Origin: Syncephalis plumigaleata
Taxonomy: Eukaryota > Zoopagomycota > Zoopagomycetes > Zoopagales > Piptocephalidaceae
NCBI GenBank assembly: GCA_025201365.1
Contig: JAIXMF010000001.1
Span: 992,001-1,056,000 of the forward strand
Length of the DNA stretch: 64,000 nucleotides
Reading direction: 5' to 3'
The notes under the pieces are model-generated. The model ran no database searches, was not told the DNA's origin, and saw nothing but the letters and a program-made list of their open reading frames with translations. How positions within the stretch are numbered: position 1 is the stretch's first letter; every line of letters starts with the position of its first letter. The translations under genes and the position numbers were made by a program. Positions 1 through 64,000 of the stretch are shown here, one piece after another.

Positions 1-149
1 TAAGTCATTTATTATGCCAGTGTAGTATAGACTAGAACTAACTTGTTGTTTTGACGTATAGTAAACTTCCTACGGTAGGTGACGATAAAGGCAATAAGCA
101 ACGTATAAAGAAGTAGCGAGTATTGTATCTAATCACGTATTCTGTATAG

Positions 150-1144
150 CAAGCATTCCTAGCCGAGTATCAGATAAGCAGTATGAATCGAGATGAAATT
201 TATCTGGAGTTGAATCCGGACAATTTATATCGTGCTATCCGTTCCACGAAGGGTTCGCTCGAGTGTGGTGTACGTTTGTATAAACCGCAAGAAGGACCGC
301 CAGTACTCGAGTTCCGCATTGTCCACCAGGTAATAAGCTATAGAGCACATGATTCATATATACCAGTACTGCTGAACACTGAATGTATAGAGTCGTACTG
401 GTATACGCCAAGAACTTATGCAGACTGTACCTGTACGTATACTTACACCGCAAGAGATGGAACCATTGCACGAGCCACAAATATCGGAACCACTCGTAAG
501 TATTAAGGAGGGAAGGAAAGGGAAGTGACATGACATGATAGATCGAGTAATTAAACTAGTTATTACACGAAATAAGGTATACGTGATGATGCCACCATTA
601 CCGGTGGTACGTGCTTACGTGGATAAAATGCGTTCGATTTCCGATCAAATCTGTATTGGCGCTAGTATGCGTGGACAATTTAGTCTACACAGTGCCCTAG
701 ATGGTGCCGATATGCAAACCCACTGGAATGGACTAATTAATCCAGAGATTGGTAAGTTTAATCATGTATGATACGCGTAATATGATGATTGATGATTGTC
801 TAGATCGAAGTGGATCACAAAGTTCCACCACTTCTATGTCGACATTATCGCGTAATGGCGATGATTTGATTGAGGCACGAGTACGCACTAAGGATCTTAT
901 CAACTTTCTTTACAGCTATTACGTCGAACCTGTAAGAGTTGTATGCTGTAAGTGATATTTACTCGTGATAATACCATTCTACTAGTCAATGCATGTCTAC
1001 TAACACGATAACAATAATAACATGTATATATATATATATATAGGCATTATTCCTGATTTTGCAGTTATTTTCTACGTATATATGGGTAGAAACAATAGTG
1101 AACATGGCTCGCTCACATACTATATACCAATTCGTTTGTTGTAA
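150..1144 (+). CDS. HUS1: HUS1-like 9-1-1 checkpoint clamp subunit (5' end missing)
   Basis: Subunit of the Rad9-Hus1-Rad1 sliding clamp, which is loaded at damaged DNA in the nucleus and activates the checkpoint kinase. Reading through introns gives exons near 150-329, 424-495, 577-751, 804-947 and 1044-1144, with matching phases and GTAAGT-type donors. The product follows Hus1 proteins block by block: the EIYLEL segment of the first domain, the linker strand PVRILTPQEMEPL, the MPPLPVVRAYVDKM stretch matching YLPVLKTMKSVVEKM of human HUS1, and a C-terminus ending YYIPIRLL like human QYFIPALS. Roughly the first 55 residues of the family are absent; their exons lie in the first 149 bases or before the window and I could not resolve them. 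The ATG at 183 is an internal Met, since the upstream in-frame residues QAFLAEYQ align with the human protein. It converges with the thioesterase gene, about 100 bp apart. Confidence 0.82.
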
Positions 1145-1241
1145 CACAAAGAAACAAAAACATGCAACTATACCATTAGCATAGACAAAGGTGGAAAGTA
1201 ATCGCGCAACTTTAATTACAATAACTAGCCTACTTCTGCAG

Positions 1242-2776
1242 CTACAATTTATAGGGACGGGCTTTCTTAGATTTACCATTGGTAGCGGTATCAGCATTGC
1301 CAATACGAATGACTCCCTCCTGCGCTACCGATGCTATTAGTCGTCCATCTCGCGTAAACACACGACCCGATACGAATGCTCGATTACTTTCATGCCAGTC
1401 GCACTATTTGCATTAATATTAGCATAAATAAATATAAATGAATAAAATACGATAATCAACACTACTTACATCCATTTCATAAAGAAGCCAGTCATCTGCA
1501 CGGAATGGAGCATGAAACCAAATAGTATGATCTAGCGATGCTAACATTTGTACTTGATCAGGCTTAGTGTACATGCCAACACCCATGGGTCGTAGTGCCG
1601 TCCATAACAATTGATGATCGGTGGCGTAAGCAAGCACGCATTGATGTAGACGTTGTTCATCATCTAGAACACCATTTGCACGCATCCATAATAGCTATCG
1701 AGTAGAATATATAAATATGTGTATATATACACATATAATGAACTATGCCACTTACCGAGTAAGGATTACGTTTTGCAGGCATTTTATAGTCATCAAGGGT
1801 TGGCTCTTCACATGGTCGAAGTTCAATAGGTGCCGACTAGAGCATGATTAATCATATTGAATCATTATTGAACGATAAATAATAGTAGCTTACATCTTCA
1901 AGTCGTAATTCGAGCACATTACGTATGGCCGGTGACATATCATCTCTAGCGAGACATTCTCGTGCCACATCCTTGGTACTGCATCGTGTTTGTTAACACG
2001 TCTACATGTTTATTGCGGCAAACATCACATAGTACTTACTTTTTCAACGAGTCAGGATCTACCGCCGTTGGCATTTGCACTTGATACTTGTATTTTGATG
2101 TTTCAGTAACTTGGAAACTGCAAGTACAAGTAAAGATGTATCGACCATTCTGACTGGCCTTTACAGTTCGTGTAATGAAACTTTTACCTATATAGATAGA
2201 TATGTAACAATATAGAGAATAGAGTATAGAGAATAGTTAGTGATATAGAATGTATACTAGTATACTGGTTATTTACCATCTCTCACTCGCTGCACGTGAT
2301 AAATAATAGGTAATGTATGAATGCCGGGAAGTAGGAAATACGAGTGAAGCGACTAAAGTATCCAATTAATTATTAACTATTGCTTACATTAATCGAGATA
2401 TTACTTACATGTACGCTAAACTCTGGTGGCACTGTCTTTGTTGCTGCCACCAATGACTGTGCAACTACTTGACCGCCTATTATTATTGCTATGAGTATCA
2501 ATTGGATTATTCAATGGATATACAAGTCATGCAATTACCAAAGACACCGCGTGCATCGGGTGGTAGCCATAAATGTCGAGTATCTGCTCGATAAAGATTT
2601 GGTTCAATTTCTAGATAGATATACAATATGAGTTGTTTAGTCAACTGATAAGAGGAGGAAGACGGTCGCTCTAGCTTATAATATGTGCTGTTGTTGTTAC
2701 CTTCTAGTTCGAGGAATGCTTCAATAAGCGCACGTTCCGGCATGTTCTCCGGTTCAACCTTGGTAGAATTCGACAT
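1242..2776 (-). CDS. Acyl-CoA thioesterase, TesB/ACOT8 family
   Basis: Hydrolyses acyl-CoA to fatty acid and CoA; family members (ACOT8, yeast Tes1) act in peroxisomes in beta-oxidation. The gene has many short introns. In protein order I see ERALIEAFLELEG and LWLPPDARGVFG (first hot-dog domain), GGQVVAQSLVAATKTVP, a SFITRTVKA...FTCTCSFQ strand, a linker rich in acidic residues, and then the second domain with the family hallmark SLDHTIWFHAPFRADDW. The C-terminus reads SKKARPYKL: it keeps the Lys-Leu of a peroxisomal PTS1 signal but has Tyr in place of the usual small residue, so peroxisomal import through PTS1 is uncertain. The start Met is followed by a short unstructured stretch and lies about 400 bp from the divergent PPR gene. 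Family assignment is firm; the exact exon ends of the middle exons are not. Confidence 0.85.
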
Positions 2777-3183
2777 GGTTCAACTATTTCCAATAGAGTA
2801 GCGAGTATAACGATAAGAATGAAGAAGAGTAAGAGAAAAGTACGTACAAGTAAATAGATAGAAAAGAGTAGAGATAACATATTTAAACTGAGTTAAAATA
2901 CGGCATATTCGGCAGTGCACATTTCCGGATAGTTCACTCTTATTGATCCATACTAAAATGTACAAGTCATATTACAATGGTAATTCACGATCTATGATTT
3001 AATTAATAAGTGTCTTATCTTGTGATTACAATTGTAATCATGATGATTACTGTCGCTCAGTGAATGGGTGAGCGTGATTTTCTTCTTTTTTTCCATGTAT
3101 TTGGCGTTATTGTTTGGATCACGACACTTTCATTTCTTTTCTTCCTTTGGCATAACACGTCTATACACGCGCTGTAAACAAAC
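2777..3183. promoter_or_regulatory. Divergent promoter region, thioesterase / PPR gene
   Basis: About 400 bp between two divergent start codons. AT-rich, with a C/T-rich stretch just before the PPR start (around 3075-3160). Short open frames here have no recognisable content. No specific operator was identified. Confidence 0.4.
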
Positions 3184-5047
3184 ATGTCACGCTTAACAGG
3201 CCAGTTACTAGGCCGTATTGTGCGTATGAATCAACGATCCATTGGTCAAAGTGGGTATACTAGTATGAATAGTGGGGATAGTTACTAATGAATAGGATAG
3301 CTGCTGCAATGTCTTCAGTGTCATATAGTAGTATCAATAACAATAACAATAATGGTCATGGTAATAATACACCACAAAGATTGGTTCAGCGTACGCATAT
3401 GGCAACACCGCTGGCCACTTATAATAAGAAACTGGAGAGACTGGATAGAAATAATAATAATGAGCAATTCTGGGAAGTGATCAAGGAACTCGACGAGAAA
3501 GGCATTAAACCAGATGTGATTACGTGGAATATGATGATCAATAGACGTTCTGCGGAAGGTGAATGGGATGGAGCGTATAAATTGTTAGGTGAAATGCGTG
3601 CTGCAGGCTATAAACCAACAGTGAGCACTTATAATAACATGTTAAGAGTAAGTAATAATGAGGATAATGGCAATGTATCTATCTAACGATTACTGTTATT
3701 GCTAGAATAATATTCGTCACTATCATTATAAAATAAATGAAAAGATTATGGAGAATATGGAACGAGATAATATTCCATTAGGTTCATCATTCTACGATAT
3801 GATTATTAATGGTCGTTCTCGTCTGGAACCGGAACATGCCTTACGTACACTGAAGGAGATGAAGGCACGCGGTATGCTTCCATTGGCTAGTACATACATA
3901 TCTCTCATGAGGTCATTTGGCTATCAAGGGGATTCCAACACGGTAATGCAATTGCTACGAGATGCTGAACGTCATGTTGCCGTGCCGGTATACGGCTACT
4001 TCCACGCATTCGAATCGTGCACGGATAGCGATAACCTTGAGGGTGCACTCTACTGCTGGAACTACTTTATGCGCAGCGGTATTAACGTGCACGAAGGCGG
4101 TTGTCTTGCCCTGTTACGATTGGCGGCCAATGCAGGCGATGGCAGTCTAGCCGGTGATGTTCTACGTCATCTCACGCAACAGAAATACAAATGTACCGCC
4201 GTACACTTTGAGCCATTGTTGGTGCATTGGTGAATAGCGATGACATGGCAGCATTTGGCGTGTTGGATCTTATGGAGAAGGCGAACATTCCGATATCGCA
4301 GGATTTCGTGGCAGCATGGACGAATCGACTCGCCACGTCCAAGGCCATGCTCGACAAGGGATTCGGCCTATTGGAGCGTATTCACAAGGAGGGAGGCGAG
4401 CAAGGTGGACGCAAGATTCATACGGCGCTATTCAACGGTCTACTCATTGCCTCGCTTCGTTTACGTGACCCCGAGCGTGTGGCGAGTTACTTTGAACAAG
4501 TCACCAAGTTGAACGTGGTACCCAACACCGATTCGTACAACGCGCTACTCGACGCGTGTAAGATTGCGCAACAACCGACGATGGCGGTGGATCTTTTGGC
4601 GGAAATGCGCGAGAACAACATCCCGTTACGCGTGCCACTTATGAGCGTGTTATCGCTGCATTCTGCGGTGTGCCCGCCGGCGAATCCTACGAGGAGGCAT
4701 TCCAGTATTTAGAGGAGACAAAATCGGCCGGTTACGTGCCCACCGAATCAATGTACGTGATGATCATACGCAAGTGTGCTCGTGAACGTGATCCACGCGC
4801 CAATATTGCCATGGAGGAAATGGAGACCATTGGCTATACGGTCGGTCACAATCTACGTCGATATGTTGAAGCCGGTGGTATTGCTGAATTACTAAATACT
4901 CCATCGAATGATCGTAAGAATACAGCTGGTAGATCGGGTCAACATAATAGACTTGAGGGTAACAATAATGAAGGTAATCGTCGACGACGACAACAAGGTT
5001 ACGTTGATTACTCTAATCGAACTCATGGTGAACTTGCTGATTCCTGA
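3184..5047 (+). CDS. Pentatricopeptide repeat (PPR) protein, probably mitochondrial
   Basis: PPR proteins bind organellar RNA and act in its processing or translation. The N-terminus starting at 3184 (MSRLTGQLLGRIVRMNQRS) is rich in Arg and has no acidic residues, as in mitochondrial presequences. A 40 bp intron (about 3253-3294, with TACTAAT just before its AG) and a second intron (3648-3705) are phase-consistent. Repeats of about 35 residues follow, for example KGIKPDVITWNMMINR, GYKPTVSTYNNML, GMLPLASTYISLM, NVVPNTDSYNALLDACK and GYVPTESMYVMIIRKC. The tail is Asn/Arg-rich and disordered. Two single-base frame breaks interrupt the repeat array (near 4220 and 4640); on both sides the reading resumes as good PPR sequence, so I regard it as one gene with sequence errors. 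I cannot assign a specific yeast orthologue. Confidence 0.8.
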
Positions 5048-5345
5048 AGTGGATTACGTGTGTTTAGACAGGATGCAATTAAAATGATCAAGTATTACAT
5101 TACCATTAATCCATATTACGTAAATCAAGTAGCACTTTTATAGAAAATGATTGTCTCTTCTCTTCATATTATTTATTGCGTAAAACAATGAATCACTACA
5201 CTCTTTTATTGTTATCCATTAATAATAATGGGAGGTTAACGTATATTATTAGTAGAGAATAATGAATCAATGCAGTCCATCCTCTTGCAAACGCATCATA
5301 CTTGTTCACATTCAAAATGACATATGATCATTATCATTGTTGTTC

Positions 5346-7076
5346 TTATTGAGTCTTTTCTTCAGTGTTGTTCGAGGTTGTCTGGTTGTTGTTGTTGTTG
5401 TTGTTGCTTGGCTTCTTACCACGTCCCGATGATTGTTGTCGCTGCTTACGGCTATCGGCGGCAGCGGCACGTTCCTCGTTACGTTTTTGCTCGCGTTTCT
5501 GTTCACGCTCCTCTTCGCGTTTGAGATCCTCGGCAGCACGACGTCTTAGTTCCTCGGCCTTTTCCTCGGCTTGTTTACGATTGGTTTCGGTGGCTTCCTT
5601 CTGGTGTTCAAGGTACCATTGCTTGCGCGCTTGAACCGCTTCCAACGCTTTGGACACGTCGTCGCGTGATGTTGGCACGTCAACCTTAATGCCCCAGAAA
5701 CGTTCCATCACCGAGAGTGGAAGTTTGAATGGAGCAACGGCGGCCTCCTTGCGTGGTGCGGAAGCATTGGCAGCTTGCGACTTCTTAGCGGACTGCTTCT
5801 TACCCACGAAGTAGTCGTCTTCGTCGCGTTCCGACTTCTTCTTCAGCATCATGCCTTTGGGTGCATTGTCGGAGGAGTCAATGCGACGAACCTCGAGCTT
5901 ACCACCCACGGGTGTAGCATTAGTGTCGGCGACATTAGCGGACGTCTTGTCCTTATTGCCGCGATGTGCGATTGCAAATAAGCGACAACAGCATCGCAAC
6001 TTTCAATCTCAAGATGTAGGCTGGTGCATCGGCCATCTCTAGGATTTCTTTGATTTCCGCTTCGATTTGCTCCTCATGCTCGCGATGACGACGAGTACGA
6101 GCTGCCTCGGCACGGCGTACACGATCCTCCTGCTGCCATTGGTAGTAGAGATCGTTGGCTTCACGGTAGTTCGTGATTAGAGCACGGCGACTATTGTAGA
6201 GCTCGTCCAACTCCTTTTGAATCTCATCACGCTGACCGAATAGCGTACGACGTTGATCGCGGTCAGCATCGTTCGCCTTGTTAAGCTTGTCGAGTTCCGC
6301 TTGAATCTCCGTGTACCGATCGCTGAGTGCCTTGTTGTTGTGGGCATCGAGTTGTTTACGAACTTCATCGGCGCGTTTCTTCTCCTCATCAATGACCTGC
6401 TGCTGTTGCTCGAATGTCTCAACAGCACGACGAGACTTGCGCAACGAGGTAATATCATTAATGGCGCGCTTCTCCTCGACCAACTTTAGACGACCACCCT
6501 GAATAATATCTTCAAGTTTGCTATTATCATCGATCATCGATCATCGATTATGTTAACAATGTTCATTACTCCTCCTCATGCTCCACTTACTTGATTTCGG
6601 CATCAATCTCGCTTACATTCTTGTAGGGTGTCTTATCCTTGGCAGCTCGCAAGTCGGCCACCTTACTCTTGATGGATTTGTTAATAGCATCAAGTTGATC
6701 GAACACTTTTTGACGCGACTGTTTCAGACCAGCCTGTTTGTCGCGAATTTCCTTAAGCTCGTTGCGCAATTTAGTACGCTTATCATCGGATTTATCCTTG
6801 CCGCTGCCGGTAGATTTACCGCCAATCTTATCTTTTACCGTGTTCTATCGTGTATTTACAATAAACCTTCATGTATGTCTCCAAGTATCGGGTTGAATTA
6901 TCACTTACCAAACGTTTGCGTGCAGCTTCTATTTTGGCGTCAATATCGGCAAGTTTGGTCTTTTGCTCGTCGGCCGATGGTTTTGGCGGTGCCTTACGCG
7001 TGTGCACTGGCTTATCCTCGTTGACCGCGTTTATGATCACCTCGGCGGACACATTAGGAGTCTCTACGGCGGCCAT
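5346..7076 (-). CDS. BFR1: BFR1-like nuclear segregation / mRNP protein
   Basis: Bfr1 is a coiled-coil protein that associates with polysomal mRNPs at the ER and affects ploidy and secretion in yeast. The product is almost entirely charged coiled coil. The landmarks of the family are present in order: ADIDAKIEAARKRL, NELKEIRDKQAGLKQ, TPYKNVSEIDAEIK, LVEEKRAINDITSLRKSRR, an ELDELYNSRRALITNYREAND segment, the conserved FWGIKVDVPTS segment, and an Arg/Glu-rich coiled tail ending in an Asn run. Introns lie about 6847-6908 and 6550-6592. A 5' UTR intron just upstream (about 7080-7142, CACGTAAGT...TTGTAG) ends one base before the ATG. Two small frame breaks near 6015 and 5958 flank a short segment that reads LEIESCDAVVAYLQ in the other frame, consistent with compensating single-base errors. 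It converges with the PPR gene. Confidence 0.8.
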
Positions 7077-7459
7077 GCTACAAGGGGGAGAGATCGGAGA
7101 TCAGGAATCTTTTATTTACAACTGTATTCCATGTTTACTTACGTGTTCAATAGTAAAGAAATAAACTAAGCGACGTATAATATACGCAAATGTACGAGAG
7201 ATACGCAAGAAAGTAAATAGAGAAGAGATAGAAGATAGAAGATAGAAGAGAGAGATAGAAGAGGAAAAAGGCTAGTTCACTTGTGGTGTGTATCCACTAT
7301 CACACCTACACAGGAAAAATAGATATAAAAGGTTTAAAACTTAAGAAATAACGTGTTATGATCATGGCATTCAAGTAACCTTGCTCTTTTAATCGAAATG
7401 ACCCGTGTTTATTCTTAACTAGTGGAATATCGCATATCCATATTGTATTACATCCACTA
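7077..7459 (-). promoter_or_regulatory. BFR1 promoter and 5' UTR with intron
   Basis: 383 bp between the BFR1 start and the end of the lipoate ligase gene. On the minus strand it is pyrimidine-rich between about 7190 and 7270, a common fungal promoter feature, and contains the proposed 5' UTR intron directly before the BFR1 ATG. No coding content seen. Confidence 0.4.
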
Positions 7460-9301
7460 CTATCCAAGTTCGTTTGCACACCATGATCGTAGATCGTCTA
7501 TCTCCTCTTGTGTGTAAGTGGCATCAATATCGGCATCACGCCATGAAGACATTAATTCATGGTTATCGTAACGACATTCTACATTATATCGCGTAATGAA
7601 TCATTGAAACTCAAGTAGAAGAAATAGCATTACAACACTACAACTTACCTGGCCAGTGAGCAGTTATATGATGCAGTAATGGCAGATAGGCCATAGAAGA
7701 TGCATCTAGTTCAACGCTCTTTACACGACCGTGATGGCAGTGTAACGTGATACGCTATTAGAAACAACATTACATCAAAAGGAGTGATTAGCAATACTGA
7801 TAGATCATGAGATAAGTAAATAATAACAATAACAATCTGCGTACAATATGAGCCCAGTCGAATGTATGCTCAATCGTGTGCGTGAATTTAGGTGTCTGTC
7901 CGTAAATCCAATCCCATGTCTATCGAGTAGATTAGCATGAGTATTAGCATAATAGTATAGCTAGTATAATGATTACCATAAGTTGTTCGCGATATTCTTT
8001 GATCTTTGGTTGATTCTCTACGAATGCTTCATCCACATATATCATGGCCTACATAGGAATATATACAAATATACATAGAGATGTGATTGCTGTTGGTTAT
8101 CACTAAATGTCTATCATTCGGGTAACTTACTCTAGAACTATTCTCGCTATCGTGTAATCGTCGAAATTCACCATGAACAGCCTCGCAAAATGATAAATGA
8201 TCAATTGTATAAGAGTACTCGCGTAGATTGGTCACAGATGAACGAACACTAGGTGTACCCGCCGTGTTCAATTGAGTCTATCGAAATTAACAATGACGCA
8301 TCTAGTCAATGCATTACTCGTAGAATGACATGATTGCATAGCAATACTGTTATCACCTTATTAGTATGAAGAAATTCATCTAGTCCATCAAGATCCGTGT
8401 CAATAAGCATGGTGCCATGATGATAGGCTCGTTGCGAAGTCAACTTGAATGCCGATCCTGATACGTAAACTATCGATGTAAGATGCCCATAAACTACTTC
8501 ATCACTACTAATGGCACACAAACAGTGTAAAGGATATCTTGTGTCGGTAAACGGTAATGTCATGTCTATCGTTGACTTCAGCAGCAATGTCCAGTTGATT
8601 AAGCGCACGAGCAACCATTTCAGCATGTGTTCGACGTTTAAACACGTCTTTTGGCATGATGACGCAATAATTAGTATTCCCCATATCCTACTTGTTATCG
8701 CGATTAATACAACGAATGACGAATGATGCATCCCCCTCCTGTATTTGATAGCTCATCTGAATGATTACATGATAGACGGCACCTCCACCACTTTGTCGGC
8801 GTACAATTTGAGCATTTGCCGCGTGCATCGCTTTTAGATTGCACTCTGCCCAAGGTTCTAGTAAATGAAGAATGGTGCCATTGTTTTAATATTACCGCAA
8901 CTCCATCCATTGACTGTATGACTAACTTGATTACGTCCAAATACCACACATGGCGTATTACGATACATGAATAATATATAGCTTGCTGGATCAGAATGAC
9001 GGAATAGCCTAGGATGATTGATATATTAATGGTTATCATTGTTATTTAGTAGAAATTGATCGCTTACCATTCTTCTACCGCTAAATTGGTCCATGGATCA
9101 TTTATCTTGGATAGATACGTTGATGCTAGTGTAGAGTAAGACTGTAGATATCACGCTGGTTACTATTAGTGCTATTGCGTTTCCACTTGTAATTACTTTG
9201 TCTACACTGGTTAATTTGATACTTTTAATCGTGCAAGTAAACAGTGTACGTCTTGCCACGCTATAGAATAGACCGGGTATTCTTAAACCACGAGTCTGCA
9301 T
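7460..9301 (-). CDS. Lipoate-protein ligase A family protein, mitochondrial
   Basis: Attaches lipoate or octanoate to E2 and H proteins of 2-oxoacid dehydrogenases and the glycine cleavage system; fungal members (Lip3/LplA type) are mitochondrial. The first exon, MQTRGLRIPGLFYSVARRTL, is a typical amphipathic presequence. Following phase-consistent introns gives DPWTNLAVEEWLFRHSDP, the TPCVVFGRNQNPW strand, the lipoyl-AMP-binding core RRQSGGGAVYHDMGN, VFKRRTHAEMVARALNQLD...EVNDRHDI, then VSGSAFKLTSQRAYHHGTML, whose Lys and HHGT match the LplA active site. The C-terminal accessory domain is present (WDWIYGQTPKFTHTIEHTFDW and the terminal segment after it), so this is a full-length LplA-type enzyme. 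A single missing C near 8854 breaks the frame inside the GRNQNPW motif, and the junction before VSGSAF (about 8480-8530) is unresolved. Confidence 0.87.
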
Positions 9302-11076
9302 TACTATTCCTATTATTCCTTGTGAATTCAACTTTATACTTGACAGATAAATAGATAGATAGACAATTGAAGAAGTAGAGAGCTTTAGCTTGTTTGCTAA
9401 TAAAGAAAATAAAATCGTGTCATCTAGTATGATTTCGATTTACCTTCACTCAAACCAAATTAATTCATACCATCACGTCAATTGCCATGAATATGGTGCT
9501 AGAATCATTCAGTAACAACACTACTTTATAAATAGTTGTTAACCATTGATTATACACTTGATACTGTAATACGTTTACTGTTGTCCTCTTAGTCTAGTGT
9601 ACCAGCTGTTCTTCTTCCCTCCAGTCAAGTAATAACCGGTAAGTGCGAGCAGCAGCATGTATGTATGTGTGTCTGCCTGTTTGTCTATTATCCCTACCCC
9701 ACTCAGTGTGTCATCATCGTCCTCTTATACGAACAATCATGCCAATGGATGGCACCAGTCACGCATATGATCGCCTTAACCAAGGCATTCTAAGCGGTTA
9801 ACCACCTCTTTTTCTCCTTCTCTTTTCATCTTTTGTAACCACATCTGTTCTGCTATTGTAATATTGCCAAGTTAGTTAGTTAGTCAGTTTACCTAGTCAG
9901 TCAGTCAGTTAGTTGCCATCTATCGTACGTCTTTTATTACTCTATTCCGTTTGTCTTTTAATCTGCATACTCGTTCGTTTAATAACGCTGTGAATGCTTA
10001 CTGTACAGCTGCTGTGTAAAGAGCAAAACGTACATGTATGAAATAATTGTTATTGCTGGTCACCTGTCGTAAATCGTGGTCACACCCCTTGCCTCCTCCA
10101 CTACCAGCAACATTCACATATTCTCCCCTTTCTACCATACCATACGCATAAAATCACACTCATATTCACACTCACACCATACGAATCATTCTATTATTAC
10201 TTGCTTGCTTACTCACTTGCTGCTACCATTACGACAGTTGTTACTACTATCGCGCGTTTGTACACAATCTCGTTCCTTCACAACTGTTCTACTTGTCCTG
10301 TATTCTATCTTTATTTACATTACACTACCATTACACGCGTATCCATCAGGGCAAGAAGAAACAAAGGAAATCCGCTATTGGTGTACTTGTCACTGATTTC
10401 CTTATTGAATGGTAAAGTGATATTACACTATTGCCATTGTTATTGTTATTTTTTTTCGCCACTTATTCCTACTAGTATTCACTTTTTTCTCCTATACTTC
10501 CATTATCGTCACACTACTACATCGTCTCTCACTCACTCTTTCATTGAAGCCTTCTCACTAAACACTTGCTTGCAACTACTGTTACCAACATCATTCTCAC
10601 TACTACTACTACTACTACTACTACTACGCACCTTGAATCCTTATTTCTCGTTCTTTTCTTTACACATTTACAATTCGATGGTAACAACTCTTGACTATGC
10701 AACGTTGAAGGATTGCGCAACCCTTACAATATACTACGCTTCAATCTCTGCTCTTCTCTCCTCGTCTATTCTATCCTATCCTCGTATGTCACCCTTGATA
10801 CGTACCCTCTAGCATTCCTATCACTCATCCATACACTGAATTGCTTGTTGAATTGCTCAAGTCTTGGCCGTTTAACTAACCGAATCACTTTGCTTTATTG
10901 TCTATTGTAGTGATAGTTACCGTACATTATTATTGTGCTGCTGCTGTTACTATTACTGTAGTTGTATGCTTGTGTGCTTGTATGCTTGACTGGCGTATGT
11001 TCGTTAAAGTTGTGCCACGCTAACGTTCAAGCATTTTTCATTATTTTGCTTCTACTACCACTACCACTACCACGGT
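9302..11076 (+). promoter_or_regulatory. Long pyrimidine-rich leader upstream of the HRI kinase
   Basis: About 1.8 kb without a convincing gene. From roughly 9600 to 11070 the plus strand is strikingly C/T-rich with short CTA, TTA and CAC repeats, giving long open frames of Ser/Leu/Tyr/Thr that look like composition artefacts. Strong pyrimidine bias on the sense strand is typical of fungal promoters and 5' leaders, so I read it as the upstream region of the kinase gene. The proximal part (9302-9600) also holds the lipoate ligase promoter. Confidence 0.4.
10601..10626. repeat. (CTA)n microsatellite
   Basis: Eight to nine tandem CTA units in the pyrimidine-rich region upstream of the HRI kinase. 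Confidence 0.9.
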
Positions 11077-11340
11077 ATGAACCATATGCCAAAGAAACAT
11101 TCACAGTTATCGCCGCAACCACATGACTTTTCGCCGCTTTCATCATTGCCACTCACCATTCCGGTCACTACTTCTTCCCCAGAATCTGTCGTACGTCCAA
11201 AACGAGTCTCTATGCTGGCAGCCAGTCCAATAAGACCAACCGGCTTACACAGGGCCAAATCATCCGATGCAATTGTACTAAAACGTAAGTCACCTAAAAG
11301 ACTGTGGTTATCGAACCTGTTGTTTTGAATTGAGTTATGA

Positions 11341-11382
<42 letters not shown>

Positions 11383-14300
11383 TGTTCTTCCGTTTCCTTT
11401 GTTATACTATATACGGGTAAATGGAAGTAATCATATATGCGAGGAATATCACACTGTTGAGAGTAGGATAGCTGTTATCAGTTTCATATCCTCCTTCTCT
11501 CAATTGTTTGAAAGTGCCATAGAGTGGCGTGCTTGTTACTATTTTTAACCAAGGAGATAGTCGGATTATAGAACACTGTGACGTGTCTAATACCGACTGC
11601 TTTTATTTCAAGGATTGAGGTGTGTGTGTGTATGGTAACAGGTATAATAATAATAATACCATTGTCAAGCCATAATCACGACACCATTCTATACTCTCAC
11701 TCTCACTTCTTTTCCTTACAATTGATCTTACTACTCGCATATCCTATTACTCTACACTTTGCGTTCAACTCATGCTATGCGACACAATATTTGTCGTTTA
11801 AATCGATTCACTCTTTTCTGCATGTTGATGTGTGCGGGTAAGTATGAGTGGAATGGTGTGGAATGTGGTGGAAATACATCGAGGTTAATCTAGAGCGGAT
11901 CGGATCTCTATTAAATCGGTGGTATGCGTCATGATTTGTCGTCACGTTTTCTTCTTTTTCTTTCTGTTAAATACTAGTACGAATACGAGCTAGTTCGTAT
12001 ATTAGAGAAAGAAAGAAAAGTATCCAACGCTCATCCTATTCGATACTCATAATCATAATAATCCAGTGGATTTATCGGTATTTTAATCTTTTATTCATTT
12101 ATGCACGCGCGTGTATGTATGCGTGTATGTGTGTGTATGCATCGAGTCATCATATCTATGCACACTTATGTATAAATGCTAGTACTAGTATTCTATACTA
12201 GTATCACATTAGTTTATCCATTATCAAGACATAATGGAGACATTACTATCTCGTTCACTTACAGAAGATGCTAACTCAAATGCCTTGTTGTTGCTTGACA
12301 ATAACATCATAACAATGATACTACAGGTCCTACATTAGCGGCAATTCATTCCAACAATGGTCTACCTACCAACACTACCACTACCACCAATACTACTGCC
12401 ACCAAGGTAGCTTCAACGACTTCATCCACATCAACCTCAACCTCCAACGCCGACTTTATTGCAACCGACATTCCCTCTTTTAACGACACTACTAACGATC
12501 TTGGCAGTAATAGCGGTTTCAACACGAACAGCGCCTTAACAACAAGACCTATATCACTGATTGATGAGAATCGTCGTCGACAAGGCCGTCTCCTCTTGGT
12601 GTCGCTACTCGAGAACTTTTGCCAACTATACGACCAGAATCCCGAACAAAGCCGTCGACTATTCTTTCTCATTTGTCGTGCGCTCTGTCATATGGGCGTT
12701 ATTAACCAGGAGTATATCGATGAGATGGCACCCGCACGTGCTGCCTACAAACGTGCCTTCTCCGAATTGGTAGCGCAAGCTGTTACAGCAATTCAGGTAA
12801 GTGATCCCACTAGTTGCTATCTATACCTACAATGTCTATTGTCACGATGACAATAGTTGTAAACGAATAGCATATTCTGAAATAGATCATTTTATTGAAC
12901 AATATTGTAATAATTCCTTTTTCTTAATTGTTTATTTATTTACTTTCTATATATCTATATCTATATATATATATATTACGTATATACATATGTGATCATT
13001 CAAATTCTTCATCTACAACAACAGAACACGGCTGATGACCATCGTCTACTATTAGAAGCGGCAGTAGAAGACGCTGCTAAAGACCTTACCCGTCTTGATT
13101 CTAGTCTAAGCACCACTACAATAGGTAAATACATTGAGATTCTTATCTCATTATTATCCTCATTATTATTAGTAATGATAATAGAGGAGTATATAGAATA
13201 ATACTAAATTATGAATTGCATGGCACTAATTGTTATTATGATGATAATGATCAATTGTAATTTATTAGTGGGTCTTCCCTTCTTACCACTACACCGCCCA
13301 ATCGTAGTGGGTCAACATCGCCTGTCATCCTAGATGGCGGTACCATTAACTTCACCGATCTACTCGATGTACATACAAGTCGATATCGCGATGATTTCGA
13401 AGAGATTCGTGCACTTGGTAAAGGAGGCTACGGTAGCGTATGGCATGTAAGTGTACAAACCATGGCATTATCAAGTAGTTTTCGCCTAAACTTATCTGTC
13501 CTCTTCAATAGGTGCGCAACAAACTTGACAGTTGTGATTACGCGGTAAAGAAGATCCGACTATCGCAGAACGACGTGGTTCTAGAGAAGGTGTTCCGTGA
13601 GATTAAATCCATGCCTCGTCTAGATCATCCGTACGTGGTACGCTACTACGGCTCCTGGCTTGAACACGTCGAGTACAGCGTGCGTCGACCTCGTTCCGTA
13701 CACGTCATTCGGGGAAGTCAGCCGCATTCATCACGTCGCAGTGTCAGCAGTCTATCCAGATCGATATCCGGCCTATCTACACTGGATACTGGCCTACGTA
13801 TTGATGTGCTACTTAGTACGGCCGGTGAATCTGAAGATATCCTAGGTGAAGAAACTGAAGAAGATGAAGAGGAAGAGGAGGAGAGGAGGAGATGATTAAT
13901 GTTCATCATGCCATGAACGATTTGTCCGACTCTGAGGATGATGTGGTATTTCGTGTATCAGAGGATGATTTATCCGATTTAGATGAGACTACCAACGATT
14001 CTTCATGTAGACGACATCATCGAAAACAACAACGTCGTCGTTCGCATAACATGACATTTGAGGATTCCGCCTCATCTTTTGCTAGTGATAGTGAAGAGCA
14101 AGTTGACGATAAAGATGATGACGATGACGATGATGAGAGGATGAGGACCATCTATTTGAAGAGAGTGAGGACGATGACGGTATTTGCTTTAGTGAAGAAG
14201 CGGCAACTCAACGTCCCATCGTTACATCACGTAAACCGGCCAATTTCTCGACACAACCATCTAGACTTAGTCAAAGTTACAACTCGCATGGTAGCTACAA

Positions 14301-15969
14301 CAATAAGCATAGCCTTAATGGTTGGTCTGCACGTGACATGCTATCATCTCGCTCTCCATTTACGACGCAACCATCACGTATGCGTCCAACTCATCGACGC
14401 CATGCGAGTACAGGTGGTTGGAGTGCGGCATCTGGTTCAGCGGTTCTAGCTCACAAGACTGCCTTCATCCGTCGAGGACATCATTACCTTTCTGTCTTCA
14501 CCGCCCAACTCGCCACCTAGCAGTACTGGACTACACCCGTTGATCGCGGCCAATACTGCCTCATCGTATAGTAGTAGAAATGGCAATGGCAACACAATGG
14601 TTATCGTCCAGCAACGGAGCGTGTTCTAACCTTATTCATTCAAATGCATCTATGTCGATGCACGCTCAAGGATTATCTACGCCATCGTGATGATGCCATT
14701 TGCGGGGATAATAGTATACAACGCGATGGCAACACCATCAAATCACGCGATCCATTCTCGTTCGTTGATAACATTGCAAACATTCATCTATTCCGTCGTA
14801 TCGTGGAAGGAGTGGCATATATTCATGCACAAGGCTTGATGCATCGTGACTTGAAACCATCCAATATTTTTTGGAATCCGCTAATCCATCAAGCAATGAA
14901 GGCGTATCCGAGTCACCTGGCTACGACGAAGAGCCGCCCATCAACAGGTGGACGAGCTTATTCCGAAGATCGGCGATTTCGGTCTAGTAGCACAAATGAA
15001 TAGCAATAGCAATGGCAATAACAGTAATGGTAATGGAGTGGCAGTACGTCCAATCCCACACCTATCTCGCCAATTCCCTTAGGAACAAGCCAGTATTTAA
15101 TGAATCGATCACCAAACGATAAAGGCTACGGTCCATGTAGTATGTTTGGTAGATCGGCACCCGTCAAGTCATCCTACGGCATTATATCGCCATCAGGAAT
15201 GATGTCTACATCACGTACAAGTGGTGTAGGAACTGTAACTGTAAGTATCTATCTACTAATAAGAGTAGCTCATATATATATATATATATAAATGATACAA
15301 CATCAATACTAATTACAATGGTACGTGTAGTATGCGGCACCAGAACAGTTATCAGGCCATCCTAATAACTACGATGCCAAAGTGGATATTTATGCATTAG
15401 GTGTTATTTTCCTCGAACTTTGTCACCCATTCGGTACACTCATGGAACGTGCCACCGTGCTCAAGCATCTACGTCAAGGTGTGTTGCCGGAGGCTTTTGT
15501 ACGCGCATGTCCCAAAGAGGTGAGTACGATTTAGGAATTATTAGCCTGTATTGTTTGTTTGTTTAACGAGACTAACTCGTATCATTCTATGATTAGGCGG
15601 CATTTATTCTATGGCTTACTGCCATTGATCCTGCGATGCGTCCAACTGCCCAAGAGATTCTAGAGTTTGATCTTATGCGACCGGAATCTATTGTAAGTAC
15701 TATAATACGTTAGCATATCTATGTCAAGTCAAGTGTTTACACGTACACTAACACAAATACTCATTTCTCTTACATAGGCAAATGCTCCAACATGGCCAAT
15801 GCACGTTGAGATGCTACGCACTGAGAATGATTTGCTTCGACAGCGTATTGCAGAACTTGAGGCACGTATGCAAAACTGTCATTTATGCTCATCTAGCTCT
15901 AGTGGTGGTGTACCCTTTCCATGTCATGCCAATGGCTGTTCTCCTCCATCACCGCATCGTCCACAATAA
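11077..15969 (+). CDS. HRI-type eIF2-alpha kinase (EIF2AK1-like)
   Basis: Phosphorylates eIF2-alpha to lower translation under stress. A proposed first exon (11077-11283, Ser/Pro-rich) joins in phase, across an intron of about 1 kb, to an exon carrying LLLVSLLENFCQLYDQNPE, the HRI N-terminal signature (human FLLVSLLEHLC...NP). The kinase domain has the loop GKGGYGSVW, the VAIK-type Lys in DYAVKK, SWLEHV, a long Asp/Glu/Ser-rich insert typical of eIF2-alpha kinases, FIQMHLCRCTLKDYL, HRDLKPSN, KIGDFGLVAQM, YAAPEQL, then DIYALGVIFLEL and PFGTLMERATVL as in human HRI. A C-terminal coiled coil (MLRTENDLLRQRIAELEARM) also matches HRI. At least five single-base frame breaks fall in or beside the insert (near 13880, 14135, 14450, 14600, 14940) and one exon junction (about 13268) is out of phase; all catalytic motifs are intact, so errors are likelier than decay. 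Confidence 0.85.
11339..11380. repeat. (GAT)n microsatellite
   Basis: About fourteen tandem GAT units inside the proposed first intron of the HRI kinase gene. Confidence 0.95.
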
Positions 15970-16272
15970 ACGATAGATGATGGTAATACTCCTTAGTTAG
16001 TCATTTCTCTCTCTTTCGCTTTTCTCTCTCTAGCTCTCTCTTTTTCTTTTTTACTCGGTAGTAGACATTTGTCTTTTTGTCTATTATATTCCTATTGATT
16101 TTTCATGTTTAGTGAGATAATGTTACGACCATAAACTGCAAATACAAATTGATTGACATTAACATATAATAATAATGGCCAGTAATGAATGTGAACATAG
16201 TTGATATAATATAATATAATAGGTTTATATATAGATGCGTATATATTCGTATATATTGATTTGTATTAGTAA

Positions 16273-17380
16273 CTAAGCATGGAACACCTCTTCCACTGGA
16301 TCTTCCGGTAATTTAGTATTATTTAGTCTCTCCTCACGTTCCAATATTTGTACTCGCTTATCAACGTATTTATGAGCACGCTTTTGAAGCATAGCCGATC
16401 GTACCTAATTAATTAATTAGTTAGTTAGTTAATTTGCTAGTTAATTCATTTCAATTAGTGAATACATACTTGATTAGGTGAAATGTAACGAGAGTTCTCC
16501 CATACAACGGCACCGCCAAATCCACCGGCAAATATCTTAATGGGCTGTAGAACGAAACGCGGTCCCACCTCTACTAGTTGCGTCTTCTTCTCCTCTCCCT
16601 TTATCGTAGTAGTTAATTCGCTATCCTTGTCGATAATCTGATAATTACGGAACCATACACGACCATCCACTACCGAGAAACTGATCACATGATCGATGAA
16701 TGGTTTACTCTTACGAGTGCCTTTAGGTACACCGAATATACGTGTTAACAATCCCTTCATAACACGTAGATGAGGTGCCTCGTCAAAGTTCTTATCGAAT
16801 GACACGATAGGACGTGAACCCTTGAGATGATTACCCGTCATACGTAACTCGTCCATTGTATGAACTGTGATCAATCAATTAATTAATCAATTATTACTAT
16901 CCTGACTGCTATTAGTCAATACTAGTGTAGTTACTTACTGTTTTGTACGTGGAACTTCACTGTAGGGCCATTAGGTGTCTTGGCCATCCACAGATATAAA
17001 TCTGACTTTTTACGCGACTCAAAGAACAAACAATTGTTGCAGTTATTCAACTCGGCCAATTCATTAAGAGCATCAAATCCATGCTTGGTATCCAATTTAG
17101 CATCTATAGATTATCAGCATTACTATTAGATACTAGTCTTGTTTGATACTATCGATTACTAAAGAGTAGCGAGATGCTTACCTCGTTTAGAGTGCGGTAA
17201 TAATGCCTCGATATCAGTCATTAAATGACGCTGACGGAAGTTAATACCACGCGTACTAAGCAGTAGAACTCGTTGCTTATTGCGTACTACCGGTTGATTA
17301 CTCTGAGTGACAGTAGTGTCCTGCTCGTTCGCTGTACCCTTGCCTCGTTGCTTCACTGCCGACTTGTAAGCACTAGCCAT
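16273..17380 (-). CDS. BRX1: BRX1, Brix-domain 60S ribosome biogenesis protein
   Basis: Nucleolar assembly factor for the large ribosomal subunit, needed for pre-rRNA processing. The protein begins MASAYKSAVKQRG, then shows the start of the Brix domain (RVLLLSTRGINFRQRHLMTD, EALLPHSKRG), the segment NDCNNCLFFESRKKSDLYLW as read from the middle exon, VQNVHTMDELRMTGNHLKG, SRPIVSFDKNF, FGVPKGTRKSKPFIDHVISF and VEIGPRFVLQPIKIFAGGFGG, ending with YISPNQVRSAMLQKRAHKY and a short acidic tail. Every block matches yeast and human Brx1. Three introns are visible (about 17105-17180, 16868-16938 and 16408-16468). No frame breaks were found. Its start faces the transposon block. Confidence 0.93.
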
Positions 17381-17563
17381 ATTGTATAGAACGTTATATG
17401 AAGATGATTTTGAAGTAATAAATGAAACGAATCAAGAAGTGGCAAGTGACCAAGAAAAAAAAGAAAAAAGAAAATCAATTGGTGAATAGTGCAAAAATAA
17501 ACACTGAAAAAATAACGAGTGCTAGTCGTATCCGCTTCCATAGTCAACTATAGTCAACTATTA

Positions 17564-17599
17564 CAGTGTTTTTCCATCCAATTTGCGCATTTATCCTTT
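17564..17599. repeat. Left terminal inverted repeat of the DNA transposon
   Basis: Pairs with 21709-21744 in reverse complement with about four mismatches. Core CCATCCAATTTGCGCA is identical at both ends. Confidence 0.88.
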
Positions 17600-17606
17600 A
17601 ACGTTT
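17589..17606. repeat. LINE target-site duplication, left copy
   Basis: ATTTATCCTTTAACGTTT, repeated exactly at 21229-21246 right after the LINE's A-rich tail. The first A may belong to the tail, so the duplication is 17-18 bp. Confidence 0.92.
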
Positions 17607-20600
17607 TGAGATCGAGGATAGACCGGAGGAAGTACGCCAGCGGGTTCGAGATTACTTCATACAGTGGATGTCGATTAGAAACGGTACGGACCCAATGACA
17701 CACCCTAGGTGGAGAGACGCCTACGCGCCAATGCCGCACGTTCACGAAAGTATATACGACAACCTCATGGACCACGTGTCGGTGGAGGAGCTGGAGGCCA
17801 CGCTTCGTCAACTTCCCTCCGCTAAAGCGCCAGGAGAGTCGGGAGTCACAAACGAGATGTTGAAACAAGCCAGCAAGCGAATCCATAGAATCATGGCAGC
17901 TATGATAACGACGTGTTTACAACGCAGCGACATACCGCAAACTTGGAAACACGGAAAAATCATACCCATCCCGAAAGTGACAGACTGGTGTGGGGATATG
18001 GCGCAGCTGCGGCCAATCACCCTGCTAGAGACGATGCGCAAACTATTCTCGATATCCATGACGAAGCGCTTACAAAACATACTGGAGAAGAATCATGTAC
18101 TGCGAGGAGGGAACTTCGGCTTCACTAGGGGGAACCAAGCTACCGACTTTGTACAAATTCTGAGATCAGTGATGGATGATTCGATCTGCTACAAGAAAGG
18201 ACTAGAGGTGCTCATGCTGGACGTGAAACGAGCATATGACTCGGTCTCATGGCAAAGCCTAGCCTGCTCGCTACGAAGAATAAAAGTGCCGGAAGAGTTC
18301 ATAACTCTGCTAGAGAACATATTTAACAGCAGAACAGCTTCGGTTATTACAGCGCACGGTCAAACAGAAGCCCACCACCCTGAGTGCGGCTTGGACCAGG
18401 GAGAAGTGAACTCACCCACGTTATGGCTGATATTCTACGACACTCTACTCAGCAAACTCGATGAATCCAAAATAGGATACGCGATGAGAGAACGACAACC
18501 GGGCACTACACAGAAGATAGTAGCATATGGAGCCTTCGCAGATGACCTAACTCTAGTAGCAGAAGATCGTGACACCTTGCAAAAGCTGGCAGATATCTGT
18601 AGATCCTTCTTCGAACTACACGATATCGAGGTGAATTGCAACAAAACGATTCATACGGCGAAAGATCCTCTAGGCAACTCAGTAGCGGAATCACTACCGA
18701 AAATTCGATTGGCGGAAGGAGAAGCGGGACTGGTACAGACGGTGGCGCCACCGACAATACCTTTCCGACTACTCGGCTGCTGGCTGTCCTTGGACGGCAA
18801 GAGCAAAGAGCCACTCAGAATCATCCATCAATCAGTTAAAGGGCTTTGCAGCATTATAAGGCGAAAGGAGATCAGTCACGAGATTGCGATATATATCATC
18901 AACTCAGTGATAATACCGGCGATTACTCACAAAGCAGCTACCCTACCGCTGTCGGACTCACAGTGCGACGAGCTGGATAGAAGCTGGCTCACGCTAATCA
19001 AACGCAAAGCACACATGGCTAGGTCTATGCCAAACGTATTGCTATGGGCGCCGCAAGGATTCAATCTGACCAACGTTAGAGACGCTATGGACACTTCCCA
19101 AATAGCGGACTTAATGAGGAGGTTGGATAGCCCAGGTATGCTAGGTGAATCAGCGAGAGCACAAGAAGAAGCAGCATGCAGTCTTGTCAACAGCATCAGA
19201 TCGATATACAACAGTTACACGGAAACACGCGAAAGAAATAGAGTCTACGCTATTCACCTGGCATACCGACTGCATACGAGGGAGCTGAAGGTGGTACTAG
19301 GGGACGAACTCGAACAATCCAAGAGGATAGATGATATTCTGGTAGAAGACGCAGCGACTCCAACGACTCGAAGAGACGTTAGAGAAGCAGCGGAGAGGTT
19401 CGACCTAGTGGAGATGAAAGACATAGCACTGACTGACGGACTCGATACACCCAAGCTAGCGAGCTACAATGCCATCACAAATCGAAATGAAAGGCAGGGA
19501 GGCGCACCGAAATGGTACAAGAAGCTGGAAGAAAGGTGGCCCAAACTTGCATCTAAAGCCAAGAGTATGGCCATAGCAGCTAGACTGGCAGATCGAGAGG
19601 AGTACAGTACGCTGCTACCATTCACCGAGGAAAACCTAGCGGCGAGGTCCACAGACGCGCAAGGCAGGCAGTACAACTGGTCGGAGATCCAAGACAGCGA
19701 GACGGTGCTTATATGGACAGATGGATCAGTCACAAATCCAACTGGCCCAGACAAAGCAGGAGGCTACGCAGCGATAGTTATGAGAGGAAACGCGAAAGTG
19801 GCAGTAGCAACGGGAAGGTACGCAGGTCCACACTGTCACTCAGATATGCTCGAAGCTATGGCGATAGCTCACGCGATAGCATGCGCGCCAAACAGCATAG
19901 CAATCAAGATCATGACGGACTCTATGACCTCGGTGGCCTGGTGGAAGCAGTATGTCACGGAAGCGGTGCCCTGGTCCAGAGCGAAAAGAAGAGCAACGCC
20001 CACATACAAAATATGGGAGTTGATAGCAGATAGAGTCGCGAGACGAGAAGCAAGCACAGAAATAGAATGGACTAGGGCGCATATAGGCACAGTGGGAAAC
20101 GAGATGGCAGACATGGAGGCGAAAGCGGCAGCCGTCACAACAAATCAGGTGCCTAGATGGACACTGAATACAGTGCCAGGAAAGGTCCACCAGTACGATC
20201 TGCTGGCGTCAGGGCTGAACACATTGCTTCCACCACGACAACTGATCAAGAAACAAAGCAAGGCGCGACACGCAAGAACACTCAAGCAGCATATACTCAA
20301 GCACCACCCGTCGTTGAGGACCAGATTGGAGCAAGAGATGAACGTGGTAGCGCAAAGGGACAGAAGTGAAGATGAAAGAGCATTGAGAAGAGCGCAGCAC
20401 AAGAGGGAGTTCGCGATCAAACTAGCGACGGGTCAGTTACCTACCTTAGCTAGACAGCACCTATGGAGCAAGGAAAAATACACTACGGACGTATGCTGTA
20501 GGTGTAACAAAGGGGAAAGTGAAAATTGGAGGCATATAGTCAACTGTGACGTCAACGAGGGGGAAGTGGAAAGAAATGCGAAATTCGAAATATTCCAGGA

Positions 20601-21228
20601 AGGAATGAGGATTATAAGCAGAATCAACAGGGAAAGGGCGGAAAGGTCAATCCACCCTCGACTGGTGAAAGTGGCAGAAACAGCGCACAGAGCCACCCCA
20701 CTACATCCCCTCCACGATGTAGGCTACCTGCTGGGCTGGCCGAGTGAGGAGCTTCAACTAGACATGACGCAAAAGGGTCTAACAAAAGAAGAAAGAACAA
20801 GCGTCATACATCATATGTCAACGAAAGCGTTGGACATCGTATGGAGAAGAATATGGATCCCAAGATGCAAGCAGGTAAAGCGCATCATAGGCACCTGGAA
20901 ATCCATCAACCAGACCCCAGCGAACCCCCCAGGCCAACTGACTGGCCCCAGACCCAGCCAGAATGCGGATCGGCCGCATACTGGCTCCTCCCACTCCTCG
21001 CCGAGTGAACCTACTTCCTGGGACTCCATCAACAAGGCAGTATTCCGAACGGAGTATTACCTCAAGATGGTAGCCCCCTCGTGGAGCCTTTAGGGCCGGC
21101 CCACGTAAAGACGTGGCGGCCTAACTCGAATCATTTTTACACAATAATTTGAGAATGCAGTTAACTTTATTCATTTAATTATTAACAGCAGCGGCCCACT
21201 TGCTTTTAAAAATAAAAAATAAAAAAAA
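17607..21228 (+). mobile_element. 5'-truncated LINE (non-LTR retrotransposon) with RT and RNase H
   Basis: A 3.6 kb insertion bounded by an 18 bp target-site duplication and ending in a short 3' UTR and an A-rich tail (about 21207-21229). The open reading frame is already open at the first base after the duplication (17608), and no apurinic-type endonuclease domain is present, so the copy is 5'-truncated within ORF2, as is common for target-primed reverse transcription. It sits inside the TIR transposon. The sense strand is A/purine-rich and visibly richer in G+C than neighbouring host genes. Presence of RNase H after RT points to an I-supergroup-like element (fungal Tad-type elements share this layout). 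Precise clade not determined. Confidence 0.92.
17608..21093 (+). CDS. LINE ORF2 fragment: reverse transcriptase, RNase H, C-terminal zinc knuckle
   Basis: Uninterrupted frame to 21093; the first Met is at 17668 but the frame is open from the insertion junction, so that Met is probably internal. Domains in order (residues counted from the Met at 17668): RT palm and fingers with LRPITLLETMRKLFS (about 108-122), GFTRGNQATDFV, LMLDVKRAYDSVSW (first catalytic Asp, about 180-193), GLDQGEVNSPTLWL, and AYGAFADDLTL (the FADD box, about 285-295); RNase H with WTDGSVTNPTG, HSDMLEAMAIAHA and IMTDSMTS (catalytic Asp-Glu-Asp, about 683-755); then a CCRCNKGESENWRHIVNC zinc knuckle near residue 950. No stops or frame breaks, so this copy is young, although it lacks the endonuclease and cannot be full length. 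Confidence 0.93.
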   Translation, partial: EIEDRPEEVRQRVRDYFIQWMSIRNGTDPMTHPRWRDAYAPMPHVHESIYDNLMDHVSVEELEATLRQLPSAKAPGESGVTNEMLKQASKRIHRIMAAMITTCLQRSDIPQTWKHGKIIPIPKVTDWCGDMAQLRPITLLETMRKLFSISMTKRLQNILEKNHVLRGGNFGFTRGNQATDFVQILRSVMDDSICYKKGLEVLMLDVKRAYDSVSWQSLACSLRRIKVPEEFITLLENIFNSRTASVITAHGQTEAHHPECGLDQGEVNSPTLWLIFYDTLLSKLDESKIGYAMRERQPGTTQKIVAYGAFADDLTLVAEDRDTLQKLADICRSFFELHDIEVNCNKTIHTAKDPLGNSVAESLPKIRLAEGEAGLVQTVAPPTIPFRLLGCWLSLDGKSKEPLRIIHQSVKGLCSIIRRKEISHEIAIYIINSVIIPAITHKAATLPLSDSQCDELDRSWLTLIKRKAHMARSMPNVLLWAPQGFNLTNVRDAMDTSQIADLMRRLDSPGMLGESARAQEEAACSLVNSIRSIYNSYTETRERNRVYAIHLAYRLHTRELKVVLGDELEQSKRIDDILVEDAATPTTRRDVREAAERFDLVEMKDIALTDGLDTPKLASYNAITNRNERQGGAPKWYKKLEERWPKLASKAKSMAIAARLADREEYSTLLPFTEENLAARSTDAQGRQYNWSEIQDSETVLIWTDGSVTNPTGPDKAGGYAAIVMRGNAKVAVATGRYAGPHCHSDMLEAMAIAHAIACAPNSIAIKIMTDSMTSVAWWKQYVTEAVPWSRAKRRATPTYKIWELIADRVARREASTEIEWTRAHIGTVGNEMADMEAKAAAVTTNQVPRWTLNTVPGKVHQYDLLASGLNTLLPPRQLIKKQSKARHARTLKQHILKHHPSLRTRLEQEMNVVAQRDRSEDERALRRAQHKREFAIKLATGQLPTLARQHLWSKEKYTTDVCCRCNKGESENWRHIVNCDVNEGEVERNAKFEIFQEGMRIISRINRERAERSIHPRLVKVAETAHRATPLHPLHDVGYLLGWPSEELQLDMTQKGLTKEERTSVIHHMSTKALDIVWRRIWIPRCKQVKRIIGTWKSINQTPANPPGQLTGPRPSQNADRPHTGSSHSSPSEPTSWDSINKAVFRTEYYLKMVAPSWSL

Positions 21229-21246
21229 ATTTATCCTTTAACGTTT
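21229..21246. repeat. LINE target-site duplication, right copy
   Basis: Exact copy of 17589-17606, directly following the A-rich tail. Confidence 0.92.
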
Positions 21247-21444
21247 GCAGTTTATTAATAAATAGATTAACACAATTGTTAACACTATTATCACTATAGA
21301 AATGCCAATTGACACAGCATAATAATAATAACAATTCAGTATGAGTAATGGATTATTTATTGATAGCAATAACTATCATCATCAATTCTATAAGATAGAC
21401 GATACAAGTGTACTAGTATAGTTGGATATTGCCATGTCATGTAA

Positions 21445-21636
21445 TTACAAGTAGCTATTGATTATCGTGTATGGAATCGGGATATGGCTGCATGTCTGAA
21501 CTTCATTCAAATTATTCGCAGTCATCGTGCTGATGGTCGTATTCCAACACAATTCCAACGAGGTGCCGTTCCTTCTAAGCGTTCAAAGAGAGGAGGACAA
21601 GGACAACGGGGGTCCAAACAACGAAAATCAAATTAA
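21445..21636 (+). pseudogene. Relic of a Fanzor/TnpB-like nuclease (C-terminal RuvC piece)
   Basis: A 63-codon open frame inside the TIR transposon. It contains VWNRDMAACLNFIQIIRS, then GRIPTQFQRG and a very basic tail (SKRSKRGGQGQRG). The pattern NRD-x2-A-x2-N resembles the last RuvC block of TnpB and Fanzor proteins (DRD-x-NAA-x-N), in which the Asp is catalytic; here it is encoded at 21481-21483. Fanzor genes are known cargo of eukaryotic DNA transposons including Tc1/mariner types. A stop lies upstream in frame (21442-21444) and the rest of the nuclease, including the usual zinc-finger cysteines just before this block, is absent, so it is a fragment. The identification rests on one motif and its setting and is an inference. 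Confidence 0.5.
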
Positions 21637-21708
21637 CCGGGATAGTTATAGCTATCTTTCACGAAAATACGTAAGTGTTATTATAACTATTATTTGTTCG
21701 TAAAGACA

Positions 21709-21744
21709 AAAGGCTAACTGCGCAAATTGGATGGAAAAAGTCTG
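21709..21744. repeat. Right terminal inverted repeat of the DNA transposon
   Basis: Reverse complement matches 17564-17599 with about four mismatches; followed by TA at 21745-21746, only about 50 bp before the CECR5 start codon. Confidence 0.88.
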
Positions 21745-21795
21745 TAATTGGATATCAACGTATATGAAGTCTTTTACGTATCTTGTTATTCTACC

Positions 21796-23566
21796 ATGTC
21801 ATACCGCTTAATAGCACGTACTGTATTGCAACAACAGCAACAGCAACTATGCTATCGTTGGCATTCAGTACGCTCACTTGGTACGATAACGACGAATGCT
21901 AATCAACATGCTCACCGGTTAGCGTTTGCCTTCGATATTGACGGTGTACTTTTAAAGGTAAACATGTATGAGTAAGCAATTGGATAGATATACAAACACA
22001 TATGGCATCTTGGTATATATACATATATACATGTGTACATATATATAGGGCAGTAAAGTGCTTCCGGAAGGAGTAAGAGCCCTTCAATTCGTCAATGGTA
22101 ATAATCCACTAGGCATGTAAGTATATCGCTAGATAGAGTAGGAACGAGGTTCACTTACTAGTAAGAGTGAAATTAGACGACTGCCGCATATTTTACTTAC
22201 AAATGGAGGCGGTGTCACTGAAGTTGAAAAGGCACAACAATTAAGTGATAAATTCAATGTAAAGGCAAGTATCATACTAGTAGCAGTAGATAATGATGAT
22301 AACCGCAAGTACAACTAGTATAGATTACCGCTGATAATCTAGTGTTGGCACATTCACCTATGCGTTCATTGGTGGATCGCTACGCCGATAAACTCATTCT
22401 AGTGGTGGGAGGTGAAGGTGAATCGTGTAAACGAGTGGCACACCAGTAAGTGAAGGTGTATTCTACTCGTAATAAATAATATTGACACTACGTGAATAGA
22501 TATGGATTTCGACGTGTGGCACAACCCAACGATATATTCTTATGGAATCCATCCATATGGCCATTTAAAACGACAAATACCTGGTTACCTGAAGTAAATC
22601 ATCATAGATATTAATAATAGTAACTATGAACTAATATACTTGTATATCTATATAATAGGAACATATCGATTTTGCCAAGGAACCCATTCATGCCATTATG
22701 ATGTTTCATGATGGACGAGATTGTAATTTATATACAAAAGTTATATTGATCAATCATTAATCTATTTGTCACTTGTTTGTAGGGGGAACAGAACTACAAG
22801 TAATCATGGATGTCCTACTAGCGAAGAATGGCTATATAGGCACACAACGGTCAATGAAGGATTTATCGCCACAAATACCGATTTACTTTTCAAATCCAGA
22901 CTTGGTAAGATGATCTATAATGAATGTAACTTGCATTACATCTAATTATTTCATGCTATTTACAGCTATGGAGTAATGACTTTCCTGTATCACGCTATGC
23001 ACAAGGAGCATTCCGTGTTGCACTAGAGGCATTGTACGAGGTATTGTTTAGCTGTACTATCCGTTGTCTGGTAGCTAATTTGCTGGCGTGTTTACTTTTA
23101 TAAGCGTATTACTGGTAGAAAACTGGAATATACACTGTTCGGTAAACCGGAGACTGTAACGTACAAGTATGCGGAGGAATTGTTACATCGACAACTTGCT
23201 TCTTCATCGGTAGGTCCTACCGAGTCATTACACGTATACGGTAAGTGTTTATGATCATGCTTCTAAATGGCATCCGCTAATATTGCAATAAATTGATAGC
23301 TATTGGTGATAATCCAGCATCTGGTAAACAAGTTGCATTTATGTTGCATTTCATTTTCTACATTACTAACGTGTGTTATTGCACTATTTACGATGTTGTC
23401 TCCTTTAGATATTGCAGGTGCATACAACTACGGATGGAATTCAATCCTAGTACGTACAGGCGTGTTCCGCGATGAAGACAATGGCGTTGATCATTCTGCA
23501 ACGCATGTTGCCACTCATGTAGAAGATGCCGTGAAATGGGCATTTGCTCGTGAATACCAACAATAA
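21796..23566 (+). CDS. CECR5/HDHD5-type HAD hydrolase, mitochondrial
   Basis: Member of the HAD-IIA phosphatase-like family that includes human CECR5 (HDHD5) and yeast YKR070W; the substrate is not known. The start at 21796 gives MSYRLIARTVLQQQQQQ followed by a basic stretch, fitting a mitochondrial presequence. HAD motif 1 is AFDIDGVLLK, next LPHILLTNGGG (motif 2, Thr) with VTEVEKAQQLSD, then LVLAHSPMRSLVDRY, LILVVGGEG, YGFRRVAQPNDIFLWNPSIWPF, IHAIMMFHDGRD, GAFRVALEALYERITGRK with LEYTLFGKPE (motif 3 Lys), and AIGDNPASD...AYNYGWNSILVRTGVF (motif 4). About nine short introns, in phase. The promoter is almost entirely transposon: the TIR end is about 50 bp from the ATG. Confidence 0.9.
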
Positions 23567-23783
23567 ACCAGGTAGTCATACGTATCAGATAGATAAATAT
23601 ACATATTTTATTGTTATATTGTTATAAGGATTGTAATGTTGCTTTTATCGTGTAATAACGTATAATGTACTATAAAGCAAGCCTTCTGTTTATACAGTCA
23701 CTTGTCTCTCTTGCTGTCTGTTCCTGCATTTTCTCTCAGTGTAATAGAATATTGATTTGTTTTGGCGATTATACTCGTACAGT

Positions 23784-26700
23784 TTAAGAGTTCCGACGAG
23801 ATGTCAAATGCCGTACCCATTGCCAGTGGAAGTTGGCGACTTCCACCTTGAACGTGTGCTCTTTACCAGAAGCCGTAGTGACTTTAATGTCATTTTGCGT
23901 CGATTCAATATGAGCATCCACCAAATTGATTCGACCCTTGTATTCGTACTTGCCATCGGGCATCTCCTTGGTCACGACTAGAAGATCATTGAATAGGAAG
24001 CATGTACGCGACTCGAATTTACCAAATGACGTGGATGAGTATTGCATTACACCTTGGTATAGCAATTGACGATCTGCCGCGAGTAAATTGAAATCGTTGC
24101 CTACAATCAAGCACTGAAGTTGAGCCAAATCCTCTTGACGTTGTATCGTGCGAAGTCTATCATTATCATCATTGTTATTATTATTATCACTGTCACCATT
24201 GTCATAAATAACTGATAACACTTACAATTGCATATACTCGTCGTGGAGACATTTGATTTTCACCGAGCATCGAATAATGAGCAGGTATTCCGGATCGTAC
24301 GGCTGGTATAGAGAAACCATTTTCTGTAGGAAATTATGGTAACGTATAATGCAATCTTTAGGATTGGCCAAAAATGCACGAATATTGAAATGATCGGTGC
24401 TTGATTCGCATTCCTACATTGACATGAACAATGATTATTAGTATCTTTTCCCGTATTGCCAATGTCATACATGCTTGACTGCCTACCTTTAATACACGAC
24501 GGAAATGCTGATTACGTTTTTGCAATTGATCTAGAGTACAAAGAATGTTGGGATAATCACGTAGGTAGTCGAAATGGAAATAAAGTCCCCTGAACTAATA
24601 GAAACATGTAGCGTATTAGTTAGATGTAATAGTATACGAGAGATGACCGAGTACTTACATGCTTGGAGAATGTATTAATAGCATCTTCAATGGTACCAGA
24701 ATGACCATGATTCTCTGCACTGTTAATGAATGGATTAGCAACTGGTCACACATGTAAATAAGCAGGCGGTAGCTACCTTTGTTCGAGATCATGAAGTAAA
24801 CCCTCGTGTAGTGGCAATAATTGCTCCACTAGACCGAATACGGATGAAACATCCTTCTCGCTAAATGATCGACCGACATAGATGCCGGGCTTTTTAGCGG
24901 CCTGTTGAAGCGGAACAATAAACTGATTCTTGAGCAATCGAAGCATACGCACGAACTTTTGCTCGCTTCTAAGTAGCGTCAATAGATTGGCACATCGCTC
25001 CTTTTCCTGTCGCTCCAATTCTAAATGTACAATTAGCACATTGCTACCGTTATGGTTATAAAGTCGTGTGCCTACCTTCTTCGTCGTCGCTAAGCCATGA
25101 ATCGCGGAAATTACCGATAGCTTCGATGAATGCGCGATAATCCTCTTTAAGCGCTACCGATGGTGTGTCCAATTCTTCCACGGGACTACGAACACTAACG
25201 GACGACATGCTTTCACTGTCATTAACAGATACAGCCGGCGCCGGCATATGTTCTATCTCATAGTCTAGGAACGAAGACGAGATAGTGGATATGGGTCGTT
25301 CCTCGGGTGCACTTATGTGAGACGCGGTACTCGCTTTCAATAACGATACGCTGTTGCCTGGCATGGGCAACAAGTCTTCCTCTTTAAACTTGGTGGCGGA
25401 CGACGCTAAGCTAAGTGTACTCGTTCGACGCATTAGACTCTCGGCACTAACGATACTCTTGGTAATGTAGGCTCGTCGATTCTTAGCAAGGGTCGATACG
25501 CGCGACGCACGTCGATTGTCACTATCTTCTTCTAATAGAGAATACTGCAATGACACAGGAGATCCCACATTCATATCCGCTGTATCTGTAGGAGATGACA
25601 ACTTTGGATCAACCTGATGAGCAGGCGAGCCCTTATTCTTCTTCTTCGTGTTCTGATCCGCTACACCATTGCTACTTTGATTGCCCTATATTGGGATTCA
25701 ACTTGAATTAGCAATACTGCAACTATTGTAATAACAATAACAGCTTACCGAGGATGATTTACCGTTTTTATTCTTCTTGCCCGCCTTTCTACTTGTTGGC
25801 GAGGTTACAGGAAGAAATTCCGGTAGTATACCCACTGATAGTTGTCCACCCAGTGTAAACGAGTCAAGTAGCATGGTGGGTTCGGGCACCTTCTTCTTGC
25901 GCGAACGTGTCGACGATGCCTTCCCTTTTGATTTGTCGTTAGATGCGGAAACGCTGCCATTCTTAATAAATTTCAGTATCATTATAATTAGTAATCTGTG
26001 GAGTGTATTCGACGCTGCAAACATGTCTACCTTGTTTCCATTTACATTGTCTTCATTTATAGGATTGAGATTCTCGTTTGACAAGGTGTACGTGGCGAAC
26101 GACAGATCGACCGACTTTTTGATATCTGCATCGGAAGCGATAGCGCGTAGCTGTTTCGGTTGTTTTGTACCTAGAACAAAATGTATTAGCCATTGAATGG
26201 AATGTTCTTTGTCTTCTGCTTCTTCTTAGAAGCCGTGATTGACGACCGTATCAATTGAGTATTACCAAATATAAACTGCTTCAATGCGGATGTTTTACCA
26301 TTCGAATGTGTAGTTGATGGTGGTGAATTAGCTGGATTATACGAATGGTTGCCCTCCAATTGCTATTGATAAACAAACGTATATATTAACGCATAGTCCA
26401 TGGTTCTTACTAGATTGTACACTTACACTACTATTCCGCAGAACAACTGTCGTGTCTATCAATGATGTAATGAGTAAATGATATCCTCTGGCCTTGTAGC
26501 GATATAATGACACTTACTTGAAGAGGCATTTATCGAGTAAATACTATGTTGCGGACATGGTATAGGCAATGACGGGGACACGTCTAAATCGCCCCTTGGC
26601 TGTAGTCCATTGTTACTATAGCAGGTTGCAGTAGTGGCATCAGACCAGGCACGAGGTCGAAGAAACGGTTTGGCGAACTGAGGTTGGCCCTCATACGAGG

Positions 26701-26929
26701 ATAACAATAATCCTGACGAGGCACTGTTAAATGTCGGCGTTCGAACTAAGGTGTGGTCGGGTGATAAGCCGCTTAGCATTCCGTCAGAATCGATTGAAGA
26801 AGCGGTTACCGAGTTACGTGGAGCAGTAGGCGTTCTATCCCCGCTTGCCATCGTATAGATAGCGTCTATGTTGTTGGCACGACTATCCTGCATGCTTGCC
26901 AATGCCACTGGTGAGAACTGTTGACTCAT
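23784..26929 (-). CDS. Dbl-family RhoGEF (DH-PH) with long disordered N-terminus
   Basis: Guanine nucleotide exchange factor for a Rho-type GTPase, expected to act at membranes in polarity or wall growth. The N-terminal half (26929 to about 25080) is Ser/Thr/Asn-rich and disordered with basic patches (TRSRKKKVPEP, RKAGKKNKNG), likely phosphorylated. The DH domain begins ELERQEKERCANLLTLLRSEQKFVRMLRLL and continues VEQLLPLHEGLLHDLEQR through exons down to about 24250. The PH domain follows: LLYQGVMQYSSTSFGKFESR, TCFLFNDLLVVTKE, YKGRINLVDAHIES, KEHTFKVEVANFHWQWVRHL, ending shortly after. The family and domain order are clear; substrate GTPase is unknown. Around six introns are visible; exon ends in the disordered part are approximate. 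Confidence 0.85.
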
Positions 26930-28771
26930 ATTAATTTATAGCGGAAGGAATATTAGTATAATATGATGATGATATTGGTTGGTTATATAAAACCAAAAAA
27001 AAAGAAAGCAATTGTTTGCTTGTGCTAATATCGACTAATAAACACAAGTGTCGAGACGACAAAAAGTGCTTCTGAAATTATAGATATAGAATGAGATGCT
27101 TAATGCCAGTAGAGTGGTATAACAAGGAAAGAGGTCACAACTCATTCAGATCGAAATGGACAAATTTGTTATTTTGAGCAACGTAGATGGGTTCAAGATT
27201 GTCGAGTGGGATAAGGTTGATCAACAACAACAACGATATCGTCAACTATAACAATAATAGCAGCAGCAGCAGCAGCAAGATAACAGCGTAACGTCAAGTC
27301 ATGTGGACTCCTTTGGATTTATATCGACAATACCGGTTTGCTAAATACCACACGAACTGCTACTCCGCATGATACATCGTTGAACCAACTTGACGGATAA
27401 CCGGCAGTCCATACTCCCTACCTCGCATGTTTCATCAATCGCCGCATACTGCAAGTAAGTGTAGTAGTGGAAGGAGGAACGAGAAAGGCAAAACCGTATG
27501 CCAAATGAGGTCGAATGACAATTCTTTCCATCTTCTTCAAGGCACAACCAGTTTATACCAAGCGATAGGTATCCATTGCTGATTGTGGTGTATCAAGTTT
27601 GCCTTTAGTCCATTACACTCATTCTCTCTCTCTCTCTCTCTTACTCTCTTTTATCTATACTTTTTACGTGTGCGGCATTATAATTCCGCTAAATATAGCT
27701 GTAACAGATCGATTGTTGTATAAGCTAGCTTTGCTATTTATTCATCATTCGCCTTTCTCGTTTCTTGCATTGTTTAACTTGCTAAACGATGGTATAATTA
27801 TAGCATAACAAGATAAATAACGCGATCGCAATCATTTTAGTATATCTATTAAATGGATTCCACCAGTTGATTATGGACAATGATAACAATGATAATGATA
27901 TTGTCATGCTACGACACGTATGAAGCAATGATGTACACACAAACAAGCTAAAACACTGGCTTTCCTTGTTATTCCTCCTCCTCACAAGTATTTTACCACC
28001 AAGTGTATTATGAACCTTTTATTGCTTATTGGATTAGTAAACAGAAATGAATAAATAAGAATTGCTTGATCATTATCATACGATGGACAAGTACAACACA
28101 GACAATAAGCATGTAGAATTGATCTCGAGTGTAACAACAGCTGACAACAATAGTAGAATGCCTGATATCCATTAATATTCATGTTATATATCATATAAAT
28201 CATTTGATTCCATGATTGGGGCTAAAAGTTGACTTATCCCCGTGTTGTTTGCGTGAATTTGCAAACTGCGCGTCTCTTCTTTTTTCCACATTCCAACTTA
28301 CGTCACAGTCAGGAATGTGACGCTAGTTTCGTTTTCTTCATTCGAACGTACTAGTCGTATATTGTTATCAATTCCGAAAATGTTATCTCCCTACGGTAGG
28401 TATTTAGTATGGCGTTAGCGTGTTTTTTCATGCTTACTACTTGCTACTTCATTGCTGGCATTCTATTCGTCTCATTCTTCTTTGCTATTTGTCACTAAGC
28501 AAACAACGCGTGAACCTATGACCTGCAGACTGCATAACAATACCGTTATTGATAGTTATGCATCCGTCCATTTAGACAGTAGGTGTCGTCAACGCTTTCT
28601 TTGTCCTTGTTCCTGCTCTTCCACTTTACACTTTTATATACTTGTCCATTTTACAAGGGACTTTATTATCAACTGCTACTTGATATTCCACTATTATTGC
28701 CTCGCCAGCTCTTCTTTTCGTTCTTTCATTTGTTAGTCTACACTTTAACGAGAGTATACCCTGTCATATTC
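26930..28771. other. Intergenic region without a clear gene (1.8 kb)
   Basis: Between two divergent genes. AT-rich; contains a (CAG)n run near 27255-27276, a (CT)n run near 27622-27641, and C/T-rich sequence on the plus strand from about 28400 to 28760 just before the RBR gene. A 31-codon frame at 27157-27252 ending in a Gln run is not supported by anything else. I see no RNA gene. Confidence 0.4.
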
Positions 28772-31389
28772 ATGCTGCCAAGTTTATCCCTAAATGGTAT
28801 ATTGATCCAGCTACTAATCATCCAAAGAAAGCAATAAATACTATGTTTTCGGGCGGGGTTTCTTTCATTAAATGATGACATTTGAATACGCAACTAATAC
28901 TATCAAATCGTGTCTATAGATTGTTCGGAGATAGAGGCGCTATCCCTCAATGAAAGTCGTAGTGGTAGCAACTTTGTTTGTGTTATCTGTTCCGAGGAAT
29001 TATCCACGATTGCAACATCCGGTCCCAATACGACTGTCACTTCAAGCGAAGCTGATTATACAGGAGCATCGGATTCCACATTAATAGGTCAAACGCTCTA
29101 CTGTGGTCATGCCTATTGCCGTCCGTGTTTATCTACATTTCTGAAATTCAGACTACTCGAATTTAGCAATCCATTTCCGCTCTACTGTGCGCAACCAGGC
29201 TGTCCATACGAGATTAACGATTATGACGCGGAACCCGTGCTAACAAGTAAATCCTATGCCAAATGGGAAAAAAGAAAAGCAGAGAGAGATATGAGAAACA
29301 AGGTAACAACAATAGCTGTGATGGTTATCTATTAAGTATAGCATGATTATGAAATTGTGAATGGAATACTAACGTGTAATCAAGATTTATTGCCCTAACA
29401 AACGATGTAGCGCATTACTAGACGTCGCACACGTTAAAGATAACGAGAATGCCGTAATTGTTTGTCATCAGTGTTTACACGTTGCTTGCGTTCAATGTCG
29501 AGTACCATGGCATAATGGTAAGTAATACACGCTAACAATAATGGCAACAGCAATACTAACATTGTATTTACACAAATAGGCTATGCATGTCATGAATACA
29601 ATGTACTTCCCCCTGATGTACGTAACAACGAGGATGAAGAAGTATTTCGAATGGCCAGGCAGTATCAATGGGCCCGGTGTATTAATTGTCGGACACTCGT
29701 CGAGTTATACGAAGGCAGCAATCACATCACATGTCAATGTGGCACTCAGTTGTACGTAATCGTTAGCGTGCAGTAGATGTCAATAGAATCATCGTACTAA
29801 CCATTTATTACTAATTGACCCTTTCTTGTTGATATAGCTGCTACCAATGCAATGGTCCATGGAATGAACTTACCCGACAGTGTACACGTCATCAATGCTC
29901 ATTATGGAGCAAGGAAATGCTCGAATTGGAGGAGCAACGTCGCAATACCAATACTGCTAATACTCAACCACCCGATGATAATCTCAGTATGTTTTCTAAT
30001 CAGCGACGGTTATCGCTCTCTAGCACGACTAGTTCCAATTGGTTTATTCATACGAGCTACCACCGTGGTCTACCCGAGCTGAATCCACCCAAGAACACCA
30101 CGGAACCTGTCGCATCTACGAGCACCTTTACAACTTCTACCGCCACAACAGCAGCAGCCGACATTCTGCCAATTACTCCACCTAGTGTGATCAATGCTAC
30201 TACTAGTGCTAGTAATAGTAGCTCAACTCCTCCATCAGAGCCTGTTACTTACCAGTGTCCAAAATGCTTCAAGAAATTCCTTAGCGAACACGCTCTGGGC
30301 GTTCATACTCGTACCACCAGAGATCATGATAATTTTGAACCTAATGGTAAGCAACCTCAAAGCAAAGCAACACTCACTTGTTGCTCGCGTATATTCGACA
30401 ATGAGCATAATCTATGGTTACATCAACAAAGTATACGCTGTTTCACTTCAGTTGCCAAATCTAATGCTCGCTCCACATACCCAACCAGTACGGCACAAGC
30501 CAATAATCAGTCCATTAATCTAACCAACATGATTAATGGTCCCAAGCGGAATCTACCCGAATGGGCTCGTGGTTACATTATAAACAATATATGCTGCTAT
30601 TGCAATGTGAAATTCAATTCTCGTGATAATTTGCAATCGCATCTACGTAATACGACCGAGCATGGTGTATACTATTGTTGCGATCGTTTATACACTAGTC
30701 AAATTGCATTCGATCAACATCGACTTTTAGGCGGTCTATGCAAGCTTACTCCAATAGCACATTCAGCATCATCAGCAACCACAACTGTTTCACCATTAGC
30801 CCTACCTTTACCTCGTAATGGCTTACGTGATCTAGGCGTTAATCTTGCTATTATCGCTGCTGAGGGACCAGCATCCGGTAATGCCGCCACTATCTACACG
30901 AATATACGAAATAGAAAGTGTTACGACTGTAGTCGTTCATTTCCATCATTATCCGCGCTGGATAATCATCTACGTAATTGTGTACACGATGTATTCGCTT
31001 GTTGCGGTCGACTATTCGTCAATCATCAAAGTATTGCCGAGCATCGAGCTGGCTCAAACTGCAGACGTACCATTGGTAACAAGCCATCGTCATCACCATC
31101 ATCTTCTTCATCATCTAGACCATCCGTCGTACAACCTGCACGTAAATTGAATGTACAACTGGAAGTGTCGACCTCCCTTGAAATGCTCTACAAAGTACTG
31201 GGCGATATCAGTCTATACCGAGCCATCTCCTCTCTAAATTGCTGCTATTGCAATAGGAAATTCAATACTACCGATGAATTGATGGTTCATCTTGTTAATA
31301 CATCATTACACGAGGTGCATCAATGTTGTACCATTCTATTCAAAGATGCGAATAGTCTAGGGAAACACAAGCGAATACATCATTCATAG
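28772..31389 (+). CDS. RBR-type E3 ubiquitin ligase fused to four paired zinc-finger units
   Basis: A proposed 25 bp first exon (MLPSLSLN, ending 28796) joins in phase to an exon at 28920. RING1: CVICSEEL...YCGHAYCRPCLSTF...CAQPGC. IBR: YCPNKRCSALL...VCHQCLHVACVQCRVPWHNGYAC. RING2: CINCRTLVELYEGSNHITC, QCGTQFCYQCNGPW (the FC is rebuilt across an intron). RBR ligases take ubiquitin from E2 onto a RING2 cysteine in the GCNH motif; here that position is Ser (GSNH). A Ser/Thr-rich linker follows, then four units of about 50 residues, each a C2H2 finger (C-x2-C-x12-H-x5-6-H) followed by CC-x12-H-x3-6-C/H, beginning near YQCPKCFKKF, CCYCNVKF, CYDCSRSF and CCYCNRKF. The C-terminal 490 codons are one exon. 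No frame breaks. Confidence 0.88.
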
Positions 31390-31414
31390 CATCTAGTATA
31401 TGTACAGAAAGATA

Positions 31415-31642
31415 TCACTTGTTTCTCCATCCATTTTGCGCATTTATCCTTTAATTTTTGCGGGTTATTAATAAATAATCTATTCAATTGTTAACATCAT
31501 TGTCACCATAGAAATGCCAATTGACACAGCATGATAATAATAACAATTTAGTATTAGTAATGGATCATTTGTTGATAGCGATAACTATTATTTATGCGTA
31601 AAGACATAAGGCTAACTGCGCAAATTGGATGGAAAAAGCCTG
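31415..31642. mobile_element. MITE related to the TIR transposon at 17564-21744
   Basis: About 228 bp with inverted ends (CTCCATCCATTTTGCGCA on the left, TGCGCAAATTGGATGG on the right) and TA on both sides (31413-31414, 31643-31644). It is collinear with the larger element except that it lacks the LINE and the block that holds the Fanzor-like fragment; the missing block is flanked in the large copy by ATAACTAT repeats. It lies about 25 bp past the RBR stop codon and may contribute to that gene's 3' end. Confidence 0.85.
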
Positions 31643-31928
31643 TATCAGCTGTTATAAATTACGCATTCGTGTGTATGTGCATGTTAATACAATATACATT
31701 ATTATACATGTTACATTCTTTCTATCCTATGTGTTATTGTATAGCGGATTCATCGATTTATTCGTAAAACTAACGGGACACATGCATGTATGTGTATGTT
31801 GTTCAAGTCAACAAAGTAATAAAGATCAATTAGGTCATCATTGTATTTCATCAATCATCATAAAGGTCGTTAAAATAGGAACAGTAAAAGCGTAGAATAC
31901 ATATATATATATGTGTATGTATATATGA

Positions 31929-33590
31929 CTAGGCACGCACGTCAATCTTCAATAATGCACGCAAATTACTGCTATACATTTCATTGATGAGCATCTTATC
32001 ACCTGCTGATGGACCGTGATTGGAAGCGGTCGCTTGCCATTCAGATCTAACAGCTGCTGCTGGTGATGGCGATGCTTGATGACGATAAGATTCTACGTTA
32101 AATGTTGTATTATCAGCGAATGATTGTTGAACTAATGACGAAGATGACGAAGAGATGACCTGCTGTTGCGACTGACCAACATAGAACGGATCACATGTGT
32201 AGGTTGAGTTGTTAACAGGGAATGGTACGGCATGAGACGGAAGGGACAGATGAGGTGTAGTTGTTGTAGTTGGTGGATACGAAGTGGATACTGAATGATG
32301 TTGATATTGTTGATGATAGGGATGATTAATACTACTGCCATTACTATTGCTAGTAGTAGAAGTAGTAGTCGTATGACTGCCACGTAACATATCCAGTAGT
32401 TCACGTGAACGCATACGTAATTCATCGGCACTATCATATTGAGAAGTGGCGGTAGTAGTATGATGGTGATGATGATGATGATGATGCTCGTTGCTATTAA
32501 CTGGCAACATCATATCAATATTGGATACTACTCGTGTAGGTGAAGGAGGAGCACTATAACCCATTGGATACTGATGTAGGGATGTGGTAGACGATGCGGG
32601 TGATAGAGATGGTAACTGTTGACCATTACCATGAAGGCTGTTCTGACTGTTTGAACCAGTATTGCCATTGCCACTACCAAGTAGAATATCAGGCATGGGT
32701 AGACGTGATGCAGCAGGTGAATTACTAAAGGTGGGTCCAGCATACGCATGATCGCGTGTAGGACGACTAGGTGGTGAACCTGCAGCAGCAGCAACCGGTG
32801 AAGAGGATCGACCAGGTAATGTCTGCTTATTATTAATAAGCATGACAGGTGTTTGCTGGCCACTAGTGGTAGACGATGATGGCAACGATGACGACGAAGC
32901 ATTCTGGTGATGATGTTGTAGAATGGTTATAGGACCGGCTGATTGTTGCTTAGAAGCCGAGGATGGTGTTACAGCCGCTGGAGAGCGACGTGATTTACGC
33001 TGAGGAGTTGCAGGTGCGGCACCATTGTTGTTGTTGTTGTTGGATGCACGCGATGCATTGGACGATTGTTTGTTACGCGATTGTTGCTTAGAATTGGAAG
33101 TAGCGTTGTTGTTGTTGTTCTTTGCGTGGTTAACCGAGGCATTCTGAGCTGCATTGACGGCAGCGGTTAGCTTGCTCTTTACTTTCTCGGATACATCGGT
33201 GGCTACATTATTATTATTGGCGGTAGATTCAGTGGCTGCCTTCTTGTCAGCACGAGGACGTGTGCGTTTAACACGATCAGTCGAGGTTGCATTATCTTTG
33301 GCTGGACTGTTGCCACCATTCTTGTTACCATTACGAGATCCCTTGTTGGTTGTCGTTGCGGTAACGGATGAATCAGTGGCAGATGACGCAGTGTGATGTT
33401 GCTTCTTCTTGGATATCGACTGTGTGGCAGTAGTGTCAGCGGAGGAGCCTTTGTTTGAATCTGACGATTTCGATTTGCGTTGACCATTATTAGAGAAGGA
33501 CTTGGTCGTCGTTGCCGTTGACGATGGTGATGATGTGGCAGCGGATGGCTTCATCACTGTGGTGGAGGATGACGATGTACGAGGTGGCAT
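31929..33590 (-). CDS. Ser/Thr/Asn-rich low-complexity protein, function unknown
   Basis: Single-exon frame of 553 codons starting MPPRTSSSSTTVMKPSAA. It is dominated by Ser, Thr, Asn, Ala and Gln with basic patches (RVKRTRPRADKK, PQRKSRRSPAA) that could be nuclear signals, a His run near residue 380, and no zinc finger or other fold that I recognise. Two short segments look ordered: SADELRMRSRELLDMLRG and, at the very end, MLINEMYSSNLRALLKIDVRA, both helical and leucine-spaced. The composition and the long leader resemble fungal transcriptional or signalling regulators, but this is only an impression. Coding is supported by the uninterrupted length and by in-phase codon repeats. Confidence 0.6.
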   Translation of the reverse strand: MPPRTSSSSTTVMKPSAATSSPSSTATTTKSFSNNGQRKSKSSDSNKGSSADTTATQSISKKKQHHTASSATDSSVTATTTNKGSRNGNKNGGNSPAKDNATSTDRVKRTRPRADKKAATESTANNNNVATDVSEKVKSKLTAAVNAAQNASVNHAKNNNNNATSNSKQQSRNKQSSNASRASNNNNNNGAAPATPQRKSRRSPAAVTPSSASKQQSAGPITILQHHHQNASSSSLPSSSTTSGQQTPVMLINNKQTLPGRSSSPVAAAAGSPPSRPTRDHAYAGPTFSNSPAASRLPMPDILLGSGNGNTGSNSQNSLHGNGQQLPSLSPASSTTSLHQYPMGYSAPPSPTRVVSNIDMMLPVNSNEHHHHHHHHHTTTATSQYDSADELRMRSRELLDMLRGSHTTTTSTTSNSNGSSINHPYHQQYQHHSVSTSYPPTTTTTPHLSLPSHAVPFPVNNSTYTCDPFYVGQSQQQVISSSSSSLVQQSFADNTTFNVESYRHQASPSPAAAVRSEWQATASNHGPSAGDKMLINEMYSSNLRALLKIDVRA

Positions 33591-36580
33591 GATGATAATG
33601 GTGCAGATCGTATTAGAAAGTACAAATGGTAGCAGCCAAATTCAACAATTACAGAGTACCGAGAATCCAGATAATAGTAAGAATAATAAGAGTGATAAGA
33701 ATGACGATCGATTACGCAAAACTACTAGACGACAACAAAATTGAATAAGAAGTAGCAGAGGAAAAGGAATAATCAGAAAATACTACAAACAGACGGAGAA
33801 CACGTACAAGCAGCAGTAGCAGTAGTACAACAACACAGGACACACACACACACAAAGTGATCAAAGGAAAAAACTATAATAAAAGCGGAAAGCAAATGGT
33901 AATGATGCTAGAAGGCACGACGCGGCGAATAACGACAACTCGGTGGAAAAAGATATACGAGTAGTCGTGATGCTATAAAGGAGGAATAGGAGTGTGCGGT
34001 GCCAATGCAAAATATTTGGATATCAATTTATATATAGGAGATGAGGGATGATGTGTGTGCGTGTGTGTAAGTAGTAGTAGTAGTAGTAGTAATGATGGAT
34101 GTCGATGTATGCTGCTTGATGATAAAGCAATGTCAATATCGTTGTTGTTGATTGGTCCGTGAATCAAAGAGATGAATAACGTCAAAGTAAATGATAGATA
34201 CGGATATCGTGGTGGTGGTGGTGGTTGTCGTAGTATAATGATAATAATACTAGTGTAATAGAAGGAATGATGGTAGTTGTCGTCGTTGTCCTAATTGTCT
34301 TAACAATAAAAGGACAATAGTGTATAATCAAATCAAATTGAATTGATCTTGGATAGAAATATCAAATAGTGAAAAGGAAAGCGCAACCAGGCGTGGTATT
34401 ATATCAATGCGGAATGGAATCAAACAGAGTGATGCTACAGCTGCTGCTATGTGATTATCCGTGATAAATCCACGTCGTCGTAATAATAAAAGTAGCAAAG
34501 AACAAATAGAAAGAACGAGACTTGCTTGGTAAACAAGTGCGAAATTGTTAATCTGTTTAGAGCAGGAAGGACACGCACACAAACAAGTAAGCTATTGAAT
34601 TCGTCAGCGGATGTGGACAGAAGGCGATCGTTATGAAGGCGTTGAGATACCAGCACAGCGGGCGATAATAGGCTTGAATATGCGCAAAAACAAAGAGGAA
34701 GAAAAAGTAATGAAGCGTATATGCTGCGAGCAAAGAGACGTATAGTCACAATGAGTTCGTCGTGAATGCCAAAAAAACGATGATATTAGGCGTTAACGAG
34801 TACTACTAATAGGGTGATAATATGCTATACTATGTACACAGCAAAACGGATAAGAGAGAGGAGAGAGAGATATGAACAAGCCTTTCTCGTAGTGATATAT
34901 AGAAATATAACAACGAGAACAATACACGGCAAGTCAATAGGGAGGAGGAGAGAGAGAGAAGAGAAAAGCGATGCTTAACAGTGATGAAAGCAATCAAATA
35001 AGCAAATAAGCAAATAAGCAAATAAGCAGGTAGACAGGTAGCTAAAAGGTATACGTAGCTAGGCCACCGGCAGATCACACGGATCGATAATAAACGTGTA
35101 ATAGTAGCAGGAGTAGATGGTGTTGATGATGAGTCGGCAATCAATAGAAGCCAATCAAGCAAATCAGATGAATGGTTGGTTACTAACTAACAAAAGTACT
35201 AATAATACACAATCGGATCCTTGGAGGGGGGAGGAGTAGGTGTGTACGTGTATATATAAATATTAGTACTCTATCAGAATGAAGAAAGCCTAGGCGACGA
35301 CGACAACGACACACACACAAACACCACGGACCAAGCCGGGAGTACAAGTAGTGGTATGATAGATAGGTTGGTTGGTTGGTTGCTCGCTTGTTCAGAGCAG
35401 TGTTCCAACGAAAAGGATGAATGTATGCACACACACAAATGCTGTTTACTAATTGAATAGACTATAGCAGTTTGTGTATATGAATACTGTAGCAGTAGCA
35501 GTAAGTAATACTAATACTAATCACACGATACAGCAATAATATAACTGTAATATAGTTGTCGTAGGGAGGTGAATAGGGAAAGAAAAGGAGAATACACTTG
35601 GGTGTTCGAGATACACACAGAGAGATCCAGATGATAAAGTGAAAGAGTGAGAGAAAAGTAAACGACGACTAATCACAGAAAGAAAAAAGTGTAATTGCTG
35701 TTTGGGTGGATGCGTTCTTGCAAGGGATAGAGTGAGCGTAGTATTTGTTGTAGTTGTAGTTGTAGTTGTAATAGTGATCACCCGTTTTCTATGAGTGTAT
35801 GCTAATATCACGTGCACAAAGAAAAGGTGAGTAATTGTGTGGTTGTAGTGAGCCAGAAAAGAAAACGATGGCAATAACGAAAAGTGAACGCACGACGCAC
35901 AAAACAAGGCAAACGAATAACGTAGAGAGTAGAGAGAGTAGAGAGTGAGCGTAGGTTACGTACGAACGTATATGTGTGTGTGTTAGTGTGTTTAGTTGCT
36001 GAAAAGGAGAAAGGAGGCACAACAATATAGTAGTAGTAGTAGGTAGGTAGGTAAGTAGAGTAGTAATAGTAGTAGTAAATAGTATGAAAAGAAGGATGTT
36101 CCTAGTAAGCAATCATAGAAATGAATATAGGAGAGAGAAGAGAGAAAGGAATCCACACTAAAGTAAAAAATATGAGTGAGTGTGCGTATAAAAACGTACG
36201 AGGAAAGAAAAATAGAAAGGAGAAGAGGAGGAGGAGGAGGAAACCAAAGGCGGGTGTGTGAGTGTGCATGTGTCTCGGGTAGAAATAGCAGTATCAAAAA
36301 TGGGTCAAACAATACACATACAACATGAATATGGAAAAAGGGGTGCCTGCCTTGCCTATCTCGACCATTTATTGGCGGGGAAAGAGGACCGATGGGAGTC
36401 AAACGAGCAAGCAAGCAAGAAAGAGAAAGACAAAAACTCAAGCGGATAAGCCAATGGGTAGAACCATGCGACTCGACTGCTGTCGCTTCTATTATTATTA
36501 TTATTACAGCAATACACCTGACTTACGTGTATGTTCCTTATGCCTAAATGGGTGTATATAGACACACAAAGTAAGAGTGA
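33591..36580 (-). promoter_or_regulatory. 3 kb pyrimidine-rich (minus strand) leader or promoter
   Basis: No convincing gene on either strand. The minus strand is C/T-rich throughout with CA, CTA, TTG and CTT simple repeats, making many long Ser/Leu/Phe/Tyr open frames that have no conserved content. Its orientation matches the gene at 31929-33590, so I read it as that gene's upstream region, possibly with a long 5' UTR. Confidence 0.45.
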
Positions 36581-36649
36581 GATGATATATCTATTAAGAG
36601 AAAAAGGTCTGATTCAAGTCGACATGGCGTGGAATGGACAAGAAACAAA

Positions 36650-36832
36650 ATGCGTAACTGGTATGCCGTTTTAGGTTTACTCAAACACTTTGCTTCGAAT
36701 GGAGCATTGTCCAATTTACTATTCCGTTACATGGTCGGATATCCATGTATCCATGCTACTATTGCCCCACTCCTACGGCTAAGACTATTAGCCATGACAA
36801 TATATACATGGCATAGTAAAGTGATAGATTAA
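36650..36832 (+). CDS. Small unidentified ORF (60 aa)
   Basis: An ATG-initiated frame, MRNWYAVLGLLKHFASNG..., with mixed non-repetitive composition and hydrophobic stretches (LSNLLFRYMVGY, IAPLLRLRLLAM). It is less simple in composition than its surroundings, which is the only argument for coding. No family recognised; it may be chance. Confidence 0.2.
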   Translation: MRNWYAVLGLLKHFASNGALSNLLFRYMVGYPCIHATIAPLLRLRLLAMTIYTWHSKVID

Positions 36833-37350
36833 CAAATAAACGATCAAGCATTATCGTATAGATGTGCGTGTGTGCGCTATGCATTCACCGATGATGAATG
36901 ATGATGCGACCACATTCATCAAGTGAGAATGGTAATAATAGCAGAATTCATGCGAATCAGCTCATACCTAGTCCATGGTTATCGTTAACAATGTAAGAGC
37001 ACTAGCTGCAACTGCCATCTGTCACATGGATGTAACTGCAGCAATCGTGATGGTATTAACATGCATGTCTTGTATGGAATGTGATGCATGAACAAACAGT
37101 GTGTGTGTGTGTGTGCAAGAGTTCTGTACATGATCCCTTATTGATGATTAAGGGACACACATTAGAGACCAAGCATTCATTCATTTATTTGCATTCAAAA
37201 GGAGGTCTTTACAAATAGTGTCTAATAAGTTACGAACAATAAAGAAAATAAAATAGAATATCACGAATACGTATCATTATTATAATAATCATGTCGTCAT
37301 AATGTTAATACGATTAGCAGTAGTAATAATAGTAATAGTAATAGATATAT
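36833..37350. other. Intergenic, nothing recognised (518 bp)
   Basis: AT-rich sequence downstream of the minus-strand gene at 37351. It has a short (GT)n near 37097-37115 and a small inverted repeat, ATCCCTTA/TAAGGGA, near 37133-37155. No coding content seen. Confidence 0.4.
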
Positions 37351-39559
37351 TTACGCATGAGAATAGTGTGATCCTGCATTGTTACTATTATTATTACTAC
37401 TACTACTACGGTTACTAGTACGAGAGGATCGTGTTAATCGTTCATCTTCTTCAGGAGAAGGCGTACGTGGCATTGTACGTGATGTATGAGATGATGAGTG
37501 ATTCATGCCATTGCTGCTGCTGCTGCCACTGAAGATGCTGATCGTTGTGGGTGATGTTGTGCTGATAATGATGCGGTTGGCATTGGTGTCGATGTAATAC
37601 GTCGAACTGGAACAGTGATACCCATACCAGCACCTATTTCCTCATTCGGTGTAACTAAAAGGGAAGCATTGCGGAGAGGAGTATGCGTTGACATGGATCG
37701 GTCTATTTCCATATTTGTAGGGACTATGGAAGTAGTAGACATGGAGCGTGATCGAGTAGTAGTAGTAGTAGTAGTAGTAGCCGTAGAGGAAGAAGGAGAG
37801 GATAGAGTAATCGATGGTGTCAATGATGATCCATTCAAATGACGCCGTGCTAATTGTTGATGATGTTGTAATTGTAATGCGCGAAGATGCTGTATATGTT
37901 CATAATTAGGACTAAAGAATGGTAGAGTGGGACGGCGTGTAGTATCAATACGATCACTACTACTATTAGCATTACTGTTAGGATGGCAGTACTGATTGAA
38001 GTAGTATTTGTCGAGGTAGATAGTCCACTGAGGCACCCTCTGTCATCGATGGTAGAGATAACATACTCGCATTGGAATAAGGGAGGAGTGTGTCATCGGC
38101 AGTAGTAGCAGTAGTAGTTGCAGATGTACCACTAGTCTGTTGTGTATTATTAATACGATTGAATACGCCCAAGTTATTTGCACTTGTCATTCCTTCCATA
38201 ATGGGCGGTGTACTAGATGTTGATGTCGTTGTACCATGATGATGAGGATGATGATGATAATGCCCCGAATGAATACCAACAGGTGTACTCGCTGTTGTAT
38301 TAATAATAGGCGTACCTCCCGCCACTACAGACGATCGACGTCGAGCACGGATCAATGGGTGTCGAAGTGCCGCTGCTGCTGCCGCTATTGCTACAGGATT
38401 AGGCTCGCCCATTACCACCGGACTATGACTTGATCCTAGATTGGGTGTATTCGTGGCAGTGCCATGACTACTACCACCATGACCTTCTTCATCGGGTATA
38501 TCAAGCATATTGGATCCATTGCCTAGACGAGAGAGTACACGAAGAAAGGGTGAGGATGCCGCGGATGTAGTTCGAGTGGGTGCAGCACTTGTATCAGCAC
38601 TCGAGGGATGTGATGGAAAGTGATGTTGTTGCTGATGTAGTTGTTGTTGTTGGAAATGACCCGATTCACTTACAGCACTACTTCGTCGTGTAGATATAGT
38701 TGAACGCCATGGACGTACATTATTACTATTGCTACTATTGTTGTTGTTGTTATTACTATTACTATTACTATTACGAGGTACTCGTGACATATTGATCCAA
38801 TTACTATTATATCGATCTTCATTCAATCCAGCATTACTATTGCCATTACTAGTACTGTTATTGTTATTGTTATTGTTATTAGATCCATAGATATCCAATT
38901 CTAACCAATCTGTTAAATCATCTGATGTAGCATTGAATGGCAGATCCATAGCCGGTGATGGTCTCGATGCTAACTCTTCATTCAATGCATCTGTTAATTG
39001 ACGTAGTAATGAGAATGAATCACTATTCTGTCCATTACTATTACTGCTACTACTATTATTGTTGTGCTGTTGTTGTTGTTACTGCCACCTAGTCCATTGC
39101 CATTACTTAGTGTATTACGACGTAGACTTGACAATGGATTATTATCATTAGTGGAGTAGGCACGTAATCGATTCTGTAATTCTGGATAGGGTGATGCTCG
39201 ATGTCGTATCTTTCGATGTCTACGATACACTTCCTATATCATATATATATTATTATATCATATATTATATGTGTGTATTAATAACATGCAAGTGTAATCG
39301 TTGATCATGCACATACCTTAACAAAACCATCAAAGGATCGGCGGATAGATCGATCATTTTCATCAAGTAGAGTAACGAATGTCTCAAAATTGAAATCATG
39401 CTAGGATAAATAATGTCAATATACAATTAATAAGCTAGTCTAGTCTAGTAGTCTACTTACCTGACTGTCCCGCAGCAATTGCTGCACTGATTCCTGGAAT
39501 AGTGTCTTCACCTTGCTTAGTAAGTCATGTTCATAGGCGGATTGCGACCAACGACCCAT
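37351..39559 (-). CDS. Asn/Ser/His-rich protein with a conserved-looking N-terminus, unknown
   Basis: The start at 39559 gives MGRWSQSAYEHDLLSKVKTLFQ, then, across two short introns (39397-39461 and 39236-39317), HDFNFETFVTLLDENDRSIR, RSFDGFVKEVYRRHRKIRHR. This first 100 residues is helical, charged and non-repetitive and is likely a folded domain that I do not recognise. The rest is low-complexity Asn, Ser, Thr, Gln and His runs with islands such as LTDWLELDIYGS, SPFLRVLSRLG and PVVMGEPNPVAIAAAAAAL, ending TPSPEEDERLTRSSR and GSHYSHA. Three frame breaks, near 39070, 38005 and 37510, separate open segments of the same composition; I treat them as one gene. Function unknown. Confidence 0.55.
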
Positions 39560-40599
39560 GCTGTTATGCTCTTATAAATTAATATATATATATATATATA
39601 TATTCAATGCACGCGTACAGGTATACGTTTTATGAAAAACAACACTCGTATACCAGCGGAGTGTATATATATATAATTCAACTATATAATTGTCGACGTA
39701 AAAAGTAAATAGACTATACGTTAAACGATCAGCATAGACTATATTGCATACGCGAGAGGATAGAGAAAGAGAAGGAGAGAGACAAACAAGAAAAGAGTAT
39801 TGGAGCCGTGGACAATAGCCTCACTATTGAATCACCATAACCACGACCAATAGGAGATTATAATACACATCCATACAATGACCAATTAGTATCTTAACCT
39901 GAATATAATATACCATAGAGTTACTTACCACAACAGAAAAGTACCAAGACTACAAGAGGTATTCTAGGACAATGCAGCGTACTAGAAGAAACGTATGAGT
40001 GAGTAAGTGAGTGAGTGATAGTGGTGCAGTGGTTGTTCAAGGTTGTAGCATATCAGAGGAAGAGAGTGAGAGTGATAAAAGTAGAAAAAATTAGTTTCAA
40101 AAAAATGGAAAAAGAAGCCATTTTCTTTGATGTGCTCGCTGTTTATGTGTGTGTGTGCTTGTGTGTGTTGTGTGTGTTTGTAAGTGCGTATTTGGATGTA
40201 TCAAAGTGAACATGAGGCAATTGCCCAATCTAGCGTTTGTCCTTTCATTTAGATACACATGATGAATGATATCATGCCTGTTGATTGTCATCCTTGCTTC
40301 TCTATTTCTCTATGAATAATAAATGCTTTAGTTATAAACCTAGGAGGTTAGTGTGTGGCAAAGCCATGTGCTTTATTGAAACAAAAAACTTGCTTTTCAT
40401 ATTTACCTGTAATTATGAACCCACCAATAATCGTCTATGCTATCACACTAATATCATATAAACATCATTCATAGTCACACTTGACTATACTGTTGCTTAG
40501 TCAACATATCCCATCTATTCATCTGCTCATTTATTGTTTAGGAACAGCTTTATTCGTAAATAAAGATAGTCTCATAACTGTGTAAACTAGCATCTAATC
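39560..40599. other. Intergenic with simple repeats (1 kb)
   Basis: Upstream of the gene at 37351-39559. Contains (TA)n at about 39581-39602 and 39667-39675, purine-rich plus-strand sequence (pyrimidine-rich in the sense of the minus-strand gene), and (GT)n at about 40147-40180. No gene seen. Confidence 0.4.
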
Positions 40600-41789
40600 C
40601 TACTCGGTTTCCATAGGTGCTACATCAGTTGTAGTGGCGGCTGGTTCATTTGCACGACGAGGTGGTGCCAAACGTGACAAATACTGCGAGAGCGCTTCTC
40701 CCTCAATCAACGTAAATGGCTTATCAACACCGACATAAGCAACGCTAGCATTCTTAATATCAAGTGTCTTATCCTGTTGGAGTGTTGCTTGTAATGCAGT
40801 TAAACCTTCATAGATTAGCGTGTCGAGTGATGCTATTATTCAATGGTTAGTCAGTGTACGATTGTGTGTATGATCATTTAATAGATGAATAGACGCGTAC
40901 CATCAGCGAATGACTCGTATTGACGTTCGAGATAAGTTTTAGCCGATTGACCTCGAGATCCAATGGCCATCGCATAGTACTCGAAATTATTACCCGAGGG
41001 TGAACATTCGAATAGATGAGGACCCGTTTCCTGTATATAGAATGTCATTAGCATACACGCATTATTATAGTAGGATGTCACTTACGTCACAGCCAATGAC
41101 TAGTAGACCAACACCGTATGGACGACCGCCATAGTTTTGCGTATTGACTTGTGCCTCTAAATAGATGATATTACTATTAGAATTTATTCTACTTGAATGA
41201 CATCAAATACACTACTACTATACTTACTATCAGCCAATGCAGATACGATTCTTCCTACTGGTAATGGTCGTTCAAATAGCATCTTGGAACGCATAGCTTC
41301 CGTTCGCATATAATTACTAAGGGGAAAGGGATTGATTTCAAACTAAGTACTCGTTCTCTATATGAATAGCGTGGCATCTCTACCTGATCACTCGCGCATC
41401 CGAGGTAAGACCTGCAATGGCCACAGCCATATGATCATCAATACGGATGATCTTTTTCTGATACGACGCTAAATCGCCTGGTGTTCGCTATATCAAGCAT
41501 CAAATGAATAAGTATTTGCCTAGTATCGTAGAACGGTGAACTTCGTTGCCTCGTATTAGTCAAGTTACCTTTACGGCCACCAAGACTGCATGCGTTTTAG
41601 AGCGTAATCCGACTGCAGCAGAGCCTTGTTTCACCGCTTCAAGGGCATACTCCACTTGATGAAGACGACCCTGCGGACTCCAAACTGTAATGTCACTATC
41701 GTATTGATTGCGAAACTATAGAAAGTAGACGATACGAGTTAGTTCGTTACGTATACTACTCCATCTTATACTGGTGGCATACTTGCCAT
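40600..41789 (-). CDS. 20S proteasome subunit alpha-6 (PSMA1 / yeast Pre5)
   Basis: Alpha-ring subunit of the 20S proteasome, structural rather than proteolytic. The product reads [20 protein letters not shown] (the proteasome alpha signature), [94 protein letters not shown], then [20 protein letters not shown] and [10 protein letters not shown], which follow human PSMA1 in order. The first exon appears to be just the ATG (41787-41789): the next exon starts TTTCGCAAT, so M + FRNQYDSD, exactly as in PSMA1. The donor of that intron is GCAAGT, a GC-AG intron. The C-terminus ends in an acidic, Ala/Thr-rich tail (APMETE). No frame breaks. Confidence 0.95.
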
Positions 41790-42166
41790 AGTCACCGTAA
41801 TGGATGCTGATACTGGCTGGTTGATTGGCTGGCTACAATGTTACAGGAATAAGATGGCTTAATGAATACGATATGAATACGATATTAGAAGAAACGATTT
41901 GTGTGTATGGTGCTGGATGTATGCGTCATCCTACGTGTAAAGATTAAAAACTAGCAATGTGGCATTTGTTAGTTTTAGTCGCCTAGTGTTCCTAATTTTA
42001 AACCGTTTCATTTCTTTTGGTACAGTAAGCACGACGAGTTTATATGCAAAGTCGTTGTCATTCGAGGTCTTAGTTGTCACTGTTGCAGGCATTCTTTAAA
42101 AGAGGCGTACCTTTCTTTTTATTCTCTATTATCGTTATTCTATCGTATATTCCTCTACTTGCAAGT
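41790..42166. promoter_or_regulatory. Divergent promoter, PSMA1 / ABCC transporter
   Basis: 377 bp between divergent starts. The open frame upstream of 42167 (from 42074) is hydrophobic but starts at a non-ATG codon; I took the ATG at 42167. No proteasome-type PACE element (GGTGGCAAA) was found by eye. Confidence 0.4.
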
Positions 42167-48982
<6,816 letters not shown>

Positions 48983-49341
48983 TCACCTCTAGGCACAATT
49001 GCTTATATTGATGCTAGCAATAAATGCCTTACACAACATATATATATATATACATGTGTATGTAGAATGGACAGTTTACATCTGGACTATCAGTATAGCC
49101 AAAGTAATATGGATACGCATATAAATGGAGTACATCTCCGTGATCGATATACCATTAATGGCAAGTGATAACGAGGAAATAAATATTCGTATCCTTTTCT
49201 AGTAATACATACTCTACTCCGAGCACGATGAGATGTGCGATGCACACATATATATACATATATGAGCATAGTAGACAACAACACTATTCCTACTAGTGAT
49301 TTCTTTTTTTATTTCTTCTTTCAATATATCTAATAATAATA
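48983..49341. promoter_or_regulatory. Intergenic, ABCC 3' end / kinase-like promoter
   Basis: 359 bp, AT-rich with (TA)n near 49039-49050 and 49250-49262. It holds the 3' end of the transporter and the promoter of the secreted kinase-like gene. Nothing else recognised. Confidence 0.35.
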
Positions 49342-50647
49342 ATGTTAACTATACGTGATATCACGAATGTCATGCATTCTTTACTTCATCACTTGATATT
49401 AGTTGTAGCTACAACATTGATGTTGGTATTGTATGTCACTCAAACACAAGCGGATGATGGTCTTTTAACCGGTAATATCCATGTGTAAATACTCGCTCAG
49501 CTCTAATATACTAGTATATCTACAGGAGTACAAAAGCTAGACTCATATGCGCGCCAGTATCTAGATGGGAAAGCCTCGAGTGTAGGACTATCGAAACCGA
49601 ACTGGTATCCTGGAGGAACGAATACTTACAGTTTTGCTAGGGTTACCTACAAAAACCAAGATGGTTTCATGAAATGTATTCCGGGAGATAAGGAGAAAAG
49701 AGCGTTTGAAGTGAGTATGGATACATGTCGTGTAATCATGCGCTCATAATCTTTGTATATAAAAAAGGCACTCTTGACCGCGTTGAAGGAACTTACAGGA
49801 AGCTATGCGGCATATCGTAGTAATGTGGCATATCCATTGACATATGTCAAAGTTGACGCTGATTCAACACGACCTTCGGGATATTGTTTCGTTTATCGTT
49901 ATATCAATGGTGTAACATTACGCGAGTATATGGCGGAAGAAGATTATGCTACGCGTCTTATCATTATTAATCAAATCATGCCGCAATTACTTCAGGGTAA
50001 ATATGCTAATGCCTCATGCATAATACTTGTACTAACCAATGCAAGCAGCTTTCATTTATCTTTACAATGCTGGTGTTAATCATAGAGACGTGCATACCAT
50101 GAGTAAGTAATATTGAATCATATTGGATTCATCTAAATTATATAAAACATATATAAACATAGGCATTATGATCGAGAAACAAGACAGTAAAGGATTGAAG
50201 GTAGTATTAATCGACTTTGATGTAGTGGGTATTCTACCGGATGATAGACGAATGTTGGATATCAATCTCACACCAACAAATGATGTTACTGGCTTGCGCA
50301 GCCCTTATACGTGCGACTACTTCCATCAGATGCCTGGTTATTTCATTAGAGAGCTTATTCCACAATATGCTGTAGCAGATCCCCTAAGATTAACCTCCCA
50401 TGAATACGACAAGATACGGAAGCATATACGACAGGCTACTTCCTCCAAAATAACCTCGCTAAAATACCTAATTAAGCATAAGTTTACAACGGCTACAAAT
50501 GCCTATATTTCTCTCATGCGAGTCAATACCATATCAAGACATAGTAATGATTGTAGCAGCTTCGTGACTACACTGAAAAGCGTATATCCATCATCATTAT
50601 ATCCGACTAGAGGTATAACTACGAATAATCTTCATAATAGACTGTAG
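49342..50647 (+). CDS. Secreted protein with a divergent kinase-like fold
   Basis: The first exon encodes a basic start and a long hydrophobic core (HHLILVVATTLMLVLYVTQTQA), a clear signal peptide or anchor. The mature part reads GVQKLDSYARQYLDG, an extended beta-rich segment, ALLTALKELTGSYAAYRS, YPLTYVKVDADSTRPSGYCFVYRYINGVTLREYM (hinge-like), IYLYNAGVNHRDVHTMSIMI and KVVLIDFDVVG. HRD with DFD in that spacing is the catalytic-loop and metal-binding pair of the protein-kinase fold; the usual Asn after HRD is Ser, DFG is DFD, and no clear Gly-rich loop is seen. Downstream (MPGYFIRELI, EYDKIRKHIRQA) resembles a shortened C-lobe. Four introns. It could be a secretory-pathway kinase, a pseudokinase, or an effector-like protein; no orthologue recognised. 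Confidence 0.6.
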
Positions 50648-51092
50648 AGGCACATCCAATAGCTAGTCGTTATAATTACTGGTCAATATTACACTATTTA
50701 CTCATTGGTCAGCATGATTGAGGTGTAAGCAGGCTATCCTTTGAGCATGAAGGCAACAAGGCGTGGAGGGTAGTCTAGACCATAGTGTCATTATAACGAG
50801 GAACAAGCCCTTTGCCTTGCTTGTATATCCTTAAATAAAGCCACATCATTGAACTATCGAATCAACGTGCGTAGACAATTCTTCAGGCTTTTACTTTCAT
50901 ACTGTTATTATTCGGTCAGTACTATGCGGATGCATGCACAATTATTGTACACATAGAACGATTGAATGGATCCTGCTACAGCATTACTATTTAATGGGGA
51001 CTAATAGCTTGTAATCGAGCAAATGTAACAAAAACATTCCTACTTGTTCTTTTTTATCCTCCTATTATCAAAACCATTAACTTGCTAGTAAA
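50648..51092. other. Intergenic (445 bp)
   Basis: Between two genes on the same strand. No coding or structural signal recognised; presumed terminator of the kinase-like gene and promoter of the acyltransferase gene. Confidence 0.35.
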
Positions 51093-52423
51093 ATGTCCGT
51101 GGCATGCACTAATACATGGCTCTTGCCCACTAATAGCGAGCATGACCATACTTCCTATCAACTAAGTGATGCTGACTATATACCAGGGCCAAATTGTACT
51201 CAGCGTCTTATTATCTACAAAAATCGCGAGAACAATCCAAACTTTATGCCAACAAAAGCATTGATTGAAGGATTACAAAAAGCACTCGAGCATTATCCGA
51301 TTCTATATGGCAAACTCGTACGCCTAGAGGATATTCGCATGGAAGTGCAACCGTCCAGCAAAGGTATACTTTTCAGTGAGGCACAATCACAGGATGATAT
51401 TTCGAAATTCGAACCCGACTGGCCACATAGTAGTATTCCATCGGAATGGCAAGCGATAGAGCCGTGGACCACCAACGATCTACCCTTGTTTGCCGTACGG
51501 GTGACACGTTTCGCGAACAATTCAGGATTAGTTCTATGTACGGCGTGTCATCATCGAATTGCCGATGGCGTTGGCTGGCTACAATTTCTGAATGCTTGGG
51601 CGACATTGTACGCGGCGGGAATCCATCGCCTCCCAACCATGACAGAAGAATAATGTGCAGTAAACCAGCGGCAAACGAGTCGTCAAAACGAACATTTCCA
51701 CCGCCGGATGATCAATCGATCTACAGGCATGAAGTAGACACGAAACAAGTCATTATCTTGCAGTTTAGTGCAGATAAACTTGTTCAGCTTAAGCAAGTCG
51801 CTATGAAGGCGCTCACCGACGAGGAACGAACGACAAAATGGGTTTCCACCATCGATGTTATTTTAATGTTATTGTGGCGAGTTAGCGTACGAATACGTGA
51901 CTTGCCCAAGGACAAATTAATCGGCGTGTTTTCACCGCTTAATATGCGATTTTTCTGGCGTGATTTTCCAAACAATTATTTTGGCAATGTATTCCACGCC
52001 ACAAGTCTCATACTGCCAGCGGGAAGAGTAATCGAGGGATCATTAGGTGATTTGGCCATTTCATATCGTCAATCGGTGAATGCTAGCAAGCAAGATAGTA
52101 AAGAATGTGTTCTCGGACTATCCGACAACGATACTAGCACGTCGTTGGTGAATAAGGATGCCAACTGGCTAAGCTACATAGACTTTTCGAGTACGGACTG
52201 GACGAAACTCGGCTATTACGACATGGACTTTGGCTATGGTGCACCGATTCGCTACAGACGATACATGTATCCGATCATGCCGTCTGCCACCATTTACGAT
52301 ACACCCGTGGATCCTGTGACATTAAAGCGTAACATTGAAGTTTGCATTCCTGTCGACAAGCGTCATTATGATCGTTTTATTAATGACGAAGAATTAACCA
52401 CCTATGCCAGATTAATTGGATAA
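51093..52423 (+). CDS. BAHD-family acyltransferase
   Basis: BAHD enzymes transfer acyl groups from acyl-CoA to alcohols or amines in specialised metabolism. The catalytic motif HHRIADG (H-x3-DG form) lies near residue 155 of the first segment, and the second family motif, here DFGYGAPI in place of DFGWG, lies near the C-terminus in its normal position. Also typical are LQKALEHYPILYGKLVR near the start and LRDLPKDKLIGVFSPLNMRF in the middle (the latter as read: VRIRDLPKDKLIG). Intronless, unlike most neighbours. One frame break near 51630 separates the two halves, which align as one protein; on the far side the reading continues NHDRRIMCSKP. The acyl acceptor is unknown, and I see no biosynthetic cluster around it. 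Confidence 0.82.
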
Positions 52424-52507
52424 AGACACGATACGCTATTGTTATTAGTGTCATCGAATAAAGTAAAGCAATTTTTATTTTCTTCTTCCTCTTCCTCCTC
52501 TATCAAT

Positions 52508-53544
<1,037 letters not shown>

Positions 53545-53838
53545 TTTGCTAACTAACTAATTAAAATTTGTAACGACAATAGTAAGTGCACGCTGATATT
53601 ATGATATGTTTGCTTGGTTTCTGCCTCCATTAGATAAAATACCTGATACACTTTTGTAAATAGATATGATAAAGATGGTTAAGAGCTAGTTTCGCTATTA
53701 GTAAATTATGTAAATGATTGCACATTGTAATATGTCAAGGGAACAAAAAAGAACATTGCTACGAACGAGTTGAAGCAAGTTATATGGATAGTTTTATTAT
53801 TTGATAATCTAAAGCGTGAAAAAGAGTATCAATATCAC

Positions 53839-55000
53839 CTAATAGTCATAGCCGTCGTGGTCGTATTTATCGTCGTGGTCATCATCCTTCTCGTCATTGC
53901 CAGTCGAGTAATACTTTTCGCCGTAATCAGTGTCATTCTCCTCACCATCATCGTAGTATTTGCCGTCATCGTATGATTTGCCATCATTATAATAAGATGC
54001 GCCATCCTTATCATGCTCGAAATGATGTGGGCCATGTTCAAAGTGATGAGGGCCATGCTCGAGATGATGATGTGGACCGTGCTCAAAGTGGTGATGAGGA
54101 CCATGTTCGAAATGATGTGGACCATGCTCAAAGTGATGGTGAGGACCGTGCTCGAAATGATGGTGAGGACCGTGCTCAAAGTGATGTGGACCATGTTCAA
54201 AGTGATGTGGGCCGTGCTCGTTATGATGTGGCTCATGTTCAAAACGATGTGGCTCATGCTCGAAATGATGTGGGGCCTTGCTCGTTATGATGAGGACCGT
54301 GCTCATCATGATGTGGGCCATGCTCGTGAGGCATATCACCGCCAAGCTGAGATCCTGGAGATCCTGGAGATCCTAGATGATTGTTTGGATCAATCTTGTA
54401 GCAGACTGGTACGCCACAGGCATTGCATTGATGGGTTGGTGGATCACAGCTGTATCCGTGTGGACAAGCATCACAGGTAGCGAGCGAGCAATCTACACAC
54501 AATACTGGAGGGGCAGGTGCTTTTGGTGGTGGTGGTGGCGCGACTACAGGTGGTGGTGGAGGGGGAGGAGATGGCTTAACAGGAGCTGGCTTAGGAGGAG
54601 CTGGCTTAGCAGCAAGTGGCTCAGAAGGAGCTGGCTTAGCGACAAGTGGCTCAGGAACTGTGTTCAGATTAGTAGTCAGATGGTCCACGTTCTCTGTCTC
54701 CTTTGCGGAAGGGGCTATTACATTCTCGGTTGAAGGGCCTACTGTAATCTCGGTTGAAGGAGCTGCCGAATCATTTACTGAAGGAGTTACTGCATTCTCG
54801 GTTGAAGGAGCTACTGCCTCATCTGTTGAGGGAATCACCACATCATTTGGCGAAGGACCCATTGGATCATTTTCTGAAGGAGCCACTACATTATCGGGAT
54901 CGTAAGCTATAGCTTCAGCCGGGTAATTGGTTGCCACGTCGGCAAGCACAAAAGTCGATAGCAACAAAGATGTTGCTACAAGAGTGTAGCCAAATTTCAT
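53839..55000 (-). CDS. Secreted Opy2-like protein with Pro-rich, His-rich and acidic regions
   Basis: Signal peptide MKFGYTLVATSLLLSTFVLA; then about ten imperfect (A/T)PS-x2-(N/D) repeats, a Pro/Ala/Lys stalk with a run of prolines, and a cysteine module CVDC-x4-CDAC-x5-C-x6-CNAC-x4-C that fits the fungal Opy2 extracellular domain. After a Gly-Ser hinge come about 14 heptads of the type FEHGPHH, then an acidic Asp/Tyr/Gly tail (DDGEENDTDYGEKYY). I see no transmembrane segment or GPI signal, unlike true Opy2, so it is probably secreted; the His-rich region should bind metals. A homopolymer of four G at 54272-54275, where other repeat units have three, breaks the frame just as the His repeats begin; the reading on both sides is consistent. 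Function unknown. Confidence 0.7.
53998..54330. repeat. Tandem 21-24 bp coding repeat (His-rich heptads)
   Basis: About fourteen units, each coding [FN]EHGPHH(H) on the minus strand. The units are close in sequence, suggesting recent expansion or homogenisation. Confidence 0.85.
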
Positions 55001-56175
55001 TTTTGATTACACTGGTAAAGAGGTATATTTAGGACTAGATATATAATATGTATTAAGAAAACAGATCGACGCGAGATATTGATTAGATATGTATGAGTCT
55101 TGGTATTTATGCAAATTAAAATGAAATATTAAGGGATAGAATAAATAAACGTAGAGGTTGCTTCCTGCTTTCTATACTGTTGCTAATTGATACGACGTAG
55201 ATGTATTAGATATACATGCAGATAATCGGCTCCTTAGACCAGCCCCTGTAACTAAAGGCTCTATAAAGGTTATTAATAAAGTGCTACATATGATTGTACA
55301 ACGAGTATATCTAAATGGCAAGGGGCTAAGGAAAAAAATACTGGTTATCGTTAGCATCGTTAGCATCGTTCATACTCGATGCCATCAGGTATTCTCTGCG
55401 TAAAGGAGTACATGATGAAAATAAATAATAGCGTTCAGGGTGGTAGATCATCCTGTTTTACCATTAATTCCTACCCCCTTAGAATGCAGGATAGGTAAGC
55501 TGGGAAATACGCGTTAAAATGTATTTTTTTATTGAACCCTGAATATTATCCACTTTACAAGCATGCTTCATTTGCCATTGAGTGGAATTGTTCATATCAA
55601 ATACGATACAAGGTAGACTGATTAGAACATATATCGAGTATACACCAGTTCATTATACAGATATATAAAGATATATATATTAGGAATGATATGGCATGAT
55701 TTTAACAAATAGTGCGATATATTCTCTACAAGATTTTATGCTTGATACTGCATTGATATGAAATAGATTATGTAATCCAGGCGTATTCAACTAAATGGAT
55801 CCAGTAAACTGTAATATTAATGCTGACGACATGGACTAATCATAACCATTTTTCGTATCCATTTATCTATCATTTAAATGTAATAATATTTGTTGACAAT
55901 AGTAGACATTTATCGTCATTGCTACGATCGTAATCTTGTTTCTTCCTCTTCTTCTATCATTAGGCATCCTACTAAGATGCGACACTATGATGGGGCTGAA
56001 TCTTGGCAGCAAATAAAGGCTTGGAAGCTAGCTGTATAAGGTACAGGAAGATAAACAGTACGATAGCGTAATATTTCAGGAGTCATTGACTCTATCATAT
56101 TATAAATAGTAACACACACTATAGTAATTAAACGGTATTTAGTACTTGAAATTACAAACTCTCTCGTATATTATA
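55001..56175. promoter_or_regulatory. Divergent promoter of the two Opy2-like genes
   Basis: 1.2 kb between divergent starts of two related secreted-protein genes. AT-rich, with TA-rich stretches near 55660-55680 and no open frame of interest. The shared region could coordinate the pair; no specific element identified. Confidence 0.4.
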
Positions 56176-56869
56176 ATGCCGCGTATCCCACTATTAGGAG
56201 CATCTGTTGCTCTTATTGCCCTCATGGGCTGTGCAACCATTGCTACCGCACAACAAGCAGCGGTACCAGTACCAACCACTCAGGATAGTAGTCAAGTACA
56301 GTCGACAAACCTCAATTGCGTTAGTTGTCCACTCACTACAACGTGTGGCACATGTCCAGACAGTCTAGTCTGCATCGTTGTACCCGGTAACTGTCATACA
56401 TGTCCAAATGCTGTCTGCGTGCCACCGGGCACTCATGCTGGACTGTTACCGTTCACTAATGTTCATAACTCATGGGGCGGCCATAACCCATGGGGCAATC
56501 ATAATCCATGGGTGGTCAAATACATGGGATGGTCATAATACATGGGATGGCCATAATACATGGGATGGTCATAACCCATGGGGCGGTCAGAATCCATGGG
56601 GCAACCATAATCCATGGGGCGGCCAGAATCCATGGGATGGTCATAATTCAGGAGGTGGCCATAATTCGCATGATTCCGGCACGCCGGGCTCAACACTACC
56701 ATGGTGGGGACAGCACTTTCCGAATGGCGGCAACTGGCCATGGGCTCATGGCGGTGCAAATCCATTCCAAACCGGTGATTTCTACGGCGGTCTCGATCCA
56801 TTCGATAGTGGATTAGATGGTTACGCGAAGAAAAAGAGCACCGGAGAGACACAAGACACGAGCACATAA
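56176..56869 (+). CDS. Secreted Opy2-like protein with Trp/Gly/His/Asn repeats
   Basis: The ATG at 56176 gives a signal peptide (MPRIPLLGASVALIALMG...ATA). The cysteine module CVSC-x5-CGTC-x5-C-x6-CHTC-x4-C has the same spacing as in the divergent neighbour and fits the Opy2 domain. It is followed by about a dozen six-residue repeats of the type NPWGGH, NTWDGH and NPWGNH, a Gly/Ser hinge and a Trp/Gly/Pro-rich tail ending KKKSTGETQDTST. No transmembrane segment seen. A small indel near 56510 breaks the frame within the repeats; the repeat pattern resumes at once in another frame. The Cys modules make it a paralogue of the neighbour; the repeat parts are unrelated in sequence. Role unknown; a wall- or surface-associated protein is a guess. 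Confidence 0.7.
56462..56670. repeat. Tandem 18 bp coding repeat (NPWGGH type)
   Basis: About a dozen 18 bp units with the core CATAATCCATGGG or a close variant. Confidence 0.85.
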
Positions 56870-58245
56870 GATCTTGCTGTACTGCATGTTAGCAATAGTA
56901 TAAATTGGAATAAAAACTAAAATAATGATAGTAGTAATCTAATCGAAATATCAATGAGTGATGACTACATATCAACATTTACACGTATGTGATTGCATTA
57001 AACATTATATTAACAATTACTTAAATGAGCGATATAATATGGTTTATTATTCCGAATTGATAGCTGTTAACAAACATAAATGTAGCGAATGAGACTAAAC
57101 AACTCACTCGTATATTGCTCGTATAAAAATGATGCGAATAACGAATGTGGAAACACTCGCTGCACGATGTCGTAATTAGTCCTATTACTGCATATGTAGG
57201 ACATTTATTTGAATATATCGTTACGAATAAGCAAACATACGTAGATGTACACGTATGTACGCGTACATGTACATGCTCTCAAGTAGTTGCCTGTTGCCTG
57301 CTTGCTTCTCCTCACTTATCCATCATGTGACAATGACCGACCTGAAAGAAACTGTATGAAACGTGGGCTCCGTCTTGTGAATTCAGCGCTACTTCTCATC
57401 CACTTCATCATTGTGTTTTCTCATACTCGCACGCTGATTGGTGCAAATCCACCAAATCACAAAGTCTCATAAGCCGCTGCCACACCCGTGGCACTCCCAC
57501 CAACCAGACGCCTTCTTTTCCTTTCTCCTCCACGCATACACACTAAAATAGCCACCCACTTTTGGGCCATCCCACCCACCAACCAGACGCCTTCTTTTCT
57601 CCTGTGCTTATTCGCTAGCCAACCGGACTTTTCCTGTGGCCACTCATATTGCCGCATTGCTAGGTTTATTCCACTGGTTGACTACCAAACGGTTATACAA
57701 GCAGTAAGCTACTATCGCAGCAGCACTTTTGCGTGATTGTGTTGCTTTTCCTGTAGACGAATTGCGACAAAAGTCTCCAAAACATCCAGGTAGGTGAAGC
57801 TGGTCTTTTGGCCAGAGATTTAGTATTGTTGTGTTGCGCGCCACATTGCTCTGTAGTCGCTTCGTTGTCGTTCGTTGTCGTCGTTGTTCTTGTTTTGGAC
57901 GATTGAATCAACGAATAAGCTTCGAGTATATGTCTATATATATATATATATATACGTTATCACATACGCGAGTTATATTACGTCGTTTTGAATCTTGTGA
58001 ACGTGCCCTCTTATTGGATATGTAAAGTGTATACGTGTGGGTTATGGACGTGGTCTATCGTAGTGTGGCTGCAATAACAACTACTGTGTACTGCAGCTAA
58101 CCATTTGCTACTATATGAATGCATACTATTAGGTTTTGACGTAGAATCACTACAACTAGCTAGTTTGTTCAAGTAACATCGCTACTGAGCGTAGTTGCAA
58201 GTTCCGCATCATATATACATATATATATCGATATATCTATTGACC
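56870..58245 (+). promoter_or_regulatory. NF-YA upstream region with a 25 bp direct repeat and a CCAAT box
   Basis: 1.4 kb without a gene. From about 57250 to 57760 the plus strand is C/T-rich. A perfect 25 bp direct repeat, beginning CCCACCAACCAGACGCC, lies at 57496-57520 and 57575-57599, and an inverted CCAAT box (ATTGG) at 57437-57441. The product of the next gene is a CCAAT-binding subunit, so autoregulation is conceivable. Confidence 0.4.
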
Positions 58246-59220
58246 ATGTCTTACTCAACGTCTAACGGCAACGCCAATCATATAACCGCTGCCCACGTCC
58301 ATGGCAATAATCCATCTCAAGTGTCGTCAGTAGCTGCTGCTGCTGCTGCGCGCCGCTGCCGCCGCCGCTGGTGTAGCATCATCGAATGGCGTACCGGCAT
58401 CGCCAACTTACGCCCCACCACTTTCACCATATCAAATGATGATGCCGACGCAAATGTTAAACTATCGAATGTCTGCACCATTATCGGGTGGTTCCACGGG
58501 GAGTAACACTGCCACATCACCTGGAGTAGATGCTGTACCGCATCTAGCAGCGATGCAACCACAGCCGGAAGAGGAACCGCTCTACGTCAACGCAAAGCAG
58601 TATCATCGTATTCTAAAGCGACGTGCAGTACGTGCTCGTCTTGAAGAGCAGAATCGTTTAGCGAAACAACGCAAGGTGAGCTATTTAATTAGCGGGAAAT
58701 GACATGATTAAATCTACGTATACTGATGATTGAACGTCATTGCTATTATGTCATTTACTCTATTGAACTGCTTCAGCCCTACCTACACGAATCACGACAT
58801 CGACATGCTATGCGACGTCCTCGTGGACCTGGAGGCCGTTTCCTTACTGCATCCGAGATTGCCGAACTAGTAAACAAGAAAGGCGAAAACGATCATTTCA
58901 ACTCGCATAACGACAACGATGGCGCGACAACGGAATCCTCGCAATCGAAGCAAGAACATGAAGGACGTGTCTTGGAAGCACACGATCAGCAAGTTCTCCT
59001 ACAACAGAATATACTGAACGCGGTTGATCTATCGAATGGCAATGGTGTTGGTGCTCATCACCCGATCAATCTACTGCATGGCAATGGTCAATCTGATTCA
59101 AAACAACAACGCCACCACCAGCAGCAACAGCAACATTTATCGAAAACGGAAGGATTCAATCATGTTGCGATGTTAACACAACAAGGCAATAGTGTAGCCA
59201 AGCCAAGTAGCGCTAATTGA
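58246..59220 (+). CDS. NF-YA / HAP2 CCAAT-binding factor subunit
   Basis: DNA-contacting subunit of the trimeric CCAAT-binding factor (NF-Y, HAP2/3/5). The conserved core is complete: EPLYVNAKQYHRILKRRAVR with ARLEEQNRLAKQRK (subunit interaction), an intron with a GTGAGC donor (58676-58776), then PYLHESRHRHAMRRPRGPGG and RFLTASEI (DNA binding). The N-terminus starts MSYSTSNGNANHITAAHV and has an Ala run followed by a Ser/Pro/Met-rich region; the C-terminus is Gln/His/Asn-rich, typical of activation regions. A frame break in the GC-rich Ala run near 58350 separates the start from the core and is probably a sequence error. Regulates respiratory and other genes in yeast; targets here unknown. 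Confidence 0.93.
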
Positions 59221-59872
59221 TACAACATCCATCATTTTCGACCTATATTACGAGATAGATAGGCTATATTTATGTGTATTTGCTTATTTATCGACTATTC
59301 ATCTGTAATGGAAAGCCTTGTTAGGTTCATTCCACCATTCAGTTTGATTTGTAAATCTTATTCTTGTCGTTAATGGATTCATCATATATGTGCATCCTTC
59401 TTCATACACTCACACTATATATATACAACAAATATTCAAGTTTACTAATAACGAGTACTTTGATAGCTTTTATTCCTAAACCTTACATGTAGCTTCGTTA
59501 CTTTACCATCTGTTTAGTTCATTGACAGAGAGAGAGTACATTATATTTGTTTGTTTCTTGTCACTTTCATTTCAATAACATAATTCTATTTTATGATGTG
59601 ATGATGAGTTACGCAGTTTTCATTCACTCTTTTTTTCCTAACTAATTTGGTGCCACCAATTATAAATTTATTCATAAAAAAAGAAAAAATTTTCAACATT
59701 TTGCTTCTTTGGTTTGTTATCCCTTCTATACACACGCACACATACGCTCATTAGTTGTTGTTATTACAATCTTCTACGATATCAACGACTAGTATTGAAT
59801 CTACTCTAAGACTCGACTAGATTAGACCCTATTCTACTTTGTGTGTGCGTGTAGCTGTAGTGATATACAAGT
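59221..59872. promoter_or_regulatory. NF-YA 3' region and RRP5 promoter
   Basis: 652 bp, AT-rich. Contains a (GA)n stretch near 59527-59535 and A/T runs near 59670-59690. No gene seen. Confidence 0.35.
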
Positions 59873-62800
59873 ATGGTGACAAAGCATGAAGCAAAGAAGC
59901 GACAAGCGAGTGAAGTCGCAGAGGCAGTAGCTCGTCCAAGCAAGAAGCAAGCTGCCAATAAGAAGAGCAAGAAGACCGAGAATGATACACCAACAGCTAC
60001 CAGTACTACTACCAGTACTGCTACAACTCAAGACTTTCCTCGTGGTGGTGGTACGGGTATGACGCCTATTGAATATCGTAATGTTATTAAACAAGCCGAT
60101 CGTGATTTATTTGGTGAAGTAAGTAGTATGACATTGTATATTACTATGTTAATAATAATACTAACAATGACTCAAGAATCCAACATCATCGAATGGTAAT
60201 GCCGTAAAGACGAAGCAAAGCAAATCGAAAACACTCACGGATGAAGAGTATAAGGAACGGAAACGACAACAGCGTGAACGTCGTAATGTTAAGAAGCATA
60301 AACAAACATCGACAACAACGTCAAACAAGACGGAGGCCACGGATAATGACACTGATGACTATAGTGGACCAGTTCATGCTAGTGGATTAACATTCAAGGT
60401 GAATATAATAGTAAAGTATTAGAAATGACATAAAATACTAATGACTGTTATCATTATCATTATAGCGACTGGCTATTGGTACACTCTTATTAGGCATGAT
60501 TAGTAAAATTAGCGATCTTTATTTAACCATTGCCCTACCTAACAATCTAACGGGTCGAGTGACTATTACGGAAATATCTTCTGAGATTACTCGTCGTGCT
60601 GAAGCAGCAGCATTAGAAGACGATGACGACGAAGATGAAGAGATCAACAATGATGTTAATGATGATACTATGGATATTGATTCTGGAGTAGCAGCAACAT
60701 CATCTCGTGGTCTACCCGATTTACGATCAATGTTCCATGTAGGCCAATGGGTTCGTTGTGCCGTAGTTGGCTTAGAATCTGGTGATGATTCAAGCAATGA
60801 TCATCATTCATCTACTACTACTGCTGCTGCTGCTGCTAATGCAACAAAGAAACCTCGTAAACGTATCGATCTAAGTCTTCGAGTGGATCAAGTAAATTCC
60901 GGACTAGCCTCACTCGATCTAATCTCTGGATTCACGCTATCCGCCACTGTAACCAGCCTCGAAGATCATGGCTATTTACTGGATATTGGCATGAGTGATC
61001 GTACCGCATTTTTACCGCGTAAAGAGGCACAAGCCTACGAGACTCAATGGCATGGTGGTCGTGCATTGCAAGCAGGTCAACCGATCGTTGTTACCGTCAT
61101 GGACTCATCAAAGAACAAGTCGCTCTCCAATCGAGTGATTCAAGTCACCGCTGATCCACAACGAGTTAAGCAGGCATCGATTAATGACGCGTTATCGAAT
61201 GTGCAATCATTGTTGCCGGGCGAATTGGTTACCGCACGTATTACACGTATCCTATCCAATGGACTGGCATGTCGTGTATTGGAGTTCTTTGATGCCACCA
61301 TTGATGTAACGCATATTCCTAGTACGGCCATGATGAGGCAATCAAGTGAGCATGATCTACGTCAACAATTCAAAGTAGGAGATAAGGTAAGCTAGCTTAA
61401 TAGTAATAGTAATAGTAATGGTAGTAATAGTAATAGTAATAACACAAACTACTTGATGATTAGATTACTGCACGTATTCTATACGTATCACTCTCGCTTG
61501 CTCATAAATCGATTGCACTTACCCTACTACCTCATGCATTGGCATTACAACGTCCAGATTCTATGACCGCTGACAATGCAAGCACGACAACGACATTGGG
61601 ACCGGATTATGGTACAATTATCGATAAGGCTGTCGTGCGTAAAGTTGAGAACGGCATGGGTCTATGGTGTACTATGGATAGTATACCAGATCTATTAGGA
61701 TTCGTTCATGTACGTAATACTAGTAATATATACATAGACAAATACTAACTATTCACAATTATATTAGATCTCACGAGTATCCGATAAGCATATTCAAAAC
61801 TTGAACACTAGTGCTTGGTCACCCAACACCGTGCATCGTGCACGCGTTGTAGGCTTTGATCCAGTGGATAATGTGGTGCAACTATCGCTGCAGGAATCAG
61901 TACTCGCGTGTCCCTATCTACGCATCGATGATTTACCATTAGGTGGCAAGATTAAAGTAACAGTCAAGAAACTCACCGCTCATGGCATGGTAGTTGATAT
62001 TACCGATACACCATTAACCGGTTTCGTGCCATCTATTCATCTGGCCGATGTTGCTCTATTGAAACCCGAGAAGAAGTTCAAGTATGGTGATCATTTGGCG
62101 GCACGCGTGTTATCCATCAATCCCGCTGAACATAAAGTGTTACTCACCTTGAAACGAAGCCTAGTCCACTCGGATCTACCTATTCTAACGCAGTATTCCG
62201 ATGCCGTAGTAGGCGAGTTCGTTCATGGCTTTGTCATTACCGTGAAGCCATTCGGTTGTATGATCGGTTTCTATAATTCACTTCGTGCCGTGTGTCCTCT
62301 AAGAGAATTAAGGTAAGCACTGACTGTACATCATTATAACAAGTAGCACTTACTCATTACTATTGTTGTTAGTGAGACTACCATAGAGAATCCACAGCAA
62401 CACTTTCATATAGGTCAACCGGTACGTTGTCGTATATTATCGGTGGATTCTGCACGTGAACGTATGCGAGTCAGTCTTCGTACACATGTGTCGAGCTTCA
62501 ATCCTGAACAATGGGCGGCCATTCAAGTGGGTCAACTAGTTAAAGGAAAGGTCGTGGAACGAACAGCCGAGGTCATTTGGCTATCCATCGTGGACTCTAA
62601 TATACGTGCCGCACTCCCTATTACCCATCTATCGGATCATACTACTAGCGCGTATTTGCAACGACTTTTGAATACATTCAATGTAGATCAAGTCATTGAT
62701 GATCTAGTAGTCATTGCTAAGCAAGAGTCACGCGGTCATCTACTAGTGTCGCATAAGCCACTATTGGTAACAGCGGCAAAACAAGCAACCCCAACTACCT

Positions 62801-64000
62801 ATGCCTTTGACACGATTCAAGAGGGTGACATTATTCCAGGCTATATTAGCAATATTGCAGATCATAGCGTGTTCGTCAATCTACTCGGTGGACAAAGTGC
62901 ACGCGTTGCCAAATCGCAACTATCTGATCAGTTTGTCGCGTCGATCGCCGATCATTTCACCATTCAACAATCGATCCTGGGTATGGTGACCCGTGTGGAC
63001 AAGGAGCTACAGCGTATTGAGCTATCATTAAAACGATCGGTTGTTCAGCCTGGCCTCGAGCAAAGCAATCTATTTATTGAATCTTACTTTGCGGCACTTG
63101 CATCTCAAGCAGCGGTAGATCAAGGACCTATTGGCACGATTCAACCGGGTCAATGGATTGACGGCACTATTGAGCAGCAGCAACCATTTGGCTGGATTGT
63201 TCAATTGGAACACGGTCTCTCTGGATTTATTACCCTAGATCAATGCAAGGAGGTTAGCCATCAAGTGAATGATAAAATACGTGCACGTATACTTGATATC
63301 GATTACGATCGTAAGATTGTCGATTTATCCTTGAGACCGGCACTTGTTAACGCTTCCAACACGGATGAGACTAGCAAGTCGAAACGGAAGAAGGGTAAAT
63401 CAAAATCGACCACCACCACCACCTCAGCATCTAGCTCGATCGTCATGAAGGAACAGTTAGCCATTATTGAGCTGGTCAAAGAGGACTACTTGGTGGTGTC
63501 ATTACCGCAATCTCAACATTGTATTGCATTTGCCGCTACCAAGACCTACAATCAGCGTGATAAACCATTTATGCGCTACAAAGTAGGACAACAATTGACG
63601 GTGCAACCCAGTGAGGCTAGCATCTCTTCATCATCGTCTTTGAATACTAGAATACTAGTAGTGATTGCATCATCCACTACATCAAATGAGAATATCAATG
63701 CAAACAACACTGTTCATTTGGCTACTATTGGCGGTGTTGACCTAGGCAGTCGACAGATTCAAGCACCATTGGATGAATCGCTCAAGACCATGGAGGATAT
63801 ACAACCAGGTCGTCAAACGACAGCACGTATTCTAGCCGTGAAGGATTTACAGATTAACGTGCGATTAGCCGATAATCTAAAGGGCCGTGTTCATGTAACG
63901 GAACTATTCAATCGCTACGAAGACATTCAGATCCAAATCAGCCATTGGCCAACTTTAAGATCAGTACTCTACTGGAGAAGTTGACAGTCATCGGTTGGCA
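59873..64000 (+). CDS. RRP5: RRP5-like S1-domain ribosome biogenesis protein (3' end beyond window)
   Basis: Rrp5 binds pre-rRNA and is needed for both 40S and 60S assembly. Exons 59873-60118, 60177-60398, 60466-61386, 61464-61709, 61768-62312 and 62373 onward are phase-consistent. A basic Lys-rich N-terminus leads to tandem S1 RNA-binding repeats, for example GTLLLGMISKISDLYLTIALPNNLTGRV, GFTLSATVTSLEDHGYLLDIG, GELVTARITRILSNGLACRV, VVGEFVHGFVITVKPFGCMIG, GDIIPGYISNIADHSVFVNLL, GQWIDGTIEQQQPFGWIVQL and ILAVKDLQINVRLADNLKGRV. The long acidic run in the first repeat insert (DDDDEDEE) is also seen in family members. A single-base frame break near 63935 interrupts the last repeat visible; the reading resumes NQPLANFKI. 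The C-terminal TPR-like half of the protein lies beyond the window. Confidence 0.9.

What the first reader, a model, noticed from the sequence alone, without database searches (positions are those of the whole stretch)
30240..31389. Four tandem bipartite zinc-finger units fused to an RBR ubiquitin ligase
Downstream of RING1-IBR-RING2 the same protein carries four units of about 50 residues. Each has a classical finger (C-x2-C-x12-H-x5-6-H) followed by a second, unusual finger with adjacent cysteines (CC-x12-H-x3-6-C, or H in the last). The spacing between CC and the following His is 12 residues in all four units (SRIFDNEHNLWL, DRLYTSQIAFDQ, GRLFVNHQSIAE, TILFKDANSLGK). Seen directly; that RBR proteins do not usually carry such an array is from general knowledge. 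The array may be a substrate- or nucleic-acid-binding module.
Basis: partly seen in the sequence, partly recalled or inferred. Interest (0 to 1): 0.75.

Follow-up and report, generated by a model that had tools for sequence, protein, structure and literature searches.

The report
Inactive-looking ubiquitin ligase with zinc-finger tail
A fungus carries a gene family in which a ubiquitin-ligase core is joined to a tail of paired zinc fingers, one finger of each pair with two neighbouring cysteines; this member lacks the cysteine that such ligases use, so it may work as a regulator rather than an enzyme.

Summary
Window 28380-31389 (+) encodes one protein: RING1-IBR-RING2, then four two-finger units, C-x2-C-x12-H-x5/6-H followed by CC-x12-H-x3-6-[C/H]. 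The RING2 end and all fingers share one open exon. The genome is Syncephalis plumigaleata; its public model starts inside the RBR and calls an intron at 30347-30488 that removes most fingers. Exon 5 differs from a second genomic copy by 25 synonymous and 7 non-synonymous changes, which supports the full reading. Two outside relatives with the array were found. Most likely the array binds the target, and this member is a ligase-dead scaffold or competitor of active paralogues. Target type, zinc binding and activity are untested. New variant of a known kind.

The parts
28380..28395 (+). exon 1 (tentative, 16 nt with the ATG; GT donor)
   Evidence: the same 16 nt occur in the second copy C182; no in-frame ATG in exon 2 before MRNK
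28920..29302 (+). exon 2; RING1 at 28979-29203
   Evidence: (zf-C3HC4 21.0 bits, equal to its cut-off)
29385..29517 (+). exon 3; most of the IBR
   Evidence: IBR 49.3 bits, cut-off 24.3
29580..29751 (+). exon 4; end of the IBR and first part of RING2
29717..29719 (+). Ser224 codon (AGC) at the RING2 catalytic-cysteine position
29838..31389 (+). exon 5; end of RING2 (to 29898), Ser/Thr-rich linker, four finger units, stop
30256..30441 (+). unit 1 (13 extra residues between its fingers)
30347..30488 (+). stretch that the public model BDF22DRAFT_16144 skips as an intron (placed by me from its sequence); contains the CC finger of unit 1; here read as coding
30508..30591 (+). lead segment of unit 2
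30592..30741 (+). unit 2: C2H2 finger + CC finger
30820..30918 (+). lead segment of unit 3
30919..31062 (+). unit 3
31144..31239 (+). lead segment of unit 4
31240..31383 (+). unit 4 (last ligand His)

Best explanation
The gene is one member of an RBR subfamily seen here only in Syncephalis and one metagenome fragment. An RBR core is followed by a C-terminal array of compact two-finger units that I take to be the target-binding part. In this member the core can probably still dock an E2~ubiquitin through RING1 but cannot form the RING2 thioester, because the catalytic cysteine is serine. It most likely acts without ligase activity, as a scaffold or as a competitor that holds targets or E2~ubiquitin away from its cysteine-bearing paralogues. 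Shown by sequence: the architecture, the shared exon, the serine in two species and in both copies, the conserved metal-ligand pattern. Inferred: loss of activity (from tests of the same change in another RBR ligase). Conjecture: target binding by the array and the competitor role.
For: One protein: exon 5 joins RING2 and fingers; same order in P0001 and in the paralogues, where introns 2-4 of the window gene have counterparts at matching places. Coding: 25 synonymous and 7 non-synonymous differences to the second copy over exon 5, pN/pS 0.09; 16 and 5 from the skipped stretch to the end. Missing cysteine: Ser224 aligns with the Cys of the RNF216 chain 7m4m and with the Cys of 'ggcnhm' in ARIH1; in an 18-row alignment 16 have Cys and only window and P0001 have Ser; these two form a group with 95/95 support. 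Cys-to-Ser at this place abolished ligase activity of the RBR ligase NKLAM while leaving a ligase-independent effect (PMC12148440, abstract and passages). Array as the variable part: mean identity among nine or ten paralogue copies is 93-98% in RBR parts, against 60-68% in lead 2, lead 3 and unit 3 and 78% in unit 2 (unit 1: 88%, lead 1: 92%, eight copies), while 199 of 200 ligand cells are kept.
Against: No activity, binding or expression data. RING1 might still work with an E2 that transfers ubiquitin directly. pN/pS across exon 5 is 0.09 between the two copies, so the window gene itself is under strong constraint and shows no diversification. The dN/dS of unit 3 (0.96; codon bootstrap 0.54-1.58) fits relaxation as well as diversification. 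A serine oxyester intermediate cannot be excluded.
Confidence: 0.5

Rival explanations
1. The window protein is still an active E3: RING1 alone, or a Ser224 oxyester route, transfers ubiquitin to targets that the array holds.
For: RING1 and IBR ligands look complete; strong constraint over exon 5; the serine is found in two species.
Against: The catalytic Cys is absent at a position where 16 of 18 aligned RBR sequences have it; Cys-to-Ser removed activity in NKLAM.
Confidence: 0.2
2. The array is a nucleic-acid-binding module (DNA or dsRNA), and the family ubiquitinates or tethers proteins at those nucleic acids. (This may hold together with the best explanation.)
For: Profile matches to DNA-binding C2H2 pairs (Aart, PRDM9, Zif268); zf-C2H2 31.2 bits (cut-off 25.2) and zf-C2H2_jaz 24.4 bits (cut-off 22.6) in window units 2-4; by eye the next finger's first Cys lies 11-12 residues after the first finger's first His in units 2-4, as in the linked pair of Aart (12; alignment). 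With all 12 finger positions compared, change in units 2 and 3 is slightly higher at contact positions (p 0.048).
Against: No TGEKP linker; variation at -1,-4,-5,-7,-8 is not above that at other positions once the core positions -3 and -9 are left out (p 0.25 for units 2 and 3, 0.34 for all units); the structure model is of moderate confidence and finds no strong match.
Confidence: 0.35
3. The public model is right: the gene ends after the first finger of unit 1 and the downstream fingers are a relic or a separate gene.
For: BDF22DRAFT_16144 ends ..FEPN-VRHKPIISPLI, which a GT..AG intron 30347-30488 would give; that stretch alone gives only weak evidence of constraint (4 synonymous, 3 non-synonymous, P 0.05).
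Against: Open frame through all units; 16 synonymous versus 5 non-synonymous changes from there to the end, P 1e-6; a CC-x12-H-x5-C finger lies inside the supposed intron; no separate downstream protein was returned by a search that allowed such lengths; paralogues carry RBR and array together.
Confidence: 0.07
4. The CC fingers do not bind zinc as C2HC fingers; the vicinal cysteines serve as a redox or structural pair.
For: Two adjacent cysteines on one zinc is an unusual geometry (recalled); no structure could be measured.
Against: His at x12 and the final Cys are kept along with both cysteines: 199 of 200 ligand cells over paralogue units; AlphaFold places CC at the turn of a beta-beta-alpha finger, with moderate confidence.
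Confidence: 0.15

Closest known systems
RBR E3 ubiquitin ligases (ARIH1, RNF216, parkin, HOIP, HOIL-1, NKLAM)
   Same: RING1-IBR-RING2 order and zinc ligands; best solved relatives by sequence RNF216 (2.6e-9) and ARIH1 (5.4e-8)
   Different: Catalytic Cys is Ser; C-terminal finger array. The zinc-binding domains that a 2014 review describes for parkin, HOIP and HOIL-1 (NZF and ZnF) lie N-terminal of the RBR (PMC3940038, passages)
Syncephalis fuscata BDF19DRAFT_454526 (P0001)
   Same: RBR with Ser at the catalytic place, then CC-type finger units; 47.5% identical in the RBR
   Different: Two units in the deposited model, the first without its C-x2-C (degraded or mis-annotated)
Tandem C2H2 zinc fingers (Zif268, PRDM9, KRAB zinc-finger type)
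   Same: Finger pairs with comparable spacing; first finger a regular C-x2-C-x12-H
   Different: Second finger has C-x0-C and mostly ends in Cys; no TGEKP; H-x5/6-H
zf-C2H2_jaz / zf-met (dsRNA-binding fingers)
   Same: H-x5-H type spacing (recalled for that class); jaz profile cut-off passed by the window array
   Different: Paired units with a CC finger and a helical-looking lead

Membership tests
RBR E3 ubiquitin ligase | RING1, IBR and RING2 zinc-ligand pattern in order | tested here: met
   IBR 49.3 bits over cut-off 24.3; zf-C3HC4 21.0, equal to its cut-off; IBR_1 over RING2 23.7, below its cut-off of 27; alignment to RNF216 and ARIH1
RBR E3 ubiquitin ligase | catalytic cysteine in RING2 | tested here: not met
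   Ser224 in window; Ser also in the second copy (EGSNHITC) and in P0001; Cys in 16 of 18 aligned RBR sequences
RBR E3 ubiquitin ligase | ubiquitin transfer through a thioester | not testable with these tools
   needs an in vitro assay
C2H2 zinc finger (first finger of each unit) | C-x2-C-x12-H-x3-6-H and profile score | tested here: met
   four of four window units fit; zf-C2H2 31.2 bits over 25.2 for window units 2-4. On the full protein no C2H2 family reached its cut-off
C2H2/C2HC zinc finger (second finger) | two knuckle cysteines two to four residues apart | tested here: not met
   cysteines adjacent in four of four window units, and in all 33 units found by a pattern that itself asks for CC
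C2H2/C2HC zinc finger (second finger) | beta-beta-alpha fold | tested here: inconclusive
   strands 54-56 and 59-61 and helix 64-73 in the unit 2 model, mean pLDDT 67.6; PDB matches weak
C2H2/C2HC zinc finger (second finger) | zinc binding | not testable with these tools
   the model carries no zinc and no coordinates were available
DNA-targeting finger arrays under diversification (KRAB-ZNF, PRDM9 type) | excess change at DNA-contact positions | tested here: not met
   without core positions p 0.25 (units 2, 3) and 0.34 (all units); with them 0.048 and 0.11; pN/pS 0.93 at contacts and 0.92 elsewhere in units 2 and 3
zf-C2H2_jaz (dsRNA-binding finger) | profile over gathering score | tested here: met
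   24.4 over 22.6 bits for the window array; six of six rows match at E up to 0.5; RNA binding not tested

The most novel reading that the evidence does not exclude
A mycoparasitic fungus has built its own ubiquitin targeting system: a birth-and-death family of RBR ligases with fast-changing arrays of a previously undescribed CC zinc-finger type, governed by a conserved ligase-dead member that carries its own array.
Probability: 0.2. Interest if true: 0.75.

Novelty: new variant of a known kind. Interest (0 to 1): 0.5.

Why it matters
RBR ligases are a small, medically important enzyme family whose mechanism rests on one RING2 cysteine. A family in which the catalytic core stays nearly constant while a zinc-finger tail changes, beside a member without the cysteine that is kept in two species, would be a natural system for asking how RBR ligases gain targets and what a ligase-dead RBR does. 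The CC finger would be a clear test of whether a C2H2 finger tolerates loss of its knuckle residues. The public gene model hides most of this.

Tried and rejected
Diversification aimed at DNA contacts: a first grouping of positions that included -6 gave p 0.0002 for units 2 and 3, and -1,-4,-5,-7 alone 0.011, against all other non-ligand positions. With the five contact positions named in PMC12264921 (abstract), compared within the 12-residue finger segment, p was 0.048, and 0.25 with the core positions left out. I dropped the claim.

Wider distribution: three protein searches gave P0001 and P0007 as the only proteins with the array outside this genome, and P0008, the public model of this gene; one search also listed five plant and ascomycete RBR proteins (P0002-P0006). 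Other Zoopagales genomes were not searched as genomes. One viral-contig scan gave no relative. Rfam gave no match at gathering scores in the window.

Literature: no print on an RBR with such fingers was seen in the listings; one search returned none. One search gave one paper naming S. plumigaleata, PMC7865070, where the only mention is as a genome used for binning. PMC8778642 was searched for terms: IBR and Syncephalis do not occur in its main text.

Rows dropped: L011 (near-copy of L010) was left out; only the L010-L011 pair was left out. Paralogues lacking a segment drop out there (unit 1 and lead 1 absent in L014, L015; RING1 absent in L013), and L014 and L015 also from lead 2. L048, an RBR-like gene with a degraded RING2, was left out, and L044 as the second copy of L043. 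P0002 was in neither alignment; P0004 and P0006 were only. P0007 and the second copy C182 are not among the 33 units. In some searches the text read as P0001 also held P0002-P0006; the one unit counted (residue 454) lies inside P0001, and one search used P0001 alone. Of the nine rows prepared six went into the alignment.

Full report
WHAT IS THERE. The stretch 29833-31389 is open in one frame and encodes the end of RING2, a Ser/Thr-rich linker and four finger units. Joining it to upstream exons with GT-AG introns gives exons 28380-28395, 28920-29302, 29385-29517, 29580-29751 and 29838-31389 and a protein of 751 residues. Exon 1 is tentative: it is 16 nt long and rests on splice signals and its presence in a second copy. 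Pfam gives IBR at 5e-13, C3HC4 RING at its cut-off, and C2H2 matches below their cut-offs on the full protein, with no family covering the RBR-array combination.

IDENTITY OF THE GENOME. A public protein, Syncephalis plumigaleata BDF22DRAFT_16144 (P0008, 286 aa), comes from a contig of 3,046,566 bases, the length of contig C1 that holds the window, and matches the window gene. Syncephalis belongs to the Zoopagales; that it is a mycoparasite is recalled. The public protein starts at MRNKIYCP, within exon 2, and ends FEPN-VRHKPIISPLI, which fits an intron at 30347-30488 that removes the CC finger of unit 1 and shifts the frame (placed by me).

IS THE FULL READING RIGHT? A second copy on a 19.8 kb contig (C182) is 98% identical in DNA. 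Over exon 5 the two differ by 25 synonymous and 7 non-synonymous changes (pN/pS 0.09; P 2e-10 against no constraint), and by 16 and 5 from the skipped stretch to the end (P 1e-6). The skipped stretch alone has 4 and 3, weak evidence (P 0.05). The finger stretches of units 2, 3 and 4 together show 5 synonymous and 0 non-synonymous changes. No separately annotated downstream protein was returned by a search that allowed such lengths. I conclude that RBR and array are one protein. Transcript data are missing.

THE UNIT. A pattern scan found 33 complete units: 4 in the window, 1 in P0001 and 28 in paralogues. Of 37 CC pairs in these arrays 34 have His exactly 12 residues on; the other 3 are CCYC knuckles of first fingers. 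The first finger is C-x2-C-x12-H-x5/6-H, the second CC-x12-H then mostly x5-C. A lead segment of about 28-33 residues precedes the fingers in most units (by eye). In a profile alignment to the designed DNA-binding array Aart, CC stands against C-P-E-C, that is, the two residues inside the knuckle are missing. The unit 2 model has two beta-beta-alpha fingers with CC at the hairpin turn (mean pLDDT 67.6; 51 of 81 residues at 70-90, none at 90 or more), which supports but does not prove the fold. Among paralogue units 199 of 200 ligand cells are kept, both cysteines of CC in every one, although synonymous changes occur at these ligand codons.

THE CATALYTIC SITE. The RING2 reads C-x2-C-x9-S-N-H-I-T-C. 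Ser224 aligns with the Cys of RNF216 and ARIH1 chains of solved structures; that these are the catalytic cysteines (C688 and C357) is recalled. In an alignment of 18 RBR sequences 16 have Cys, and only the window and P0001 have Ser. The window and P0001 group together with 95/95 support. The ten paralogues lie on one side of a branch when only labelled rows are counted, but unlabelled rows may lie among them; the tree has 10 open forks of 17, long branches and no secure root. In NKLAM the same change abolished ligase activity but kept a ligase-independent effect (PMC12148440, abstract and passages). The window protein is therefore probably not an active RBR ligase.

THE FAMILY. The genome holds ten further RBR-plus-array copies on C3, C13, C68, C162, C246, C257 and four places on C340; such counts are lower bounds. 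Some are probably second copies of one locus, such as C68/C162. Their introns match introns 2-4 of the window gene. Four of ten look disrupted: L013 in RING1; L014 and L015 without unit 1 and with stops before units 2-3; L016 by a frame break between units 2 and 3. An unrecognised intron could explain some of these. Five other RBR or RBR-like genes (L043/L044, L045, L046, L047, L048) show no such array among the open frames listed around them (frames of 40 or more residues with four or more cysteines), and two array searches of the genome hit only the window gene, its second copy and the ten paralogues.

CHANGE ALONG THE PROTEIN. Over 27-44 paralogue pairs per segment, mean identity is 96% in RING1 and IBR, 98% and 93% in the two RING2 parts, 92% in lead 1, 88% in unit 1, 63% in lead 2, 78% in unit 2, 60% in lead 3 and 68% in unit 3. 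With RING1, IBR, the two RING2 parts and then the array segments in the same order, dN/dS is 0.29, 0.20, 0.08, 0.33, 0.46, 0.34, 1.09, 0.39, 0.60 and 0.96. The bootstrap for unit 3 is 0.54-1.58 and for lead 2 is 0.52-2.11, so positive selection is not shown. Synonymous difference is also higher in the array (pS 0.16-0.30 from unit 1 on) than in the RBR (0.06-0.09), which points to gene conversion of the 5' part or exchange of arrays. The pairs are not independent. Change is not focused on DNA-contact positions once core positions are left out.

MECHANISM. Most likely the array is the part that finds the target and the RBR the part that acts on it. In Cys-bearing paralogues that would be an ordinary RBR transfer. 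In the window member I expect a ligase-dead scaffold or competitor (about 0.5). Protein versus nucleic-acid target is open.

NOVELTY. Outside this genome I found only P0001 and a metagenome fragment, P0007, with units 2-4 at 65% identity. RBR proteins with other zinc fingers are known: zinc-binding domains N-terminal of the RBR in parkin, HOIP and HOIL-1 (PMC3940038, passages). I therefore rate this a new variant of a known kind, with the CC finger and the ligase-dead member shared by two species as its most interesting points.

Noticed in passing
window 17602-21093 (+): Long open frame with reverse transcriptase (RVT_1) and RNase H domains, probably a LINE-like retroelement.
   Followed up: partly
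G000 contigs C1/C182, C68/C162, C318/C368, C138/C223, C112/C108, C112/C252: Several RBR genes occur twice, once on a longer and once on a shorter contig with mostly near-equal scores, as if the assembly kept second haplotypes.
   Followed up: no
L013, L015, L016, L019 (beside paralogues on C340, C257, C13, C246): Recurring open frame reading VRELTPDDCYLILATDGVWDGMSSQEVATF or nearly so, PP2C-phosphatase-like by eye, next to several paralogues; suggests duplicated segments.
   Followed up: no
L014 and L015: Unit 1 is replaced by a long acidic repeat (EEQAYEEAIEEAIEAY...) between RBR and the later units.
   Followed up: no
L048 (G000:C112:775500-780500): Another RBR-like gene whose RING2 looks degraded around the catalytic site (DRSSTNCLC).
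   Followed up: no
window 31929-33641 (-): Open frame of 570 codons, rich in Ser, Asn and Thr, with a PNRC motif over its Pfam cut-off, convergent with the finger gene.
   Followed up: no
window 60466-63984 (+): Two open frames with S1 and RRP5-type domains, an Rrp5-like gene.
   Followed up: no
paralogue RBR segments versus arrays: Synonymous difference is about 2-5 times lower in the RBR part than in the array from unit 1 on, unexplained; gene conversion is a guess.
   Followed up: partly
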